Positions 1 to 64,000 of a DNA stretch of 64,000 bases are shown in pieces (positions within the stretch are counted from its first letter, which is position 1; each line of letters begins with the position of its first letter). The DNA is taken from assembly GCA_016186945.1 (NCBI GenBank), contig JACPKR010000013.1, forward strand, positions 1 to 64,000. Direction: 5' to 3'. The DNA is from Deltaproteobacteria bacterium. Lineage in GTDB: Bacteria; Bdellovibrionota_B; Oligoflexia; Oligoflexales; Bog-1112. The notes beneath the pieces are model-generated. The model worked only from the letters and a program-made list of their open reading frames with translations. It was not told the DNA's origin and ran no database searches. The translations under genes and the position numbers were made by a program.

Positions 1-283
1 CCATACCGACTACCTAGCACTCACCCGGTTTGCGGATACCAGGAGGGTTTCCTTCTTGCGAATTCTTCCCCATGGCATTTACATGCCATTTTGTTACATT
101 GTCGGAGTCGCTCTTTATTCAGACTCCTAGGTTCATCCAGCGACATGGATGGTTTCCTCCTCGAAACAGCTCTCTACGACAGCCTCGTGTCGCACATAAA
201 TAAGTGAAATAAAGCCCGTTACACTTGGTGCTGCCAGCCCTGTTGCTTTACAAGAGTCCGTTTTTTTCAAGGAAAGTCCCAAG
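1..283. other. left edge, no confident gene
   Basis: I cannot assign a gene here. On the plus strand, frame 1 is open from the first base to a TGA at 205-207 and frame 2 is open to a TAG at 128-130. Either could be the tail of a gene that begins left of the window, but neither gives a peptide I recognise. A minus-strand reading frame at 133-420 is also open but looks like a chance frame. Confidence 0.3.
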
Positions 284-502
284 ATGTCGCATTCTTTAGT
301 ATGGTCGCAGACCGCGGGGAGGGTTGATGGGTTGGAAGAGGGCCGCGGAAAAGTTGAAAGTAGCGGCATTAAACTGTTTTTCAACTCTGACGAAGATTTT
401 GATCCGCAATCAGTTTGCAATAAAGTGAGAGAGCTGCTAATTGAGAGAGAGATTCCTGTTGGGCCAACCCGTAATTTCAGAGCGTTCCCTTACGGCCTCT
501 AG
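284..502 (+). CDS. possible small hypothetical protein (72 aa)
   Basis: A 72-residue plus-strand frame begins with ATG after an AAGGA-type ribosome binding site about nine bases upstream. The second half (DEDFDPQSVCNKVRELL and following) has a protein-like charge pattern with a predicted helix. It converges on the ATPase gene that ends at 545. I recognise no family, and the first half overlaps an antisense frame, so it could be spurious or the remnant of a longer gene. Confidence 0.3.
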   Translation: MSHSLVWSQTAGRVDGLEEGRGKVESSGIKLFFNSDEDFDPQSVCNKVRELLIEREIPVGPTRNFRAFPYGL

Positions 503-544
503 GGACAACAAATTTACATTTTTTTACCCTTGGAAACTACCAGA

Positions 545-1684
545 CTATGGCAAAGATAATTTTTGACAGAACTCTATGAACGGTAGCACAGTGATCTTAT
601 TCTGAGAAAAACTTTTTTCCCCTCTGTGAATCTGGTAAAAGTGGGGGATAGCGGTTCTATCAGCAAAATACCGCAACGAATTGCCAATGCTTTTTTCTCC
701 TGTTTTGCACTCAACCGCAAAGAGAGCCGTGCCGTCTTTGATGACGACAAAATCAATCTCACGTTTATCAGTATCACGCAAAAATCGCAGTTCCATTTTA
801 TAGCCTTCACTGTCTTCGAGATAATGACAGTATTTTAAAAGCTGACAAGCTACGAGATTTTCAAAACGTGCACCTGGATCCTTGATCTCAGACCAGTCCC
901 ACAAATATAGCTTGTTTTCTTTTTTAACAGCTCGAACTTTTGGAGGCCCGTACGGAAGTATACGAAAACACACGTAGAGATTTTCTAAAATGATGATCCA
1001 ACGTTCTACAGTTTTATGATCGACTTGCAAGTCTTCTCGCAGACTATTGACAGAGAGTGGTGACCCTATTTTTTGAGGGAGCAATTCAGCTAGTCGCTCT
1101 ATCAATGTAATCTCTCTTACTCTTTCCAGATCTCTCAAATCTTCCCGGATCACCCTTGTCATACGATCGCGTTGCCAGATGCGCAAGATTTTTTCACTCT
1201 GTTTCATGAGGGGCTCTGGGAAACCACCAAAACGTAACAAGCTTTCAAGGTCACGAGGCTCGGGTTTCGCAGTCATTTCTAAAATGGAGAAAGGATGGAG
1301 ACGGAAGTACTGATAACGTCCTAATAAGGAGTCCCCACTTTTACGATAGTAATCCAGTCTTGCCGAACCCGTGACAATGATGCTGCGAATTGACTTCTCT
1401 GTATCGTAAATTCCTTTAACCAAATTACGCCAACGTGCATACTTATGCACCTCATCAAGAATAAGAAGTTTTTGCCCAAGAGGAAATTCCATGTTCCGAA
1501 TTCTTTTTGCATGAACAGCATGATCCCAATTGAAATAAGCCGGGTGCTTTTCGTTCTGCTCTCCTTCCAAAAAAGAAAAAGAAAAGGTAGTTTTACCAAC
1601 CTGTCTTGGTCCTCCAATAAAGACCATTTTATGGCTTAAAATCTCCATAATCTGTTGTTTTAAATAGCGAGTTTTTATCTCCAT
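545..1684 (-). CDS. AAA-type ATPase with DUF4143-like C-terminus
   Basis: This 379-residue protein has the architecture of the AAA_14/DUF4143 family. The N-terminus carries a P-loop, GGPRQVGKTT at residues 24-33, then a Walker B strand LLILDEVHKY near residue 75 and a sensor-like VTGSARL. The C-terminal part contains an ECKTGE motif resembling the PD-(D/E)xK-like nuclease region of the family. Members are common in mobile or defence-linked contexts, but their physiological role is mostly unknown. The gene stands alone with an inverted repeat just upstream. A second member of the same family lies at 29032-30198 with low sequence similarity, so the two are probably independent acquisitions rather than a tandem duplication. 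Confidence 0.85.
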   Translation of the reverse strand: MEIKTRYLKQQIMEILSHKMVFIGGPRQVGKTTFSFSFLEGEQNEKHPAYFNWDHAVHAKRIRNMEFPLGQKLLILDEVHKYARWRNLVKGIYDTEKSIRSIIVTGSARLDYYRKSGDSLLGRYQYFRLHPFSILEMTAKPEPRDLESLLRFGGFPEPLMKQSEKILRIWQRDRMTRVIREDLRDLERVREITLIERLAELLPQKIGSPLSVNSLREDLQVDHKTVERWIIILENLYVCFRILPYGPPKVRAVKKENKLYLWDWSEIKDPGARFENLVACQLLKYCHYLEDSEGYKMELRFLRDTDKREIDFVVIKDGTALFAVECKTGEKSIGNSLRYFADRTAIPHFYQIHRGEKSFSQNKITVLPFIEFCQKLSLP

Positions 1685-1691
1685 TTTTGCT

Positions 1692-1717
1692 AATACTCCA
1701 ATTTAATCATGAGTATT
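1692..1717. promoter_or_regulatory. inverted repeat upstream of the ATPase gene
   Basis: Perfect 7-bp arms AATACTC and GAGTATT are separated by 12 bases, immediately upstream of the ATPase start at 1684. The position suits an operator, but no cognate regulator is visible nearby and a chance repeat cannot be excluded. Confidence 0.35.
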
Positions 1718-1743
1718 TGGGAATATAGTCAATATTACTAAAG

Positions 1744-2051
1744 CTAATTACCAAGGGCAAGTATCTTTATTCGCAGGACGCAAGGGTGCCTTTCAAGGAG
1801 ACGGGGTGGGGAGTTTCCGACACCCGTTCCGAGGGAAAGCCTATGGGGTTCTGAGAAGTTTGAATCAGAAAACCGGCGCAAACCCCTCCTCAAATCTGAT
1901 TGCGCAGCTTTCAGATTAGGGGGGGTCAATAAAAAGGGAGAGGAAGGTTTGGGGGCGAGGGAAAAGCCTGCCCTGAACAAAGCGAAGGGTCGCTCCCCCA
2001 TTGAATTTCTTGGAGGAACCACCTCCACCTCCCTGCCCCAGAGGGCGCGGG
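1744..2051. repeat. degenerate family A element and hairpin
   Basis: The gap between the ATPase promoter and the lipoprotein stop holds no gene. From about 1936 to 2042 it resembles the family A element: a GGGAGAGGAAGG-type segment, a GTTTGGGGGCGAGGG segment, TTTCTTGGAGGAACCACC, then CTCCCTGCCCC, with the central hairpin lost and the terminal repeats decayed. A separate hairpin at 1893-1917 has AATCTGA/TCAGATT arms around a loop containing TGCGCAGC, resembling the loop of the family A hairpin with an unrelated stem. Confidence 0.6.
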
Positions 2052-2300
2052 CTACTTGCTTTCGGGTGAGGCAGAGGCAGAGGCAGGCTCAGCTTCCGTT
2101 GCTTCTTCTGTACCTTGAACAGCTTCCACTGCTGGTGCAAGTTCAGCTTTTACCTCGACGGAACCCTCAACAGCAGGTGTTGCAACCTGTGCGGCTTCAG
2201 CTGGTGCAGAAGCTTGGCTAGCTGCAGGTTCACTTTTTTTGTCGGGGGTACAAGCGCTTGCAAGAACGAGAGCGAAGATAACTTTCAATAATTTCAGCAT
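2052..2300 (-). CDS. small Ala/Glu-rich lipoprotein
   Basis: The 82-residue product begins with a lipoprotein signal peptide, MLKLLKVIFALVLASAC, whose lipobox ASAC predicts acylation of Cys17. The mature part is low complexity, dominated by Ala, Glu, Pro and Ser, with no recognisable domain and a likely disordered structure. It is probably anchored in the envelope, facing the periplasm. It is divergent from the yciB-like gene. Function is unknown; the lipobox is the only real clue. Confidence 0.7.
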   Translation of the reverse strand: MLKLLKVIFALVLASACTPDKKSEPAASQASAPAEAAQVATPAVEGSVEVKAELAPAVEAVQGTEEATEAEPASASASPESK

Positions 2301-2471
2301 ATTTCATCCTTTCAAAAAATTTTGTTAAATGCTGGAACGTTATCAACATGAATTACCCCATATATTGGTTGGTGAGCAAGTGCTTTAATGCCGCCGTTCG
2401 TAGCAAGGACGTCTCTGGACGCCCCCCGCTGGATCGGATATAAAGACTGCAAACTTCGAAAGGGAGGACCG

Positions 2472-3041
2472 GTGAAAAAGGAAAGTTTTCTGAAATTTTG
2501 TGAAACTCTCACCGTTGTGGGGTTTGGTCTGGCATATTGGAAGTACGACCTTCAGATCGCGACAACGGTTCTGATCGTGCTTCTTACCGTTTTTGTGGGA
2601 CTTGTGAAAGTCCTGGGTCAAAAGCTCTCAAAACTACAATTTTTTAGCTGGTTAGCAGTCCTCATCCTTGGGGGGGCGACTGTTCTTCTCAAGGATGAAA
2701 TGTTCATCAAGTGGAAACCTACGGTGGTCAACGCAAGTCTAGCGCTCATTTTCCTCGCCACTCAATTCGTTGGGAAGAAGACACTCATAGAGCGCATGAT
2801 TGGAGAAAAAGTTCCGGCACCAACTCCCATGCTGAGGAAAGTCAACTTCACAGCTGCTTTATTTCTGTTGTTTATGGGAGTTTTGAATATTGTGGTAGCT
2901 AATCTGCTGTCGACTACCGCCTGGGTGCAATTCAAAATCTTCGGAACTTTCATTTTAGATGCTGCTTTCTTAGGAGCATGCCTTTATTACCTCCGCGATT
3001 ATCTGACTGAATTCCTTGATAAAAGTCGCCAGGATAGTTAG
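2472..3041 (+). CDS. yciB: YciB/IspZ-like inner membrane protein (septation protein A family)
   Basis: A multi-spanning membrane protein of 189 residues with at least five hydrophobic segments, close to the 179 residues of E. coli YciB. The pattern FGLAYWKYDLQIAT, a K-W-K-P-T motif near the middle and the FKIFGT segment near the end match the intracellular septation protein A family, which affects cell envelope and division in enterobacteria. I chose the GTG at 2472 because AGGGAGG lies directly upstream; the longer ATG frame from 2388 adds a non-membrane leader with no ribosome binding site. Confidence 0.75.
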   Translation: MKKESFLKFCETLTVVGFGLAYWKYDLQIATTVLIVLLTVFVGLVKVLGQKLSKLQFFSWLAVLILGGATVLLKDEMFIKWKPTVVNASLALIFLATQFVGKKTLIERMIGEKVPAPTPMLRKVNFTAALFLLFMGVLNIVVANLLSTTAWVQFKIFGTFILDAAFLGACLYYLRDYLTEFLDKSRQDS

Positions 3042-3109
3042 TTTCCCAATCTTTTTCTTAACAATTTCTTAAAAAACCCGAATCTCCTAATAAATAAAAG
3101 GAGATCGTC

Positions 3110-3310
3110 ATGCCCATCGGCACAATTATCAGTTCCCCCAACACTTATAGCGCTTATGCTCAGGTTCGAGATGAGTATGGGGGGGAGCGTACGGTTCATC
3201 AGAGTGAAATTCCGGACGATCTTGAGGATGGGGACGAATATGCTTACCAAGTTGATGTATGGAATAACCCAAGTGGTACAGTGACAACCTTACGAGAGTT
3301 TCCCTACTAA
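3110..3310 (+). CDS. small cold-shock-like (OB-fold) protein
   Basis: The 66-residue protein follows a clear ribosome binding site (AAAGGAGA, six bases before ATG). Its layout, GTIISSPNTYSAYAQVRDE, then VHQSEIPDDLEDGDEYAYQV and NPSG, resembles the order of strands in a cold shock domain: G-x-I, F-V-H-x-S-x-I, L-x-x-G-D and a terminal N-P-x-G. The aromatic RNP residues of true Csp proteins are mostly absent, so RNA binding is doubtful. It sits 69 bases after yciB and may be cotranscribed. The resemblance is by eye only. Confidence 0.6.
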   Translation: MPIGTIISSPNTYSAYAQVRDEYGGERTVHQSEIPDDLEDGDEYAYQVDVWNNPSGTVTTLREFPY

Positions 3311-3315
3311 ACGTA

Positions 3316-4020
3316 TCAGCTTCGCAAGGCTTCCAGAATCGCCCGACTCTTTGGAGTCCAAAGTTGTTTGTCTTTGGAAAAATCGAGTTCTTGCATCGGG
3401 AGCAAGTAGTAGGAGTAGACTTCCTTGTTCCTGGGATTTTTTGCCCAGTAAAGTTCGAGGTCTTGCCAGTCTTTTTCTGAAATCGGGGATTTGAAGAGGG
3501 CTTGAATTTTTCGGTTTTTCAGCGTGAGAATCTTATAGAGTAGTTTTTCGCGCTCAGCCTTAGCGATCTGGAAAGCTCTCACAAGGATTCCTGAAGGGTC
3601 CTCCTCGATAAGTTCTCGTTCCAAGCTAGTGAGAACTGATTCCCCCCCGTCAATTCGACCTCCCGGGAATTCCCATTTCTTGTGCTTGGAGCGACTTCTC
3701 TTTGCTTTCTTCTTAAGGACAAGAATGTGGGGGTGATCCCGTTTAAGTTCGAACATAATTTTCACGGAATCTATTTCAAACGCACCTAAATGCTGCTCAT
3801 GTTCTTTATCATAGTTAAGCCAATCGTCGTCATTCAGGCCGAGTTTTCCCACCAACTCGGTGATGTCACCTTCGATCGGAACACTGGCTTTTCGAAATAA
3901 GGAATCTCTGAAGACGTAGACGAGGAGGAACGACGTTGTAATGATGACCAGGGCCACGGCACTCCTTCGAGCTAAGGTGTGTCTTCTTTTCAGCACCTCC
4001 GACTGACTCCCTCCATTCAA
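3316..4020 (-). CDS. membrane-anchored Nudix hydrolase-like protein
   Basis: The 234-residue protein begins with a basic stretch and one hydrophobic segment (about residues 19-36), suggesting a single membrane anchor. A Nudix box follows at about residues 121-146: GGRIDGGES...ERELIEED...GI. Compared with the consensus GX5EX7REUXEEXGU, the final spacing is two residues longer (EEDPSGI), so catalysis may be altered. The substrate cannot be inferred. The gene ends head-to-head with the small OB-like gene and lies just downstream of tRNA-Arg in the same direction. Confidence 0.7.
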   Translation of the reverse strand: MNGGSQSEVLKRRHTLARRSAVALVIITTSFLLVYVFRDSLFRKASVPIEGDITELVGKLGLNDDDWLNYDKEHEQHLGAFEIDSVKIMFELKRDHPHILVLKKKAKRSRSKHKKWEFPGGRIDGGESVLTSLERELIEEDPSGILVRAFQIAKAEREKLLYKILTLKNRKIQALFKSPISEKDWQDLELYWAKNPRNKEVYSYYLLPMQELDFSKDKQLWTPKSRAILEALRS

Positions 4021-4026
4021 TTATAC

Positions 4027-4103
4027 TGGCGCACTCGGAAGGACTCAAACCTCCGACCCTCGCGTTCGAAGCGCGATGCTCTATTCAGCTGAGCTACGAG
4101 TGC
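4027..4103 (-). tRNA. tRNA-Arg(UCG)
   Basis: Reading the minus strand from 4103, a full cloverleaf can be drawn: acceptor GCACTCG pairing with CGAGTGC, D stem GCTC/GAGC, anticodon stem TCGCG/CGCGA around loop CTTCGAA, and T stem GGAGG/CCTTC with one G-U pair. The anticodon is TCG, reading CGA-type arginine codons. The discriminator is G and CCA is encoded (4027-4029). The T loop has TTT in place of the usual TTC. Confidence 0.93.
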
Positions 4104-4114
4104 GTTCCGGGTTG

Positions 4115-4143
4115 AAAGTATAAAGAGACCCGTGGTTTGTCAA
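4115..4143 (-). promoter_or_regulatory. promoter for tRNA-Arg
   Basis: On the minus strand a perfect -35 box TTGACA (4138-4143) is followed by TACTTT (4115-4120) after 17 bases, or by TATACT (4117-4122) after 15. It lies in the 45-base gap between the fusA stop and the tRNA, about a dozen bases before the tRNA 5' end, so the tRNA is probably transcribed on its own. Confidence 0.6.
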
Positions 4144-4148
4144 CAATT

Positions 4149-6272
4149 TTACTTGTTACCTTTAGCTTGCTGCTCCTTAAATTTTGCTACTAACTGTTCC
4201 TGAATTGCCATAGGTACAGGACGGTAACGGCTGAACTCCATCGAGAACGTCGCTTTGCCTTGGGTCATGGAACGCAGGTCAGTTGAGTAACCGAACATTT
4301 CTGCAAGTGGAATCTCTGCATCAATGACGGTAAAGTCATCACGCATGTCTGAGCCACTGAGAACCCCGCGACGTGAAGACAAGTCACCCTGAACAGAACC
4401 TTGAAATTCCGTCGGCGTTTCCACCTCGACTTTCATAATAGGTTCCAGAATGACCGGTTTAGACGAAAGGAAAGCTTCTTTGAACGCTTGACGAGCAGCA
4501 ATCTTAAACGCCATCTCTGACGAGTCGACAGTATGGTAGGAACCGTCCTCAAGATCGACTCCCACACGGATGACCTGGTAGCCAGCTAAAGGCCCCTTAT
4601 CCATAGATTCGCGGAAGCCCCGTTCGCAACCAGGAACAAACTCCTTAGGGATATTCCCACCAACCACTTTATTCATAAACTCAAAATTGACCGCACTGTC
4701 TTCTGGCAACGGTCGCAAGGTTCCCACGACGTGGGCGTATTGTCCCGAACCACCGGTTTGCTTTTTATGTTTGTAGTTGTAAGGAGCTGCCACAGTGGGA
4801 GCTTCGCGATAGTTCACTTTAGGTTGGCCTACGATGACGGTTGCTTTGTACTCCCGCTGGATGCGTTGGGTGTAGATTTCCAGATGAAGCTCACCCATCC
4901 CTCGGATGATGGTTTCATTGGATTCTTCGTCGACATGAACTTTGAAGGTCGGATCTTCTTTCATAAAGCGGTTGAGAGCTTTTGAAAGCTTGGCAAAGTC
5001 TTCCTGTTTTTCTGGTTTGATCGCAAGTTCAATGACCGGATCAGGTACGTACATGCTTTCCATAGTAAGGTTAAGCGACTCATCGCAGTACGTGTCCCCG
5101 GATGCGCAATCGACACCGATCATAGCGATGATGTCTCCCGCCTTCGCATCGTTGATTTCAATGCGTTCATTGGAAAACATTTGGACGAGTCTTCCGATCC
5201 TCTGCTTTTTACGTAGACGGGGATTGAAGAAGTTATCACCCTTCGTCAATGATCCCTGGTAAATGCGTGTGTAGGTAAGTTGGCCGTAGCTGTCCTCTGT
5301 TATTTTGAACGCCATGGCAACGAGCGGAAGCTTGGGGTCAGGCTTCACCTCGACCATAGCTTCTTTGGGGTCACTCACTTCTCCAAGGCGATTGTTGTCA
5401 ATCGCGAAGTATTTTCTGTCAAGAGGGCTTGGCAAGTAAGCAAGGACTGCGTCGAGAAGAAGTTGGACGCCTTTGTTTTTGTAGGCCGATCCCATATAGA
5501 CTGGGGTTATTTTCTTAGCAATGGTTGCTTCACGAATGGTTTTATGAAGAAGTTCGAGCGGTACTTCCTTCTCTTCCAGCAGGAGTTCCATCATCTCGTC
5601 AGAGAACATAGAAACTGTGTCGAAAAGTTGGGCGCGATAATCCTCGGCCTTTTCTTTCAGGTCTGCGGGGATATCTTCCTCTCGAACATTCTCTCCGTTG
5701 GCTCCGTCAAAATAGTAGGCTTTCAGCTTGATGAGGTCCACAACCCCCTCATGCTCATCTTCCAAGCCGATTGGGATTTGCATCATGACGGGGTTATGCC
5801 CCAATTTTTCCCTAAGTTGGTCTTTCACTTTGAAGGGATTAGCTCCGGCACGGTCCAACTTATTGACAAAGGCAAGACAGGGGACGTTGTAACGCTTCAT
5901 CTGTCGGTCAACGGTGAAGGACTGAGATTGAACCCCTGAGCTACCACAAAGCACAAGGATTGCGCCGTCAAGGACGCGAAGGGAGCGCTCAACTTCGATT
6001 GTGAAGTCGACGTGTCCCGGGGTGTCGATAATCTGTACAAGTTTGTCTTTCCAGGGGAGAGTTACCGCGGCTGAGGTGATCGTGATCCCTCGTTCTTTCT
6101 CCAATTCCATGTGATCCATTTTGGCGCCATCGCCGCCACCGCGAACTTCCTGGATACGGTGAATAAGGCCGGTGTAAAAAAGAACCCGTTCTGTAAGTGT
6201 GGTTTTTCCTGAGTCAATGTGGGCTGATATACCGATATTACGGTAATCTTTCAGGTCGTATTTCTTAGCCAT
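4149..6272 (-). CDS. fusA: elongation factor G, spd/mitochondrial EFG1 type
   Basis: This is a full-length translocation GTPase of 707 residues. G1 reads AHIDSGKTT (17-25), G2 lies in [10 protein letters not shown]3 is DTPGHVDF and G4 is NKLD. Domain IV contains the GGSGQYAHV stretch and domain V the QGDLSSRRG region. The Ser in [18 protein letters not shown], instead of the HIDAGKTTTTER of conventional EF-G, is characteristic of the spdEFG1/mitochondrial EFG1 lineage, which in some bacteria acts in translocation while a partner EFG2 handles ribosome recycling. It is not next to rpsL-rpsG or tuf. The ribosome binding site is AGGA, four bases before ATG. Confidence 0.95.
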
Positions 6273-6398
6273 CTGTCCTAATTTCCTTGTAAAAAAAAAT
6301 GTTGGAGTGGGCCTTTCTACCCTTTTCTTTGTTTTTTTTCAAGCGGCCTATTGTGGCCCACTGAGAATCGCGTTCCCACTCGCCTAATGTGCGCGGTA

Positions 6399-6474
6399 TT
6401 AGGGGAAACTTCGCAGATGGTTCCCCTAAAGAAAAGCCTTTTTGAGAGAAACCAACTGCGTAGTTTTCTCTCAA
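6399..6474. repeat. two tandem hairpins sharing the family A loop
   Basis: Between fusA and the CpaF-like gene lie two stem-loops. The first (6399-6429) has arms TTAGGGGAA/TTCCCCTAA, the second (6442-6473) has TTGAGAGAA/TTTCTCTCAA-like arms read from the other strand. Both enclose a loop matching AACTNCGCAGNTGG, as in the family A element, although their stems differ in sequence. A degenerate surrounding element may extend from about 6354 to 6490. Confidence 0.6.
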
Positions 6475-6494
6475 ACTCTCTTCCTTGCCACCTC

Positions 6495-7388
6495 TCACCT
6501 AAACGGTTCGACAGAGACGATGCGGGGTGGATGGCCTCTTTCCAGGAACACACACCAAAGGTTTTCCATTACAAACCTGTTTGTAAATTTTTCCTCTTCA
6601 ACTTTCCCTCTGAATAGCAGCAAGGACGAAAGTCGTTCCCTGACCCCTGTATGATGTGAGGCATGGACAGTTGCCATTGATCCTCCGTGCCCCAATGTGA
6701 TGCTCTCGAAGAACACGAGGGACTCGGCCGTTCGCATTTCCCCCACCACGAGTCGATCGGGGCGAAGGCGTAGGCTTTCCTCTATTAAAGTCGCAGGTCG
6801 GATGCTTCCTCTCCCTTCGGTGTCGGGCTTTCGGCTAAGGAGGGAAAGCCAATGGGGGCTGAGGAGGGGGAGTTCCTCCATTTCTTCGATGATAACCACT
6901 CTTTCCTCCCAGGCATAGGTCTTCAGGCAGGCCAGCAGCAAGCTCGTTTTTCCACTTCCTGTCGGTCCGCAAAACAGGATATGGCGAGAGCGGTCCGCTG
7001 CGAGTGCTTGCAGGCGTTCTCTCACCAGGGGAGTCATCGAGAAGTCTGCTACTTTCAGGTCCGCAAAGCGATGCCGACGTATGGTCAGAAGTGCGCCTTC
7101 CCTACCACAGGCAGGGGGGATGAGGCAGTGCCAACGGAATCCACCCTCGAAAGTTCCTCCTGCAGACGGACTGAAGGGGTCGAGCCTCATGCCTTGCCCG
7201 TGTGCAAATTCCTGGCATGCACGCACCATAGCTACCGGGTCCGAGAAAGGAGACGTCGCCACTTGTCTCCCTGCTTTTTGGTGAACCGACAGCGATCGTA
7301 TCCCGTTCAGGCAAAGTTCATCGACTGAAGGATCAGTAAACGTCTTCAGTAAGTCCTGGACCCAGCGGTTACATGCGAAGTTGCTCAC
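6495..7388 (-). CDS. CpaF/TadA-like secretion ATPase
   Basis: A type II/IV secretion family ATPase (PF00437-like). It contains DPSVDELCLNG near the start, a Walker A motif GPTGSGKTS, a Walker B-like LRLRPDRLVVGEMR and the histidine box GHGGSMATVHA, in the order seen in CpaF. The length of about 297 residues is shorter than typical CpaF, lacking the N-terminal extension. I chose the GTG at 7388, six bases after GAGG; this overlaps dprA by 20 bases. ATGs at 7424 and 7478 are alternatives. No other Tad or pilus gene is in the window. Its coupling to dprA hints at DNA uptake or pilus assembly, which is inference. Confidence 0.85.
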   Translation of the reverse strand: MSNFACNRWVQDLLKTFTDPSVDELCLNGIRSLSVHQKAGRQVATSPFSDPVAMVRACQEFAHGQGMRLDPFSPSAGGTFEGGFRWHCLIPPACGREGALLTIRRHRFADLKVADFSMTPLVRERLQALAADRSRHILFCGPTGSGKTSLLLACLKTYAWEERVVIIEEMEELPLLSPHWLSLLSRKPDTEGRGSIRPATLIEESLRLRPDRLVVGEMRTAESLVFFESITLGHGGSMATVHASHHTGVRERLSSLLLFRGKVEEEKFTNRFVMENLWCVFLERGHPPRIVSVEPFR

Positions 7389-8316
7389 AAAATTCCTCAG
7401 CGCTTCCAAAGGATCCAGCTCCATCCTCAACAAGATTCTGACATCCTTCGCAAAAATAGCGGTTTTCTGCAGGAACATAAACTGCGACTTCCCGTCCCTG
7501 GTCGAGTGCCAGTCGTGCCGTTACCATAGCCCCCGACTGTTTCGCTGCTCCCATAACGATCGTCCACATGGAGAGGCCACTGATAATGCGGTTGCGAATG
7601 GGAAAGTCGTACGGTTTCGGGACTTGGTCCCACAGACGTTCTGAGACAAGGAGGCCTCCTTGGTCACGGATCTTGTTGAATGTCGGACGATTCCCTTGTG
7701 GGAAAAGCCGGGCCAAACCGTTTGCAAACGCAATAATCGCAGGTATCGGCTCTCCCCCTGCAGCCAGCACACCCTGGTGCGTGGCGATGTCACAACCATA
7801 GGCTCCCCCGCTTACTACAACGACACCTAACTGACTCAACATGAACCCCACGCGGTAGGATTCCTGCAACGCGACCTGTGCTGTCCGCCTTGATCCCACG
7901 ACAGATACCCTCGGCATGGCAAAGACAGCTAAATCACCCACAACAGAAAGAGCGAGAGGAGCCTGCGGGATCTCTCGTAAAACTTCCGGATAGCTTGGAT
8001 CACATAACAACAAATATCTTGCTCCTTCGTCTCGGCACCACCTCAAGTGGAACCAAAGCTTTGTCAGCAGCAAAGCTCCCTGCGAATCGTAGCGATCCAT
8101 GTAGAGATTCAACCAGGGGAGAAGGCCTGAAGGTTTCCCTCGCTCAGATCGCAGGAACTCGTCCCAATCTGGTCTCTTCCACTGTTCGATCCCATTTTCG
8201 CCGGATGAAAAGAGTGCGCGCTGACTGCAATGTTCCACAGGCACATTAACCGACAGATATCTGCCAAGTATTTGAGACACAACGTGAGAAAGGGCATAAT
8301 AGGGGCGCAAGGACAT
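7369..8316 (-). CDS. dprA: DNA processing protein DprA/Smf
   Basis: A 315-residue DprA-family protein that would load RecA onto incoming single-stranded DNA during transformation. The Rossmann-like core is visible: VSVVGSRRTAQ, VVVSGGAYGCDIATHQGVL, the LFPQGN segment and FPIRNRIISGLS, which is the hallmark of the family. The N-terminal 110 residues are divergent and no C-terminal winged-helix domain is evident. Its 3' end overlaps the CpaF-like gene, so the two are cotranscribed. Upstream lies the intact family A element A1. Confidence 0.88.
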   Translation of the reverse strand: MSLRPYYALSHVVSQILGRYLSVNVPVEHCSQRALFSSGENGIEQWKRPDWDEFLRSERGKPSGLLPWLNLYMDRYDSQGALLLTKLWFHLRWCRDEGARYLLLCDPSYPEVLREIPQAPLALSVVGDLAVFAMPRVSVVGSRRTAQVALQESYRVGFMLSQLGVVVVSGGAYGCDIATHQGVLAAGGEPIPAIIAFANGLARLFPQGNRPTFNKIRDQGGLLVSERLWDQVPKPYDFPIRNRIISGLSMWTIVMGAAKQSGAMVTARLALDQGREVAVYVPAENRYFCEGCQNLVEDGAGSFGSAEEFCEQLRM

Positions 8317-8354
8317 AGTAATTTCTCGTCTTCCAGCATTAACTTATAACTAAA

Positions 8355-8500
8355 GTAACCCGAAAGCCACTTGGGGCAAGGAGGTGGTTTGGAGGAAACT
8401 GCGCAGCTGGTTCCTCCAAGAAATCCCTTGGGGGAGCGACGGTTCCATCGCCCCCCCAAACCCCCCTCTCCCTATTTGCCCCAAGTGGCTTACGCATTAC
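8355..8500 (-). mobile_element. family A MITE, copy A1 (intact, with 8-bp target duplication)
   Basis: A 146-bp element oriented opposite to the copy at 18068. The right end has the consensus GGGGCAAGTGGC-type terminal repeat running out as GCTTACGCATTAC; the left end, GTAACCCGAAAGCC, differs from consensus at three positions. It is flanked by identical 8-mers TAACTAAA at 8347-8354 and 8501-8508. The interior holds the GGAGGAA/TTCCTCC hairpin and a G/C-rich hairpin. It encodes no protein. Confidence 0.88.
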
Positions 8501-8587
8501 TAACTAAAGTAAAGACATACGGTTGGTCATGGCACTGACATTTTGCGTAGGGAGGCATCGGGAGGCGATTTGGTAGACGGTGTCTCG

Positions 8588-9778
8588 TCAGCCTTTTCCA
8601 ACAAAGTCCCCAATTGTGACTTCCTCTCTGGCAGAGAAAATATAGCCAAGCGCACCGACTGGTGAGACATCAATAATTTGAAGATCCCCTATTTTTTCGA
8701 AAGTCCCTTCGATGGACCAGCCTCTTATCGTGGGGTCGGGGAAAATATTGAAAATCTGGCCTTTCACGATTCCTTTGTCGGTTCCGCGATCCAGAAACAC
8801 GAGGCTGTTGTTGCCGCCCATACCGACTTCAAAGTCACTAAAGGCGATCACTCGCGCACCCTTTTCCAACGTTGATCGGCTGCCGACCCCCGGGGTTATG
8901 GACGCCTCATGTTCAAGGTAGGGAACTGCAATATCACCACCTTCCAAGGCAAGTCGACTCGCACCGATGAGTGCCATAGCCTGTTTCTTTTTCTTATCAA
9001 GGAAGTACTCCACATGAACTTGCGCTACAAAGCGGTAGAGGTAGCCTACCAAGTCTCCTTCCTCGTCTTCGATTTCCTTATCGAAACGAAGGACAGTATA
9101 GGTCTCTCCTTCCTTTAGATCGGAGGGGGTTTCGATACGAACCTTTTCCCCTTCTCCGTAAATTTCCCGTTTGACGACACCTTCCGAAACGGTCCCAAGG
9201 GCTTTGGGCTGGGACGGGAAGACAAAACCGGGAAGCACAATCTTGATCATATCCCGTCTGTAGATATCTCCCATGGTCGAAATATCCATGGAACCGACAT
9301 CTCCTATATCAAGAAATTCTGGGGGTAAGTCTTTCAATATGGTGCTCGGCTCCCATCTTTTCGTAAACAGTTTATCCACATCGATCTTGACGGAAACTTT
9401 TTTATCGGGAATCACTTCTTCCTCGTGGACGATTTCCAGGAAGGGAGGGGTTTCGAAATCGCCAGCGAAGAATCGTACTTTCATCCCAGGCCAAATGAAA
9501 TGGGGGTTTTTAATGTAAGGGTTGAGCGCCCAGAGCTTGGGCCAATACCCGGGTTCGTCAATAAGTTGGTCGCATATGTCGAATAGGGTGTCCCCATTCT
9601 CGACAACATATTCCTCTGGAGCTTCTTCATGGACAAGTTCCCGTATTTGACCGGGAAATGGTGGGGTACCGGCAAACTGGTTCACGACGACAGCTTTCGC
9701 TATGGGGGGTACTGTCGTATCCTGGGCTTTCAGGCTACTTGCGAAGATTAAACTGACCAGTACAGAGAAAGCTCTCAT
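8588..9778 (-). CDS. exported LysM-domain protein
   Basis: The 396-residue product has a signal peptide (MRAFSVLVSLIFASSLKA) and one LysM domain at roughly residues 56-103: YVVENGDTLFDICDQL, then YWPKLWALNP, then FIWPGMKVRF. LysM binds the glycan of peptidoglycan. The remaining 290 residues are beta-rich with no domain I recognise, and include repeated KGARVIAF and DKGIVKGQIF segments. The start ATG overlaps the stop of the upstream TPR-like gene by four bases, so the two proteins probably act together at the cell wall. Homologues with a LysM plus a long C-terminal region occur in deltaproteobacteria-like genomes; that statement is from general knowledge. Confidence 0.82.
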   Translation of the reverse strand: MRAFSVLVSLIFASSLKAQDTTVPPIAKAVVVNQFAGTPPFPGQIRELVHEEAPEEYVVENGDTLFDICDQLIDEPGYWPKLWALNPYIKNPHFIWPGMKVRFFAGDFETPPFLEIVHEEEVIPDKKVSVKIDVDKLFTKRWEPSTILKDLPPEFLDIGDVGSMDISTMGDIYRRDMIKIVLPGFVFPSQPKALGTVSEGVVKREIYGEGEKVRIETPSDLKEGETYTVLRFDKEIEDEEGDLVGYLYRFVAQVHVEYFLDKKKKQAMALIGASRLALEGGDIAVPYLEHEASITPGVGSRSTLEKGARVIAFSDFEVGMGGNNSLVFLDRGTDKGIVKGQIFNIFPDPTIRGWSIEGTFEKIGDLQIIDVSPVGALGYIFSAREEVTIGDFVGKG

Positions 9779-10506
9779 TTCTCTTTCTCTTTCTCTAGTG
9801 TCGCTAGTAGGTGTTTTGCAGACTCGGCACTCGATTCATAGGGATGAGCGCCGATGATGTTTTTCAGTCGGATGACGGCATCCTCTCTGCGACCCATGCC
9901 GATTTCTGCTTTCGCCATAAGGAATTGGGCGGAAGCTACATAGGCTGCCCCCGGGAATTCCTCGATGTAGGTCCTGAAAAATTGCCATGCCGACTGGAAC
10001 TCCCCCAGCTCAAGCCAGCATCTTGCCACCCAGAAGCGTTGTTCCCCCATACTCAGCTCCGGTGGGAATTCACGTTCCAAGCGTGAGAACTCTATGAAGG
10101 CTTTCCCAAAGCGTTTTTCAGAGAAAAGACGCTTTGCGTAAGACATGCGAGAGAAAAGCTCCTGCTTTTTCACTCCTCCGACGGCGATCGGTTCAACAAG
10201 TAAGCTATCCGTTTTGTTTTTCGTTACTGGGACTTCTTTTGCCTTGATGCCTTCCTCTGAAGTCCGATTTTCCTTTGAGAGCAAACGATTTTCCATGACT
10301 TGAATCTGCTGTTGTTGCCTGGCGATAGTGTTACCCAGGTCATCGACGCGCACCCATAGTGTCGCAAGCTTTTCACGAAGTTTCCCTGTTTCTTCGGAAA
10401 CTCCCTCCTGGGCCGCCCATGCATCAAGCACAGGATCATTCGAGCTAGCGGTCTTGCAAGCTGTCCCTCCCAGCAGGCACAGAAACAATGTCTTTCTTAA
10501 CTCCAT
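9775..10506 (-). CDS. CpoB/YbgF-like TPR lipoprotein
   Basis: This 243-residue envelope protein starts with a lipoprotein signal, MELRKTLFLCLLGGTAC, with acylation expected at Cys17. A coiled-coil stretch with a QQQQIQVMENRLL heptad pattern follows (about residues 45-80), then TPR-like helices (FGKAFIEFSRLEREFP, FQSAWQFFRTYIEEFPG, REDAVIRLKNIIGAHP). That order, coiled coil then TPR, is the architecture of CpoB/YbgF, which links peptidoglycan synthesis to the Tol system, although no tol genes are near. The ATG at 10506 has GGGAGG seven bases upstream. A family A fragment lies immediately upstream of that ribosome binding site. Confidence 0.75.
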   Translation of the reverse strand: MELRKTLFLCLLGGTACKTASSNDPVLDAWAAQEGVSEETGKLREKLATLWVRVDDLGNTIARQQQQIQVMENRLLSKENRTSEEGIKAKEVPVTKNKTDSLLVEPIAVGGVKKQELFSRMSYAKRLFSEKRFGKAFIEFSRLEREFPPELSMGEQRFWVARCWLELGEFQSAWQFFRTYIEEFPGAAYVASAQFLMAKAEIGMGRREDAVIRLKNIIGAHPYESSAESAKHLLATLEKEKEK

Positions 10507-10513
10507 AAACAAG

Positions 10514-10574
10514 CCTCCCATGAATTTCTTGGAGGAACCAGCTGCGCAGTTTCCTCCAAACCACCTCCTTGCGG
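10514..10574 (+). repeat. family A fragment, copy A5
   Basis: A partial copy preserving GAATTTCTTGGAGGAACC, the CAGCTGCGCAG loop, TTTCCTCCAAACCACCTCC and TTGC, but neither terminal repeat. It fills nearly the whole gap between the PilZ-like gene and the TPR lipoprotein gene, ending a few bases before the latter's ribosome binding site. Confidence 0.8.
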
Positions 10575-10578
10575 TAAG

Positions 10579-11376
10579 TCAAAACGAATCCACCTCTACG
10601 AGCTTTTTCAAATAGGTCTTAAGGCTTAATAATGTTTTTTGAGACAGTTCCATGAACTCCCAACCAAAGAGATAGACTCTCTTCGCATCTTCCGGAGGAG
10701 CGTCCTCTTCTTCTTTTTCTTTAATGACTCGGGTCCAACGCAGAATCATTTTCATGGTCTGAGGAATTTCCAGGGGCAGATACAGGATCGCTCCCGACGC
10801 AATGTAACCCGGTTTGAGGCATGCATAGTATGCCGGAAAGAAGGTTCTGGTACACAAACCTCCCTTGCTAATGTTGTGAATTTCTGCGAGGTCTTTAAAT
10901 TCCTCGAACATGGGAACCGTGGCAGGAGCCAACATTACATCACTAGGAAGATCAGCTCCAAGCACAACAAAAGATTTCAGTGGCGAGCAAACTTCAAACC
11001 TTTCGTTCTTCCTCCTATCGAAAGTTGCGACCTGCTCAGGCAAAGAAAGAAGCAAGGAATGGTCCCCTGAATCCTTTATGACACACTCGAAGTTCAGACC
11101 GACATTGGAAACCATGATTTGAACACCTACGTAGCTGACATCCTTCAAATACGCCATCCCGCGATCGGACACTCCATAGACCAAAATTCCCATGATGGTG
11201 AAGCGACTTCGTTCTTCCGTTATGTAAAGACCGACCGCTTTTCCCAACACCTTTTTGTTTCCACCCGATAGTGGACGAATCAGTATACTAAGATTGGCTT
11301 TGCACACGCGTCTTAGAACTCGTAATATCCGACTTCGGTTGATGATCGAAATTTGCTTGGATTCGATTTCATTCAT
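10579..11376 (-). CDS. PilZ-domain-like protein
   Basis: The 265-residue protein has a C-terminal domain with the two signature motifs of PilZ, a cyclic di-GMP binding fold: RRKNER (121-126) and NISKGG (168-173), about 42 residues apart. The N-terminal half is a predicted beta-rich YcgR-like region. No signal peptide or membrane segment is seen, so it is likely cytoplasmic. It leads an operon with the CpoB-like and LysM genes, suggesting that second-messenger signalling is tied to envelope maintenance. I have not checked that the spacing between motifs fits the family in detail. Confidence 0.72.
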   Translation of the reverse strand: MNEIESKQISIINRSRILRVLRRVCKANLSILIRPLSGGNKKVLGKAVGLYITEERSRFTIMGILVYGVSDRGMAYLKDVSYVGVQIMVSNVGLNFECVIKDSGDHSLLLSLPEQVATFDRRKNERFEVCSPLKSFVVLGADLPSDVMLAPATVPMFEEFKDLAEIHNISKGGLCTRTFFPAYYACLKPGYIASGAILYLPLEIPQTMKMILRWTRVIKEKEEEDAPPEDAKRVYLFGWEFMELSQKTLLSLKTYLKKLVEVDSF

Positions 11377-11407
11377 TTTGTATCTATTTTATCATGATCT
11401 TAGTAGC

Positions 11408-11574
11408 TATGGTCTTTAGGAAAAAGAATTTGTGGAGAGTACCTTTTTTGAAAAAAAGTTCCCCTCCACACCTCCCCCCAAAAAACTTTAAATACTGAAG
11501 TTTTTGAAAAGGGGCTTGGGGAAATAACTTTTTTCAAAAAGTTTGTCCCCAAATTAATTATCTTGAACACTATC
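11408..11574 (-). mobile_element. family B MITE, copy B1 (full length, decayed ends)
   Basis: A 167-bp copy of family B in the orientation opposite to the copy at 19363. The ends TATGGTCTT and GAACACTATC each differ slightly from the consensus TATAGTATT and AATACTATA. Inside are three A/T-rich hairpins. It lies between the divergent PilZ-like and barrel protein genes and ends 12 bases before the latter's start codon. Confidence 0.85.
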
Positions 11575-11586
11575 AAAGGGGCTGAG

Positions 11587-12165
11587 ATGAAAATATTTCC
11601 TAGTATCTTCAGGAAAAAGGCCCCCTCTTTTGTTTTAGTTCTATGGTTTTACCTCTGTTCAGGTATGGAACCAAACACGCTGGCACAAACGAATGGTCTT
11701 CTCCTTGGATACAGCAGAAACTTTCCAGTTGCTGATGCGAAACGACGCTACTCTCCGTCCATCCTTCACCCCACTGTCGGTATACGCTATATTTCTCAGG
11801 ACTGGGTTTTGGGATTTACCGGACATTTCAAGTTTTTCACAGATAATTGGGAAGAATCCAAGTTGAGCATGTGGACTTTTGAGCAGGAATTTTATTATAA
11901 GATGAGGATCTACCACCCCTTTTATTTCTTGCTGGGGGGGAAACTGCTTTATATTTTCCCAACAACCAGGGGCATGTTCCCCCTTCGCAAGAGAGAGGAA
12001 CATTTTATCGAAGTAGGTATTGCTGCGACCGCATCCTTTCTGTACGAACTGTCAAACACACTTGCTTTAGGAATCTACCTGGACCGTTGGCGCGGGACCA
12101 GAACAAAAAGACTGCAAGGATTAGAGTGTGGAATCCAAATCATCATTCCCTTTGACTGGTTCTAA
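11587..12165 (+). CDS. predicted outer-membrane beta-barrel protein
   Basis: A 192-residue exported protein. A basic N-terminus (MKIFPSIFRKKAPSF) precedes a hydrophobic core and a TLAQT cleavage region. The rest alternates hydrophobic and polar residues in about eight strands separated by short turns (for example VGIRYISQDWVLGFTGHFKFF), and ends in a C-terminal aromatic, DWF, as in porin-like barrels. The ATG at 11587 follows AAGGGG; a TTG at 11563 lies inside the family B element and is less likely. Family unknown. Confidence 0.65.
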   Translation: MKIFPSIFRKKAPSFVLVLWFYLCSGMEPNTLAQTNGLLLGYSRNFPVADAKRRYSPSILHPTVGIRYISQDWVLGFTGHFKFFTDNWEESKLSMWTFEQEFYYKMRIYHPFYFLLGGKLLYIFPTTRGMFPLRKREEHFIEVGIAATASFLYELSNTLALGIYLDRWRGTRTKRLQGLECGIQIIIPFDWF

Positions 12166-12167
12166 GA

Positions 12168-13265
12168 TCATTCACACATAGCAAGGCGCACCGTACTGAG
12201 CCAGCCAAAATACATGCTGGGCCAGAGTGACTGTAGTCCGAAACTTTTGTAATACGATGTGCCAATGCTCTGCGAATCAGAAAAATTGAGCAGACTTTGA
12301 GAGACCATCGCAGTGCGATGTACAAAGATAAGTTCACTTCTAGCTGGCTGCGCCTCTCCCCTTACGAGCATGAAAAGTTCATTTCTCGTGGATTCCGTAT
12401 AACATTCGTATTCCACATTGCAAAAACCTTTGGCAGCGTCCTTGAATTCAAACTGTTCCATCGTCTCCGAGAGCTGTTTTGTGTAGGAGGTCCTAAAGTA
12501 GCCGCCAATCAGCACCCGCCGCTGGCAAAATGCGTTGGCTTTAATGAAATCAAATATTGTACTGACAACGCTCTCCAGTCTGGGAAGGGTAAGCTGAGCC
12601 TCAGACTGAAAGACAAATGCGTAGAGGGGCTGTCCGTTGGAAGAAAGTTCCTGAAAGAACAGGGATCCCTCTTTCCATTGCCAAAGTTTTCTCAGCTTTT
12701 CTGCCTTCAATGGAGGACTGACCGCGACCGCTATCAATTCGGATTCGCCAGATTCTTCAAATTTCCCTATAGCTTCTTCCTGCCAGTCATAGCCCTTGAG
12801 CGCTCCTGCCATGAGTATACTTCGATCTGATTCCAAAGGGTTATCATAACGCGCCATAACGCCCCCCAAAAGGAGCAGATCTGCTTGCGCATCCCACAAT
12901 TCCTTGTCAACGAGTTGGAGACGCTCGCGTCGGAAGAGCCAGTCACCTTTCCAACTTTGTCGAACGCTAGGGGCTTCTTCTTGCTGGTTGAAGAGGGAGA
13001 AACGTTGGATCTTCAGCTCATTCTTGTCGTAGACGACGCGGCCTTCGCTGACAACGGATTCAAAACATCCTGCAGGGGCCAATGTAAAAAGCAGAAGAAG
13101 GGGTAGTATGAGGGGGGAAATGCAACTTGTGGCAAAAAGGGAGAGGGGGGTTTGGGGGGGCGAGTGAAGCGTCGCCTCCCCCAAGGGATTTCTTGGAGGA
13201 ACCAGCTGCCAGTTTCCTCCAAACCACCTCCTTGCCCCAAGTCCCCTTCTGGTTTTTTTTAACAC
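12168..13265 (-). CDS. lipoprotein of unknown function with a repeat-derived leader
   Basis: The mature part is a hydrophilic protein of about 300 residues after a lipobox LAPAGC in a strong hydrophobic stretch (PLILPLLLLFTLAPAGC). It has no domain I know. The open frame begins with a GTG whose bases overlap the stop of the acyl-CoA dehydrogenase gene (GTGTTAA). From there about 50 residues are encoded by a family A element, giving an Arg/Pro/Gly-rich leader before the signal peptide. An internal start is likely but no ATG, GTG or TTG with a good ribosome binding site is evident, so the true start is unresolved. Confidence 0.6.
   Translation of the reverse strand: MLKKTRRGLGARRWFGGNWQLVPPRNPLGEATLHSPPQTPLSLFATSCISPLILPLLLLFTLAPAGCFESVVSEGRVVYDKNELKIQRFSLFNQQEEAPSVRQSWKGDWLFRRERLQLVDKELWDAQADLLLLGGVMARYDNPLESDRSILMAGALKGYDWQEEAIGKFEESGESELIAVAVSPPLKAEKLRKLWQWKEGSLFFQELSSNGQPLYAFVFQSEAQLTLPRLESVVSTIFDFIKANAFCQRRVLIGGYFRTSYTKQLSETMEQFEFKDAAKGFCNVEYECYTESTRNELFMLVRGEAQPARSELIFVHRTAMVSQSLLNFSDSQSIGTSYYKSFGLQSLWPSMYFGWLSTVRLAMCE
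13117..13243 (+). repeat. family A copy A3, decayed ends, inside a gene leader
   Basis: A near-complete copy in the orientation of the intact element at 18068. The interior (GGGAGAGGGGGGTTTGGG, the GGCGAGTGAAGCGTCGCC hairpin, CTTGGAGGAACC and CCACCTCCTTGCCCCAAG) is conserved, but the central loop has lost two bases and both terminal repeats are eroded. No target duplication is visible. It lies wholly within the 5' part of the lipoprotein frame at 12168-13265. Confidence 0.82.
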
Positions 13266-14416
13266 CCGAGGTACCTAGAAATGACGAGTCGTTGGATTTC
13301 GCTTGTACCTTCACCGATACGCAGCAAGGCAGCGTCCCGGTAATGCCTTTCGATCGGATATTCCTTCATTAGGCCGTAGCCTCCGAAGGTTTGTTGTCCT
13401 TCTCGTGCGCAGAATTCTGCAAGTTCGGAGCAATAAAGTTTTGCCATGGCGGCCTGCTTTTGAAAAGGCAGATGATTCTGTTTCAACCAGCATGCTTTAT
13501 AGAGCAGGCTTTCAGCAGCCTCTATACGCGTTGCCATCTCCGCAAGTTTGAAGGCAACTCCCTGATGCTTGACGAGCGGTTTGCCAAAGGTCTTGCGTTC
13601 TTTCGCGTAGGCCAACGTAAGCCCGAGTGCTCCTTTCGCAAGGCCAAGGCCCATTGCCCCGATGGACAGTCTTCCTCCATCGAGCGTATCCATCATGATT
13701 TTGAAACCCTGTCCTCGTTTTCCCAACATGTTTTGCGACGGAACGCGCACGTTATCGAAATAAAGCTCACCTGTGTTAGAAGCACGCCAGACCATTTTAT
13801 CTTTCATGGCCCTGCAGGTGAGTCCTTTCGTACCAGAAGGAACAAGAAAGCAGCTCAGTTCCACACCGTTATCGGACTGTTTTCCTGTCACGGCTTGAAC
13901 AGTGATGCCCTTCGTAATGTCGGTGGCACTATTGGTTATCCAGAGTTTGGATCCATTGATGACCCACTCATCGCGTGCGCTGTCGTAAACTGCGGTAGTC
14001 TTACTGGCCTGCGCGTCACTACCTGCGCTTGGTTCGGTAAGTCCGAACGCCCAGAGGCTATTCCTGCACAAGTCGGGCAAAAACTTCTTTTTCTGTTCCT
14101 CTGTACCGTAATAGAAAATGGGAGCGACTCCTAGGGAGTTGTGCGCTGCGATCGTCGCAGCCTGCGAACTGTCAACCTTTGCAAGTTCTTCCACGGCAAC
14201 AATGTAGGAAATATAGTCCATCCCTTGGCCTCCGTATTCCGGACTTACAATCGTGCCAAAGAGTCCTAGCTCTCCCATTTGTCTCGTAAGGTCATAAGAG
14301 AAAGTTTCGTCTCGATCGAGTTCCCGTGCTTTGGGTTCGATTTGTTTACGAGCAAACTCGGAGATGGTTTCGCGAAGCATTTTCAGTTCATCGTTTTCCG
14401 AAAAATCATAGGCCAT
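13259..14416 (-). CDS. acyl-CoA dehydrogenase
   Basis: A 385-residue FAD enzyme that introduces a trans-2,3 double bond into acyl-CoA, passing electrons to ETF. Signature stretches are WAFGLTEPSAGSD, LWITNSATDI, and the C-terminal QTFGGYGLMKEYPIERHYRDA. The catalytic base corresponds to the Glu in GEGTSEIQ near the C-terminus, as in short-chain and butyryl-CoA dehydrogenases. Substrate length cannot be read from sequence. It follows rsgA by 11 bases and is part of the plsB-rsgA operon, although the partners have no obvious biochemical link. Confidence 0.93.
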   Translation of the reverse strand: MAYDFSENDELKMLRETISEFARKQIEPKARELDRDETFSYDLTRQMGELGLFGTIVSPEYGGQGMDYISYIVAVEELAKVDSSQAATIAAHNSLGVAPIFYYGTEEQKKKFLPDLCRNSLWAFGLTEPSAGSDAQASKTTAVYDSARDEWVINGSKLWITNSATDITKGITVQAVTGKQSDNGVELSCFLVPSGTKGLTCRAMKDKMVWRASNTGELYFDNVRVPSQNMLGKRGQGFKIMMDTLDGGRLSIGAMGLGLAKGALGLTLAYAKERKTFGKPLVKHQGVAFKLAEMATRIEAAESLLYKACWLKQNHLPFQKQAAMAKLYCSELAEFCAREGQQTFGGYGLMKEYPIERHYRDAALLRIGEGTSEIQRLVISRYLGC

Positions 14417-14427
14417 GGGTAAACTTC

Positions 14428-15537
14428 CTATTCTTCTGTATCGTCAAAACTTATGCGTCCTTCTCTTCCTGATGCTCCCGTTAGGATAGCAAGATAAGAT
14501 TTGTAACGCCACTCACTTAATTCACCTCGTTGTAAGGCATCGAGAACAGCGCAGTTTGGTTCTTGCAAATGTTTGCATTCCCGAAATTTGCATTTGCCTG
14601 CGTAAGGCCTGAGGTCTACAAAGCACCAGGTCAACATGAGGGGGTCGAGTTCGGCAATGAGGAAGCTTCTCACGCCAGGTGTGTCGATGACAAAGCCCCC
14701 CGTTCCGAGCTTTATAAAACTCGCGTAAGTTGTCGTATGCCGACCCTTTAAAAGAACTTCCTGCGTTTCAACATCCTGGATGATTTCCGGATCCATTTGG
14801 TTAATGATAGAGGACTTCCCTACACCTGAGTGGCCAACGACCAGACTGATTTCATTCCTAAAAATGTTGCGCAGTTCGCCTTCTACTTGGTCGTTAGCCT
14901 GAGTGAGAAAGACGGGATAGCCAAAGGACCGATACAATTCTATGAATTCTTTACACTCTTCTTTAAAGGGATCTTCAGCTGCATCCAGCAAGTCTTTTTT
15001 ATTTAAAATTAGGCAAATTTTTATCTTCTGCTGTTCGGCTAGGACAAGGAACCTGTCGATCAGTCCCCATTTCAATTTTGGAGCGAAAAAACTAGCCACG
15101 ATCACCATTTGTGTGACGTTTGCAGCCAATACGTGTTCTCTTTCTCGCACCATGGGGTCGAGGCGGGAAATTCTGGACTCTCTTTCCGCACGAAAGTCGA
15201 TTGTGCATTGGGGAAAATCAGACTTTTTCTCCGCTCGCGTGCCTTTCTTACACAGGACCCGATCGCCGACGACAACGAAATTCCTCTCCTGACGCATCGC
15301 CTGCAGGAACGTTCGTGCGACTGTACCTAGCCAAATTTCTCTGGTCTCGATTTCATTCAAGATTGGTTCTTCAGCGACAAAAACATAACGCTTCTGAACT
15401 TCAACAACCCGTGCCGCAAAGTAGCCTTGCTTGATGCGTTTTTTCCACTCTTTGGCATTTAGAATGAAAATCTCGCCTTTGCCAGGAACGATTTTTCTCT
15501 TTCTCATTTTCTCGAATCGGACTTCCCAGTCTTTCAT
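14428..15537 (-). CDS. rsgA: ribosome small subunit-dependent GTPase RsgA
   Basis: The 369-residue protein is a circularly permuted GTPase that checks late 30S subunit maturation. G4 (NKKD, 179-182) precedes G1 (GHSGVGKSS, 235-243) and G3 (DTPG, about 284), the permuted order unique to this family. An OB-fold N-terminus is followed by the GTPase domain and a zinc finger with Cys-x4-Cys-x-His-x5-Cys spacing (CKFRECKHLQEPNC). Its ATG overlaps the plsB stop by four bases (ATGA), indicating translational coupling. Confidence 0.95.
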   Translation of the reverse strand: MKDWEVRFEKMRKRKIVPGKGEIFILNAKEWKKRIKQGYFAARVVEVQKRYVFVAEEPILNEIETREIWLGTVARTFLQAMRQERNFVVVGDRVLCKKGTRAEKKSDFPQCTIDFRAERESRISRLDPMVREREHVLAANVTQMVIVASFFAPKLKWGLIDRFLVLAEQQKIKICLILNKKDLLDAAEDPFKEECKEFIELYRSFGYPVFLTQANDQVEGELRNIFRNEISLVVGHSGVGKSSIINQMDPEIIQDVETQEVLLKGRHTTTYASFIKLGTGGFVIDTPGVRSFLIAELDPLMLTWCFVDLRPYAGKCKFRECKHLQEPNCAVLDALQRGELSEWRYKSYLAILTGASGREGRISFDDTEE

Positions 15538-18008
15538 AGTTCATCTTTTTTCAAAAACTTTAGCTTGGAAGGATCCTGGACCCGCTCTTCGCCTATTATG
15601 GTGAGAGTCTCTGTAAGTTCCTGCAGTTCCTCCTTGACCGTTATCACGTTATCAGCGGTCGCAATGTAACCCAGGTTGTGCATAGACTCGATGAAATGGT
15701 CGAATTCCGTCTTATCGAAATACTCAATCTCTGCATCACCGTTCAGGATACTTACACGTTGGGAGGCTAGCCTGCATGTTTTTGAAAATTCGTCGTGCTC
15801 GACAGTCAGTCCTTGCTTGTATTGTGAAAGAAGGAGAGCATAGAGTCGGTAACGCTGGAGGGTGCCACCAACGACAAAACCAAGAGTTCTGAGCGCCAGA
15901 TACTGTTCTGAAGCGAGATCCGGACACGCATAGTGACTACCGTTCTGCTGAGGTACGAGAAGACCGAGAGCGAGAAAGGTCTTAAGATAGTGGTCCACAG
16001 CTTTAACGATTTCTGATTCTGACCAGTGCAGGTAGAACTCGTCTTTTAAAAGTTGGTAGTATCCAGCACAACCAAGTTTCAAGTCTTCGAGAGAAATGAC
16101 TCTATTCTGAATCACAAAGCTTGCAATGAGTGAGGGCAATACAAAGACAGGTAAGACGCTGTTACGATAGTAGGAAAGAAAGGCGCAATCTTTCTCACTT
16201 ACATGGATCACATCCCCGCTCGGATGTTGGAAACGTTTTAGATAAGTGATTTTCTCAGCATCTTTCAGGAATTCCTTGGCTGTTTTCTCCGGAAAATAAA
16301 AACGGTCACTATAGGGGACTTCGTGCAAGAGCTTGGCCCACAAATCTATAATATTAATAAGGTCCTGCTCCGGGATAGCTTTACGCGGCAGTGCGATCAT
16401 GGCAACTGAAAGCAGAGAGACTGGGGAAAGGTAGATAGCTCCGTTGATCCTTCTCATAACTTCCTTGGCGAGGGGGATCACTGCTTTGGAGCCTTCCATG
16501 TTTGCTTCCTGGCTTAGGATACTGGTCAACTCGATAGGTTTACCAAAATTAATGTAGGCTTTACCAAATTCTGTGCGAAGGATTTTCCCCGCTCGAAGAA
16601 GCTGCCATATAGATTCGCCCTTCTTGGTTTTTCCTCGTAACTCATGAATGTAACTTCTAGCTTCCATCAGTTTATCGTAACCGATGTAGAGCGGGATGAG
16701 TAAGACAGGTCTTTCTTGTCTTCTCTGGATACTTCGAATCACCATTACAAGCATTCCCAGCTTTGGGCTAAGCAGGCGTCCGGTACGGCTTCGGCCTCCC
16801 TCGATGTAAAAGCCCAGCGGGTGGTGGCTAGCGAGAAGGTAGTGAACGTATTCACTGAAAACCGTACTGTAGAGTCGGTTGCCTGCAAAGCTTCTCCTAA
16901 TAAAAAAGGCCCCTGCTCGTCGAAACAGTGCTCCGATCGGCCAGAAATTCAGGTTCACTCCCGCTGCGGTGTGCGGAACCCGGACGCCGAGGTGGTAAAG
17001 GACGTAACCAATGAGGAGGTAATCCATGTGACTTTTATGGCATGGGAGGTAGACGATTTCATGGGTGAGGGCCAGTTCCCTGATATCACCTCCGTTTCTC
17101 ACTTCAACTCCCTTGTAAATCCTGTTGAAAATCCAAGTGAGAAGGATATCGAAAAAGCGGATGATATAAGGAGACTGGTTGGCAGCGATTTCATTCGCAT
17201 ATTTATAAGCTTGGAGTTCCAGCTTTTCTTTCGATTTGCCTTTTTTTTCCGATTCTTTGTCTATAAATTCACGTACAGTTTTGGATTGCACGACGTTTCG
17301 CATCACCTGCCGTCGATCGTAAACGTAGGGACCGATGACGACGTCTCGCTGTCTGTGGAAATGGACGCGCAAGACCCTTCGCAGTTTCTTGGCAACTGAA
17401 ATGAGATCGGGCTGCTCGGCAACAAGTTCCTTTATGGAAATGGGCTGACCGAAATTGCAAAATACGTTTCGTCCCTGCACGAAGAATTTGATGAAGCGCT
17501 GTAACCATCCTCCATGCTCATCGTCGAAGAAGAGGAGTTTGAAAAGGGATTGCTCCTCCTTGCCGGGATTGCGACCCCAGAAGACCGAGACGGGAATGAC
17601 TTGCACATCCTGCTTTTTCAATTCTACGGACTCAACAAGGTTGAGAAGGGCTTGGGGAAGATCTTTCCCTCGCTTTTTCTGAAACAGCCCTGCTTTGGCA
17701 AGGTAAAGATAAGCGCCCTCCCCTGCTGTTAGTTCAGCCAGATGATTGAGCGGCCTTGGCAGGTCCATTTCGCGACAATGATGGTCCAAGACGAACAGAT
17801 CTGTGAAAGAACGAGAGTTCATTACATAACAGATAGGAGCGTCAGGGTGAAGTTTTAGGTCGTCTGCGCGCTTGGGAAAGGGCTTACTTCGCACCCAGAG
17901 ATAAAGGAAAGACTCAACCCAGGAAAACACTTGCTTCCACCATGAATTCAACATCGAGGGAACTTGCAAAGATTCCTTTTCTGCGGCTACATTCTGAGGT
18001 CTGTTCAT
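15534..18008 (-). CDS. plsB: glycerol-3-phosphate acyltransferase PlsB
   Basis: An 824-residue enzyme that acylates sn-glycerol 3-phosphate at position 1 with acyl-CoA or acyl-ACP, the first step of phospholipid synthesis. The acyltransferase blocks appear in order: HKSHMDYL (324-331, the HX4D motif), GAFFIRR, EGGRSRTGR and IPLYIGYD. Length matches E. coli PlsB (about 807). It heads the operon plsB-rsgA-acyl-CoA dehydrogenase-lipoprotein. Presence of PlsB fits a gammaproteobacterium-like or Bdellovibrionota-like lipid pathway. It is membrane associated. Confidence 0.95.
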   Translation of the reverse strand: MNRPQNVAAEKESLQVPSMLNSWWKQVFSWVESFLYLWVRSKPFPKRADDLKLHPDAPICYVMNSRSFTDLFVLDHHCREMDLPRPLNHLAELTAGEGAYLYLAKAGLFQKKRGKDLPQALLNLVESVELKKQDVQVIPVSVFWGRNPGKEEQSLFKLLFFDDEHGGWLQRFIKFFVQGRNVFCNFGQPISIKELVAEQPDLISVAKKLRRVLRVHFHRQRDVVIGPYVYDRRQVMRNVVQSKTVREFIDKESEKKGKSKEKLELQAYKYANEIAANQSPYIIRFFDILLTWIFNRIYKGVEVRNGGDIRELALTHEIVYLPCHKSHMDYLLIGYVLYHLGVRVPHTAAGVNLNFWPIGALFRRAGAFFIRRSFAGNRLYSTVFSEYVHYLLASHHPLGFYIEGGRSRTGRLLSPKLGMLVMVIRSIQRRQERPVLLIPLYIGYDKLMEARSYIHELRGKTKKGESIWQLLRAGKILRTEFGKAYINFGKPIELTSILSQEANMEGSKAVIPLAKEVMRRINGAIYLSPVSLLSVAMIALPRKAIPEQDLINIIDLWAKLLHEVPYSDRFYFPEKTAKEFLKDAEKITYLKRFQHPSGDVIHVSEKDCAFLSYYRNSVLPVFVLPSLIASFVIQNRVISLEDLKLGCAGYYQLLKDEFYLHWSESEIVKAVDHYLKTFLALGLLVPQQNGSHYACPDLASEQYLALRTLGFVVGGTLQRYRLYALLLSQYKQGLTVEHDEFSKTCRLASQRVSILNGDAEIEYFDKTEFDHFIESMHNLGYIATADNVITVKEELQELTETLTIIGEERVQDPSKLKFLKKDEL

Positions 18009-18067
18009 ACATTAACCTTCTTTTTCTTGCGAGTTCAACAAGGCTCCGCGCGGAAAGGCTAAGCCAG

Positions 18068-18214
18068 GTAATGCGTAAGCCACTTGGGGCAAATAGGGAG
18101 AGGGGGGTTTGGGGGGGCGAGGGAAGCGTCGCCTCCCCCAAGGGATTTCTTGGAGGAACCAGCTGCGCAGTTTCCTCCAAACCACCTCCTTGCCCCAAGT
18201 GGCTTACGCATTAC
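18068..18214 (+). mobile_element. family A MITE, copy A2 (intact, with 8-bp target duplication)
   Basis: A 147-bp element with perfect 25-bp terminal inverted repeats (18068-18092 and 18190-18214), starting GTAATGCGTAAGCC. It is flanked by identical 8-mers TAAGCCAG at 18060-18067 and 18215-18222. The interior holds a G-rich hairpin (GGCGA/TCGCC with C-rich extension) and the GGAGGAA/TTCCTCC hairpin with a CTGCGCAG-type loop. It has no coding capacity. Terminal GTAA and 8-bp duplications are typical of the IS66 family. Confidence 0.92.
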
Positions 18215-18355
18215 TAAGCCAGCAATAGAATGATCTTGAATTTAAAGGGAAATCTTGCTTAAAACCCCCGCATGGCAACAGACTGCCAGCTAATCCACTA
18301 CATGACAATGAAGGTTACTACAAGGGAGGAAATGGTGAGAAGACTGTAATTGCCC

Positions 18356-18466
18356 TCATGGCAACTTGGCCCGTCTTGGGCCTTCACTTGTAGTCACCTT
18401 GACTACTCCATCTTCGTAGAAGCTCATTCCAAGCTTCGTCCATTCAATAAGGTGATCGGCAGACAA
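18356..18466 (-). CDS. possible 36-residue peptide after rodZ
   Basis: In the 460-base gap between rodZ and plsB, besides the intact family A element, a short frame starts with TTG two bases after the rodZ stop and runs to a TGA at 18356-18358. The translation (WTKLGMSFYEDGVVKVTT and SEGPRRAKLP) looks protein-like and charged. It lacks a ribosome binding site of its own and matches nothing I know; it may be a coupled small protein, a relic, or chance. The rest of the gap shows nothing else. Confidence 0.2.
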   Translation of the reverse strand: MSADHLIEWTKLGMSFYEDGVVKVTTSEGPRRAKLP

Positions 18467-18468
18467 GG

Positions 18469-19329
18469 TTAGAACTTTACTTCAGTCCTGGCTTGGCTGT
18501 CATCTAGCCCTACCGAGTAAAACGTAACCTTTCGCTCTTCTCCCTCCTTACCCAGGATGCCGAGCTTTTTCCCGTTCAGAACAATGTCCACTGCTTGTGC
18601 ATCGAATATGTGGAAGTCAGCGCGATCTTCAAATTTAAATTTATAAGTCCCTGGCTTAAACACAGAAAATTCAAAGTCTTGGGGAGCTACCCTATGTTTT
18701 ACCTTCACGTCCTTATGCACATTCATGACGAGCACTGACATAGAGTCTTCGGGATTCTCGACAGCTTGCTGTTCGTTTTTTGCAGATGTTTCGGATTTTG
18801 TCTCTTCGACAAGTGCTGGAACTTCCTCGGGGGGAGGGAGTATCGTTTGCTCTGCGGGTGGGGGCTGGCTGACTTCACTCCTCAACCAGTGACGGGCGAA
18901 CAAAACCAAACCCGCGACGGTTGCAAACACGACGATATAGAAAAGAAGCAATCGTTTCGAAAAGAAATTGAGCAAAGGAAGGCTTAGGGACCTGCCCTTT
19001 TTGTTACCTTTGATGATGCGAGAACTTGCGAGAGCTTTTTTATTCTTTTCAGGATCTTCAACAGTTACGGTCCATGCCTGATCGAAGTCTTTCATCACTT
19101 CGTCGCCATCGAGTTCCAAAACCTTGCAGATACTTTTGATAAAACCGCTGACAAAGACTTTGCCTGGCAGCTTGTCAAAATCACCGTTTTCGATCGCGGC
19201 AATAAATTGTTTCGAGACTCTCGTCACATGTTCGATATCCTGGTGAGAAAGCCCCCTCTCGATTCTCTTCTCGGCAAGCGTTTTGCCGATCTGTTGTCGC
19301 GTCATTTGCTGAGTGGGATTGTTTTCCAT
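18469..19329 (-). CDS. rodZ: RodZ-like membrane protein
   Basis: The 286-residue protein has a helix-turn-helix region at about 10-75 (IGKTLAEKRIERGLSHQDIE...), the typical HTH_25 of RodZ; then a basic stretch, one transmembrane segment at about 129-148 (LLLFYIVVFATVAGLVLFA), a Pro/Glu-rich linker and a C-terminal beta domain similar to DUF4115. RodZ links the MreB cytoskeleton to the elongasome. I chose the ATG at 19329, preceded by GAGAGG; the longer ATG at 19383 would start inside the family B element. Confidence 0.85.
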   Translation of the reverse strand: MENNPTQQMTRQQIGKTLAEKRIERGLSHQDIEHVTRVSKQFIAAIENGDFDKLPGKVFVSGFIKSICKVLELDGDEVMKDFDQAWTVTVEDPEKNKKALASSRIIKGNKKGRSLSLPLLNFFSKRLLLFYIVVFATVAGLVLFARHWLRSEVSQPPPAEQTILPPPEEVPALVEETKSETSAKNEQQAVENPEDSMSVLVMNVHKDVKVKHRVAPQDFEFSVFKPGTYKFKFEDRADFHIFDAQAVDIVLNGKKLGILGKEGEERKVTFYSVGLDDSQARTEVKF

Positions 19330-19362
19330 GTCAACCTCTCGGGTACCTGGCTGCATATTTGT

Positions 19363-19529
19363 TATAGTATTCAAGATAATCAATTTGGGGAAAAACTTTT
19401 TGAAAAAAGTTCTTTCCCCAAGCCCCTTTCCAAAAACTTCAATATCTAAAGTTTTTTGGGGGGAGGCGTGGAGGGGAACTTTTTTTCAAAAAAGGTCCTC
19501 TCCACAAACTCTTTTTCCCAAATACTATA
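19363..19529 (+). mobile_element. family B MITE, copy B2 (full length)
   Basis: A 167-bp element with ends TATAGTATT (19363-19371) and AATACTATA (19521-19529), a 9-bp inverted repeat that includes TA at the tips. Three hairpins follow: GGGGAAA/TTTCCCC, CCCCTTTCC-type with GGGGGG, and GGAGGGGAACTT with AAGGTCCTCTCC. It separates the divergent rodZ and TPR lipoprotein genes, ending two bases before the ATG of the latter. Confidence 0.88.
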
Positions 19530-19531
19530 TA

Positions 19532-20362
19532 ATGAAAGCAATCTTAGAGAAATTTACATCTGCTGCAAACAAGTTTCTAAACTGGGGGATTCCGTTGCGC
19601 TATCAGTCTTTCTTAAATCTGCTTGTATGGGGATCACTCTTCTTAAGTGTTTCTTGCCAGACGGGGTCTGAGACCAGGCAAGATAAATTGCAGGAAATTG
19701 TGGATACTAAGCTCGGCTTTGCTCAAAAACAGATTGACGCAGGCAAGCCGGAGCATGCCCTTCAAGTGCTCCGGCCCCTACTGCGAGAATTTCCAAAGGA
19801 CGCTAAAGTCCACAACATGGCGGGAATAGCCTTCCTGGCTCTTGCCAAGCCGATCCGCGCTCAGTCATTTTTCAAGGCGGCCTACAAACTGGAAAAAAGC
19901 CCCTCCTATGCGCTCAACCTTAGTTCCGCTCTTCTTGCCGCTGGTTCCTTCAGCTCCGCTCACAAGCTTCTAAAGGCGCTTCTCGACGGATCTTACGAAT
20001 ACAAGGAAAGGATTTACCACAACATGGCTTTGGTTATGGAGAATGAGGGAAAAACGGACGAAGCGATTCACTTATACAGCACGGCGCTTGATGAAAATCC
20101 GTCTTACTTTCTTTCCAACATTCGCCTAGGAAAACTTTATGATCAGACGAAACGCCCCCGTTTGGCACTTTCCGCTTTTCAGCAGGCATCTAAGACCTGT
20201 GTGGTCTGTTTCGAGCCTGTCCATGAGATCGTTATGCTCTATTTAAAGGCGAAGGCTCCTGAAAAGGCGAAAAAAGTCCTCCTCGACTTTGTCGCTAACA
20301 AAGAAGTGGCGAAGGAAGATAGGGAAAGTGCGCAGAAACTTCTCAAGCTTGCGAGTCGGTGA
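19532..20362 (+). CDS. TPR-repeat lipoprotein
   Basis: The 276-residue protein has a long N-terminal region, a hydrophobic stretch and a lipobox-like LSVSC at about residues 35-39. TPR-like helices follow: HALQVLRPLLREFPKDAKV, RAQSFFKAAYKLEKSP, TDEAIHLYSTALDENPS, and PRLALSAFQQASKTC. TPR proteins scaffold protein complexes; here probably in the periplasm. The ATG at 19532 lies two bases after the family B element, so the native promoter and ribosome binding site may have been lost or overwritten. The downstream ctpA-like gene begins 41 bases on. Confidence 0.7.
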   Translation: MKAILEKFTSAANKFLNWGIPLRYQSFLNLLVWGSLFLSVSCQTGSETRQDKLQEIVDTKLGFAQKQIDAGKPEHALQVLRPLLREFPKDAKVHNMAGIAFLALAKPIRAQSFFKAAYKLEKSPSYALNLSSALLAAGSFSSAHKLLKALLDGSYEYKERIYHNMALVMENEGKTDEAIHLYSTALDENPSYFLSNIRLGKLYDQTKRPRLALSAFQQASKTCVVCFEPVHEIVMLYLKAKAPEKAKKVLLDFVANKEVAKEDRESAQKLLKLASR

Positions 20363-20403
20363 TAACATAGAAAGGTTATTAACTTCGCCTTGGGAGTAGC
20401 GGG

Positions 20404-21675
20404 ATGCGCCTGATCTTTGCTGTTTTGGTTTCTGTTCTTACTATGGTTTGTGCGGAACTTTCTCTTTCACGAACTGCCCCCACTTCCTTTGACCGCTATC
20501 AGTCGTTAGAGACATTCGCACGAGCGGTCTATTATCTTGAAAATATGTATGTGGATCCTAGCGAGTCCCAGCTTCCATCCTTGATAGAACACGCCCTCGA
20601 AGGGATTGTAGCGAAGATGGATCCTCATACGACCTGGCTTTCAAAGAGGGCATTTAATGAGCTTACCCTAGATACAAAGGGCCAGATTGGCGGTGTAGGG
20701 ATCATCGTCAAGGTAGACAAAGACCATCTGATTATTGTCTCGGCAATCCCCGATAAGCCCGCACACCGAGCAGGGATTAAAGATGGCGATGAAATCGTGA
20801 AAATCAACGACATTCCTCTGGAGAAGATCGGACCCGACTCGGTGGAAGTCATGAGGGGTCCTCCTGGCACTTCGCTGAAGTTGACCGTGAGGAGAAAAGA
20901 CCAGGAGAAGCTGTTAGAATTCACAATGACTCGCGAGGTGATCACGATCAGCGCCGTAAACACCTATCAACTGTCTGAAGGTGTCTTCCATGTTCAGATT
21001 ACAGCCTTCCAGGAAAACACAGCAGAAACCCTGCTCAAGTTTCTCCAGGAACACAAGGGTAAGGTGAAGGGGATTGTCTTTGATTTGCGCGACAATCCGG
21101 GCGGTCTACTGGAAGAAGCAGTGAAAATTGCTGATCTCTTCATTGAAAGCGGGCTGATCGTTTCGACCGTCGGGCGTCACAAGGACCGGATAGAAAGGGA
21201 ATTTGCGCATAAGCAGAACTCTTTCCTCGACTTTCCCATGATCCTTTTGATCAACGGAGGCTCTGCCAGTGCCTCAGAAATCGTGGCGGGAGCACTGCAG
21301 GACCACCAACGGGCTTTGATCATGGGCACAACCTCATTCGGGAAGGGATCAGTCCAAACTCTCATAGGTCTGCCTGATGGCTCAGGGTTAAAAATGACCG
21401 TGGCCACCTATTACACCCCACTCGATCGCTCAATTCAAGCGCGCGGTATCCAACCAGATATTGTGCTGAACAGCAGAGTCCTCTCCCCAGACCAAGCTGC
21501 CAAAAAAGAGGTCAACCTGAAGGGTCATATAATCAGCGACGACTTGAGTGACCTGTCAAAAAAGGGGACTATTCTAAATGAAATAAAGGATTGGCCTGAA
21601 GCTTTAGCTTCCGACTACCAGCTTGTCACAGCGTTTACCCATCTTAAAGGCTGGCAGGTTTTTTTAAAACCGTAG
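20404..21675 (+). CDS. ctpA: CtpA-like carboxyl-terminal processing protease (S41)
   Basis: A 423-residue serine protease with a signal peptide at the N-terminus, a PDZ domain at about 90-165 (GVGIIVKV...GIKDGDEIVKIN...MRGPPGTSL) and the S41 catalytic region. The nucleophile is one of the serines of NGGSASASEI (about 284-293), and the general base is the Lys of FGKGS (K314). Such enzymes trim periplasmic proteins including cell wall hydrolases. GGGAG stands just before the ATG. It follows the TPR lipoprotein, which could be a partner, as NlpI-like TPR lipoproteins recruit Prc in E. coli; that is inference. Confidence 0.92.
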   Translation: MRLIFAVLVSVLTMVCAELSLSRTAPTSFDRYQSLETFARAVYYLENMYVDPSESQLPSLIEHALEGIVAKMDPHTTWLSKRAFNELTLDTKGQIGGVGIIVKVDKDHLIIVSAIPDKPAHRAGIKDGDEIVKINDIPLEKIGPDSVEVMRGPPGTSLKLTVRRKDQEKLLEFTMTREVITISAVNTYQLSEGVFHVQITAFQENTAETLLKFLQEHKGKVKGIVFDLRDNPGGLLEEAVKIADLFIESGLIVSTVGRHKDRIEREFAHKQNSFLDFPMILLINGGSASASEIVAGALQDHQRALIMGTTSFGKGSVQTLIGLPDGSGLKMTVATYYTPLDRSIQARGIQPDIVLNSRVLSPDQAAKKEVNLKGHIISDDLSDLSKKGTILNEIKDWPEALASDYQLVTAFTHLKGWQVFLKP

Positions 21676-21682
21676 ACGATTT

Positions 21683-21964
21683 TCAAGGGTGATAGGACTG
21701 AAAAATGACAACTTTATAACCTTCGATTTCCGCAACCTCTATATTACGGCCCCTCAACTCACAGAATTTCACGAAATTATTAAATGCATTCTCTTCCTTG
21801 AAAACCTTGATGATGCTCTTGCACTCGTGACACGACATCATCGGATTGTTGGCTACCAAGGTCTGTATGGTCTTGGAACAGCAGGGTTTTAGGTCGGTTT
21901 TCGTTTTCCCCCCTAAGTTGTGTGCCGCAAAACGTTTTTCTGAATGTGAGTTGTAATTCGCCAA
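21683..21964 (-). CDS. small Cys-containing hypothetical protein
   Basis: A 93-residue minus-strand protein starting with TTG behind GAGGTG. It has two Cys sites, KPCCSKT and MSCHECK, whose spacing could hold one metal ion as in a zinc ribbon, followed by a basic helix and a beta strand pair (NIEVAEIEGYKVVIFQSY). It converges with ctpA with only seven bases between stops. No family is recognised. Confidence 0.6.
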   Translation of the reverse strand: MANYNSHSEKRFAAHNLGGKTKTDLKPCCSKTIQTLVANNPMMSCHECKSIIKVFKEENAFNNFVKFCELRGRNIEVAEIEGYKVVIFQSYHP

Positions 21965-21993
21965 AGCACCTCACATGCTCATTGTTTGTCTAC

Positions 21994-22086
21994 TATAGTA
22001 TTCAAGATAATCAATTTTGGGAAAAACTTTTTGAAAAAAGTTATTTCCCCAAGCCCCTTTTCAAAAACTTCAATATCAAATTCTTT
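21994..22086 (+). mobile_element. family B MITE, copy B3 (3' truncated)
   Basis: The left end TATAGTATTC and the first hairpin are intact, and similarity continues through AAAAACTTCAATATC to about 22086, where lipB-specific sequence begins. The right part is missing. The lipB frame enters the element from the right and terminates inside it at 22041. Confidence 0.8.
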
Positions 22087-22703
22087 TTCAGGCTCTTCAA
22101 AAGAGGAGGAATAGCCTCTTTTACCGAGATCGGCCTTTCCAAAGATGAGGACAAACTGCAAACGTTTTTTGCGCTGATCCCGCAAGGGATGATATTTTCG
22201 AAGGTTTTTAATGTATTTTCAATATTGATCGACAGTCCGTGATAGGACGCTCTCTCCCTGATCCGTATACCCACCGCAGCAAGCTTGGCGTTTCCAACCC
22301 ATACGCCCGGAAACTGATCCAGCCGACAGGCTGTCAAACCGAAATGTGCGGCAAGGTCTATGACGCTTTGCTCAAGCAGATATACCAATCTCCGCGGAGT
22401 CAGATGAAAGGAAGCCAACTTAAGAACCGGGTAGACGACAAGCTGCCCAGGTTCATGTGCCGTTACGTCTCCTCCTCGATCGACTCGCAGGAGCTTTACG
22501 CCTTGCTGAGCCAGGTCTTGTTCGGTTCTCAAAATATTGCCCGTCTTTGCATGTTTCCCGAGGGTAATCACACAGGGATGTTCGACCAGCAGAACAATTG
22601 AGGGGCGTCTACCTTCCACAACTTCGCGATGAACTTGCTTCTGCAATTCCCAGCAGTCCTCGTAGGGCGTGATGCCTAAAGTTTTGAATTCCAGAGCTTG
22701 CAA
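22041..22703 (-). CDS. lipB: octanoyltransferase LipB with repeat-derived C-terminus
   Basis: A 220-residue enzyme moving octanoyl groups from ACP to lipoyl domains, the first step of lipoate synthesis. RGGDVTAHEPGQL is the RGGxxTxHxPGQ signature. Cys174 in IIPCGI and Lys140 in NAKLAAVGIR are the expected catalytic pair. The last 13 residues (NLILKFLKRGLGK) and the stop codon are encoded by the family B element, so the original C-terminus was replaced; the catalytic core is intact. It follows yciO by nine bases in the folE-yciO-lipB operon. Confidence 0.95.
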   Translation of the reverse strand: MQALEFKTLGITPYEDCWELQKQVHREVVEGRRPSIVLLVEHPCVITLGKHAKTGNILRTEQDLAQQGVKLLRVDRGGDVTAHEPGQLVVYPVLKLASFHLTPRRLVYLLEQSVIDLAAHFGLTACRLDQFPGVWVGNAKLAAVGIRIRERASYHGLSINIENTLKTFENIIPCGISAKNVCSLSSSLERPISVKEAIPPLLKSLKKNLILKFLKRGLGK

Positions 22704-22712
22704 TGTTCTTCT

Positions 22713-23333
22713 CTAACTATCGCCCTGACGGACAAGCTCAGGCTCACCTTTTGTAAGGTCAAGGATGGTGGTTTCCTTTGCGGGAACTGCCTGCCCCAGG
22801 TCGAGGATGAGGTCTAGGCCGTGGCCATAGACTTCCTCGATTTCATATCCGAAATGCAGCAGGCGGTCTTTATATTTTCCTTCCGTCAATTGGTAGGGGA
22901 CCGACGTCGTGGCAATGGGTTGGCCAAATGCTCTAATGAGATCGATAATAAGGTTTGTGTCCGGAATTCTAACCCCTACCTGCATGCGTTTATCCTTCAT
23001 ATGCTTGGGGAACGATCGGTTCCGGTTGAGGATGACCGTGTAAGGGCCTGGAAAAATTTTCCTTAGGAGTCGAAATGCAAGCTGATCTACGTCGGCGACA
23101 GAGGCAATCATAGAGATGGAATCACAGAGAAGGCTGAAAGGTTGCTCGGAGGGGTGGGAAGGCTTCAGCATCAGTATTCGTTGTATAGCTTTCTTACTCA
23201 AAGGATCACACCCGAAGGCCCAGTTAACATCAGTCGGATAAGCCAGGGTCCCTCCGTTCCTCAAAACGGTGCATGCCTCCTTCAGATCTCGTGCTGAGCT
23301 TGGGTTTTCATACGTATAGAGAAGCTTTGCCAT
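22713..23333 (-). CDS. yciO: YciO/Sua5/YrdC-family protein
   Basis: A 206-residue single-domain protein of the Sua5/YrdC/YciO fold. It has GGTLAYPTDVNWAFGCDP, KPSHPSEQPFSLLC, PGPYTVIL and the VGVRIPD and PIATTS segments. Members of the core family synthesise threonylcarbamoyl-AMP for t6A modification of tRNA; the closest pattern is E. coli YciO, whose own role is less clear. No Sua5 C-terminal domain is present. It is cotranscribed with folE upstream (11-base gap) and lipB. Confidence 0.85.
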   Translation of the reverse strand: MAKLLYTYENPSSARDLKEACTVLRNGGTLAYPTDVNWAFGCDPLSKKAIQRILMLKPSHPSEQPFSLLCDSISMIASVADVDQLAFRLLRKIFPGPYTVILNRNRSFPKHMKDKRMQVGVRIPDTNLIIDLIRAFGQPIATTSVPYQLTEGKYKDRLLHFGYEIEEVYGHGLDLILDLGQAVPAKETTILDLTKGEPELVRQGDS

Positions 23334-23344
23334 TAACCCCTGAC

Positions 23345-23920
23345 TTACTCGAAAGCTCTGGCATGTACGTGGGCTACAAATTCCTCGCGTGTCTGAAGAA
23401 CATCCCGAAATGAACCGCCCATGAAACTAGTCAACGCGAAGGAGTTTTGTTTCTGCACCCCCCTCATCATCATACAAAGGTGGTAAGCTTCCATGACCAC
23501 CCCTAGCCCTTTCGGCTTCAAGCCTTCCATTAGAGCCTCGCCGATCTGATGTGTCAGGCGTTCCTGAACCTGCAACCTGCGCGCGAATACATCTACGATA
23601 CGAGGAATTTTGGAAAGCCCAACTATTCTCCTATCGGGAATGTAACCAATGTGACAACGTCCATAGAAGGGGATCACATGATGCTCGCAAAGGCTGTAAA
23701 ATTCTATATTGCGCACTACGACCATATCGTCATAGGATTCCTCGAATAGGGCGCCATTCCAAAGAGCGTCAAGATTCTCGTTATACCCCGACATCATCTC
23801 GCGAAGGCCTTCCAGAAATCGTTTGGGGGTCTTTATCAAGTCGGGGCGTTTGGGATCCTCACCCAAAGCTTTCAGAATCTTTTTTATCGCTTCTTCATGT
23901 TCTGTTAATTTCATACTCAA
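23345..23920 (-). CDS. folE: GTP cyclohydrolase I
   Basis: A 191-residue enzyme converting GTP to dihydroneopterin triphosphate, the entry to folate and queuosine-type pathways. The core FYSLCEHHVIPFYGRCHIGYIP contains the zinc ligand Cys78 and His81, the second Cys being in YHLCMMMRG near residue 149. IVGLSKIPRIVD and RLQVQERLT are also family signatures. Length fits the usual 190-220. It heads an operon divergent from dtd with about 70 bases between starts. Confidence 0.96.
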   Translation of the reverse strand: MSMKLTEHEEAIKKILKALGEDPKRPDLIKTPKRFLEGLREMMSGYNENLDALWNGALFEESYDDMVVVRNIEFYSLCEHHVIPFYGRCHIGYIPDRRIVGLSKIPRIVDVFARRLQVQERLTHQIGEALMEGLKPKGLGVVMEAYHLCMMMRGVQKQNSFALTSFMGGSFRDVLQTREEFVAHVHARAFE

Positions 23921-23992
23921 CCTCTTGCAAATGGTCCCTATCCTAAATGTAAAAAGTGGGAAACACTATGAGAAAACAAAGGAGTGCGCAAC

Positions 23993-24445
23993 ATGAGAGC
24001 TGTTCTCCAAAGGGTTAACAAAGCAAGCGTCTCCGTCGGTGGAAAGATCGTCGGACAATGCGACAAAGGATGGTTTGTCTTATTGGGGGTGACGCATTCC
24101 GACACAAGTGACGATGTCGACTACCTTGTGCAAAAAATTGTGGGCCTCCGTGGTTTTGGTGACGAACAAGACCGCATGAATCTCAGCGTGCAAGACATCA
24201 ACGGAGGCCTTCTTGTCATCAGTCAATTCACCCTCTACGGCACTCTAAGCAGAGGCAGACGCCCTAGTTTCAGTGAAGCAGCGTCCCCAGAACATGCAAA
24301 CGCACTGTACGAGGCCTTTGTTGCGCAAATCCGTGAACGAGGACTTCCATTGGGAACGGGGATCTTTGGCGCAAAGATGACGATTACGGCTGAATGTGAC
24401 GGCCCGGTGACTTTCTTCCTCGACTCACAGATCAGTCCCACGTAA
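23993..24445 (+). CDS. dtd: D-aminoacyl-tRNA deacylase
   Basis: The 150-residue DTD hydrolyses D-aminoacyl-tRNA (and glycyl-tRNA-Ala), preventing D-residue misincorporation. Family motifs SQFTLYG and the GP of CDGPVTF, which line the chiral pocket, are present, as is GRRPSFSEAA. The ATG at 23993 has AAAGGAG nine bases upstream; the GTG at 23984 is immediately next to that site and unlikely. The stop codon lies two bases from the family B copy B4. Confidence 0.95.
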   Translation: MRAVLQRVNKASVSVGGKIVGQCDKGWFVLLGVTHSDTSDDVDYLVQKIVGLRGFGDEQDRMNLSVQDINGGLLVISQFTLYGTLSRGRRPSFSEAASPEHANALYEAFVAQIRERGLPLGTGIFGAKMTITAECDGPVTFFLDSQISPT

Positions 24446-24446
24446 T

Positions 24447-24613
24447 TATAGTATTCAAGATAATCAATTTGGGGACAAACTTTTTGAAAAAAGTTATTTC
24501 CCCAAGCCCCTTTTTAAAAACTTCAATATTTAAAGTTTTTTGGGGGGAGGCGTGGAGGGGAACTTTTTTTCAAAAAAGGTCCTCTCCACAAATTCTTTTT
24601 CTCAAAGACTATA
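24447..24613 (+). mobile_element. family B MITE, copy B4 (full length)
   Basis: A 167-bp copy with left end TATAGTATT (24447-24455) and right end GACTATA (24607-24613). It occupies the whole space between the convergent dtd and DHH genes: the dtd stop ends at 24445 and the DHH stop begins at 24614. The strong hairpins with T-rich and A-rich loops could act as a bidirectional terminator. Confidence 0.88.
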
Positions 24614-25705
24614 TCAAACTTTCCCAGCCCCCAATTCGTTATCGAGAGCACCTTGCGCACCAATACCAATTTTTTCATAGAATAATTCGTCGATCGTTTT
24701 CTTGATGAGAATCCACAGAAGTTCCCTATCCTTGCACCGCGCAAATACTCCCAGGGGGATCTGGAAGCCGCCTTTATCCTTGCGTCCTCCTCCATACCAG
24801 GTGCCATCCTCTTTTTTTCCAAATACGTCTTTCAGCCATTTGTCAGGGTCGAGGGTGTGAGATTTCGTACGCAAGGAACCATCGACAAAAGTTCCGACAA
24901 TGCCATAGACAACGACCGTCTCGATCCCTTCCCGGTGCAAGAGATAATCTGCGCACTGACCAATGCCATCTCTGTCTTCTTCACGAACATAGCCTACACC
25001 CGAGAAGAGAAAGGTCTCCTTAATGTCCTTATGTTGCAAAGCGATCTGAGTCATATCCATTGTTTTTGCTGAAATCGCTTGCCTGGAAATTAAGGCAAGC
25101 AAGTCTTTATCCACGAACGTAGATAGAAATTGACTTGCGGAATAATCTAATGACGTAGCATTAACATAATCATCCGTATCAGCTCGAATTCCATGCATAA
25201 GCGCTGTTGCTATTTTCGTCTCATCTGCTAAGTCTCCCTTGAATTCCGAGCCTTGCAAATACTCCGTGTAAATTGATGATGTCGAGCCGACATTTTCTCT
25301 TACGTCCAAATGATGGGCTTTAACTGATCCGAGCGGCTTATGATGGTCGACAAACACGAGCAACTCGCAATGCTCTGGAATTTTGATGGGCAATTCGGTT
25401 GACTGAGAATCATTGATCGCAAAATACTGATAATTGCTCGCGTCAAAATCCGGACTGACTTGTTCCATATCAATATCAAGTTTTTTTACGAGCGCTCTAT
25501 TTTCATGGTGAGAAATATCGTCAAAATAGATGATCTTGGTGTTCAGTTTGTAAGACTTTGCCAACCAGTCCAAAGCGAGGGCACAAGCTATGTTGTCAGG
25601 ATCGGGGTATCCTTTTAAGCAGATGAGGAGGTTTTTCCCCCCAGCACTCTCCAGCACTGTATGAATGGATTCACTTTTGGAACTTGATTCTACCGTTTTA
25701 TTCAT
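24614..25705 (-). CDS. DHH-family phosphoesterase-like protein
   Basis: A 363-residue protein with the DHH phosphoesterase layout. An Asp-rich motif PDPDN (34-38) corresponds to the DxD-type motif I, IYFDD follows, and VDHHKPLG (119-126) is the DHH motif. The C-terminal GGGRKDKGGFQIPLGVFAR resembles the GG-x-x-x-GG of DHHA1 domains. Related proteins cleave oligoribonucleotides or cyclic dinucleotides, but substrate cannot be assigned. It is on the same strand as XPB-Bax1, separated from Bax1 by the short family B copy B5. Confidence 0.8.
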   Translation of the reverse strand: MNKTVESSSKSESIHTVLESAGGKNLLICLKGYPDPDNIACALALDWLAKSYKLNTKIIYFDDISHHENRALVKKLDIDMEQVSPDFDASNYQYFAINDSQSTELPIKIPEHCELLVFVDHHKPLGSVKAHHLDVRENVGSTSSIYTEYLQGSEFKGDLADETKIATALMHGIRADTDDYVNATSLDYSASQFLSTFVDKDLLALISRQAISAKTMDMTQIALQHKDIKETFLFSGVGYVREEDRDGIGQCADYLLHREGIETVVVYGIVGTFVDGSLRTKSHTLDPDKWLKDVFGKKEDGTWYGGGRKDKGGFQIPLGVFARCKDRELLWILIKKTIDELFYEKIGIGAQGALDNELGAGKV

Positions 25706-25739
25706 ACAAGGATTATTTTCTTTTGTTAGTATAGTATTT

Positions 25740-25812
25740 GGGAAAATGAATTTGTGGAGAGGAACCTTTTTTCAAAAAGGTTGTCCCCAAATTGATTATC
25801 TTGAATACTATA
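25740..25812 (-). mobile_element. family B MITE, copy B5 (short form)
   Basis: A 73-bp copy with perfect ends TATAGTATT (25740-25748) and AATACTATA (25804-25812). It keeps only one hairpin, made of one arm from the first and one from the third hairpin of the full element, as expected after internal deletion between similar arms. It lies between the start of the DHH gene and the stop of the Bax1-like gene. Confidence 0.85.
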
Positions 25813-25835
25813 GTTACACAAATAATAGGCAATTG

Positions 25836-27029
25836 CTAAATCAAAAATGAATTTACAAGTTTCGGCGTCGGAAATTCTCGGAATGTTACCAGAAATTTGT
25901 CGAGAAATTGCCCGTTCTTCTCAATGATTGTCCGAATACTATCTTGTTTGTAGAGAGATTGGCAAACTCCAATTCGAAGCGGATGGCTAGGTAATTTTTG
26001 TATAGTATTCAAGCGCTTGATCAAATTCCCCTTGTGCCATCTGTGAAACAGTTCGAAATAGAACGTCCTGCCATTTTCTAGATGCGTAAAAGTAAAGTCA
26101 GGGAAACAAAAGTCCTGCTTTTCGAGATGCACAAGCTGATCGCTCCACCGCACCTGCCAGGGAAAATACCTTTCATTGAAACTACTGACAAATTGCTCGA
26201 ATTCCTCGGGAACATACCCTCCCCATTCTCTGTAGTGACTTCGTAGTCCTTGTCTGTGGGTAAGCTCCAAGCGGCATTCCCGATTCTTCAATTTCAGACA
26301 TGCTTCCATACGCCACTCTTCCAAAAAGGGAAGATGCGGGAAAAAATTAGCCATGCGAAATCCATAAGCCTGCGTACTCATCATAACGCTTAATGGACCT
26401 TCCAATTCGAAGGAAAGGCGGCCTTCATCGCTTGTGAAATTCCCCACGACCAAGCGGTGGAATTTGATCGCTCGGAACAAATTCCTTCGCTCCACAAGGC
26501 TAGCATGTTCGACTGACACCCTGAGCCTGGTCGCAAACAAAACAAGGCCCTGCACCAAGGCGCAATTGTATCGATGCACTAGCGCTTTAGGCTCCACCTT
26601 TTCAAAATTTTCGACGCGCTGAAAGTCCGGAAGATCCCCATAAAGTTTTTCCTGAATCTCCCCCAACGACTTGCCCCACACACCTGACAAAGTTTCCTGA
26701 AAGGCTTCCCTTGTATGAAACAGTTGCTCTCGACGAAGAGTCTGTGCTTCCAGTATCCTTTGCCATCGTTCCGTTTCTATGCTTTCATCGGCTACGTAGG
26801 TGCAACGATCAAAGAATAGTTTTGCAAGCCCTTGAAAAGCAGGATGGAGCTTTGTGGAGCATTGATCCAACGCTTCTTTTATTTCCTTGACCTGTTTTCC
26901 TCGTGAGTTTTCAAAGAGGGAGAGAAGTTCCTCACTCAAAGAGTTAACTTGAGTGTCGTCGGGATCAAGGAAACACGGAAGTGCTTTCCCTCCTACGAAG
27001 CGATATCTAACGAGTTCCTTCGTAAGCAT
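25836..27029 (-). CDS. Bax1-like nuclease (DUF790)
   Basis: The 397-residue protein matches the DUF790/Bax1 family, the structure-specific nuclease that partners XPB helicase in archaea. Recognisable features are the start TKELVRYRF, the LSFELEGPLSVMMSTQAYGFRMA block, and CFPDFTFTHLENG with FYFELFHRWHKGNLIKRL (310-340), a PD-(D/E)xK-like site with Asp311 and Glu326. The 5' end overlaps the XPB-like gene by 23 bases, so both proteins are almost certainly produced together. Function is inferred from the family. Confidence 0.85.
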   Translation of the reverse strand: MLTKELVRYRFVGGKALPCFLDPDDTQVNSLSEELLSLFENSRGKQVKEIKEALDQCSTKLHPAFQGLAKLFFDRCTYVADESIETERWQRILEAQTLRREQLFHTREAFQETLSGVWGKSLGEIQEKLYGDLPDFQRVENFEKVEPKALVHRYNCALVQGLVLFATRLRVSVEHASLVERRNLFRAIKFHRLVVGNFTSDEGRLSFELEGPLSVMMSTQAYGFRMANFFPHLPFLEEWRMEACLKLKNRECRLELTHRQGLRSHYREWGGYVPEEFEQFVSSFNERYFPWQVRWSDQLVHLEKQDFCFPDFTFTHLENGRTFYFELFHRWHKGNLIKRLNTIQKLPSHPLRIGVCQSLYKQDSIRTIIEKNGQFLDKFLVTFREFPTPKLVNSFLI

Positions 27030-28386
27030 CGTGTCGCCTCCTTCTCTTGTTCACGTCTATTTCGTTCGTCCCCTTTGCTAGGATTTCGTATAGCACTGCT
27101 CTTTTGTCAGGCTTCTGCCTCAGAATCCGACCCAATCTCTGGACGTGTTCCCGAACAGCGCTACTTCCCGACACAATCACACCAACACTGGCGTCAGGGA
27201 CATCGACCCCTTCATTCAGTACTTTTGAGGTTACTAGAACCTTTATTTCTCCGTTGCGAAAAGCACTGAGGAATTTTTTTCTCTCTTTGTCCTTAGTCCT
27301 ATGGGTGAGAACGGGCAAGACGAATTGACAACCTATCTTATAGGCCATTTCGTTGTCGTCCGTGAAAATTAACATTTGATCCTGAGTATGTGTTGTCAGC
27401 AGATCCCAAAGGCAATCGAATTTGCGTACCGCCCTCTGAGCTATGCGTTTCTGTTCTCGATAGGCAAGAAGCGCGTTTCTCCCTTCCTGCGACCGAGTGG
27501 AAAGGAAGAGGAAACGGTTCCAGCTTCCTCTCTCCGAGAAATTTAATCCGCTGCGAAATATGAAGTTCAGATACAACTCGCGGTTCCGTGCATAAGCCTC
27601 TTGCTCATCCTTGGTCAAGGGGACTTCCAGACTTACAACATCATAGGGGGCCAAAGATTTAGACACAAGATCGGTAACTTTTCCCTCATACACCAAAGGT
27701 CCCAGCAAGTCGTAGATCACAGACTCCTTACCATCGGCTCGCTCTACTGTTGCGGAAAGGCCCAATCTGTAGGGCGCCAGCGCAGCGATAGCAATAAACT
27801 GATAATGAGGAGCAGGCAAGTGGTGACATTCGTCGAAAACAATAAGACCGAAGCGATCCCCAGCTTCCTCGATCACCATGCGTGCGGAGTCATAAGTCGA
27901 CACCGTGATCGATCCCAGTCCTTTATTCCCGCCCCCCAGCAGCTGGACAGGGACATCTAGATAGCTCTCCAACACATCGCGCCACTGGTGCAAAAGGTCA
28001 ATCGTCGGTACGACCACTAGAGTTGCACGATGTACCATGGCAATCGCCATAACCGCGATCATGGTCTTGCCAGATCCTGTGGGCAGGGAGATAACTCCTC
28101 GGCTACCGTTTTTCTTCCATGCCTCCAGCGCGTCTCTCTGATGGGGGCGGGGCGTCAGTGGTTTTTTATAGTGGAGATTTAACGTTTCATACCCACGTGC
28201 TCGGTCCTCATAAGGCAATTTCAAATCGATTAAGTTCAGGACGACCTCTCTATAATCACAGGCCTTCGCTCTCCACTCACCCGTACGAGGATCCATGACA
28301 AAAAAGCCGAGCTGAGTGATTTTCTCGTTCTCCCCTGCGGCGATGACGCTTCCCTGCTTGAAAGTCAAATCGATTTGTTGAGCCAT
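27007..28386 (-). CDS. XPB-like superfamily 2 DNA helicase
   Basis: A 459-residue 3'-5' helicase of the XPB/Rad25 type. It has an N-terminal damage-recognition-like domain, Walker A PTGSGKT (102-108), the DECH box (185-188), LSATVERADGKE (motif III region; R-A-D replaces the RED motif of eukaryotic XPB), and motif VI QRLGRILRQK. With the overlapping Bax1 gene it forms a helicase-nuclease pair proposed for excision repair of bubble and fork DNA. It could act beside or in place of UvrABC; this cannot be told from the window. Confidence 0.92.
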   Translation of the reverse strand: MAQQIDLTFKQGSVIAAGENEKITQLGFFVMDPRTGEWRAKACDYREVVLNLIDLKLPYEDRARGYETLNLHYKKPLTPRPHQRDALEAWKKNGSRGVISLPTGSGKTMIAVMAIAMVHRATLVVVPTIDLLHQWRDVLESYLDVPVQLLGGGNKGLGSITVSTYDSARMVIEEAGDRFGLIVFDECHHLPAPHYQFIAIAALAPYRLGLSATVERADGKESVIYDLLGPLVYEGKVTDLVSKSLAPYDVVSLEVPLTKDEQEAYARNRELYLNFIFRSGLNFSERGSWNRFLFLSTRSQEGRNALLAYREQKRIAQRAVRKFDCLWDLLTTHTQDQMLIFTDDNEMAYKIGCQFVLPVLTHRTKDKERKKFLSAFRNGEIKVLVTSKVLNEGVDVPDASVGVIVSGSSAVREHVQRLGRILRQKPDKRAVLYEILAKGTNEIDVNKRRRRHDAYEGTR

Positions 28387-28459
28387 CTAATTCTTCCTTG
28401 CCTCTCACGGCACTTCTATAAGAATCTCTAACTGTAAAGAAACGATCAGGAGACGGACA

Positions 28460-28990
28460 ATGACATTGTTAAAGATTCTCGGATTTGCAAGTTTTTTCTT
28501 CGCCTCGCACGCTTGGTCAGCCCTACAGGTAGGCCAGGTCCCACCTCCTGTGGTCCTTGACGGGCAGACAGGAGGGAAGGTTGCCGGCGGATCGTGGGAC
28601 AGCAGCCACCTGAAAGGCAAGGTTCACGTCCTATTCTATGTAGCACCAGCCGCCGAAGACTTAAACAAGAAGGCTAGTGAAGCTCTGAAAAACGCAAAAT
28701 TCCCCGAGGACAAATTCGCCTCTGTCGCCGTTGTGAACATGAAAGCAAGTTGGTGGCCCAACTGGCTTATCAACCAAAAACTCCAGAAAAGCCAGGAGAA
28801 CTACCCAACAACGCTTTACGTGGAAGACAGAGCGAAGGAACTTGTAGGCAAGTGGAAACTGGAGGACCACTCCAGTGATATTGTCGTACTGGATAAGGAA
28901 GCTAAGGTCATCTTTAGCGTCGACGGCAAGCTTTCCGACACCGATATCTCAAACATGCTGGCAAGCATTCAAGCCCAACTCCAGGGCTGA
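28460..28990 (+). CDS. YtfJ-like periplasmic protein
   Basis: A 176-residue protein with a signal peptide (MTLLKILGFASFFFASHAWSA) followed by a thioredoxin-like fold. The order LQVGQVPPPVV, GKVHVLFYVAP, FASVAVVNMKAS, LVGKWKLEDHSSDIVVLDKEAKVIFS, matches the E. coli YtfJ family by eye. No CxxC is present, so it is not a classical thiol oxidoreductase. It stands alone with AGGAG before the start. Function of YtfJ is poorly known. Confidence 0.78.
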   Translation: MTLLKILGFASFFFASHAWSALQVGQVPPPVVLDGQTGGKVAGGSWDSSHLKGKVHVLFYVAPAAEDLNKKASEALKNAKFPEDKFASVAVVNMKASWWPNWLINQKLQKSQENYPTTLYVEDRAKELVGKWKLEDHSSDIVVLDKEAKVIFSVDGKLSDTDISNMLASIQAQLQG

Positions 28991-29031
28991 TGCAAAGTCA
29001 TGACCTCTTTTCTTGAAAAGCTGTTACGGGC

Positions 29032-30198
29032 TTAGCTCGCGACTATCTTGCCCACGTCTTCCCATCCAAGAACGGTGCCTTGCGAGCGCTTTTGGCTCTG
29101 ATCGCCGGCATAGATCAAGAAACCGGCGCCAAGGCTCTGACCCGAAATTGAAGACCAGCTTCTAAGCGAGGTGAAGTAATCGTCACTGATTGTTTTTCCT
29201 GACTTAATTTCGACAGGAATAAGTTCATCGCCCCGCTCGATTAGCACATCAATTTCGTGTCCTTGTACATCCCTCCAGAAATAAAGGTTGCTTCGTCGGC
29301 CTTGATTGAAACGATGCTTTATCAATTCGCTCACCACCCAGGTTTCAAACAAGGGCCCTCGCATGATATGCGTTGTCAACTGTCGAGCTTCCTGGAGACC
29401 ATTAAGGTGTGCGGCCAGTCCAGAGTCGTAAAAATAGAGCTTAGGGGACTTTATGAGGCGCTTACTAAAGTTACGATGATGGGGTGGCAGCAAGAAAATA
29501 ATGTAGCTAGCTTCCAAGACAGAAATCCACGCTTTGGCCGTGTTGTGGGTGATCCCACAGTCGTTGGCTAAACTGGAGAGATTGAGTATTTGCCCCGTTC
29601 GCGCAGCGCACATTCGCAAAAATAGATGAAAGGCACGAAGATCCTGGACATTAAGCAGTTGGCGTACATCACGTTCAATATAAGTCGACACGTAATTCGC
29701 ATACCAGGTTTCGGGGTCCGCGTGGCGGTCATAGAGAGGGGGATACAAACCTTGAAACAACAGAGCTTCTATGTTACTCGGAGCTTGTTTTGCATTCTGT
29801 AACTCTTGCAACGAGAAGGGCAAAAGTTCCGTCAAAGCCACCCGCCCCGCCAGTGACTGCGATATACCTGAAAGCAGCGCAAAGTGTTGCGATCCTGTGA
29901 GCACAACAAGACCCATCTTCTTCCTCGCATCGACGAAAGACTGAAGATAAGAAAACAAGTCTGGGCAACGCTGAGCTTCATCGAGAATCACCCCCTCGTC
30001 GTACCTGCCAAGAAATCCCCTCGGGTCTCGTTGGGCAAAATTACGCTGATCCAGGTCTTCTAACGACACGTATGGCTTTCGCTTGAAAAGACTTTGCACC
30101 AAAGTGGTCTTTCCTGCTTGCCTGGGACCGGTGACCGCAACTATAGGAAATGTTTTAGAATGTTTCGTAACGGAGGCTTCTGCTTCTCTTTTGAACAT
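29032..30198 (-). CDS. AAA-type ATPase with DUF4143 domain
   Basis: A 388-residue member of the AAA_14/DUF4143 family. The P-loop is TGPRQAGKTT (23-32), Walker B is GVILDEAQRCP, and the sensor strand is VVLTGSQHF. The C-terminal part has NLYFWRDVQGHEIDVLIE and PVEIKSGKT, the nuclease-like motif of the family. It is preceded by a long perfect palindrome that overlaps a promoter. Function is unknown; members are frequent in accessory regions and toxin-antitoxin-like settings. Confidence 0.9.
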   Translation of the reverse strand: MFKREAEASVTKHSKTFPIVAVTGPRQAGKTTLVQSLFKRKPYVSLEDLDQRNFAQRDPRGFLGRYDEGVILDEAQRCPDLFSYLQSFVDARKKMGLVVLTGSQHFALLSGISQSLAGRVALTELLPFSLQELQNAKQAPSNIEALLFQGLYPPLYDRHADPETWYANYVSTYIERDVRQLLNVQDLRAFHLFLRMCAARTGQILNLSSLANDCGITHNTAKAWISVLEASYIIFLLPPHHRNFSKRLIKSPKLYFYDSGLAAHLNGLQEARQLTTHIMRGPLFETWVVSELIKHRFNQGRRSNLYFWRDVQGHEIDVLIERGDELIPVEIKSGKTISDDYFTSLRSWSSISGQSLGAGFLIYAGDQSQKRSQGTVLGWEDVGKIVAS

Positions 30199-30205
30199 GA
30201 TTCAA

Positions 30206-30252
30206 GGATAAGGGGTAACTTGTACAATTGTCAATGGGATTGACAATTGTAC
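30206..30252 (-). promoter_or_regulatory. palindromic operator and promoter for the DUF4143 ATPase
   Basis: A perfect 14-bp inverted repeat (30222-30235 and 30239-30252, arm GTACAATTGTCAAT) has a 3-base spacer. On the minus strand one arm contains TTGACA (30229-30234), followed after 17 bases by TTATCC (30206-30211), a plausible sigma70 promoter. The predicted start of transcription is within a few bases of the ATG at 30198, and no ribosome binding site is seen, so the mRNA may be leaderless. A dimeric repressor bound here would block the promoter. Confidence 0.55.
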
Positions 30253-30304
30253 GTAGGCAACCGGGGGTGCCCTCAATATATGAGAAGCATGCAAACTTAA
30301 GTCT

Positions 30305-31117
30305 CTAAACCTCGGCCAACGTAATCATACTGAGGATAACCGCGCAAAGGGCCAGCCTGTAGACCGCAAAAGCAAGAAAATTGAAGCGGGCCAGGAACTT
30401 TATAAAATATTTGATCGTTAGATAGCCACTTACAAAAGAAACCCCTACACCCAGATAAAAAGTCGGGCTATCGGCATAGGCAAACATATCCTTTGCACTA
30501 AGTAAGGCCGCCCCCAACATGGCGGGTGTCCCTAGAAGAAAAGAAAATTCCACAGCATCCTTTTTTTTGAAACCGAGCAAGCGACCACCTATTATGGTCG
30601 CTCCGCTGCGGGATACGCCCGGTATCAGGGCACAAGCTTGCGCAAGTCCAATGAGAAGCCCGTCCCGCAACTTCAACTCACCCAGCGCTCTTTTGCGCGG
30701 AGCGCGTGTATCCGCAAGCCACAGAACAATCCCTACTCCCGCAAGGGGGACTAACGTGGATGTGGGGTTGTGGAAAAAATGCTCGATGAGATCCTTCCCA
30801 AAGAACCCGAAGAGGGCCGCAGGTACACTACCCCAGAGCAGACAAGGAAAGAGGACGCTCGTGCTGAAGGAACGCTCTCCGTACCGGGCCTTCCTCCAAA
30901 AGCCGTTACCCAACTGCCACCAGTATGATCGAAAATAAAGAAGCACAGCTCCGAAGGTTCCGACATGCAGAGAGACATTGAGTTCCAGCGGGAGTGCCTT
31001 TCCGGAAAAAAACCACGATGCGACAATCAAATGAGCAGAGCTTGAGACCGGAAGAAACTCAGTAATCCCCTGTAGGGCGCCAAGAAATGCTGCGGTGAGA
31101 GAATCAAAGTGTTCCAT
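30305..31117 (-). CDS. uppP: undecaprenyl-diphosphatase UppP/BacA
   Basis: A 270-residue integral membrane phosphatase that recycles undecaprenyl diphosphate to the monophosphate carrier for peptidoglycan and other polymers. Signature motifs ITEFLPVSSSAHL near residue 18-30 and PGVSRSGATI near 165 form the active site. About eight hydrophobic segments are visible. Length fits the family (around 270). It is monocistronic or followed by the ATPase gene, with the 106-base gap containing the palindrome. Confidence 0.95.
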   Translation of the reverse strand: MEHFDSLTAAFLGALQGITEFLPVSSSAHLIVASWFFSGKALPLELNVSLHVGTFGAVLLYFRSYWWQLGNGFWRKARYGERSFSTSVLFPCLLWGSVPAALFGFFGKDLIEHFFHNPTSTLVPLAGVGIVLWLADTRAPRKRALGELKLRDGLLIGLAQACALIPGVSRSGATIIGGRLLGFKKKDAVEFSFLLGTPAMLGAALLSAKDMFAYADSPTFYLGVGVSFVSGYLTIKYFIKFLARFNFLAFAVYRLALCAVILSMITLAEV

Positions 31118-31166
31118 AGTTAACTCGCCTCGACTTTTTTCAGTTCCAACCTTACCATCTGGTGTG

Positions 31167-31241
31167 CAAGATATTCAATTTGGGGACAAACTTTTTTTCA
31201 AAAAAGGTCCTCTCCACAAATTCTATTTCTCAAAGACTATA
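31167..31241 (+). mobile_element. family B MITE, copy B6 (short form, left end eroded)
   Basis: About 75 bp. The left tip has lost TATAGTATT but keeps CAAGATATTCAATTTGGGG; the right end is CTCAAAGACTATA. It has a single hairpin formed from GGGGACAAACTT and AAGGTCCTCTCC arms. It lies between divergent uppP and the small membrane protein gene, just upstream of the latter. Confidence 0.78.
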
Positions 31242-31248
31242 GAACGGA

Positions 31249-31515
31249 ATGAACATGTCACAAATCAGTTCTGTAAAAGACCAGTTTGATTCCATTCGTC
31301 AGCGCTCCGCGGCTCAGGAAAATCAGATCCTTCGGGAGATCCGCATTGAATCCTGGCAGAAGTCCGATGCGACGAAGGTTCTGATGGCCGAGCGGGTGAT
31401 CGGCATCCTAGCACTCCCTGTATTGTTTCTGTGGGCCTTGATTCTCATGGCGCTTAGCATAGGTGTGGCCCTTTCCCTGGCTGTTTTTCAGTTATTCAAC
31501 AAGTTGCTTCGGTAA
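31249..31515 (+). CDS. small membrane protein
   Basis: An 88-residue protein with a soluble, charged N-terminal half predicted to form a helix or coiled coil (VKDQFDSIRQRSAAQENQIL) and a hydrophobic C-terminal half with one or two membrane segments (ILALPVLFLWALILMALSIG). ATGs at 31249 and 31255 are both possible, with a weak GGA site. The 3' end overlaps ruvB by 20 bases on the opposite strand. No family recognised. Confidence 0.55.
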   Translation: MNMSQISSVKDQFDSIRQRSAAQENQILREIRIESWQKSDATKVLMAERVIGILALPVLFLWALILMALSIGVALSLAVFQLFNKLLR

Positions 31516-32515
31516 TTCCCAAAGCTTGAGCAAGGGGTGTGAGGGAGCGACCTCTCGGCCCTCTTTTTACGAAGCCTTTGTGGACGAGGTACGGCTCGTA
31601 GACTTCCTCTATGGTCGCTTTTTCCTCTCCTATTGTGGCTGCCAACGTGTCAATCCCCACAGGTCCCCCTTGGTACTTTTCTGCAATCGTTCTAAGTATG
31701 TCTCTATCAGTTCGATCGAGTCCGTGAGGGTCGATATCCAGTCGAGAGAGGGCGTAATTGACGATGTCTTCATCAATTACGGTTTTCCCTGCGACGTGAG
31801 CGAAGTCCCAGACCCTACGCAGCAGACGGTTGGCAATCCGCGGTGTACCACGTGAGCGGCGTGCCATCTCGAAGGCCCCCTTCTGCTGCAGGGGAATGCC
31901 TAAAACTTCCGCACTTCGCATAAGGATTTCTCGCAAGGCTTCATCGTCATAGTAGTCCAACCTTTCCTGAATTCCAAATCTACTGAGAAAGGGTCGAGAC
32001 AGGCTGGACAGCTTAGTGGTAGCCCCGACTAGGGTGAAAGGTTTAAGGGGCATGCGAACGGAGCGTGCAGTCGGCCCTTGCCCAATCACGATATCAATGC
32101 AGAAATCTTCCATCGCCGAATAAAGGACTTCCTCAACCTGGATGTTGAGCCGGTGGATCTCGTCTACGAACAGCAGAGCGTTCTGCTCGATACCTGCCAA
32201 CAATCCCGCTAAATCGCCAGGTTTTTCCACAGAGGGGCCGCTCATGTGGTAGAAAGGGACCTCCAGCTCTTTGGCTATAATGATGGCCAATGTTGTTTTC
32301 CCTAGCCCGGGGGGGCCGTGAAGGACGACATGGTCGAGAGGTTTTTTCCTTGCCCGCGCGGCACTCACGTAGATCCGTAGATTTTCCTTCACAAGGGTCT
32401 GACCGGGATAGTCGGCAAAACGTTGGGGACGCAGACCTTTCTCAACGTTTACTGGTTCTTCACCTGCAATAGCGGAGGGATTTCCCAATCGCTCGATGAT
32501 GATGCCAGGCTCCAT
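31496..32515 (-). CDS. ruvB: Holliday junction branch migration ATPase RuvB
   Basis: A 339-residue AAA+ ATPase forming the hexameric motor that migrates Holliday junctions with RuvA. Walker A GPPGLGKTT (67-75), Walker B FVDEIHRL, sensor GATTKLSSLSRPFLSRFG and a winged-helix C-terminus are present. It follows ruvA by 21 bases at the end of the nusA-infB-rbfA-truB-metK-ruvA-ruvB series. Length matches family norm (about 336). Confidence 0.97.
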   Translation of the reverse strand: MEPGIIIERLGNPSAIAGEEPVNVEKGLRPQRFADYPGQTLVKENLRIYVSAARARKKPLDHVVLHGPPGLGKTTLAIIIAKELEVPFYHMSGPSVEKPGDLAGLLAGIEQNALLFVDEIHRLNIQVEEVLYSAMEDFCIDIVIGQGPTARSVRMPLKPFTLVGATTKLSSLSRPFLSRFGIQERLDYYDDEALREILMRSAEVLGIPLQQKGAFEMARRSRGTPRIANRLLRRVWDFAHVAGKTVIDEDIVNYALSRLDIDPHGLDRTDRDILRTIAEKYQGGPVGIDTLAATIGEEKATIEEVYEPYLVHKGFVKRGPRGRSLTPLAQALGITEATC

Positions 32516-32536
32516 TTTATTGTCCTTGGCTTAGTG

Positions 32537-33214
32537 TCAAAAAATCTGCTCCAGGCTCCTTGCGGGTTCCTGAGCAGCCTCAGAGGGTTTGTGAATCAGT
32601 GTCAAGGCTCGTCTGATGAGGTCTTGAAACTGTTCTCCCTTGTAACCCCTAGCGAGGGTTTTGATAACGGGCAAAATGTCTTTTTGTTTGAAACCAAGGT
32701 TTTCCAGAGCTGAATAGAGGTCTTGAAAATCTTTGCGCTCCCTATTTGCATGTGCCTGGTCGCTTGATCCTAGGTTTGGACTATCATCCGGCACCATCGC
32801 TTGCCCTGGCAGTTTGTCGATTTTGTTCTGCAGTTCGACCAGAATCTTCTCAGCGGTTCTATGCCCGATACCGGGAACAGTTTCCAGAAAATGTGTCTGA
32901 CGTGTTTCGACAGCAGATTTCAACTGGGCAATGCTAAGGGTAGAAAGAATGGCAAGAGCCACTTTCGGCCCCACTCCGCTTACATTGAGAAGGACTGAGA
33001 ACGCCTGTCTATCTTCGAAAGTGGAGAAGCCGAAAAGTTTGATGGCATCCTCCCTCACCCGCGTATAGATCCAAAGGGAGCAGGGTTTTCCTTCTTCGGG
33101 AACTGCGCAAAGGGTGGGGAGGGGAAGGTCTACCCCATAGCCAACCCCTTGCACATTCAAAATGACCCCCGTAGGGAGTCGTCTTGTGACGATACCTTGG
33201 AGGAAGTCGATCAT
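32537..33214 (-). CDS. ruvA: Holliday junction DNA helicase subunit RuvA
   Basis: A 225-residue protein with an N-terminal OB fold, two helix-hairpin-helix motifs ([13 protein letters not shown] and [13 protein letters not shown]) and a C-terminal domain that contacts RuvB. It binds the four-way junction. The ATG overlaps the metK stop by four bases (ATGA), indicating coupling. A Gln/Asp-rich linker before the last domain is slightly longer than in E. coli (203 residues). Confidence 0.96.
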
Positions 33215-34365
33215 ATTCCCATCTTCAATGCTTCAGTTTTGTCAATTTTTTCCCACGGGAATTCAGAACGTCCAAAATGCCCGTAAGATGCCGTTCGGAA
33301 ATAGAGCGGACGAAGTAGATCGAGATGGTCGATGATTCCCTTGGGCTTAAGAAGGAAGGTATCTTTCACCAGGCGGGCGAGTTGATCCTTCGAATAGCGA
33401 GAGGTCCCATAGCAATCAACATAAACACTGACCGGCTCAGCATAGCCGATTGCATAGGCGATCTGAACCAGGCATCGTTTCGCGAGACCAGCTGCAACGA
33501 CGTTTTTCGCTACGTAACGTGCCATGTAGGCCCCGGACCGATCCACCTTGGATGGGTCCTTGCCGGAGAAGGCTCCTCCTCCATGTGCTCCATGGCCGCC
33601 GTAGGTGTCTACGATAATCTTGCGTCCGGTTAGGCCGGCATCTCCTACGGGTCCCCCAATGACAAAGCGTCCTGTGGGGTTGATCATGAAGCGTGTGTTG
33701 CGGAGAAGTTCGGAGGGGATAGTCTTACGAATACACTCCTCGACAACAAATTCTTTAATCTCGCTATGAGTCACATCGGGAGAATGTTGGGTGGAAATCA
33801 CGACAGTATCAATACGACTGAGTTTGTTGTCCTTATATTCAGCAGTAATTTGACTTTTCGCGTCGGGTCGAAGCCAGGGGACGCGACGTTCACGCCTAAG
33901 GCTTGCCAGTTCTTGTAAAACCCGGTGAGCAAAACTAATCGTAGCAGGCATGTACTCTTCGGTTTCATCGCAAGCGTAACCGAACATCATACCTTGGTCG
34001 CCCGCACCTTGCTCTTTCGAAGCCCCCTCGTCGACCCCTTGCGCAATATCGGGAGATTGTCTGTTAACGGACTGGATAACCCCACAGCTCTGGTAATCGA
34101 AGCCAAGGTCGCACGTATCGTAGCCGATCTTCTTTATGACCTCACGAGCAAGTTCTGCGTAATCTACACTAGCCTGAGACGTAATCTCGCCAGCGACAAA
34201 TACGATGCCGCCTTTCACAAGAGTTTCACAAGCAACGCGCGAATGTTTATCTTTTTCCAGAAGGCTGTCTAATATCTTATCACTGATTTGATCTGCTATT
34301 TTGTCGGGGTGTCCCTCACTGACTGACTCTGATGTGAAGAGATAAGTCGATCCATCCGCTTTCAT
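33211..34365 (-). CDS. metK: S-adenosylmethionine synthetase
   Basis: A 384-residue enzyme forming S-adenosylmethionine from methionine and ATP. Signatures present: [12 protein letters not shown] near residue 18, [10 protein letters not shown] near 120 and [16 protein letters not shown] in the C-terminal half. Length equals E. coli MetK (384). It follows truB by 36 bases behind AGGAGCG and is coupled to ruvA, an unusual neighbour. No SAM riboswitch is apparent upstream. Confidence 0.97.
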
Positions 34366-34401
34366 TCAACGCTCCTTTTTTTTTCCGTACCCTAATCGCC
34401 G

Positions 34402-35166
34402 TCAGTTCCGCCAACCTGCGTGGCGAGTCATGCGCGGCCCGTCAGGGAATTTTTCGATGGGAATTATATATTGACTTATATCTTGCTCATTTTGGAGAAG
34501 CTTTTCAATTGTTTCCCAAGGCGCTGCGTTCTCGATAGATATTCCTGCGGCTTGGGTGCGTTCCAGCTCAATCACTGTACCGTGATAACCAAGCTGTGCA
34601 GCCATATCCTTAGCCAGGACTCGCACATAGGTTCCCCTGGAGCAAGTCACTTCCACCTCAGCCCAGTCACTTCCGCCCCCTAAAATGCGCAGATCGAAAA
34701 CTTGAACCTTTCTCGCTTTTTCCTCCAGGGGGACGTGCACACCCTTTCGAGCATAGTAGTAAAGAGGTTTACCTTTGTGTTTTACAGCGGAATACAGAGG
34801 AGGAATTTGTGTAATTTCGCCCAGAAATGTTTTTCCAATGTCGCTCATGCGGGCCAAGTCTACAGACACATTGTCTTGCTGTTCCAGGTTCTGTCCACAG
34901 ATGTCGAGCGTATCCGTAAGGAGGCCGAAGCGGATTTTGAATCGGTAACGTTTAGGTAGATCGAGTAACGGGTCTTGAAACTTCGTAGCCTTCCCTAAGA
35001 GGATCGGGAGAACCCCGGTTGCAAGGGGGTCCAGAGTCCCTACATGCCCCATTTTAAGTTTCCCGAAGGCTCGCTTGAGGTTGCGGGATACGTCTTTGGA
35101 AATCATCATGGCAGGTTTATTGATAGCAATCATGCCGCTCGGGTAAACCATCATTCGAATGTTCAT
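34402..35166 (-). CDS. truB: tRNA pseudouridine-55 synthase TruB
   Basis: A 254-residue pseudouridine synthase that isomerises U55 in the T loop of tRNA. The catalytic Asp46 lies in HVGTLDPLATGVLP; other markers are YSAVKHKGKPLYYYARKG and VTCSRGTYVR. The C-terminal PUA-like region is shortened relative to E. coli (314 residues). The start ATG at 35166 overlaps the rbfA stop by four bases; internal ATGs nearby are alternatives. Confidence 0.95.
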   Translation of the reverse strand: MNIRMMVYPSGMIAINKPAMMISKDVSRNLKRAFGKLKMGHVGTLDPLATGVLPILLGKATKFQDPLLDLPKRYRFKIRFGLLTDTLDICGQNLEQQDNVSVDLARMSDIGKTFLGEITQIPPLYSAVKHKGKPLYYYARKGVHVPLEEKARKVQVFDLRILGGGSDWAEVEVTCSRGTYVRVLAKDMAAQLGYHGTVIELERTQAAGISIENAAPWETIEKLLQNEQDISQYIIPIEKFPDGPRMTRHAGWRN

Positions 35167-35513
35167 TCCTTGGAATTGATCGTGGCAATCAGGTGCTCAA
35201 TCCGAGCGCCTTTTTCGATGCTTTCATCATAAAAAAAGCGGAGTTCAGGCACGCGCCGCAGGTCGACAGCATCGCCCACCATGCGCCGGAAAAGGCCCCG
35301 GCAACCCTCCAGACCTTTTTTCGCCTCTTCCTTGCTAGTCTTTTCGTCAAAGATACGAAAATAGACCGTGGCCAATTGAAGATCCCCGCTGAGGCGAACT
35401 TGAGTAATGACAACTTCCCTCACTCGCGGGTCGTTCAATGTCTGGGTAATGCAATTGGCGATAATATCACGAATGGCATCTGCTAATCTAACTTGTCGTT
35501 TTTTTCGTAACAC
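35163..35513 (-). CDS. rbfA: ribosome binding factor A
   Basis: The 116-residue KH-like factor helps 16S rRNA 5' maturation of the 30S subunit. LADAIRDIIANCI, LNDPRVREVVITQVRLSGDLQ and VPELRFFYDESIEKGARI are characteristic. It starts with GTG directly after the infB TAG stop (no gap) and ends overlapping truB, so translation from infB through truB is tightly linked. Confidence 0.93.
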   Translation of the reverse strand: MLRKKRQVRLADAIRDIIANCITQTLNDPRVREVVITQVRLSGDLQLATVYFRIFDEKTSKEEAKKGLEGCRGLFRRMVGDAVDLRRVPELRFFYDESIEKGARIEHLIATINSKE

Positions 35514-38147
35514 CTATACATCCAACACTGGGGGGGATTCTTCGATTTGGTAAGCTTCCAAAACATCACCAATCTTGACCTCATTAAAGCCGTCAATGGA
35601 AATACCGCACTCATAACCAAGGGGGACTTCCTTTACATCATCTTTGAAGCGTCTGAGCGATGCAATTTTGCCGATATAGATGACCTCTGCATTTCGGATC
35701 ACGCGCAGGAACGCATTTCGCGTAATCTTCCCGTCGGTAACGGACGAGCCTGCGACGACCCCGACTCTGGGGACACTTATCGTGTTGCGAACTTCCGCAT
35801 GACCTTGGACGACTTCATTCTTAACCGGCGGCAATTTGCTTACCATCAGGCTTCTTACAGCTTCGATAACGTCGTAGATGATCGAGAAGGGCTTAATGAC
35901 AACCCCCCGTTCTCCGGCCTGTATGGAAAGGGCTCGAGAGATTTTCACATTGAAGGTCAGAATGGCTGACTTGCTGGTTTCTGCAAGGCTGAGATCGGAA
36001 TCCGTAAGATCCCCTACACCTTGAGTCAGAACTTTCGTCCTTACTTTTGCAGAGTGAATGTTTTCGATCGCCTGTGCGATGGCTTCCGCAGAACCTTGCG
36101 TATCGGCCTTGAGGACAAGCGATAACTCAGGGATTTCATTTGCCTGAGCCACGCTTAGCAATTCATCGAGGGTTGCTGCGCTTTTCCCGAGTTGTTTTCC
36201 TTCGAGTTCGCGAGCTTCTCTGAAGGCCACAGCTTCACGTGCGCTCTTCTCATCTTTCGCAACGTTGATGGAATCGCCCGCCATGGGAATATCCGTCAAA
36301 CCTGTGATTTCGACAGGAATGGATGCAGACGCTTCCTTAACTGCTTTGCCGTTATGGTCTCTCATCCCACGAACACGGCCAAACACTTTTCCTGCGACAA
36401 TAAACTGCCCTATGCTCAAAGTTCCCTGGGTCACCATGATTGTTGCGACTGCCCCAAGCCCTTTGTCGAGGTGGGCTTCCAAAACAATCCCGCTCGCCCT
36501 TCCTTCTGTTCTTGCGGTCAGTTCAAGCATCTCCGATTGGATCTGAATGGCTTCCAGAAGTTCGTCAATACCGATCCGTTGTTTAGCCGACACCTTCACA
36601 CATTGGATGTCCCCACCCCAGCCCTCGGTCTGCACCCCTTGTTCGGAAAGTTCGGTAAAGATGCGATCGAAGTTAGGGTTAGGTTTATCAATCTTATTAA
36701 TGGCAACGATGATGGGGACTCCCGCATCCCTCGCGTGCTGTATGGCTTCCCTCGTTTGGGGCATGACCCCATCGTCAGCAGCCACAACCAAGATCACAAT
36801 ATCGGTCAGCCGCGCTCCCCGTGCTCTCATGGCGCTGAATGCTTCATGACCGGGGGTGTCAAGGAAAGCGATCTTGAATCCGTTGTGATCAACCGTGTAA
36901 GCGCCAATGTGTTGGGTAATCCCTCCCACTTCGCCATTTGCTACATCGGATTTTCGAATGGCGTCAAGAATCGTAGTTTTACCGTGGTCGACGTGTCCCA
37001 TGACTGTAACAATCGGCGGCCGTGTAATCTGCTCAAACTTCTCAGCCTCTTCCAGATTAAGGACGTCGTCCAGTGTTTTGATCGTCTGTTTGCACTCGTA
37101 ATGATATTCGGTCGCAATTAGAGAAGCGGTGTCAAAATCCACGTTTTGATTTGCTGTGACCATAACGCCTTGGTCCATCAGCTTTTTAATGATCTCACCG
37201 ACTTTAACATGCAGTTGCTTGGCAAGTTCTGCCACCTGGATGGTCGGCGCATTCATTTTCACAACACGGTAGGAGGCTCGTGGTGTCGTGATCTGTGTAG
37301 ATCGTAGATCCTTACGACGTTTTATATCTCTCTTTTTTTGAGAAAGTGTGGGTGTGTAAACGGTTCTACGCCGTGCAGCTGGGGTGACTACCTCCTCAAC
37401 GTCCTCATCACTAACTTGTGCAAGAAGGTCGCGTGTAGAAACGGAGCGGCGCTTAGGAACGGCATGCTTGATGCGTTTCCCTTCTTCGTCTTCTTCTGTA
37501 CGTGCTCGGGTTTCTTTCTTTTTTTCCCGCACTCCTTCGCCTCGGGCTTCCAAAGAATCGGAGTCAACAAGCTCGGGGGTACGTGCCTGTGCTGGGCCCT
37601 GCTCTCGTTGTTTTGTCCTTAATTTTCTCTCTTCTTTCTTTTTCTGAAGGGCAGCTTCTTCTTCCGGTGTAGCCCGACGAATGATAGTTGCGCCCACAAA
37701 AGATTTTCTTTTTGCAGCTAGAATATCGTCACCCTTTTCCTCTGCCTTTGCCTCATGTGCCTTTTCGGCGGATTTCGCCTCCTCACTTGGGGCGACTTCA
37801 GCTGGGGCAGAAGCGATTTCCACGGCGTCCCCTGCTTCTACCTCTTCTTCTTCTTGAAGAGTAGGGGGAATTTCAGTGGCGATCTCGGATTCCGCTGTCT
37901 CAGCCGCTTCTTCTGTCTCTTGTGATATTTCTTCCGCGGTTTCTTCTTCGCTCACTTTTTTGCGGCGTCGTACGACAATCTTGGGCTTGGCAGCAGCAAG
38001 CGCCCCTCGCACCTTGTCGATCTGGGTGGGTGACAAAGTGCTCTGATGGCTCCCCACATCTATCTTGAGAGCTTTCAATTTTGCCAAGAGATCCTTGCTT
38101 TCAACTCCAAGGTCACGAGCAAGTTCGTAAACACGAATTTTAGCCAT
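35514..38147 (-). CDS. infB: translation initiation factor IF-2
   Basis: An 877-residue GTPase delivering initiator tRNA to the 30S subunit. An IF2N-type domain at the start ([19 protein letters not shown]) is followed by a long Glu/Ala/Lys-rich linker (about residues 65-290), then a second IF2N-like segment and the G domain with [17 protein letters not shown] and NKIDKP. Domain II, III and IV regions complete it. It is the second gene after nusA (45-base gap). Long antisense frames within its linker are composition artefacts. Confidence 0.97.
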
Positions 38148-38192
38148 TTAGCTATCCTTATTTGGGCCAACTAAGAGTGGGCTTATGTATCT

Positions 38193-39785
38193 TTATTCGT
38201 TGTTGGCTTCCGATTTGCCCGTCTGTTGAAGGTAGCGATCCGCAGCAATTTGAACGGTTCTGGCGATACCGATAGAAATATCAGCCTTCTGAGCAACCTC
38301 TTCTGCCGAGTCTGCTATGATATCACCTATAGTTCCATAGCCTGCATCAGCCAGGGCATGAGCTGTCGCCTCACCTACCCCACTCAATCGCATGAATATC
38401 TCTATACGGCTATTTCTCTCTTTGTCTACCTTCTCTTTTTCAGCATTGATCGTCGGCGCAGCAGCAGCATCTTTTGCTGCGTATTCTGTTGTATCCACAA
38501 TGCCACCGATTTCCAATTCCTTAGCTTTATCGGCCGCAGCCTGAATGATTCTCTCAGCCGCATCCAGTTCCAGATTTAGCAAACGGCAAAGAGATCGTGG
38601 GTTGACCGCTGCAAGCTCTGCCGGTGTTTTAATCCCCTCATGGACCAAAATACCTGCGTGCATGTCACCCAACCCTTTGATGGATGCCAGAATAAGCTTA
38701 ACCCCAGCTAGCTGCTCCTCAAGTTTCACTTCGCTCTTGATGTCCAAACGCCAACCCGTTAATTGAGCCGCAAGACGGACGTTTTGTCCTTTTTTCCCAA
38801 TTGCCAGGGATAGTTGATCTTCCGCTACGATTACTTCCATAGCATGACGATCTTCATCCACGATGACTTTGCTCACAACGGCCGGAGCGAGCGCATTGCA
38901 GACAAGCTTGGCTGGGTCCTTATCCCATGAAACGATATCGATCTTTTCACCGTTTAATTCCTGCACAACAGCCTGCACACGAGCGCCCTTCATACCAACG
39001 CAAGCCCCGACGGGATCTACGGACGAATCTTTTGAGTACACGGCTATTTTCGAACGTGAGCCCGGGTCTCGTGCTGCAGTTTCAATAGTAACAATGCCGT
39101 CATAGATTTCTGTAACATGTTGTTCAAAGAGGGACATAAGAAAGCCTGGATTCGCGCGGGACATGACAATCTGAGGGCCTCGGGAGGCTCTCTTGATTTC
39201 CACAACGTAAGCCTGAACTCGATCCTTGATGCGGAACTTCTCCCCCGGCACCTGCTCGCGGTAAGGGATGACAGCCTCCGTTCGGCCCAAGTCGATGATA
39301 ATGTCGTTGCGTTCAAATCTGCGAACGTGGCCGCTAAGGATTTCACCGACTCGTTCTTTATATTCGTTGTAAATCTGGGCTCGCTCAGCGTCTCTAACTT
39401 TCTGAACAATGATTTGCTTGGCAGCCTGTGCCGCAATCCGACCAAATCGTGAAGTGTCAATTTTCAATCCGAGCGAATCGCCTAATTCGATATCGGGGTC
39501 AAGCGTCTTGGCCTCCTTGACCCCTACGTTTACATCTTTTTGGTCTTCGGAATATTCTTCGTCATCAACCACCGTACGAAATTGAAACAATTCAATCTCG
39601 TCCAGTTCCTCATTATAGTGAGCTTCCAGATCAGCGTTTAAACCATAATCTCGGCGTGCAGCATGTAGGATCGCCTGCTCCAAAGCATCTACGATGATCA
39701 ATTTATCCAAATTCTTATCGCGGCTAACGGAAGAGATAACCCCGGAAAGATTGCTGGGCTCCCCGCTTTCTCCAAACAAGGACAT
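38193..39785 (-). CDS. nusA: transcription termination/antitermination factor NusA
   Basis: A 530-residue RNA polymerase-associated factor. The N-terminal domain is followed by an S1 domain (ILSGHVRRFERNDIIIDLG), KH1 and KH2 (VGACVGMKGARVQAV and LSLAIGKKGQNVRLAAQ), and a C-terminal region with helix-hairpin-helix repeats (IKGLGDMHAGILV; LSGVGEATAHAL). AAAGGAAAC precedes the ATG. Its usual upstream partner rimP is absent; the preceding gene is an unrelated lipoprotein, separated by a family A remnant. Confidence 0.97.
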   Translation of the reverse strand: MSLFGESGEPSNLSGVISSVSRDKNLDKLIIVDALEQAILHAARRDYGLNADLEAHYNEELDEIELFQFRTVVDDEEYSEDQKDVNVGVKEAKTLDPDIELGDSLGLKIDTSRFGRIAAQAAKQIIVQKVRDAERAQIYNEYKERVGEILSGHVRRFERNDIIIDLGRTEAVIPYREQVPGEKFRIKDRVQAYVVEIKRASRGPQIVMSRANPGFLMSLFEQHVTEIYDGIVTIETAARDPGSRSKIAVYSKDSSVDPVGACVGMKGARVQAVVQELNGEKIDIVSWDKDPAKLVCNALAPAVVSKVIVDEDRHAMEVIVAEDQLSLAIGKKGQNVRLAAQLTGWRLDIKSEVKLEEQLAGVKLILASIKGLGDMHAGILVHEGIKTPAELAAVNPRSLCRLLNLELDAAERIIQAAADKAKELEIGGIVDTTEYAAKDAAAAPTINAEKEKVDKERNSRIEIFMRLSGVGEATAHALADAGYGTIGDIIADSAEEVAQKADISIGIARTVQIAADRYLQQTGKSEANNE

Positions 39786-39961
39786 TCGTGTTTCCTTTTA
39801 CTTAGTGCTTGCGTCACCTGAGCTTCTTACCCTGCAGGCAGTCAAAATACAAATCCTTTTGGAAGGGATACACTCGACTGGGCTAGAAACATTCAGGAAA
39901 TGATTTCAAGACTCGAGAACCATTAAGTTACCATGAGCTTAGGGGTTATACAAGATTTGTA

Positions 39962-40018
39962 GCAAGGAGGTGGTTTGGAGGAAACTGCGCAGCTGGTTCC
40001 TCCAAACCACCTCCTTGC
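39962..40018. repeat. family A hairpin fragment, copy A6
   Basis: A symmetric hairpin: GGAGGTGGTTTGGAGGAA and TTCCTCCAAACCACCTCC arms (19 bp or so) around an ACTGCGCAGCTGG loop, preceded by CAA and followed by TTGCCCCG. The rest of the element is gone. It lies about 175 bases upstream of nusA, following the lipoprotein gene whose stop is at 40031. It could serve as a terminator or a processing site, but it lacks a T-run. Confidence 0.75.
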
Positions 40019-40030
40019 CCCGAGCGCTTT

Positions 40031-40435
40031 TCACATGACTACGTTTTTAATAGCATGAGCACGCACATAGGGGATTCCCTTTTTCCCTCTTTCAACCATT
40101 CCAAGAATTTTCACGCGTAAGTTTCTGTTTTCCTTGACGGTAAAGCCCTGAAGCCCAGTCAAGATGACAAGCATCCTTGCCGACTCGTCGCTGACAACAA
40201 CATAGGTCAGATATTTACCAACATCGACAATTTCACCCTCGATGACGACCTGACGACCGACCATAGGCGTGTTGTCGAGATGGATCTGCTTGATGGAAAC
40301 TTCCTCAGGTTCGGAAAAAACCGTAGCGCCTAACGACTGGAAGCTCTTGTTATCAATATCGTGTGCAAAATCAACAAGAGAATAGTTGCAGCTTTGCAGA
40401 AGGAAACTCAAGAATAAGGGCAGAAAAACCTTCAT
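40031..40435 (-). CDS. OB-fold-like lipoprotein
   Basis: The 134-residue product starts at the ATG at 40435 with a lipoprotein signal MKVFLPLFLSFLLQSC (Cys16). The mature part has alternating strands (GRQVVIEGEIVDVGKYLTYVVVSDESARMLVILTG and LRVKILGMVERGKKGIPYVRAHAI), a pattern like the bacterial OB-fold (tRNA_anti-like/BOF) lipoproteins. Function unknown. The longer start at 40459 adds eight residues before the signal and has no clear ribosome binding site. Confidence 0.65.
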   Translation of the reverse strand: MKVFLPLFLSFLLQSCNYSLVDFAHDIDNKSFQSLGATVFSEPEEVSIKQIHLDNTPMVGRQVVIEGEIVDVGKYLTYVVVSDESARMLVILTGLQGFTVKENRNLRVKILGMVERGKKGIPYVRAHAIKNVVM

Positions 40436-40474
40436 GACGACTCCGCAATGGACTTCCATTGCCTAATTTTACTC

Positions 40475-40515
40475 TATAGTATTCAAGACAATCAATTTTG
40501 GGAAAAACTTTTTCG
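40475..40515 (+). repeat. family B left-end fragment, copy B7
   Basis: The left end TATAGTATTCAAGACAATC and the start of the first hairpin arm (GGGAAAAACTTTTT) are recognisable, after which the element is cut off by an unrelated palindrome. It lies between the OB-fold lipoprotein start and the rplQ stop. Confidence 0.75.
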
Positions 40516-40520
40516 AGTCT

Positions 40521-40549
40521 GTCATCCCGCGGCTTGACCGCGGGATCCA
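40521..40549. repeat. dispersed GC-rich palindrome
   Basis: Perfect 9-bp arms ATCCCGCGG (40524-40532) and CCGCGGGAT (40538-40546) around CTTGA. Sequences of the form GTCATCCCGCGG...CCGCGGGATCCA are widespread intergenic repeats in several bacterial groups. Here it interrupts a family B copy. Confidence 0.7.
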
Positions 40550-40553
40550 ACAC

Positions 40554-40582
40554 AAAAAGCTGAGTTGCCAAAACCAGCTTTT
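40554..40582 (-). terminator. terminator of the ribosomal protein operon
   Basis: On the minus strand, AAAAGCTG and CAGCTTTTT arms enclose 12 bases and end in a T-run (CTTTTTGTGTT). It lies 16 bases after the rplQ stop and so fits an intrinsic terminator for the S10-spc-alpha transcript. Confidence 0.65.
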
Positions 40583-40597
40583 GCCCTTTCTCTGGCA

Positions 40598-41041
40598 CTA
40601 TCCGTGAGCGTGTTCTTCCGAAGCAACCGCTTTCTTTTCGCCGCGTTTCTTTTTTTCATCGGCTTTTACTTTGCCCTCATGATCCTGAAAATCGACAAGT
40701 TCAAGGTAGGCCATCTGTGTCGCGTCTCCCGAACGTTGGCCTAGCTTGATGATACGTGTGTAACCGCCTGGCCGTGTATTGAAGCGCGTACTGAGTTTTC
40801 CGAAAGCTGCCTCCACCGCATCTTTCTTGAAAACATATGACAGGACTTGTCGCCTTGCGTGGAGCGTTTGTCGTTTTCCGAGGGTTATCATCTTTTCCAC
40901 GATTGGACGCAATGCCCTTGCCTTAGCAAGTGACGTGCGGATTCTTCCTTCGATCAAAAAAGACGTTGTCATATTTCGCAACATTGCTCGTCTATGATCG
41001 GACGCTCTTCCTAAACTTGAATAACCACTTAAGTGACGCAT
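40598..41041 (-). CDS. rplQ: 50S ribosomal protein L17
   Basis: The 147-residue L17 starts MRHLSGYSSLGRASDHRRAM and contains LIEGRIRTSLAKARALRP, both family hallmarks. A Lys/Glu-rich C-terminal tail extends about 25 residues beyond the E. coli core of 127. It follows rpoA by ten bases as the last gene of the alpha operon, before the terminator at 40554. Confidence 0.96.
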   Translation of the reverse strand: MRHLSGYSSLGRASDHRRAMLRNMTTSFLIEGRIRTSLAKARALRPIVEKMITLGKRQTLHARRQVLSYVFKKDAVEAAFGKLSTRFNTRPGGYTRIIKLGQRSGDATQMAYLELVDFQDHEGKVKADEKKKRGEKKAVASEEHAHG

Positions 41042-41051
41042 GTTTTACCCT

Positions 41052-42068
41052 TTACGGATTTTCAGTCTCTTGATCAGACTCGGGTTTTCTAAGTGTGCTG
41101 GGATCGAAACCATCAATTTTCATCCCAAGTGACAGCCCCATTTCCATCAAAATATCTTTGATTTCGTTAAGCGACTTGCGGCCGAAATTTTTGGTCTTCA
41201 GCATTTCGCTTTCGCTTTTCGTTACAAGCTCTCCGATATATTTGATATTCGCATTTTCCAGGCAATTCGCTGCACGAACGCTCAGCTCAAGTTCATCTAC
41301 TGTCTTGAACAGATGTTCGTTGAGTTTTGGCTTTTCAGTTTCCTCAGGGACTTCGTCCTCGATGTCTTCGGCCTCATCGAAGTTGATAAAGACCGTAAGT
41401 TGCTCCTTCAAAATCTTTGCTGCGTATGCCATGGCATCATCTGGTCTGACCGCCCCATTTGTCCACAGTTCGATAGATAGCTTATCGTAGTCTGTGTCCT
41501 GGCCCACACGAGCATTCTGAACACTGTAGGCAACCCGTCGCACGGGGGCGAAGATGGAATCTATGGCGATAAAACCGATAGGAATTTCCTTGCGTTTGTT
41601 TTTTTCTGCAGGAACATAACCGCGTCCATGCCTCACTATCATCTCGGCATGAATCTTCCCCTCTTCGTTCACGGTGCAGATAACTTGTTCCGGATTGAGA
41701 ATCTCAACATCGCCACTAGTCTCAATATCCTTCGCTGTCAGGATTTTGGGCCCTTTTGCCGATAGTCGGATGATCGCATCCTTTTCACCCAGGAATCGCA
41801 AGTTGAGCTGTTTAATATTCAGGATAATGTCTGTCAGATCTTCCTTGATCCCAGTAATGGTTGAAAATTCATGTTCAACGCCTTCAAAACGAATAGCGAC
41901 AACGGCGGCTCCGTTTATGCTTGACAGGAGAACCCTTCGCAGAGAATTCCCCAAGGTCATGCCGTAACCCCTCTCCAGCGGCTTTGCCACAAACTTGCCA
42001 TACCGCTCTTTCACTTGTTCCGCTTCCAGGGCTCTTGGCTTTATTAAATCTTTCCAGTTACGATGCAT
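41052..42068 (-). CDS. rpoA: RNA polymerase alpha subunit
   Basis: A 338-residue alpha subunit. The N-terminal domain has [22 protein letters not shown], used in dimerisation and assembly; the C-terminal domain, with [19 protein letters not shown] and [14 protein letters not shown], binds UP elements and activators. It comes 170 bases after rpsK, where rpsD normally lies. A promoter-like sequence is in that gap. Confidence 0.97.
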
Positions 42069-42205
42069 TTATTGTCTCCGTTGTTTCAAAACCCCGGGTT
42101 CCCCACTTGTGGGATTAAAACCCAGCCGAAGTCGATAGCAATGATTTTACCCGAAGAATCTCGGGATTATTAAGAATTTCCAGCCCGCCAAACTTTCTTC
42201 CCATC

Positions 42206-42234
42206 ATTATACGTTTTGTTCTTCCGAATCGGAA
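42206..42234 (-). promoter_or_regulatory. putative internal promoter for rpoA-rplQ
   Basis: On the minus strand, TATAAT (42206-42211) is preceded, at 17 bases, by TTCCGA (42229-42234), directly after the rpsK stop. The -10 box is perfect and the -35 box matches 3 of 6. The TTCCGATTCGGAA around the -35 is palindromic. The 170-base gap otherwise holds only small hairpins (CCCGA/TTCGGG and CCCAC/GTGGG). Confidence 0.5.
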
Positions 42235-42238
42235 TTGC

Positions 42239-42619
42239 TTACACTCTTCTTCTTTTGGGAGGTCGGCATCCGTTGTGGGGTATGGGGGTCACATCCTTAA
42301 TCAGAGCGACTTTGATTCCGGAAGCACCGATAGCCCGAACTGCACTTTCCCGACCCCCTCCCGGACCGTTGACAAGTACTGCCACCGTTTTCACCCCGGC
42401 ATCGAGAGCTTTACGAGAGCAATCTTCCGCAGCGACTTGCGCAGCGAAGGGCGTGCTTTTTCTTGACCCTTTGAACCCTTTGGAACCAGAAGATGACCAA
42501 CAGATCACTTCTCCGTTTATATCGGTAAACGTCACATGGGTATTGTTAAAAGTCGATTGTATATGAGCAACGCCAATGGGTACATTTCTCTTTTTCTTTT
42601 TCTTAGGTGCTCGGTTCAT
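42239..42619 (-). CDS. rpsK: 30S ribosomal protein S11
   Basis: A 126-residue S11, a platform protein next to the mRNA exit. [13 protein letters not shown], the [12 protein letters not shown] segment and the C-terminal [13 protein letters not shown] are typical. It is 24 bases after rpsM. The order rpsM-rpsK matches the alpha operon, but rpsD does not follow. Confidence 0.97.
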
Positions 42620-42643
42620 CTTTTTTCCTTCATCCCTTAATGA

Positions 42644-43027
42644 TTACTTCGCGGTTGGTGCTTTTTTCTTCCCGGCGACTGTCTTTCGAGGTCCTTTGCG
42701 AGTCCTTGCATTTGTTTTTGTCCTTTGACCTCGCACGGGCAGCCCTCGGCGGTGTCTCAAGCCGCGATAATTACCGAGATCAACCAGTCGTTTCACGCTC
42801 AGGGCTACTTCCCTTCGCAAATCGCCTTCTACTGTATATTCACTGTCTATGACTTGGCGGATATCGTTGATAGCTTTCGCGTCGAGATCAGCGGCTCTGA
42901 TCCCGCCATCTACTTTTGCTTTCTTGACTATTTCCCTCGCCGACTGACGCCCGATCCCATAGATCGTTGTCAGGGCGATTTCAATTTTTTTCTGGGGGGG
43001 GAGATCAACTCCAGCGATACGAGCCAT
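42644..43027 (-). CDS. rpsM: 30S ribosomal protein S13
   Basis: A 127-residue S13, at the head of the 30S subunit contacting tRNA and S19. [26 protein letters not shown] begins the protein (first 20 residues are diagnostic) and the basic C-terminal tail [19 protein letters not shown] is typical. It lies 26 bases after rpmJ. Confidence 0.97.
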
Positions 43028-43053
43028 ATTGCTTATCCTTTTATTTCTTTAAA

Positions 43054-43167
43054 TTAACCTTGTCGTTGCTTGTGTTTAGCAATACTGCACAACACCCGCA
43101 CAACGCCTTTGCGTTTTACGATTTTGCATTTATCACATATCTTTTTTACGCTTGCTCGAACTTTCAT
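43054..43167 (-). CDS. rpmJ: 50S ribosomal protein L36 (zinc type)
   Basis: A 37-residue gene that is easily missed. The minus-strand translation starts [20 protein letters not shown] and ends in AKHKQRQG. Cys11, Cys14, Cys27 and His32 form the zinc site of the C+ L36 type. It lies between infA and rpsM, the classic position in the alpha operon; gaps are 14 and 26 bases. Confidence 0.97.
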
Positions 43168-43181
43168 ATTTGCCTGCCTTC

Positions 43182-43403
43182 CTATTTCTTCGACCTGTAT
43201 ACGATGCGTCCTCTTTTCAAATCGTAAGGTGAAAGTTCCACTCTCACCCTGTCGCCTGGCAAGATTCTAATAAAGTGCATACGCATTTTACCGCTGATAT
43301 GTGCCAGAACTTCATGACCGTTGTCCAGCTCCACTTTAAACATTGCGTTAGGCAGTGGTTCTTTTACCGTCCCCTCAGCCTCGATGACATCTTCCTTCGC
43401 CAT
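43182..43403 (-). CDS. infA: translation initiation factor IF-1
   Basis: A 73-residue S1/OB-fold factor that occupies the ribosomal A site during initiation. [20 protein letters not shown], then [22 protein letters not shown], are diagnostic. It follows adk by 17 bases; map, often between adk and infA, is absent. Confidence 0.97.
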
Positions 43404-43420
43404 TACTTCCTCAACACTTC

Positions 43421-44056
43421 CTAACGTTCTAGCTTTTTCATCAATTGGAGCAGGTCTTTATTAATCGTCGCAGGCTTCCCGTTGCCATCTAGCCGAAAAT
43501 ACTTGCCTTTCTTCTTATAGAAGCCAAGCACTGGGGAAGTTTGCTTGTCATAAGCATCCAGCCTTACGAGAATGCTCGATCTTACGTCATCTTTACGCCT
43601 AACAAGCTTTGCTTTGCATCTGTCACAGATCCCTTCTTTCTTAGGGGGGTTATCTGTGACGTGATAAACAGCCTCACACTTTTCACAAGTTAAACGCCCT
43701 TCGATACGTCTTATCAGCTCCTCTTGCCCAACATCTATATGTATGACACCTGTTGTATCCACATTCTCTTCCAGCCATTCCGCCTGGGGTTGGCTCCGGG
43801 GGAAGCCGTCTAGCACGACATTCGCGTTCTTCTCTCCTTCTATTTCTTGACGGAGGACCTCTTGAAGAATGTCATCAGACACTAGGTGTCCGGCGCTCAC
43901 GATCGTCTCGATTTTCTTCCCCAGCTCACTTTTAGCGGCTATATGTTTCCGCAGGATGTCGCCTGTGGATATTTTTCTAAAGCCCAGTGAATCCTTCAGG
44001 TAGTTCGCCTGTGTGCCTTTTCCTGCGCCGGGTGCGCCCATCAGGATAACGATCAT
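43421..44056 (-). CDS. adk: adenylate kinase
   Basis: The 211-residue enzyme interconverts AMP plus ATP and two ADP. The P-loop [10 protein letters not shown] is at the N-terminus, [12 protein letters not shown] is the AMP-binding part and the LID has a four-cysteine zinc site ([12 protein letters not shown]...[11 protein letters not shown]). I placed the start at the ATG at 44056, one base after the secY stop; the longer frame from 44137 runs through secY and is spurious. Confidence 0.95.
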
Positions 44057-44057
44057 T

Positions 44058-45383
44058 CTAAACCCCTCCGCCGCGCCTCGGCCGGATCGTGGTTTTACCC
44101 ATGAAAGCCTCATAACGTAGAGACTGTCGATGGGCATCTATCTGTCGGAAGGTCTCTAGTGCTACCCCGACAACGATAAGAAGGCTTGTGCCTCCGAAAT
44201 AGAACTGAACGTCGAACTTACCCGTCAGGATTGTGGGCAAAACACAAATGGCCGCCAGGTAAATAGCCCCGACCAGCGTTAGTCTGTTTAAAATCTTGTG
44301 AAAATACTCCGCGGTCCTTGCCCCGGGTCTCACTCCTGGAACAAAGCCCCCATGTTTTTTCAGATTTTCGGCAACATCATCCGCCTTGAAAACGATTGAT
44401 GTGTAAAAATATGAGAAAAATACGATTAAAGCAACATAGACTGCATTATAAAGCCACCCGCCTGGAATGAACATCTCTCCGAAGTACTGACCGAGCGTGC
44501 TCTGTGGTGCCATCACAGCGGCTGTAACTGGAAATTGCAGGAGTGAACTGGCAAAAATAGGAGGCAAGACGCCGGCGGAATTGACTCTGATGGGTAGGTG
44601 GGATGCTTGTCCGCCGTAAATTTTCCTACCTACCTGACGTTTTGCATACTGGATGGGAATTTGCCTGGCACCCTGTTCCATAAAGACAACACCGGCGACG
44701 ACTGCGACGCAAACGGCGATTATGGCAATGATCCGGAACAGATCCATCTGCTGACTAGAATATTGGGAATACGTGTTACCTATGATACCAGGCAATCCAG
44801 CTACAATACCGGCAAAAATAATCAGCGAAATACCGTTTCCGACCCCTCGTTCTGTGATCTGTTCCCCGAGCCACATTACGAAAGCGGTACCCGCGGTCAA
44901 CGACACAGTTGTCAGAAGCTTCCACCCGATGCCTCCACTTAAAACTAGGTCTCCGCCCCCAAATTGGGTTTTTTCGAGTGTATTGGCAATCATGTAGCCC
45001 TGAAATAGAGCAAGTATAACAGTACCATAACGTGTATACTGGGTGATCTTTCGACGACCAGCCTCACCCTCTTTTGACAGCATTTCAAGGTGGGGAACGA
45101 CGACTGTCAGAAGCTGTGCAATGATAGATGCCGAGATATAGGGCATCACACCGAGGGCAAAAATACTGAAACGCTCAAGCGCGCCTCCAGAAAACATATT
45201 GAACATACCTAGAAGATTCGCCCCTTGTGTGTGGAAAAACTCGCCTAGGCGATAGGTATCCACACCGCCAATGGGAATGTGAACTCCAATTCGAAATATG
45301 GCAAGGAACAGAAGCGTGAAAAGAAGCTTCTTCTGGAGGTGATTGATCCTTCCCTGAGGCAATCTCTGAATAGACTGTGCCAC
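44058..45383 (-). CDS. secY: preprotein translocase subunit SecY
   Basis: A 441-residue channel protein with about ten membrane segments. RIGVHIPIGGVD is in the plug region, the GEAGRRKITQYTRYGT loop and PIQYAKRQVGRKIYGGQASHLPI and AEYFHKILNRLTLVGA are typical. It starts with GTG overlapping the rplO stop by one base (TAGTG), the familiar spc operon arrangement. Confidence 0.97.
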   Translation of the reverse strand: MAQSIQRLPQGRINHLQKKLLFTLLFLAIFRIGVHIPIGGVDTYRLGEFFHTQGANLLGMFNMFSGGALERFSIFALGVMPYISASIIAQLLTVVVPHLEMLSKEGEAGRRKITQYTRYGTVILALFQGYMIANTLEKTQFGGGDLVLSGGIGWKLLTTVSLTAGTAFVMWLGEQITERGVGNGISLIIFAGIVAGLPGIIGNTYSQYSSQQMDLFRIIAIIAVCVAVVAGVVFMEQGARQIPIQYAKRQVGRKIYGGQASHLPIRVNSAGVLPPIFASSLLQFPVTAAVMAPQSTLGQYFGEMFIPGGWLYNAVYVALIVFFSYFYTSIVFKADDVAENLKKHGGFVPGVRPGARTAEYFHKILNRLTLVGAIYLAAICVLPTILTGKFDVQFYFGGTSLLIVVGVALETFRQIDAHRQSLRYEAFMGKTTIRPRRGGGV

Positions 45384-45832
45384 TATGTTTTCCCCTGAAT
45401 TTTACCACCTAACTTTTCAACAGCCTCTTTCGCCTTGCTGGAAAGCTTGTCAACTTCGACCACGACAGGCTTCGTCAATTCCCCGTCAGCCAGAAGTTTT
45501 ATGGGACAGTCCTTGTATCGAAGGAGATTTTTTTCTTTGAGAGACTTCCTGTTCACGACTTCATTGGTTTCAAAACGGTTTAAATCGCTCAGATTGATGA
45601 TGTTGTAGACAATCTTTTTCTGATTATTTGTAAATCCGTGCTTTGGAATTCTACGATAGATGGGCGTTTGTCCACCTTCAAATCCGGGTCGCGGGTTCCC
45701 GCTTTTCCGTGCTTTTTGCCCTTTGTGACCCTTGCCCGCGGTCTTGCCAAGTCCACTACCGATTCCTCGACCGAGTCGTTTTGTCGACTTGTTGGCACCT
45801 TCTGCGGGAGACAAATTTCCTAAATTTTTCAT
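45383..45832 (-). CDS. rplO: 50S ribosomal protein L15
   Basis: A 149-residue L15. The Gly-rich N-terminal GRGIGSGLGKTAGKGHKGQKARKSG and the RPGFEGGQTPIYRRIPKHGF segment (shortened here) are hallmarks. It follows rpmD by eight bases and overlaps secY by one base. Confidence 0.96.
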   Translation of the reverse strand: MKNLGNLSPAEGANKSTKRLGRGIGSGLGKTAGKGHKGQKARKSGNPRPGFEGGQTPIYRRIPKHGFTNNQKKIVYNIINLSDLNRFETNEVVNRKSLKEKNLLRYKDCPIKLLADGELTKPVVVEVDKLSSKAKEAVEKLGGKIQGKT

Positions 45833-45840
45833 TGTTTCAC

Positions 45841-46023
45841 CTACCGACTCAGTTGGTAATCCACCAAATGGATGACCTTGTTGATCATTCCTCTGATGCA
45901 GTTATTGTCTTTATGCACCTTGCTTGACCCGGTCTTGCGGAGTCCGAGTGCCTGCATGATTTTTCTAGCTTTTTCTGTTTCCGCGATTGTGCTTCGCTTC
46001 TTTGTTACTTTTATCGTTCCCAT
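45841..46023 (-). CDS. rpmD: 50S ribosomal protein L30
   Basis: A 60-residue L30: TIKVTKKRSTIAETEKARK, ALGLRKTGSSKVHKDNNCIRGMI (quoted in part) and a C-terminal strand match the family, including the K-T-x-S-x-K-V core. Its 23-base gap to rpsE and 8-base gap to rplO fit the spc operon. Confidence 0.95.
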   Translation of the reverse strand: MGTIKVTKKRSTIAETEKARKIMQALGLRKTGSSKVHKDNNCIRGMINKVIHLVDYQLSR

Positions 46024-46046
46024 CGTTGACCTCTCTTTGAGTCATT

Positions 46047-46604
46047 CTACAGAGCTGCTCGTTCTGCCTGCTCTTCCAATTTTTTCTGAGCTGGACGTTT
46101 TTGCAAGACCTCTTCAGGAGCGAGTCCTCTGTCTTTTGCATAGCTATCGACGGTTACGAGTTGACTGATCCCATCGAAAGTGGCCCGAACGATGTTGTGA
46201 CCGTTTTTTGAGCCATGTGCTTTGCAAACAATATCCTTTATACCACCAAGTTCCATGATCATGCGAACGGCCCCACCGGCAATAATACCCTTGCCACTTT
46301 TAGCAGGATACATCTTAACCAATGATGAACCGAAATGTCCCTCCACCTCGAAAGGGATGCTCCCGTTCAGGTTTTGAACGGAGACCAGATGTTTCTTTGC
46401 ATGCTCAGAAGCTTTTTTGATCGCGTCAGGCACTTCACCAGCGTTTCCGATTCCGTAGCCCACTTGACCTTTTCGGTCTCCGACGACGACTAACGCGCTA
46501 AAGCTGAAGCGACGTCCGCCTTTTACTACTTTCGCGACACGGCTGATTTTAACAACACGGTCCTGAAAGCCGTCTAAATCTTTCTCTTGTTCATTTGCGC
46601 TCAA
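46047..46604 (-). CDS. rpsE: 30S ribosomal protein S5
   Basis: A 185-residue S5 with the double-stranded RNA-binding-like N domain (VKISRVAKVVKGGRRFSFSA, then GYGIGNAGEVPDAIKKA) and the C-domain IIAGGAVRMIMELGGI. It acts in decoding fidelity. The N-terminal Glu/Asp-rich start is slightly longer than in E. coli. It is 18 bases after rplR. Confidence 0.97.
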   Translation of the reverse strand: MSANEQEKDLDGFQDRVVKISRVAKVVKGGRRFSFSALVVVGDRKGQVGYGIGNAGEVPDAIKKASEHAKKHLVSVQNLNGSIPFEVEGHFGSSLVKMYPAKSGKGIIAGGAVRMIMELGGIKDIVCKAHGSKNGHNIVRATFDGISQLVTVDSYAKDRGLAPEEVLQKRPAQKKLEEQAERAAL

Positions 46605-46622
46605 GGCTTACTCCATTCCTCA

Positions 46623-46991
46623 TCAAAATTCCACACCCGCCGCTCTTACACCATCAGCGAATGCTTTGATTCTTCCGTGGTACATATTCCCATTTTTATC
46701 GAAAACAATCTGCTTAATGTTATTATCTCTACAGCGTTTGCCGAGTTCTTTTCCTAGGCCCTCGCACGCTTCCTTATTGGCTCGTTTGTGTTGGCCCTTC
46801 TCAAAGGAACTCACGCTCACAACCGTCCGTCCATTGGCATCATTCACAACCTGGGCATAAACGTGCCTAGCCGAACGGAATACTGACAAACGAGGCCGTT
46901 CAGCACTGCCTGTGATGTTTTTACGAATCCGCTTTTTTCGCCTTAATCTCAGTTGTTTTCTTTTTGCTATCTTCGCACTCACTTTGATCAC
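46623..46991 (-). CDS. rplR: 50S ribosomal protein L18
   Basis: A 122-residue 5S rRNA-binding protein. GSAERPRLSVFRSARHVYAQ, VNDANGRTVVS and FDKNGNMYHGRIKAFADGVR are diagnostic. The N-terminus is a very basic KRKQLRLRRKKRIRKN stretch as usual. It follows rplF by 24 bases. Confidence 0.97.
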   Translation of the reverse strand: MIKVSAKIAKRKQLRLRRKKRIRKNITGSAERPRLSVFRSARHVYAQVVNDANGRTVVSVSSFEKGQHKRANKEACEGLGKELGKRCRDNNIKQIVFDKNGNMYHGRIKAFADGVRAAGVEF

Positions 46992-47015
46992 CTATCAAAT
47001 TGGATGGCGTTAAAT

Positions 47016-47558
47016 TTACTTCTTAGCGCCTGATTTGCCCACTTTGGTTGCGATATGCTCATCCTTGTAACGCACGCCTTTGCCGTGATAAGGCTCGGGG
47101 ACCCTAAAGGAACGGATATCCGCTGCGACCTGCCCTACCTGTTCTTTGTTAGCCCCGTTAACTGTGATTTCTGTCTGCTTATCGACTTTAATTTGTATAC
47201 CTGTTGGGATATTAAAGACGATAGGATGGCTATATCCGAGTGTGAGATTCAACTCTGAACCCTTCACAGCGGCTCTGTAGCCGACACCACTTAGAACCAA
47301 TTGCTTTTCAAATCCGTTCGTTACACCCAGGATCATATTATTGACCAGGGTTCTTGTCAGGCCGAAATATTTGTCCAGTTCCTTAGTTGTTTTTTTAGGA
47401 ACAACTTTCAGCTTAGACTCTTCTTTTTTAACTTCCATCATCGGATGCAATTTGCGGGTCAATTCCCCTTTTGGGCCTTTGACTTTTATGGTCGACTTTG
47501 CAAGTTCGACGTTGACGCCGCTAGGGATTGTTATGGGAAGTTTTCCTATTCTGGACAT
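47016..47558 (-). CDS. rplF: 50S ribosomal protein L6
   Basis: A 180-residue L6. It starts MSRIGKLPITIPSGVNVEL and ends with the EPYHGKGVRYKDEHI segment, both typical; two homologous alpha-beta domains are visible. It sits near the sarcin-ricin loop. It follows rpsH by 12 bases. Confidence 0.97.
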   Translation of the reverse strand: MSRIGKLPITIPSGVNVELAKSTIKVKGPKGELTRKLHPMMEVKKEESKLKVVPKKTTKELDKYFGLTRTLVNNMILGVTNGFEKQLVLSGVGYRAAVKGSELNLTLGYSHPIVFNIPTGIQIKVDKQTEITVNGANKEQVGQVAADIRSFRVPEPYHGKGVRYKDEHIATKVGKSGAKK

Positions 47559-47570
47559 ATTTTCACCTTA

Positions 47571-47975
47571 TTAGTAAACCGAGCAGAGCCATTCTCCGCC
47601 CACATTTCGCTTTCGCGCTTCACGGCATGTCATGACGCCTTCGGATGTCGATAGGATCGCTATACCAAATCCGCTTTTAATATAGGGGATTTTTTCAGAG
47701 CGCACATAAACACGCCTTCCTGGTTTGCTTTTTCGATCCAAAAATCGAATGACTCCCTGCTCGGCTCTCTCGTCACGATATTTCAACGCAATTTTGATAA
47801 CGCCTTGTCTCTCATCTTTTATGCACTTATAGGCTTTTATAAAACCTTCTTGCTTAAGCAGATGAGTGACTGAAATTTTCAGTCGCGAAGCTGGTACGCT
47901 GATCACGTCTTTTCTAGCGCTCTGTGCGTTTCGTATTCGTGTTAAAAGGTCTGCAACTGGATCTGTGACTTTCAT
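47571..47975 (-). CDS. rpsH: 30S ribosomal protein S8
   Basis: A 134-residue S8, a primary 16S rRNA-binding protein and, in E. coli, the spc operon repressor. DPVADLLTRIRNAQSARKD and the C-terminal GVMTCREARKRNVGGEWLC are diagnostic. It lies nine bases after rpsN. Whether it autoregulates the operon here is not evident from the sequence. Confidence 0.97.
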   Translation of the reverse strand: MKVTDPVADLLTRIRNAQSARKDVISVPASRLKISVTHLLKQEGFIKAYKCIKDERQGVIKIALKYRDERAEQGVIRFLDRKSKPGRRVYVRSEKIPYIKSGFGIAILSTSEGVMTCREARKRNVGGEWLCSVY

Positions 47976-47984
47976 ATTTGTCTC

Positions 47985-48170
47985 CTACCATGAAGCCTTT
48001 GTTACGCCTGGCAGAAGGCCTTTAGACGCAAGTAGTCGAAAGCACAATCTACACAGCCCAAATTTCCTATAAACCGCTCTTGACCTCCCGCACTTATTAC
48101 AGCGGGTGTAGGCTCTTGTTGAAAATTTCGGTTTTCGTTTCGATTTTACAATTAAAGATGTCTTAGCCAC
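47985..48170 (-). CDS. rpsN: 30S ribosomal protein S14, zinc type
   Basis: A 61-residue short, zinc-binding S14 (type Z). The Cys pairs CNKC and CRLC (24/27 and 40/43) are intact, with [20 protein letters not shown] and [15 protein letters not shown] as hallmarks. It contrasts with the longer zinc-free form of many proteobacteria. It is eight bases after rplE. Confidence 0.96.
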
Positions 48171-48178
48171 CGATACTC

Positions 48179-48739
48179 CTATTTTCGGAAGGGAAAGTTG
48201 AATTTTTCAAGTAACCCTTTTGCATGAACGTCATTTTTAGCGGTTGTAGTTATGGAAATACTCACACCGCGAATTTTGTCGACTTTATCGTAATCAATCT
48301 CTGGAAATACTATTTGCTCTCTCACTCCGATGGAGAAATTTCCTCGTCCGTCGAAGGATTTCATCGAATAGCCCCGAAAGTCTCTGATACGTGGGATCGC
48401 AATGTTTACGAGTCGATCAAGAAATTCGTACATACGGGCACCACGAAGTGTCACCATACATCCAATTGGCATCCCTTTTCGCAACTTAAATGTGGCAATA
48501 CTCTTCTTGGCCTTGGTGGTAACCGGCTTTTGTCCTGTAATATACTCAAGGTCCTTGATTGCATTTTCCAGAACTTTGATATTCTGAACAGCTTCACCTT
48601 GCCCCATGTTGACGACGATTTTTTCGATCTTTGGCACTTCCATTATATTTTTCAAGGCGAGTTCCTTCATCAGTTCAGGAACTGCTTTCTTATAATCTTT
48701 CAAAATCCTTGGTTCGTAACTAGCCACTTTATTCTCCAT
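48179..48739 (-). CDS. rplE: 50S ribosomal protein L5
   Basis: A 186-residue 5S rRNA-binding protein. The motifs [38 protein letters not shown] and [15 protein letters not shown] are typical. Its ATG comes three bases after the rplN stop, leaving no room for rplX (L24), which normally lies between them. Confidence 0.97.
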
Positions 48740-48742
48740 CCA

Positions 48743-49111
48743 TTAAAAGACTTCGGGGGCAAGCGATGCGATACGGACAAAGCCTTTCACACGAACTTCG
48801 CGACTGATAGGCCCAAAAATCCGCGTGCCGATCGGTTCGTTTCCTTCTTTTATCAGAACGCAGGCGTTTTCATCGAAGCGAATCGTTGATCCATCATTTC
48901 TGATGATCGGCGCTTTTGTCCTAACAACGACAGCCTTATGGACTGCCCCTTTTTTTACCTTACTATTAGACAGTGCTTCCTTGATAGAGACGACGATTAT
49001 GTCTCCAGTTTCGGCGAAATTCTTTTTACTTCCCCCAAGGACTTTTATGCACTTTACGCTCTTAGCTCCCGAGTTGTCACCGGTTTTTAAGATAGATTCC
49101 ATTTGAATCAT
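48743..49111 (-). CDS. rplN: 50S ribosomal protein L14
   Basis: A 122-residue L14: [40 protein letters not shown] and [13 protein letters not shown] are diagnostic. It sits at the subunit interface. The gene follows rpsQ by ten bases and is directly followed by rplE. Confidence 0.97.
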
Positions 49112-49121
49112 TACGATTGCC

Positions 49122-49391
49122 TCAATTGACTTCTGTTAATTCTGCTCTTTTTTCGATGGAAACGAGTTGAAAGCTTTTGTTAGCGCTTTTGGGCGCACAT
49201 TCGGTAATGGTTACTTCATCGCCAATGTGTGACTCATTCTTTTCATCGTGAAACATGAATTTGCTTGTACGTTTGATGTACTTTCCAAAGACCGGATGTT
49301 TAACGGTTCTTACCAGCTCACCCACTCGAGACTTATTCATTCGATCGCTTGTAACAACCACGCGTCTTGTTTTTACTATTCGTTCCATCAC
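49122..49391 (-). CDS. rpsQ: 30S ribosomal protein S17
   Basis: An 89-residue S17, an OB-fold primary binder of 16S r[14 protein letters not shown]-like start (here [19 protein letters not shown]), then the [20 protein letters not shown] and [15 protein letters not shown] segments match. Its start overlaps the rpmC stop by four bases. Confidence 0.95.
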
Positions 49392-49624
49392 TTAACTGAT
49401 CCCGTTTGTAAGGTTTGCTTCTCTTTTCGCAAAATGTTTTTGACCGTCAGAACTCTTGCAAGGTTCTTTTTAATTTTGCGCGTTTTTCCTGCGTGTTTTC
49501 CCTTCTCGGCATATATATCCATGCGAAGGTTCACCAGTTCATTTCTGAGCGAGATCTCTGTCTCCAGGAGTTTCTCCCCGCTCAGTGCTTTTATTTCGTC
49601 TTTTTTCAGCTTTTCAAGTTCCAT
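49388..49624 (-). CDS. rpmC: 50S ribosomal protein L29
   Basis: A 78-residue two-helix protein: LKKDEIKALSGEKLLETEI, RNELVNLRMDI and RKIKKNLARVLTV are typical. It is slightly longer than E. coli L29 (63 residues) at the C-terminus. It lines the peptide exit tunnel. It follows rplP by 11 bases. Confidence 0.94.
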   Translation of the reverse strand: MELEKLKKDEIKALSGEKLLETEISLRNELVNLRMDIYAEKGKHAGKTRKIKKNLARVLTVKNILRKEKQTLQTGSVK

Positions 49625-49635
49625 CTATGACCTCT

Positions 49636-50058
49636 TTAAATCCATGGATCCAGATCTTTAACCAGCAAGCGCGTTTTCAGTGGTAACTTGGCAGCCGCTA
49701 GTTTCAAGGCTTCAACGGCTGTCTCCTTCTCGATGCCACCGATTTCATAGAGCACTCGACCTGGTCTCACTTTAGCAGCGTAGTGATCAACGGCACCTTT
49801 TCCAGATCCCATGCGCACCTCAGCGGGTTTCTTGGAGACGGGGGTATCGGGGAAAACCTTGATCCAAACCTGTCCGCCCCTCTTAGTCTTCCTAGTGAGG
49901 GCAATCCTACCTGCTTCGATCTGTCGGGCGGTAAGTCTGCCTGGCTCTATGACCATCAACCCATATTCTCCAAAGGCGAGCCTGTTACCTCTGCCTGCCT
50001 GCCCTTTGATACGTCGTTTCTGTTGTTTCCTAAATTTCGATTTCTTCGGAGCTAACAT
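49636..50058 (-). CDS. rplP: 50S ribosomal protein L16
   Basis: A 140-residue L16, near the A-site tRNA elbow. [40 protein letters not shown], and [19 protein letters not shown] are family marks. It follows rpsC by 19 bases. Confidence 0.97.
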
Positions 50059-50077
50059 TCTCTTACCTTCCTATCAG

Positions 50078-50740
50078 TTAGCCTTGCGCGGCTACCCTTG
50101 GTCCCTTCTCCAGTATCTCGCCATGGAAAATCCAGACTTTTACTCCGATAATTCCGTACGTTGTCAATGCCTCAGCGGTTGAATAGTCGATATCAGCTCG
50201 GAGTGTATGAAGGGGCACACGACCCTCCTTATATCTTTCTGTCCGAGACATATCGGCTCCACCCAGGCGACCTGCGCACTGGACTTTCACTCCTTTTGCA
50301 CCGGCTTTCATGGTACCGGAAATCGCTTTTTTCATTGCTCGTCGGAACGATACACGTCGCTCAAGTTGCTGCTTGACGCTATCCGCTACCAATTGAGCGT
50401 CCAATTCTGGCTTTTTTACTTCGTAAACATTAAGGATCAACTCAGATGATTTAATTTTGCAGCGTCGGACGAGTTCTTCCTTCAACGATTCTGCTCCGGC
50501 GCCTTTCTTTCCGATAATGATTCCGGGCCTGCTGCTATAAATGTTGACCTTTATATTCTTTGCAGCACGCTCGATATTGATCGTTGAGAGACCCGCAGCT
50601 CCAAACTTCTTGTTCACGTAGTCACGGATCGCAATGTCTTCGACAACGAACTTTGCGTAGTTATGAGTTGCAAACCATTTAGAGGACCAGGTCTTTGTTA
50701 TTCCCAGTCGAAAACAAATTGGATTAACCTTTTGTCCCAC
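50078..50740 (-). CDS. rpsC: 30S ribosomal protein S3
   Basis: A 220-residue S3. [20 protein letters not shown] starts the protein; the KH domain contains [18 protein letters not shown], and the C-domain [16 protein letters not shown]. It acts at the mRNA entry. The gene is 14 bases after rplV. Confidence 0.97.
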
Positions 50741-50754
50741 CTTGTATCCTTCCT

Positions 50755-51096
50755 TTATCGTAACTCGGATAATTCAACAGTTATGTGCGAGCTGCGTTTA
50801 CGAACGGGAGCAGCCCTACCTTGCGCACGCGGAATATATCGTCGAAACATTGGGCCTTCATCCACGCATGCTTTTGACACGATCAGATTGTCGACATCCA
50901 CGGTAGCTTGTGCTGTCGCGTTACTTATGGCTGCTCGTATCATTTTTGCCACTACGGGGGCCGTTTTCTTCTGTGTAAAGCGAAGGGTATCCAAGGCATC
51001 CTGGACGTGCTTTCCACGAATCAAATTGACGACGAGCCTTGCTTTCCGCGGAGAAACTCTGATTCCTTTTAAATACGATCTGTAATTATCTTCCAT
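50755..51096 (-). CDS. rplV: 50S ribosomal protein L22
   Basis: A 113-residue L22 with [20 protein letters not shown] at the start and the hairpin [20 protein letters not shown] that lines the exit tunnel. Lengths and order are typical. It follows rpsS by 18 bases. Confidence 0.96.
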
Positions 51097-51114
51097 TATT
51101 ACACCTACGTGCTC

Positions 51115-51378
51115 TTAAAGTTTCTTGCCCTTAGCATGCCCTTTGAACGTCCTGGTTGGTGAAAATTCACCAAGTTTATGCCCAACCATATTTTCGGTAA
51201 CATAAACAGGGATAAACTTTTTGCCATTGTGTACTGCAAAGGTCAAGCCTACGAAATCAGGAAGGATCGTCGAGCGTCGGCTCCATGTCTTTACGGGCTT
51301 CTTATCTTTCTGCGCCCGCTCAGCCTTTCCGACCATGTAGCTATCCACAAAAGGACCTTTTTTAATCGAACGAGCCAC
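51115..51378 (-). CDS. rpsS: 30S ribosomal protein S19
   Basis: An 87-residue S19: [39 protein letters not shown] and [19 protein letters not shown] are the conserved segments. It binds with S13 at the head of the 30S subunit. The gene follows rplB by ten bases. Confidence 0.97.
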
Positions 51379-51388
51379 GAACTACCTC

Positions 51389-52210
51389 CTACTTCCTTCT
51401 CTTAATAATGTACTTATCAGTGCGTTTACTATTCCGTGTCTTATGCCCTTTGGTTGAAACCGCCCATGGAGTGACAGGATGACGTCCTCCTGACGTTTTA
51501 CCTTCGCCACCACCATGTGGATGATCGACCGGGTTCATTGCCACCCCACGAACTGTGGGGCGAATGCCTCTGTGTCGGGACTTCCCCGCTTTTCCTATTT
51601 TCTGGTTGCTGTTATCCGGGTTGCTTACGACCCCGATACTGGCGATGCAGTTACTTGGCACTTTTCTCATCTCGCCTGATGGCATTTTCAGCTGAGTATA
51701 GGGGCCGATGCTTCCAGCGATTTGACAGTAGCTACCAGCTGACCTAGCAATTTGCCCTCCTCGACCAGGCTGCAATTCGACGTTATGCACCATTGTTCCC
51801 ACGGGGATATTTTTCAGAGGAAGAGAATTTCCTAACTTGATATCTGCATTTTCCGCCGCAACAACTTCGTCCCCTTTTTTCAAACCGTCGGGACAAATAA
51901 TGTACTTGCGTTCTCCGTCTTTATACAACAAGCGGGCGATGAAAGCTGTGCGATTGGGATCATACTCGATATACTCAACCTGTGCGCCGATATCTTTCTT
52001 GTTACGTTTGAAATCCACAAGGCGATAGTGTTTCTTCGCGCCCCCACCTTGGTGACGAACGGTTATACGACCAAGATTGTTTCTCCCGCTCTTCCTTCGG
52101 CGAGATTTGGTCAGTGCCTTCAATGGTTCCACACGATCAAGGCCTGAGAAGTCGATCGTTGACATGCCTCGAAGGCCGGGAGATGTTGGTTTGTAGCTTT
52201 TGGTTCCCAT
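51389..52210 (-). CDS. rplB: 50S ribosomal protein L2
   Basis: A 273-residue L2, near the peptidyl transferase centre. [53 protein letters not shown] (with the conserved His) are present. After GRHPVTPW the usual Gly is Ala (PWAVSTKG), a small deviation in an otherwise invariant loop. It follows rplW by 18 bases. Confidence 0.97.
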
Positions 52211-52228
52211 TGTGAGTTCTCTTACCTT

Positions 52229-52522
52229 TTATCTATCTTCGAAAACTTTAATCTTCTGCCCGCTTTTCAACGTCACGATTGCTTTTTTCTTGGAAGGGAG
52301 TTGACTTACAACCATTCCCCGCCTGCGAGACTTTCCTCGCGTAACCATTGTGTTAATGGATACGACGTTCACCTCGAAGATTTTCTCAACTGCCTTTTTA
52401 ACATCGATTTTCGATGCCTTATCATGTATGAGAAAAGTGTATTTCCTTCCTTCTTCTCTCTCACGTGCCGTCATACTCTTTTCAGAAAGCACTGGTTTGA
52501 CTAATACGCTGTATGGGTTCAT
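52229..52522 (-). CDS. rplW: 50S ribosomal protein L23
   Basis: A 97-residue L23 with LVKPVLSEKSMTAREREEGR, the KIDVKKAVEKIFEVNVVSIN region and KKAIVTLKSGQKI. It lies at the tunnel exit and binds trigger factor and SRP. Its ATG overlaps the rplD stop by four bases. Confidence 0.96.
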   Translation of the reverse strand: MNPYSVLVKPVLSEKSMTAREREEGRKYTFLIHDKASKIDVKKAVEKIFEVNVVSINTMVTRGKSRRRGMVVSQLPSKKKAIVTLKSGQKIKVFEDR

Positions 52523-53151
52523 GCGGATTTCCTCATCAATCGTTCTGCAAGAATTTGCAGTGCTTTTTCGCTCAGAATCAGCGTCTCAAAACGGAGAACG
52601 TCTTCTGCATTGACCGTTTGAGGAGAAATTAGGTCTAGACCCTTAATGTTTCGCGCTGACTTGAATAGAAAGTCTCCTTTGCCATCATCGGACAGCAGCA
52701 CTTTCTCTGGTGCTTCCAGAGAGCGCATGATTGTAAGTACGTTTTTTGTCTTGTAGGAGTCGATCCTAAAGTCGTCGACGATTATGAATTTCTTGTTTCG
52801 CACTTTGTCACTCAAGGCAATTTTCAGTGCGAGTGTTTTTACTTTCTTGCTTGTCCGCTCTGTATAACGTCGGGGTTGAGGACCGTGCAGAGTAGCTCCT
52901 CCGGGCATCAATGGAGAGCGGTTGGAGCCTTGCCGAGCATTACCGGTACCTTTTTGCTTGAAAGGCTTTTTACCACCACCGGAGACCATAGAGCGGGTTT
53001 TTGTCGCGTGAGTCCCTTGGCGTCGATTGGCTCGGTATGCTTTTACTACCGAGTGCAGGACAGGCTCGTTCATTTCGACACCGAACACTTCTTCGGGAAG
53101 TTCAAGTGTCTTAACTTGATTTCCTTTATGATCAAGGACGTTCCAGTTCAT
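52519..53151 (-). CDS. rplD: 50S ribosomal protein L4
   Basis: A 210-residue L4. RQGTHATKTRSMVSGGGKKP, the tunnel loop FKQKGTGNARQGSNRSPLM, and HGPQPRRYTERTSKKVKTLA are typical. I placed the start at the ATG at 53151, eight bases after GAGGA; the GTG at 53166 and ATG at 53160 upstream have no spacing for a ribosome binding site. In E. coli L4 represses this operon; no such leader site is identified here. Confidence 0.95.
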   Translation of the reverse strand: MNWNVLDHKGNQVKTLELPEEVFGVEMNEPVLHSVVKAYRANRRQGTHATKTRSMVSGGGKKPFKQKGTGNARQGSNRSPLMPGGATLHGPQPRRYTERTSKKVKTLALKIALSDKVRNKKFIIVDDFRIDSYKTKNVLTIMRSLEAPEKVLLSDDGKGDFLFKSARNIKGLDLISPQTVNAEDVLRFETLILSEKALQILAERLMRKSA

Positions 53152-53162
53152 AGGTGTCATCC

Positions 53163-53822
53163 TCACTTACTTGCCTTAGCTTTGGTTTCTGTAGAGCGGA
53201 CTTCGAGAAGTCCTTCTCTGTGCCCTGGCACGGAACCATGCAAAGCGATTATGTTGTTTTCGAGATCGATATCGACGACTTTCAGATTTCGGACTGTACG
53301 AGCATCAACGCCCAAATGTCCTGGCATTTTCTTATTTTTGTAAACTTTACCAGGGGTGGCTCGTTGTCCGATGGATCCTGTTCGGCGATGGTACATGGAA
53401 CCGTGGCTCATGTTACCGATCTTCTTATGCCATCTTTTGATAGCGCCTTGGAACCCGCGTCCTTTTGTAATCCCGGTCACATCGACGAAGCCCACATCCT
53501 TCAGCATTTCTGCCGTTAGTGTCTGGCCCAATTCGGGAGCGGTTCCATCAAGAGCGCGAAACTCTCTAAACTTGGAGTAGTTCTCAGTAACCCCAATTTT
53601 TCGTAGCCGTCCGATTTCTGGTTTATTTAAATTCTTCTCGGCCTTTGCAACGTAGCCGATCTGGTATCCGAGGTAACCGTCTTTTTCAACAGTCAGGAGT
53701 TTTGTTACTTTTTGATCGGGAATCTGCAAGAGTGTGACTGGAATGACATTGCCTTCGGCGTCGACCATACGAGTCATGCCAACCTTCTTAGCTATAAGTC
53801 CCTTCTCTCGAATTTTTGCCAT
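53163..53822 (-). CDS. rplC: 50S ribosomal protein L3
   Basis: A 219-residue L3: LIAKKVGMTRMVDAEGN at the N-terminus, DVTGITKGRGFQGAIKRW and MYHRRTGSIGQRATPGKVYK in the core. It stands 47 bases after rpsJ. The conserved Gln modified in E. coli lies in the GSIGQRATPG region; a Gln is present. Confidence 0.97.
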   Translation of the reverse strand: MAKIREKGLIAKKVGMTRMVDAEGNVIPVTLLQIPDQKVTKLLTVEKDGYLGYQIGYVAKAEKNLNKPEIGRLRKIGVTENYSKFREFRALDGTAPELGQTLTAEMLKDVGFVDVTGITKGRGFQGAIKRWHKKIGNMSHGSMYHRRTGSIGQRATPGKVYKNKKMPGHLGVDARTVRNLKVVDIDLENNIIALHGSVPGHREGLLEVRSTETKAKASK

Positions 53823-53869
53823 TAGTAAGTCCGTTTTTCTAAATTGTCATTTAATACAACAACTTATTG

Positions 53870-54184
53870 TCAATAAAGTTTAATTTCAACATCAACACCG
53901 GATGCCAGATCAAGCTTCATAAGAGCATCAATGGTTTGCTGTTTCGCATCGAGGATATCGATGAGTCGTTTGTGGGTACGAACCTCAAATTGGTCTCGCG
54001 ACTTTTTATCGACGTGTGGGCTGCGCAAAACAGTATACCGATTAATTTCCGTGGGAAGGGGGATTGGGCCGGCGATGCGCGCGCCTGTCCTTCGAGCGCG
54101 TTCTGCAATCTCAGCGGTGGATTGGTCAATCAAGCGATGGTCGTAACCTCTGAGCTTGATTCTGATCTTTTGATTATCCATCAT
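53870..54184 (-). CDS. rpsJ: 30S ribosomal protein S10
   Basis: The 104-residue S10/Nus[19 protein letters not shown], then [20 protein letters not shown] and [16 protein letters not shown]-like (here [19 protein letters not shown]). I chose the ATG at 54184 with AGGA seven bases upstream; the longer frame from 54208 has none. As in most bacteria it heads the operon, but tuf is not just upstream: the gene before it is a divergent lipoprotein. Confidence 0.97.
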
Positions 54185-54218
54185 GGCGCTTTCCTGTTTC
54201 GCAGTCAATATTCACAGA

Positions 54219-54243
54219 GTCTCGCCCCCCTTTGGGGTAAGAC
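54219..54243 (-). promoter_or_regulatory. hairpin in the rpsJ leader
   Basis: On the minus strand GTCTTACCCC pairs with GGGGGGCGAGAC around AAA. It lies about 35 bases upstream of the rpsJ start within the predicted leader RNA. It may be an attenuator or a protein-binding site for autoregulation, but nothing identifies which. Confidence 0.4.
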
Positions 54244-54364
54244 TTAGTTTGCTCATTTTTTGTTGAAAAGAAGATAGGTAAGCAAGCTTCCAATGGCGCA
54301 GCATTAACGGCATTGGCGTGCCTTTTTTTAATGGCATGCATACCCTACCTCGATGAGTGGGGAG

Positions 54365-54393
54365 ATTTAAATTGAATCTCGGTACTTCGTCAA
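54365..54393 (-). promoter_or_regulatory. promoter of the S10-spc-alpha operon
   Basis: On the minus strand TTGACG (54388-54393) and TTAAAT (54365-54370) are separated by 17 bases. Transcription would start near 54358, giving a leader of about 170 bases. The 276-base gap between rpsJ and the divergent SH3b gene must hold both promoters; the plus-strand promoter is not obvious. Confidence 0.6.
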
Positions 54394-54460
54394 CTATATT
54401 TTTCTTTAGAAACACCGCGTAAGCTGCTTAATGAGAACGGCAGAGAAAAAGGGGACTAGC

Positions 54461-54904
54461 ATGGCGGAAATTCGATTAAGCCGCGGGATTTTTATCCTCG
54501 CTCATTTGGGCCTTTTGGCCATAGGAGCTTGCTCGCAAAAAGAGGCAACTGTCACGGACATTTTAGAGGTAGAAGAGCAGGAGAATGGGCCTACCTTTGA
54601 AGACGTTCTTGGGGATGAGGCACTGGATTTGAATGAAGACCTGTGGAAAGAGGAAGAAAGCTTGGAGAAGGCGGCTCTACTCGCATCGCAAGCAGTCTTG
54701 GAAGTGTCAGAAGGCGGGGGTCAGCGTTTTAGGGTCGCCGCTTCAAGCCTAAACGTACGTAAAGGACCCGGTTTGAAATTTCCAACTGTTGATAAGATGG
54801 AAGAGGGCACCGTCGTTGATGTCTCTCGGATCCAAGAGGAGTGGGCTAGGGTGGGCGAAGGAAAGTGGGTTGCCATGAGGTTTCTTAATCTTATCGCTCC
54901 CTAG
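54461..54904 (+). CDS. SH3b-domain lipoprotein
   Basis: The 147-residue product starts at the ATG at 54461 after AGGGG. A signal peptide ends in lipobox IGACSQ (Cys24). An acidic linker (EEEQENGPTFEDVLGD and more) precedes a C-terminal bacterial SH3 domain, RFRVAASSLNVRKGPGLKFPTVDKM-type, with W at EEWARVG and KWVAMRFL. Such domains often bind peptidoglycan stems. It is the first gene on the plus strand beyond the ribosomal block and may belong with the envelope cluster. Confidence 0.8.
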   Translation: MAEIRLSRGIFILAHLGLLAIGACSQKEATVTDILEVEEQENGPTFEDVLGDEALDLNEDLWKEEESLEKAALLASQAVLEVSEGGGQRFRVAASSLNVRKGPGLKFPTVDKMEEGTVVDVSRIQEEWARVGEGKWVAMRFLNLIAP

Positions 54905-54947
54905 TCCAAGGTTGATGCAAAGTCATGGTGACTTGTACGAGACGATA

Positions 54948-54992
54948 TTGTGAGACTGGATTGCTTCGTCGGGCTTCGCTTCTCGCAATGAC
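54948..54992. repeat. dispersed GATTGCTTCG...CGCAATGACA repeat
   Basis: The sequence TGAGACTGGATTGCTTCGTC continues as GGGCTTCGCTTCTCGCAATGAC; ATTGC and GCAAT arms close a hairpin with a nested TTCG element. Repeats of this type (GATTGCTTCG...CTCGCAATGAC) are scattered in many bacterial genomes and are usually intergenic. Here it lies between the SH3b lipoprotein and the first sulfatase-fold gene. Confidence 0.6.
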
Positions 54993-55016
54993 AACGCGGA
55001 AAGATCAAGCATAGCA

Positions 55017-57044
55017 ATGGTACAAGATTCTCCCGGTAAAATCGCAGCATGGGCTCTTTTGCTGACTTTGAGTGTAAGTGTTGCTCAACTGGCCTTTTCT
55101 GGTGGTGGTAATTTTTTTGGGGTGGACAGCAGCGTTCTGGTAGCGGAAATCCTCCGTCTCTACCCTCTCGTTGCTGCAGAGGAGGCTTTCAAGCTGTTAG
55201 CGATTGTTTTTGTTCTTTTTTTCGTCCTTGTGGGCGCTACACTTTTCGCGTCCCGCAACTTGATGGGAAGGTCATTGTTTTTTAGTCTCGCGGTTCTTGC
55301 TTACCTTTTTTCCCTTGCTGGGTCGGTGCTGAGGTACCCTGCTCTCTACGTTGAGTTTCTTGATGAGGGGTTCCAGGAAAAACTATTCCATGCTTCTCGA
55401 TTCTTAAGTCCGAACATACTAGATTTTCTTGCTTCTCTGCTTATAGGAGGGCTGGCCTTATACCTCGTGTCACGACTGAAGCGAAGAAAGCTGGTGTTTA
55501 GTGGCGTAGGCATTGTAATTGCTATCCTTCTATTTTCGAGCGCGTACGGCTTCATCATGAGACGGAGCAGCGCCAGTGCAAGCACGGAAGCAAGCCCTAA
55601 TGTCCTTATCATAGGTATTGATTCTCTGCGTACTGATCGCGTCCTTTTTCAAATCATGCCCGAGTTGTTCTCTCTCAAAATGGACCCTCTTACTGTAGTG
55701 GGAGAGGATCATATTGTTGGTGTACCGCGCACATTTCCTTCATGGGTCGAGCTAGTGCAAGGGCGGTATGCTTCACAGACGGGTGTTCGCCATATGTTCC
55801 CGGACTTGGTGAGGCAGAGGGCTTTCTATCCGGGTCTAGTGAGTGAGTTGAGCAGTCTTGGTTACCGTACCTCTGTTGTCTCAGATTTTGCGGGTGATAT
55901 ATTTCCTCGCTTCAAGGCGGGGTTTCAGGACATTGACGCTCCGAATTTTGACCTACGGACTCTCATAAAAAAGAGTGTTGATGAGGCCTTCCCTCTTTTT
56001 CTTCCTTTCGTGGCGAACCGATTGACGGCCCCTCTGTTTACGCACTTTCTCGAAAATCCGAGTTTCAGCGACCCGGACTTGCTTGTTGACAAGGCGATAG
56101 CTCGTTTGAAGGCTGACGGCCCCTTTTTCCTGAGTGTCTTTTTCTCGACTGCTCATTTTCCCTACGCAGCTCCCTGGCCGTGGTATTCGGCATACAGTCT
56201 AGATACTTACAGCGGGCCCTACTTTTTCAAGAAGGACCCCGATCTGGGCGCGAGTCAACTCAGCGAGGGTGACATTGAGCAAATTCGCTCCCTTTACTCC
56301 GGTTCCCTCTCTGCGGTCGATCAGTCGCTGGGACGACTGTTTAGTTTCCTGAAAAGTTCCGGAGTGTGGGAGCATACGATCGTCGTTGTTACGGCGGATC
56401 ATGGGGAGGATCTGTTTGAATTCGACAACATCCAGGGTCATGGGGACCACTTGCGGGGTGAAAATGTGTTGAAGGTTCCCCTTCTTATAAAGTTGACAGA
56501 CAAGTTAAAGCCCGCACAAAAACGGCTTAGCTTCACAAGCAGGGTGATTGATGTGGCGCCAACTCTTCTTGGCTTCTTCAAACGCGCTCTGCCGACGGCT
56601 CAGGGAACTGACCTTGGCCCATGGATATTGGGAGAAAAGGTAGGGGTTCCTGCTCAATCTGCCTATTCGGAAACGGGCATTTGGTTTACTCGCAATGGCG
56701 GGGCTTTCTTCCAAAGAGAGCGGCTGGACTACCCTAACCTTTCAGGTCTTTTAAATGTGGATCCAGGGCGTTCCGGTTCTATCGTCATGAGTCCGGACTA
56801 TGAAAAATTGATAATTGCGGCGAAACATAGGAGTTTGACAAAGGCACGTTATAAAATGATCTACACGCCGACGGCTAAAGGAGCTTTTTTCAGGCTTTAT
56901 GATCGCGAGTTGGATCCCCAGAATCGGAAGGATTTGGCGGATGAGCTGCCGGACGTCTTCGCCTCGATGAAGGGGGAGCTAATGGAACTTATCCTCAGCA
57001 TGGATCGAGTCTCATTCGTGGAAGACTATGTGGTGCCTTTATGA
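55017..57044 (+). CDS. membrane sulfatase-fold enzyme 1
   Basis: A 675-residue protein of the alkaline phosphatase/sulfatase superfamily. Five predicted membrane segments occupy residues 8-180, then a periplasmic catalytic domain. Metal and active residues: Asp202 in IGIDSLRTD, Thr239 in PRTFPSWVEL aligned with the formylglycine Cys of CSPSR, His380 (STAHFPY), Asp461-His462 (TADHGEDL), His475 and His478. The C-terminal LYDRELDPQNRKDLAD has the DP-x-E/Q-x-x-L sulfatase-like pattern. Thr instead of Cys argues for a phospho- or phosphoglycerol-transferase, as in LtaS and EptA. Substrate unknown. Its stop overlaps the next ATG by four bases. Confidence 0.82.
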   Translation: MVQDSPGKIAAWALLLTLSVSVAQLAFSGGGNFFGVDSSVLVAEILRLYPLVAAEEAFKLLAIVFVLFFVLVGATLFASRNLMGRSLFFSLAVLAYLFSLAGSVLRYPALYVEFLDEGFQEKLFHASRFLSPNILDFLASLLIGGLALYLVSRLKRRKLVFSGVGIVIAILLFSSAYGFIMRRSSASASTEASPNVLIIGIDSLRTDRVLFQIMPELFSLKMDPLTVVGEDHIVGVPRTFPSWVELVQGRYASQTGVRHMFPDLVRQRAFYPGLVSELSSLGYRTSVVSDFAGDIFPRFKAGFQDIDAPNFDLRTLIKKSVDEAFPLFLPFVANRLTAPLFTHFLENPSFSDPDLLVDKAIARLKADGPFFLSVFFSTAHFPYAAPWPWYSAYSLDTYSGPYFFKKDPDLGASQLSEGDIEQIRSLYSGSLSAVDQSLGRLFSFLKSSGVWEHTIVVVTADHGEDLFEFDNIQGHGDHLRGENVLKVPLLIKLTDKLKPAQKRLSFTSRVIDVAPTLLGFFKRALPTAQGTDLGPWILGEKVGVPAQSAYSETGIWFTRNGGAFFQRERLDYPNLSGLLNVDPGRSGSIVMSPDYEKLIIAAKHRSLTKARYKMIYTPTAKGAFFRLYDRELDPQNRKDLADELPDVFASMKGELMELILSMDRVSFVEDYVVPL

Positions 57045-59413
57045 GGTCGCTCGTGCGAAATGTTTCCCTGTTCGTGTCGGCTCTGCTCCTCGTTTTTGCG
57101 CTGACGTACATCCTTCTCGTTTACCCCAATGACAGGCGCATCAGCTTTCCGTCGGAGACTTTGCCTCCCCTGCAACGTTTCAGAACAAAGATCTCATCAC
57201 TTTTCACAGACAAGATCGCTTATGAGTTGACTCTCTCTCTGGAGGCGTACCGTAAGAAGCTTGAGACTTTCGCCAACAGTTATGGCAATCATATAAGTTG
57301 GCACTCGCTACGCTTCCGCCATCCATTGCAACTTTACATTGCGGCAGGTTCCCACCCGCACCTGATCGAAGGTCGGGATGCCATTTTTCTTCCTTCCAAG
57401 GAGATTTTGACGATCCATCCAGCTTTGCAAGGGGACGTCATGGTGGAATTTGCAAGTGTTTCCCCCAAGGCAGATGCCGTCCTTACAGTCGGGCATGGAG
57501 GCAGAGTTCGGGAGTTTAGGCTTCCTAAGGTTCCTGAGCTGGAAGATACGGAGTCCCTTCTTTATAGAGCCGTTACCCGCTATTTGTTCCCGGACAGAAA
57601 ACCTCATACTGGGGTTTGGCAGACTCACAATTTAGAACTAAGTTTGGAAAAGGGAGACAGCCTTAGGTTTTCATGCCAGTCGGACGAGGATTCATGTTTT
57701 CTGGGGGACATCCGCTTCATGTCCCAGACGACAAACAGGCACCCTCAGGGCGTTGTGCTCATACTTCTGGATACCTTTCGTTACGACGCGATAGCCGGCA
57801 AAAATTCGGAGTTTCTTGGGCAGACACAGTCCCACAGCCTCGACTTTGTGAACGCAGTGGGAGCGGGCAACATGACCTCGATCTCTACGAACGCACTTCT
57901 TTCGTGTCAGAAGCCTGCCGATTTAGAAGGCGTTGCTTTTTCCTATGGCATTTCGAATGGTGATCAGGAAAGTTTTTACAAGAAGGGAAGAGCCTCTTTC
58001 CCCGAACTTCTCCGTCGCAACGGGATTAAAACCGCAGCCATTGGAAATATCTCGATCATCTCAGACATACTCGGCATCGGTGTTGACCACGGGTTTGACG
58101 ACCAGTTCGCAATTGAAACGGAAGGCTACGACACCGCGCAAATCACACGAGCGGCCCAACACTGGTTGGGGCAAAATGGAGACCAACCCTTTCTCCTCTA
58201 TTTGCATTACAACAGCCCGCATGGTCCCTACCGCGCACCTTTACGGGACGTTTTGGCAACGTTCAACGCTTGGACTTCCCTGTCATCGTTAAGAAACATG
58301 ATGCTCGATCTATATCAAGCGGAAGTCCGATACGTGGATCGATATGTTGAGAAAATATTTGAAACCCTAGACGAGTTAGGTCTTAGAGAACACACGACTG
58401 TGATCATTACATCAGATCATGGAGATCATCACGAAATTCGCTCTTTTTCCGACAATCAGGCAGGTCCTCCGTACGTAGGAAGCACCTTCGATCATGGGGA
58501 AACGCTATACAACGATGAAATCCATGTGCCGTTATTCATAAACACCCCCCAAGATCGGACCCACAGAATCGTTTCAACCTATGTTTCAAGCCTGGATATT
58601 GGACCTACCATATTAGACATGTTTGATATCGTCACCCCCTCGTGGTGTGCGGGAACCTCTCTTATCGCAACGGATGAGGAGGGTTTGAAAGAGCGAGTCG
58701 TGGCGTCTGAAGGTTTTAACCAGAGAGCGATATTTTACGACAGTAAATTTAAGTACATCAAGACTTACGCAAGTTCAAAGCGCAGCCTTGTGACCCCCTC
58801 TGGGTATTGGCGAGAGAGTGCGGAAATTTTTGCAGAGGAGCAGCTTTTCGACATCGAGAAGGACCCCCAAGAACAATTCAACCTCCTGAGAAGTGATCTT
58901 GCGACATTCACCCTCATGAGAGACTTCTTTCATGACTACTACGGGATCACTGAGCAATGGGACTTGCTTGTCGACTCTTTACGGACTGAGCCTGTCGAAA
59001 TTCTTTTTGCGCCAGAAGACAAGCACAAGCTTTTCTGGAACGACAGTTTTTCGGAAAGCCCTGCCGGAGTGGTCTTTAAAGCGGAGGGCGAACAGCGTGT
59101 ACGCATTTCCTTCCGAGAGGCTCCTCAGTCGTTACCTCAAGTGATGGTAGGGGGAAATTCCTTGGAAGTGACTTACACCTCCTACAGGCTGCCGCTCACT
59201 CTGCCTTTTTCTGAACTGCCTTTGGAAAGCGGCTTAAATCTGGACGGGCTTCCTCTCAGTGTGAAGGACGCGGCGTTTTTCGTAAGGGCCTCGAAAGATC
59301 CGCTGAAAGTGAGAAAAATCGTGATTGGCAACCCTCAATTCGAAAGACTCTTTCGTGAATGGGGATATCTCAACGATAATAATGGGGGCTATGTTCACGC
59401 GGAAACAAATTGA
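57041..59413 (+). CDS. membrane sulfatase-fold enzyme 2
   Basis: A 790-residue protein with a single N-terminal membrane anchor (residues 7-28), a 200-residue beta-rich periplasmic domain, the catalytic sulfatase-fold domain and a 180-residue C-terminal beta domain. Catalytic residues: Asp244 (LLDTFRYD), Thr279 in GAGNMTSISTN in place of the sulfatase Cys, His394 in YNSPHGPY, Asp459-His460 (TSDHGDHH), His485 (TFDHGETL) and His495. LFDIEKDPQEQFNLLRSD is a sulfatase-type C-terminal motif. It overlaps enzyme 1 by four bases. Both lack the Cys/Ser-x-Pro-x-Arg formylglycine signature. Confidence 0.82.
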   Translation: MRSLVRNVSLFVSALLLVFALTYILLVYPNDRRISFPSETLPPLQRFRTKISSLFTDKIAYELTLSLEAYRKKLETFANSYGNHISWHSLRFRHPLQLYIAAGSHPHLIEGRDAIFLPSKEILTIHPALQGDVMVEFASVSPKADAVLTVGHGGRVREFRLPKVPELEDTESLLYRAVTRYLFPDRKPHTGVWQTHNLELSLEKGDSLRFSCQSDEDSCFLGDIRFMSQTTNRHPQGVVLILLDTFRYDAIAGKNSEFLGQTQSHSLDFVNAVGAGNMTSISTNALLSCQKPADLEGVAFSYGISNGDQESFYKKGRASFPELLRRNGIKTAAIGNISIISDILGIGVDHGFDDQFAIETEGYDTAQITRAAQHWLGQNGDQPFLLYLHYNSPHGPYRAPLRDVLATFNAWTSLSSLRNMMLDLYQAEVRYVDRYVEKIFETLDELGLREHTTVIITSDHGDHHEIRSFSDNQAGPPYVGSTFDHGETLYNDEIHVPLFINTPQDRTHRIVSTYVSSLDIGPTILDMFDIVTPSWCAGTSLIATDEEGLKERVVASEGFNQRAIFYDSKFKYIKTYASSKRSLVTPSGYWRESAEIFAEEQLFDIEKDPQEQFNLLRSDLATFTLMRDFFHDYYGITEQWDLLVDSLRTEPVEILFAPEDKHKLFWNDSFSESPAGVVFKAEGEQRVRISFREAPQSLPQVMVGGNSLEVTYTSYRLPLTLPFSELPLESGLNLDGLPLSVKDAAFFVRASKDPLKVRKIVIGNPQFERLFREWGYLNDNNGGYVHAETN

Positions 59414-60455
59414 TAGCCAAGCATTTGCTTGGAGGAACCAGCTGCGCAGTTTCCTCCAAACCACATCCTTGCCAGTTCTCGCTCTAATTGCTTTGTCCAT
59501 GCCGACCCTCGTCTTTGGAAAATTCTATTTTCTGACAAATGAATGCCAACTCCCGTCGGATCCGGTGGATGAAAAGGGTAGCTTGTCACGTTCCTTTTTT
59601 CTATGTGCCAATGGTCTTGCGAACTTAGACGGGATGTACATCACGAATAAGAGATTTGCTTCCTTAAGCCGTTACAAAATCAAGACATCATTTCACTATG
59701 GGCTAAAGCACACCCTTTTCTACCAGGGTTACATGGAGCAGATGGGGGGCACAGGGGACGAGTTGCCGTTTCAGAGAGAGTCAAGAAGTGAGCTTGCCAT
59801 CTACCAATACGGCACGCCGGGTAGTGATAGGGTTCTTTTCCGTGTCGGTCATGGTCTTTTGCCATTTGGGATCAACCGAACGCCGCTTGTGGGCCTCAAC
59901 CAGCTTTTTGACCCCCGTTTCTTCTGGGGTTCTCCTCTTCCTCATGTTGGACTCACGCTGGACAACTTGAAAAACTTGACTTTTGAAGTTGCCGCTGGCT
60001 TGGAAAAAGAGATCGATGGAGACGAGAGTAAAGACTACAGTTTTTCGTCGCGAGTCATGTACGACTTCTCGGTTCTAAACGGGACCCGTGCCGTTCTTTC
60101 TTTCCTGGGCCAAAAGTCAGGTCCTCGCAAAATGGGAATCGGTCTGCTCAATTTTGCGCCCAACCGTAGTCTTTTTCACCTTGAGTGGGCACGATACCGC
60201 AGCGCACCTTCTGGAGAAGAAGAGCCGGACCGACGGCTCCTTCGCATCGCTTACCAGGATCCTCCTCGCGCGAAGGCACAGACCTATGTTTTGTACGATG
60301 ACGTCAATTTTCAACACCGACTGCTAGTGGTCGGCTCAAAACTTAGTTTTAACACCCAGTTTAACACAAACCTTGCTATCGCTTACAAAAAGGATGAAAC
60401 TGGAATGAAAAGACATCGTTGGTATTTTAGTGGCGGTCTTGGATTTCAATTATGA
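59391..60455 (+). CDS. predicted outer-membrane protein of the envelope cluster
   Basis: A 354-residue (from the ATG at 59391) exported protein. The signal peptide core is LPVLALIALSMPTLVFG, preceded by about 29 residues partly encoded by a family A fragment. The rest alternates strands and turns (VLFRVGHGLLPFGINRTPLV, LSFNTQFNTNLAIAYKKDE) and ends in FQL, suggesting a porin-like barrel. The start is uncertain: the insertion seems to have disturbed the leader. The 3' end overlaps the next gene by four bases and its 5' end overlaps the preceding one by 23. Confidence 0.6.
   Translation: MFTRKQIDSQAFAWRNQLRSFLQTTSLPVLALIALSMPTLVFGKFYFLTNECQLPSDPVDEKGSLSRSFFLCANGLANLDGMYITNKRFASLSRYKIKTSFHYGLKHTLFYQGYMEQMGGTGDELPFQRESRSELAIYQYGTPGSDRVLFRVGHGLLPFGINRTPLVGLNQLFDPRFFWGSPLPHVGLTLDNLKNLTFEVAAGLEKEIDGDESKDYSFSSRVMYDFSVLNGTRAVLSFLGQKSGPRKMGIGLLNFAPNRSLFHLEWARYRSAPSGEEEPDRRLLRIAYQDPPRAKAQTYVLYDDVNFQHRLLVVGSKLSFNTQFNTNLAIAYKKDETGMKRHRWYFSGGLGFQL
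59426..59475 (+). repeat. family A fragment, copy A7
   Basis: A fragment with GCTTGGAGGAACC, the CAGCTGCGCAG loop, TTTCCTCCAAACCAC and CCTTGCC. It lies in frame inside the leader of the predicted outer-membrane protein, just 3' of the stop of sulfatase-fold enzyme 2. Confidence 0.75.
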
Positions 60456-63073
60456 GTGGTTTGACAAGCGTTTGGATCTTCCTACTGTGTACGACGTCTG
60501 TATTGTTTGCTCAGGATGAAAAAAAGGATGAAAGGCAGAAACCTGAAGAGAAAAAAGAAGAGCTGGAAGAAGAGCAATTTTTCCCACGTATAGACCTAAT
60601 TTTCGACAATCCTTTCCTTCAACGCAGTCTTAATGCCGGGGCACAGGTCATCAATAACTCACTCGACTCCCTATTAGAGGGGGTTTTTTACAGCTTACTC
60701 GACAACGAATTTAGTCAAAATCTCACCTCCCACATCCGGTTGGTGGAGAACCTTGGCAGGACCGTTTTCACAACCGGCCAGGGAAAGTATGTCGTCGTGG
60801 ATCGTCTACTTCTTGGTCCGACGTATAGACGTGAAATCATGCGTCACTTCAACATTATTTTCAATCAGGGTATGGACGCCAGTGTCGACATGCTAAACAT
60901 TTACCTTCGTTCCGATCCGCAAAGGGTCGCTGAGGAAGTTAGCTTGCCTACCTGGCGCTATGTGGTCAACAACTGGTTTGGAGTCTTGCCGTTTTTGGAA
61001 AGAGTGCTTACACCATCTTTCAATGCGAATGAACTTTACGACCCGCTTCGCCAGGTAGAAAGCCCTTTCACCTTTCCCTTCGACAGGAAAGGGTTTGCAA
61101 AGATGGAGCTAGGTTCCATCCGCAGTTACGCGTTGCAAGGAGGTCTGACCTTCCCGATAAATCTGGAGCAAATTTCGGACACCAGCATCCTCGACAATCT
61201 GGATCGGCTTGGCTTTGAATTTACAGTCCCCTACACACTCTTCCTCGAAGGGGAGTATCGGATAAACGTATTAAAGAAGAGCAAGCACATTGCCTGGGTG
61301 GGTCTTACCAAGAGTCGGAAATCAGGTCATTCCTTGTCAGGTGTGATCGGTGCCACCTACTTTCTTCTGGAAAACTCGCTTCGCCCCATCCCTTGGAAGG
61401 GGATTCCAACTCAGCTGTCTCTGATCGATGTAAGTCTGATACGGTCTTTGATAGACAGATTTGACCAGCTGTACGAGTTTGATCTTAGAAAAAAGGCTGG
61501 CTATGAAGGCTTTCAAAAAGCGCTCAGAGGTGATTTCACGTTTGTTAAAAAAGGTAAGCCTTTAAAAAAAGGTATCTCTTTTCACTTCACAAGACAGTCG
61601 GAGTCCACGGTCAAGACTGCGGACAACAAGAAAAACTTCCTGCTTTTGTATCGAAACAAGACAGACCACTCCCTTTCGAAAGCAGAAGTAAAGGTGAAGG
61701 ATGAAAAAGGTGACTTTTTTGTTCTTGAAAATGAAAGCCGCTACGACCAGGAATCCTGGAATCTGCTCACCGGTGAGAAGGAGGTCAATGTTTCCCATGA
61801 ACTCGCCGTGAATGTGGAAAAAATGATGGATCCCAAAAGCACCCTTGACGATCCGAAGTATCACTATATTTTCCACCGTTCCATGAAGCCCAAGCAACTT
61901 GTCCTTAAGCTGCAGATTAAAGACCGTTTTGCACGGGTCAAAGATTTCTACTCTTATATTGATCTGCTGCGTCTGTTTACGAATCTTCCGCTCGAGGAAA
62001 TTCCGGAAATACCGGCGACAGATGACAATGAGCTGAGCCTGCGCCGGCGTGCGTCTCCCTTCATTTCGCCTTTGAGCAGCCCTCAGAATTTTCACATTAC
62101 CAACACGATCATAGGAAAATTCAACGCGACGGCAATCGTGGTTTTTGACACGCCGGTCTTAACTCACATCATAAGTCGAAGCGAATCCGAGAAAAGATCT
62201 GCTTTTTACAAAGCATTTGAAAGGGATTTAGAGCGAGACAGTTTGAGTTTTTTTGATCGGCTCCGTTACTATTCCGCGTATCCCTTACGGCTGGTCAATC
62301 TATCCTTTGATAGTGTTAACCTTCCTTTGGAAGTTAGGGATACTTTGAACGCTTTTCTGAAGATTACTCCCGAAAGTCAGCCACTAGAGGTCTTGGATGC
62401 GTTCTATGAAATGTTTGACACGGAGTATCCCCACCGTTTGGCTTCAGCTTTCTTCATACTTTCTCCCTTGAAGGAGGTTCCTAGGAAGGCAACCCTGTAT
62501 GTTTCCCCTGCCCGTCATTTGGCTGACAAGGTCAAGGCACTGATAGGCGCGATGAATGAAAAGTCGTTTCAAGCGGAAGCTCCCTTTCCTGAGCTTGAAC
62601 GTTACCGCATTGCGCGCAACAAACTTAATGCCTTTGTCCCTCTTCACGTAAAGGAGGAGCAAGGCGACATCCTCATTTTGAGAATCTCACCTGACGAGGG
62701 TAAGGCGGTCAAGGTTTTTGTAAAAAACCATCTCAGTCCTCATCGCAAGTTGTTTTTTGTCCGGGTCGAGACAAAGGGAACCTTAAAGCTTGGGAAAAGT
62801 GTGGTCGGTCAGAAGATAGTCGAGGCCATTCCCTCCCAAGTTTCTCCTAAGGAGGACAGTTTGTCTTACACAATCAAGCTGGAAGGATTTGAAGCTCAGA
62901 AGCTTGACACCCAGTTGTGGCAATTGTTCCAGGATAACGATCTGAAGGAGGGAAAAGACTATCATTTGGTAATTTCAGTTTCGCATGATGCACGGACTTG
63001 GAGCGAAGCAAGTAGCTTGGATTTTCAATACAAAAATGGAAGCGTGGTTCCTATTGTACCCGAGGAGAATTAA
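60452..63073 (+). CDS. large exported protein of unknown function
   Basis: An 873-residue protein with a signal peptide (MSGLTSVWIFLLCTTSVLFA) followed by a Lys/Glu-rich stretch (DEKKDERQKPEEKKEELEEE, residues 22-41) and a large mixed alpha-beta body with no domain I recognise. It is hydrophilic enough to be periplasmic or outer-membrane associated rather than membrane-spanning. Its ATG overlaps the preceding gene by four bases, so it belongs to the sulfatase-fold cluster. It may bridge the cytoplasmic membrane enzymes and the outer membrane; this is speculation. Confidence 0.7.
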   Translation: MSGLTSVWIFLLCTTSVLFAQDEKKDERQKPEEKKEELEEEQFFPRIDLIFDNPFLQRSLNAGAQVINNSLDSLLEGVFYSLLDNEFSQNLTSHIRLVENLGRTVFTTGQGKYVVVDRLLLGPTYRREIMRHFNIIFNQGMDASVDMLNIYLRSDPQRVAEEVSLPTWRYVVNNWFGVLPFLERVLTPSFNANELYDPLRQVESPFTFPFDRKGFAKMELGSIRSYALQGGLTFPINLEQISDTSILDNLDRLGFEFTVPYTLFLEGEYRINVLKKSKHIAWVGLTKSRKSGHSLSGVIGATYFLLENSLRPIPWKGIPTQLSLIDVSLIRSLIDRFDQLYEFDLRKKAGYEGFQKALRGDFTFVKKGKPLKKGISFHFTRQSESTVKTADNKKNFLLLYRNKTDHSLSKAEVKVKDEKGDFFVLENESRYDQESWNLLTGEKEVNVSHELAVNVEKMMDPKSTLDDPKYHYIFHRSMKPKQLVLKLQIKDRFARVKDFYSYIDLLRLFTNLPLEEIPEIPATDDNELSLRRRASPFISPLSSPQNFHITNTIIGKFNATAIVVFDTPVLTHIISRSESEKRSAFYKAFERDLERDSLSFFDRLRYYSAYPLRLVNLSFDSVNLPLEVRDTLNAFLKITPESQPLEVLDAFYEMFDTEYPHRLASAFFILSPLKEVPRKATLYVSPARHLADKVKALIGAMNEKSFQAEAPFPELERYRIARNKLNAFVPLHVKEEQGDILILRISPDEGKAVKVFVKNHLSPHRKLFFVRVETKGTLKLGKSVVGQKIVEAIPSQVSPKEDSLSYTIKLEGFEAQKLDTQLWQLFQDNDLKEGKDYHLVISVSHDARTWSEASSLDFQYKNGSVVPIVPEEN

Positions 63074-63086
63074 GGGGGGATGTGGC

Positions 63087-64000
63087 GTGAGTAAGAAAAT
63101 CTGTGACTTTTTGATCGTCGGTGGTGGTGTCGTCGGATTATCTGTCGCGCGTGAATTGCGTAAGCGTAGCCCGAAGGCCTCCATTTGCGTTCTTGAGAAG
63201 GAAGGAAATGTTGGGGTCCATGCCAGCGGTCGCAACAGTGGGGTCATCCATGCGGGCTTTTACTATTCCCCGGACTCTATGAAAGCGAAATTTACGAGGT
63301 CCGGAAACCTCGATCTTCATCAATTTTGCGATGAGGCTAAGATTCCTGTCAACCGTTGCGGGAAGCTGGTCGTTGCCGGTGATGAAAAGGAGGAACAAGT
63401 TCTTGACGTTCTGGCAGAAAGGGGACGTATCAACGGCGTTCCCTTAACATTGATCGACAAAAGTCAGGCCGCAGACATTGAGCCGCGAGCAAAAACCTAT
63501 CGTCGTGCCCTCTGGTCCCCGTCCACGTCCTCGATCAATCCCAGGCAAGTATTGGACGCTCTGGTGACTTGCCTGAAAAAAACGGGGTCTTCCCTTTCCT
63601 TTGGCGAGACATTTGTCAGGAAGGGGCAAAATTCTATCCAAACGAACAAGGGGACGATCGAAGCTGGCATGATCATAAACTGTGCGGGCACATATGCAGA
63701 TGCGATTGCCAAGCAGTTTGGCATGGGACGGGATTATGTGATCCTACCTTTCAAGGGCCTTTTTATCTATGCGCCAGAAGCAAATGGGGCCATTCGCACA
63801 CATGTTTACCCCGTTCCCGACTTGTCCACGCCATTCCTGGGGGTTCATGTCACGATCGGGGCGGATGGAAAGACCAAGTATGGTCCAACCGCCATTCCTG
63901 CTCTATGGAACGAACATTATCAAGGCTTGAAGAATTTTCGAATGGGGGAGTTCTTGAAGGTGGCCTCGGCGGTGGGGAGGAAATTTTTGACGGACGGTGA
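63087..64000 (+). CDS. lhgO: LhgO-like FAD-dependent oxidoreductase (5' part; runs off the window)
   Basis: A plus-strand gene starting with GTG at 63087, six bases after GGGGGA, and open to the last base (304 codons). The start DFLIVGGGVVGLSVARELRK is an FAD-binding Rossmann motif, and HASGRNSGVIHAGFYYSPDS with the later FLGVHVTIGADGKTKYGPTA match L-2-hydroxyglutarate oxidase (LhgO/YgaF). That enzyme oxidises L-2-hydroxyglutarate to 2-oxoglutarate. The C-terminus is outside the window. A different frame at 63569 is only a shadow. Confidence 0.88.
   Translation, partial: MSKKICDFLIVGGGVVGLSVARELRKRSPKASICVLEKEGNVGVHASGRNSGVIHAGFYYSPDSMKAKFTRSGNLDLHQFCDEAKIPVNRCGKLVVAGDEKEEQVLDVLAERGRINGVPLTLIDKSQAADIEPRAKTYRRALWSPSTSSINPRQVLDALVTCLKKTGSSLSFGETFVRKGQNSIQTNKGTIEAGMIINCAGTYADAIAKQFGMGRDYVILPFKGLFIYAPEANGAIRTHVYPVPDLSTPFLGVHVTIGADGKTKYGPTAIPALWNEHYQGLKNFRMGEFLKVASAVGRKFLTDG

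Follow-up and report, generated by a model that had tools for sequence, protein, structure and literature searches.

A GTAA-ended MITE that encloses a REP pair and serves as a fixed landing site for an IS110/IS1111-type element

Introduction

Bacterial MITEs, including Nezha, NEMIS, RUP, ERIC and others, are non-coding elements of 70-300 bp with inverted ends, a high copy number and a strong hairpin. REP pairs form a separate class of repeats and are normally credited to RAYT transposases. In REPINs, or REP dimers, two inverted palindromes are separated by a short spacer, are present in hundreds of copies and possess a covarying stem (PMC3116915; PMC3733652), and for A. variabilis as well as H. 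neapolitanus, REP dimers lying within longer palindromes have been described (PMC3733652). Palindromes of this kind can themselves be targets, as IS110 and IS1111 elements directed to REPs or other palindromes via a guide RNA are known (PMC11187229, PMC11208160); the REP-targeting elements IS621 and ISPa11 have a DEDD-type GIDVHK start and use one fixed step in the palindrome, with no long duplication. The IS66 family, including the ISBst12 group, has GTAA ends of about 20-25 bp and an 8-bp target duplication. The target duplication of IS66 may also be 9 bp. Published IS66 elements show the GTAA ends together with the 8-bp repeat (PMC12898284, PMC12888890).

The element described here has the features listed above for bacterial MITEs but, unlike those of the Nezha, NEMIS, RUP and ERIC type, its cargo is an entire REP pair that is also found by itself, and it serves as a fixed landing site for an IS110-type element. 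Its interior has the layout, abundance and stem covariation of REPINs; unlike in REPINs, the enclosing ends have target duplications of 8-9 bp, no GTAG/CGTC tag is recognized and no RAYT gene was found beside the REP. The ends and duplications resemble those of IS66, although no such transposase was found in the MITE or in the assembly and the end differs after GTAA from those of the IS66 elements compared. The IS110/IS1111-type insert shares the start and the fixed step of IS621 and ISPa11, but its target is hairpin 1 of the MITE and it is known from its ends alone.

Results

MITE Copies in the Window and in the Genome

The stretch of DNA that was analyzed (the window, 64,000 nucleotides) forms the beginning of contig 14 in a genome of 2.66 Mb that was assembled in 76 contigs and is 91% complete (about 9% missing). 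It contains two MITE copies, A2 and A1, with the following features (TIR, terminal inverted repeat).

18068-18214, plus strand: MITE copy A2, 147 bp, with two TIRs; 39 further genome copies score 96-100% identity
18060-18067: left target-site duplication of A2, TAAGCCAG
18215-18222: right target-site duplication of A2, TAAGCCAG
18068-18092, plus strand: left TIR of A2, GTAATGCGTAAGCCACTTGGGGCAA
18190-18214, minus strand: right TIR of A2, 25/25 identical to the left
18109-18141, plus strand: hairpin 1 of A2, a diverged REP
18150-18180, plus strand: hairpin 2 of A2, REP TTGGAGGAACCAGCTGCGCAGTTTCCTCCAA
8355-8500, minus strand: MITE copy A1, 146 bp, in the orientation opposite to A2
8347-8354: left target-site duplication of A1, TAACTAAA
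8501-8508: right target-site duplication of A1, TAACTAAA
8389-8419, minus strand: REP hairpin within A1

The MITE has GTAATGCGTAAGCCACTTGGG ends, and in A1 one of the two ends has three mismatches. Chance matches to the MITE end in the window numbered 0 in 100 shuffles. Genome-wide, we found 248 ends with at most 3 mismatches, as compared with 0 in the reversed control; a whole-genome search scored 40 copies that are 96-100% identical, and the copy number in the genome is at least about 115. The element is non-coding and about 144-147 bp long, with GTAA ends of 21-25 bp. For a copy-by-copy analysis, the stretches around about 110 matches were taken. An exact target duplication was present in 26 of the 71 listed two-ended copies (a list in which two copies are counted twice via alternative left ends), 20 of them with 8 bp and 6 with 9 bp, as compared with 0.38 on average and never more than 4 when the flanks were re-paired 10,000 times. 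No exact duplication of 4-7 or 10-12 bp was seen among the same 71 copies. The duplications lie at unrelated sites and have no evident common sequence. The element is a genuine MITE.

These data bear out most of what an earlier note on this DNA had proposed, namely a MITE with 25-bp TIRs, perfect in one copy, 8-bp duplications, a hairpin-rich interior, no transposase in the window and a long period of activity. The duplications recur genome-wide, with 9 bp as a second length; the interior consists of two inverted REP hairpins; no transposase was seen in the window; and the copies span the range from nearly identical to strongly decayed.

An apparent element of 1,052 bp in locus L009 proved to be two neighboring MITEs, each with its own duplication. 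In locus L130 (positions 166-345), there are about four tandem copies of a 45-bp unit, each made up of a MITE end and half a REP.

Near-exact MITE ends were absent from 37 related genomes, an exact 20-base piece of the end was not found in the GTDB species collection (which may omit this genome), and the end had no match in plasmids or phages; a 17-base match in two viral contigs was dismissed as chance. The MITE is thus apparently absent from the 37 relatives.

Decayed and End-Less Copies in the Window

Further sequences related to the MITE lie elsewhere in the window.

13122-13240, plus strand: decayed MITE copy, both ends degraded
39957-40042, minus strand: decayed copy, REP palindrome and degraded end, without hairpin 1
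10512-10579, plus strand: REP without MITE ends
59425-59479, plus strand: REP without MITE ends
1931-2045, plus strand: strongly decayed relative of the MITE interior, two hairpins, no ends

Hence the proposal that the window holds decayed copies stands for 13122-13240 and 39957-40042, whereas at 10512-10579 and 59425-59479 the sequence resembles the interior palindrome alone.

Another interspersed family of repeats, characterized by TATAGT ends and by a palindrome rich in A/T, was noticed at 11407-11573, 19362-19530, 21993-22161 and 24446-24614, with further copies at 25729-25811, 31157-31249 and 40474-40513; in locus L112, a MITE end is fused to this family. At the very start of the contig, an Rfam group II intron domain (RF02012) was matched on the minus strand at 17-152, which suggests a multi-copy intron at an assembly break.

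The Mobilizing Transposase

The ends of the MITE begin with GTAA (248 ends) and are bordered by duplications of 8-9 bp, both of which are as in IS66. In line with this, an IS66 element of the relative G023 (locus L075) carries GTAAGCG at its ends, and the 8-mer AATTATTC borders it unchanged on either side. Neither the IS66 transposase (PF03050) nor IS66 TnpB (PF05717) was found in the 91% complete assembly, which lacks the interiors of multi-copy elements, and no transposase with matching ends was found among the ends listed, contigs 56-76 being less covered. Since such interiors, for example those of the IS110-type element described below, are missing from the assembly, the absence of IS66 genes is weak evidence. 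The IS66 loci of the relatives matched the MITE end at 14-15 of 24 positions at best, which equals the background, and were unlike it beyond GTAA. Of the earlier suggestion of an IS66 origin, the pattern of ends and duplications fits and the parentage is plausible, although neither the gene content of the assembly nor the relatives' IS66 ends lend it support.

Another family with duplications of 8-9 bp, for example an IS256-, IS4- or ISAs1-like one, could have mobilized the MITE instead. An assembly without an IS66 gene and the divergence of the relatives' IS66 ends after GTAA are what this would lead one to see. However, GTAA combined with 8-9 bp is the IS66 pattern, as seen in L075 and in the published elements (PMC12898284, PMC12888890), and the loss of multi-copy interiors deprives the missing gene of much of its meaning; we therefore regard a non-IS66 family as possible but rather doubtful. 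An IS66-like enzyme is in our opinion the likeliest mobilizer, with slightly better than even confidence.

The REP Pair Inside the MITE

The interior of the MITE consists of two inverted REP-like hairpins, i.e., a REPIN, in which the REP TTGGAGGAACCAGCTGCGCAGTTTCCTCCAA is followed by a CCTCCTTGC tail. When REPs were counted by a 21-base core with at most 2 mismatches, 411 copies were found in this genome, 92 in G005 and 118 in G007, which represent two other genera of the same family, as compared with none in the remaining 35 genomes or in the reversed control. In G005 and G007 the REPs occur without MITE ends, and locus L059 of G005 holds an inverted REP pair with the layout seen in the MITE but without the ends. 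Conversely, the same MITE ends adjoin other REP pairs in loci L098, L116 and L134.

The REP stem covaries, as 7 pairs are changed on both sides, with 68 double-change cells across the three genera. The covariation score was 0.414, as compared with 0.117 in shuffled and at most 0.104 in slid alignments; the 37 rows were picked by loop sequence, after which near-duplicates and obvious chance matches were discarded by eye, a selection that biases the absolute values in favor of the structure. The tail reads GCAAGG/CCTTGC, in which a GTAG or CGTC tag was not recognized, and no RAYT gene was found beside the REP. Among the Y1 transposases that were inspected in G000, G005 and G007, the REP is not a consistent neighbor, and they were rejected as REP mobilizers, being either IS200/IS605-like or not REP-flanked.

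Since the REPs are found in two other genera without MITE ends, the MITE probably enclosed a pre-existing REP pair, an order that we infer from distribution only. The opposite order, in which the MITE came first and free REPs are remnants of MITEs with lost ends, is suggested by the clearly decayed MITEs at 13122-13240 and 39957-40042. However, about 100 REPs are present in each of G005 and G007 with zero MITE ends, and the pair in L059 has none either, so that we consider this order improbable.

Two further observations concern the surroundings of the REPs. In G007 (loci L052, L054, L056, L060 and L203), the same REP bounds, in inverted orientation, elements of 200-500 bp with shared internal blocks. 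REP words were also found within 60 bp in 14 of 161 MITE flanks, as compared with 1.4% of random 60-mers of the window (loci L014, L020, L098, L101, L130 and L152); both families may simply favor intergenic DNA.

An IS110/IS1111-Type Element Inserted in Hairpin 1

At 14 contig ends, a MITE or a decayed MITE interior gives way to an inserted sequence that all of them share. The left junction of this insert is seen at eight of the ends, as GGCGAG|TTACTATG, and its right junction at six, as CACATAAC|AGGGAACCG; in every case hairpin 1 is thus interrupted at the same AG step, whose counterpart in A2 is AG 18120-18121. Insertion occurred at one base step in 14/14 junctions and without a long duplication. 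The first readable residues of the insert are MRVSYQGKTVNVGIDVHKQ, with a GIDVHK amino-terminus. An alignment of 19 readable residues with the IS110 transposases of two relatives gave scores of 55-58, as compared with 33 for the best of 144 window reading frames; searches of Pfam, NCBIfam and PDB with 22 residues returned no match. Judged by these residues and by the junctions, the inserted element is of the IS110/IS1111 type.

In four cases (L162, L163, L164 and L171), the element that bears the junction has no intact MITE end, which argues for independent insertions, and the insert is also present in elements with different private mutations. The interior of the insert is missing from the assembly, although at least 8 copies exist. 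The MITE duplications allow two pairs of contigs to be linked over the gap left by the insert, C46 with C30 (GGGTGGAA) and C59 with C16 (GAAGGGCC). In locus L161 (C76:1-126), the IS110-type element has its right end in two tandem copies spaced 81 bp apart.

A longer element bounded by both MITE ends, with AG/AG microhomology at its junction, might be taken for an autonomous parent of which the MITE is an internal deletion. This is very unlikely, and we rejected the insert as the parent, because its amino-terminus is that of an IS110-type transposase, at least four insert-bearing elements have no intact MITE end, and the private mutations of its hosts differ. To our knowledge, IS110-type transposases are not associated with inverted ends and 8-bp duplications.

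Finally, the strong folding of the whole element (z of -9.2 and -10.5) and the covarying interior hairpin might invite the view that the MITE ends belong to a structural RNA or REP family and not to a transposon. This view is contradicted by the exact duplications of 8-9 bp that border the ends at 26 unrelated sites, and it is scarcely credible; what covaries is the REP, a unit also present without MITE ends, and no Rfam match was obtained at the element.

Discussion

The data presented above can be accounted for by a non-autonomous DNA transposon of about 144-147 bp, whose 21-25-bp GTAA ends would be recognized in trans by a DDE-type transposase making a staggered cut of 8-9 bp, as the duplications suggest. 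Its cargo would be a REPIN, two inverted REP hairpins that are independently present in this bacterial family, and judging from the distribution, enclosure may have provided a second route of REP amplification. Hairpin 1 is in turn the fixed landing site for an IS110/IS1111-type element, which enters at one base step with no long duplication, presumably by the guide-RNA mechanism of that family. We hold this account as a whole, a trans-mobilized MITE with a REPIN as cargo and a fixed IS110/IS1111-type target, to be quite probable. The more specific proposal, that the ends of a DDE transposon captured a REPIN and so gave a palindrome family a second and unrelated transposition mechanism, with the high-copy hairpin as the dedicated landing pad of a guide-RNA-directed IS110-type element, seems to us evenly balanced between right and wrong.

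Each part of this combination has published precedent, and an incomplete literature search returned none for MITE, REP pair and IS110-type target combined; what appears new here is the REP pair as cargo together with the fixed IS110-type landing site. The MITE links three kinds of mobile DNA that are usually studied apart and, if the account is true, three mobile systems are nested in about 150 bp. Draft genomes such as this one lose repeated interiors during assembly, so that the absence of a transposase from them says little. Since the REP pair travels with 8-9 bp duplications of its own, an alternative mode of REP spread becomes directly testable. The near-identical hairpins would amount to roughly a hundred potential landing sites for the IS110-type element, a natural case of site-specific transposon targeting.

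Follow-up and report, generated by a model that had tools for sequence, protein, structure and literature searches.

According to our analysis, four consecutive plus-strand genes in a genome of the order Oligoflexales are best explained as an envelope operon, in which two membrane-anchored enzymes of the sulfatase fold (A and B) would transfer or cleave a phospho-group, and a porin-like barrel with a large exported protein (C and D) would be their outer-membrane partners, a reading that we hold with about as much confidence as doubt. The genes lie near the end of the window, by which we mean the whole stretch of 64,000 nucleotides that was analysed, and together with the gene preceding them they are arranged as follows:

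54431..54904, plus strand: F7, exported SH3-domain protein, probable lipoprotein, 157 aa (SH3_3 match, E 6e-6)
55017..57044, plus strand: A, inner-membrane enzyme, 675 aa (PF00884 match, five hydrophobic segments)
57041..59413, plus strand: B, enzyme anchored by a single transmembrane (TM) helix, 790 aa (PF00884 match, one hydrophobic segment)
59391..60455, plus strand: C, predicted porin-like outer-membrane beta-barrel, 354 aa (AlphaFold model)
60452..63073, plus strand: D, large exported protein of an unnamed family, 873 aa (open reading frame and model)

An earlier, sequence-only reading had described four plus-strand genes overlapping by 4, 23 and 4 bases, and its open reading frames, coordinates and lengths were confirmed (4 nt between A and B, 23 nt between B and C, 4 nt between C and D), the length of C being counted from the ATG at 59391, with an alternative TTG start upstream at 59325. 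The overlaps are not peculiar to this genome: that of A and B (1-4 nt) recurs in relatives and is kept even in family f12 of the sister order, and the ATGA overlap of C and D recurs as well and is possible in most loci examined. F7, whose SH3_3 match falls just below the cut-off, opens the conserved locus, facing away from the S10 ribosomal operon, and has homologues at the equivalent place in five other loci. The host assembly comprises 2.66 Mb in 76 contigs and is 91% complete. Downstream of D, on the same strand, a FAD-dependent oxidoreductase of the DAO family occupies positions 62985-64000 of the window; relatives do not have it at this place.

The genome is also rich in a 31-bp palindrome-like repeat, TTGGAGGAACCAGCTGCGCAGTTTCCTCCAA, with 381 copies in 2.66 Mb at no more than two mismatches on both strands (0 for a reversed-pattern control), a count in which some places may be included twice, once per strand, as the repeat is near-palindromic. 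Five copies lie in the window, at 59429-59459 (plus strand), 8389-8419, 10529-10559, 18150-18180 and 39975-40005; the first falls inside C, at its 5' end, and is translated as part of the protein, in frame and immediately before the signal-peptide core, recalling palindromic elements inserted within genes. Another element, GATTGCTTCGTCGGGCTTCGCTTCTCGCAATGAC, at 54959-54992 in the short gap upstream of A, has a single copy in the window and looks like a widespread dispersed repeat.

Both enzymes belong to the alkaline-phosphatase superfamily, matching the Pfam Sulfatase model (PF00884) with 95.6 bits for A and 122.9 bits for B against a cut-off of 25, and both are membrane proteins, as had been noticed from the sequence. 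In A five predicted TM helices precede the enzyme domain; B has one TM helix, an extra N-terminal domain, the sulfatase-fold domain and a conserved C-terminal REWGYL motif. A and B were aligned with four E. coli proteins, namely EptA, OpgB, LapC and the sulfatase AslA, and their active-site columns read D202, T239, H380, D461, H462 and H475 in A, and D244, T279, H394, D459, H460 and H485 in B. Thr239 and Thr279 occupy the nucleophile column of all four E. coli proteins, and T279 aligns with the Cys of CAPSR in an arylsulfatase chain, which bears out the earlier placing of both residues at the position of the formylglycine cysteine. Every A homologue keeps the nucleophile Thr, as do 10 of 11 homologues of B. 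The one without it is a B-like protein of family f12 (L045:3276-6023, genome G054) that has no A adjacent and in which the metal Asp is lost as well (NEVAFAM, GAHG), a probable pseudoenzyme to judge by these replacements.

The formylglycine motif (C/S)xPxR is absent from both enzymes, A reading T239-F-P-S-W and B reading T279-S-I-S-T, with the Arg replaced by Trp in A and by Thr in B. Since Thr is unable to yield formylglycine, and the Arg of CxPxR, which stabilises formylglycine, is missing (PMC5066984), a sulfatase function is ruled out for A and B. A Thr nucleophile with Asp-His metal ligands has the roles assigned to these residues in LtaS, EptA and MCR-1 (PMC7576196), and phospho-transfer or diester cleavage of the Thr type at the periplasmic face would be the well-supported chemistry of both proteins. 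Their first metal ligand is Asp (D202 and D244), as it is in AslA, LapC and the phosphonate monoester hydrolases; it is Glu in EptA, in OpgB and in two other PF00884 membrane proteins of the host genome (L002 and L003; G000 C54 and C56), whose sites are of the Glu-type found in LtaS and EptA. In profile comparison A comes closest to phosphonate monoester hydrolases (E 6e-25), with LtaS2 and YejM at about 1e-9, and B to arylsulfatases (E 1e-24). The signature PRTFPSW / SDFAGDIFPR / STAHFPY / GHGDHLRGE marks the Asp-type, Thr-nucleophile membrane subgroup.

C begins with a signal-like stretch and matches no Pfam or NCBIfam family over the cut-off. Its AlphaFold model (mean pLDDT 82) has 16 strands and matches solved general porins in VIA-align with Z 22.8-24.0 over 256-275 residues, the best reaching Z 24 with rmsd of 2.9-3.1 over 265-275 residues, so that we confidently predict a 16-stranded outer-membrane barrel of the general-porin type, in agreement with the outer-membrane location proposed before.

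D likewise finds no family over the cut-off in Pfam or NCBIfam and has a hydrophobic, signal-like N-terminus. In its model (mean pLDDT 78) a helix at 54-83 is followed by many strands of 12-27 residues, and three parts can be told apart: long antiparallel strands at about 85-495 (to 565), a helical part at about 496-735, and residues 738-862, which match many fibronectin-III (FN3) entries with Z up to 9.4 and rmsd of 2.0-2.4 over 86-96 residues. The strand-rich part resembles barrels to a middling degree (Z about 9-10 with rmsd of 6-9; Foldseek TM-scores of about 0.14); among those of 12-14 strands and larger, AIDA-I gives Z 10.1 at rmsd 6.4 and FadL Z 8.9 at rmsd 6.5. Hydrophobicity alternates in many of the strands, fitting a membrane barrel, and several are largely polar. 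A TonB-dependent receptor was considered and rejected: BauA, FhuE and SusC are found by Foldseek at E about 1e-4, but with TM-scores of 0.14 and rmsd of about 20, and therefore share strand similarity only. The model makes an outer-membrane location of D likely. The sequence-only reading had joined the enzymes to an outer-membrane and a large periplasmic partner; periplasm-facing enzymes and the outer-membrane partner agree with our results, whereas strand-rich D may itself belong to the outer membrane. On sequence comparison D is an unnamed, order-wide family, undescribed in the libraries searched and seen in Oligoflexales only.

Of 58 genomes from the phylum, 30 contain strong matches to D, all within the host's order, where G030 adds a C-terminal fragment beyond these; none occurs in family f12 of the sister order, and none on plasmids. 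The named genomes with relatives of D come from metagenomes and bear the labels Oligoflexales, Oligoflexaceae, Pseudobacteriovorax or, more loosely, Deltaproteobacteria, names from which the host would be an uncultured Oligoflexales. By direct search C adjoins D in about 25 of the 30 D-bearing genomes. Ten Oligoflexales genomes have A and B side by side (our own, G001, G005, G007, G017, G022, G027, G031, G033 and G034), and so, in a more distant form, do seven genomes of f12. Six of the ten have A-B-C-D contiguous, and contig ends split the cluster in G001 and G007, so that eight are linked or broken by a contig end alone; with G005, where A-B-C stay together and D is elsewhere in the genome, nine carry C and D. 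The order is retained in three families, and conserved synteny, which had been proposed as a check on the four genes, is thus present.

The same comparison shows that the cluster is made of two separable conserved modules, the enzyme pair A-B and the outer-membrane pair C-D. The latter is widespread in Oligoflexales, whereas A-B is present in fewer genomes and lies almost always directly upstream of C-D. The idea of a dedicated four-gene system is upheld by the synteny, but not as a single indivisible unit, and one may ask if the modules have any joint task. It is rather unlikely, though it deserves serious weight, that C-D is an independent outer-membrane pair upstream of which A-B was kept by shared transcription: about 20 genomes that have C-D but no A-B, and G017 with the seven f12 genomes, where A-B is present and C-D is not, speak for such mere neighbourhood, but A-B stands directly upstream of C-D in eight of the ten Oligoflexales genomes that have it (two across a contig break), and the B and C genes overlap in most such loci.

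Clustering of all neighbours suggests an ancestral locus in which SH3 - HD-GYP - A - B - C - D run divergently from the S10 ribosomal operon on the other strand. Partial versions of it are seen in several relatives:

G006: S10, divergent SH3 - C - D
G024: S10, divergent HD-GYP - C - D
G017: S10, divergent HD-GYP - A - B
G005: S10, divergent SH3 - A - B - C

This points to one ancestral place beside the S10 operon, from which different lineages kept different subsets. An HD-GYP-like protein (HD_5) precedes the cluster in ten relatives' loci and is missing from the host locus; the host genome holds no close orthologue of it, just paralogues with 30-36% identity over part of the protein. The gene trees of A, B and D are congruent as far as they resolve, grouping the f9 genomes together and our genome with G005, with deep branches unresolved. 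As the three trees recover the same groups, vertical inheritance of the operon in Oligoflexales, with losses, would be the simplest reading.

From these data we propose that A and B would face the periplasm and use the Thr nucleophile with one or two metal ions held by Asp and Asp-His, and that a phospho-threonine intermediate would form, through which a membrane phospholipid may give up its phospho-headgroup to a lipid or glycan of the envelope, or such a group may be cleaved. C-D would act at the outer membrane, the final location of the modified molecule, with C as a porin-type channel and D as its translationally coupled partner having a barrel-like part and an FN3 domain. The two modules would be separate and cooperate where both are present; since each pair also occurs alone, C-D commonly, the joint function is not obligatory. 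The complete D-T-H-D-H-H site in A, B and their Oligoflexales relatives, like that of EptA and OpgB save for Asp in place of Glu, argues for this proposal, as do the five helices of A, the recurring gene order and overlaps, the congruent trees and the porin fold of C. The host genome has LpxC, so that LPS synthesis is probable and lipid A is one candidate acceptor among several. The best profiles, hydrolases for A and arylsulfatases for B rather than transferases, would count against it, as would the Asp first ligand, shared with hydrolases and YejM, and the middling barrel match of D. A system that modifies or builds a surface polymer had been suggested from the sequence; envelope modification is probable, but the building part is unproven, since the surroundings of the cluster showed neither a polymer synthase nor an export gene.

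It is unlikely that the four genes serve nutrition instead, A and B being periplasm-facing phosphodiesterases or phosphonate hydrolases that free phosphate or alcohols from compounds admitted by C, with D helping in capture. The profile matches of A, the Asp ligand of both enzymes, and OprO, a phosphate-type porin, among the structural matches of C (Z 22.9) are in line with such a role, but C matches all general porins alike, both enzymes are membrane-anchored (A by five helices), Thr stands in place of the formylglycine needed by those hydrolases, and neighbour clustering across relatives found no conserved transporter gene beside the cluster.

We consider improbable a more far-reaching version, namely that A-B-C-D is a dedicated, undescribed pathway in which two Asp-type Thr transferases would introduce a new modification of an envelope lipid or glycan at the inner membrane, and the porin and its lineage-specific partner D would place or remove it at the outer membrane, perhaps standing in partly for MlaA-type lipid handling. 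None of 56 genomes from the phylum has a match to MlaA (PF04333), though the host has LpxC; as MlaA is absent both with and without D, there is no anti-correlation and nothing specific about C-D, and the MlaA analogy for this pair was set aside. It is very improbable that A and B have no catalytic activity and serve to regulate envelope synthesis, comparable to the signalling role of YejM/LapC, for although A has the five helices and the Asp-Thr pair of LapC, all metal ligands of A and B are conserved, including the Asp-His replaced by Gly-Arg in LapC, and loss is seen in the distant L045 protein only.

Returning to the envelope operon as the preferred reading, the enzyme class and the porin are of known kinds, and it is the combination and the D family that are undescribed in what could be searched; nothing on this cluster was found in the open-access literature on Oligoflexales outer membranes or sulfatases. 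The Pfam name "sulfatase" is misleading for members of this large superfamily, and the synteny that ties an Asp-type, Thr-nucleophile membrane subgroup to an outer-membrane pair gives a handle on function. If this system does modify the envelope, it would offer an early clue to the envelope chemistry of Oligoflexia, which have been little studied.

Among known systems, OmpC, OmpF, PorB and Omp32 share with C the 16 strands (Z 24, rmsd about 3), and C differs from them in its identity of about 12%, in having no Pfam porin match and in being co-encoded with D. A sulfatase-like protein from a Leptospira borgpetersenii plasmid (WP_004278338.1, L088:5062-7515) is 36% identical to A over residues 194-675 and has its motifs PRTFPxW, FAGDIFPR and HGHGxHLRGE; it is of the membrane type and lies beside carB, without B, C or D as neighbours. 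The phosphonate monoester hydrolases and phosphodiesterases (PDB 2vqr and 2w8s, sulfatase class S1_0), the best profile match of A, have in common with it the Asp first ligand, the Asp-His metal pair and a conserved His, but they are soluble and form formylglycine from Cys, whereas A is a five-helix membrane protein with Thr; against the NCBIfam equivalog PehA the two enzymes score 76 and 63 bits for a cut-off of 900. YejM/PbgA/LapC resembles A in its helices and in the matching Asp and Thr columns, and is set apart by the lost Asp-His pair and by scores of 24.1 and 18.7 bits against a cut-off of 825. Membership in the LtaS/EptA group fails on the Glu ligand of LtaS, EptA and OpgB and on the NCBIfam cut-offs (13 and 39 bits against 970 for LtaS, about 12 against 493-500 for lipid A PEtn transferase models), and B differs further by its one helix and extra domain. 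The five-TM layout of A is that of LtaS, EptA and YejM. The LtaS- or EptA-like character first assigned to both enzymes does not extend to profiles or first ligand; it holds for what LtaS, EptA/MCR and OpgB share with them, namely the Thr nucleophile, the Asp-His pair and a membrane-anchored periplasmic domain, borne in A by five helices.
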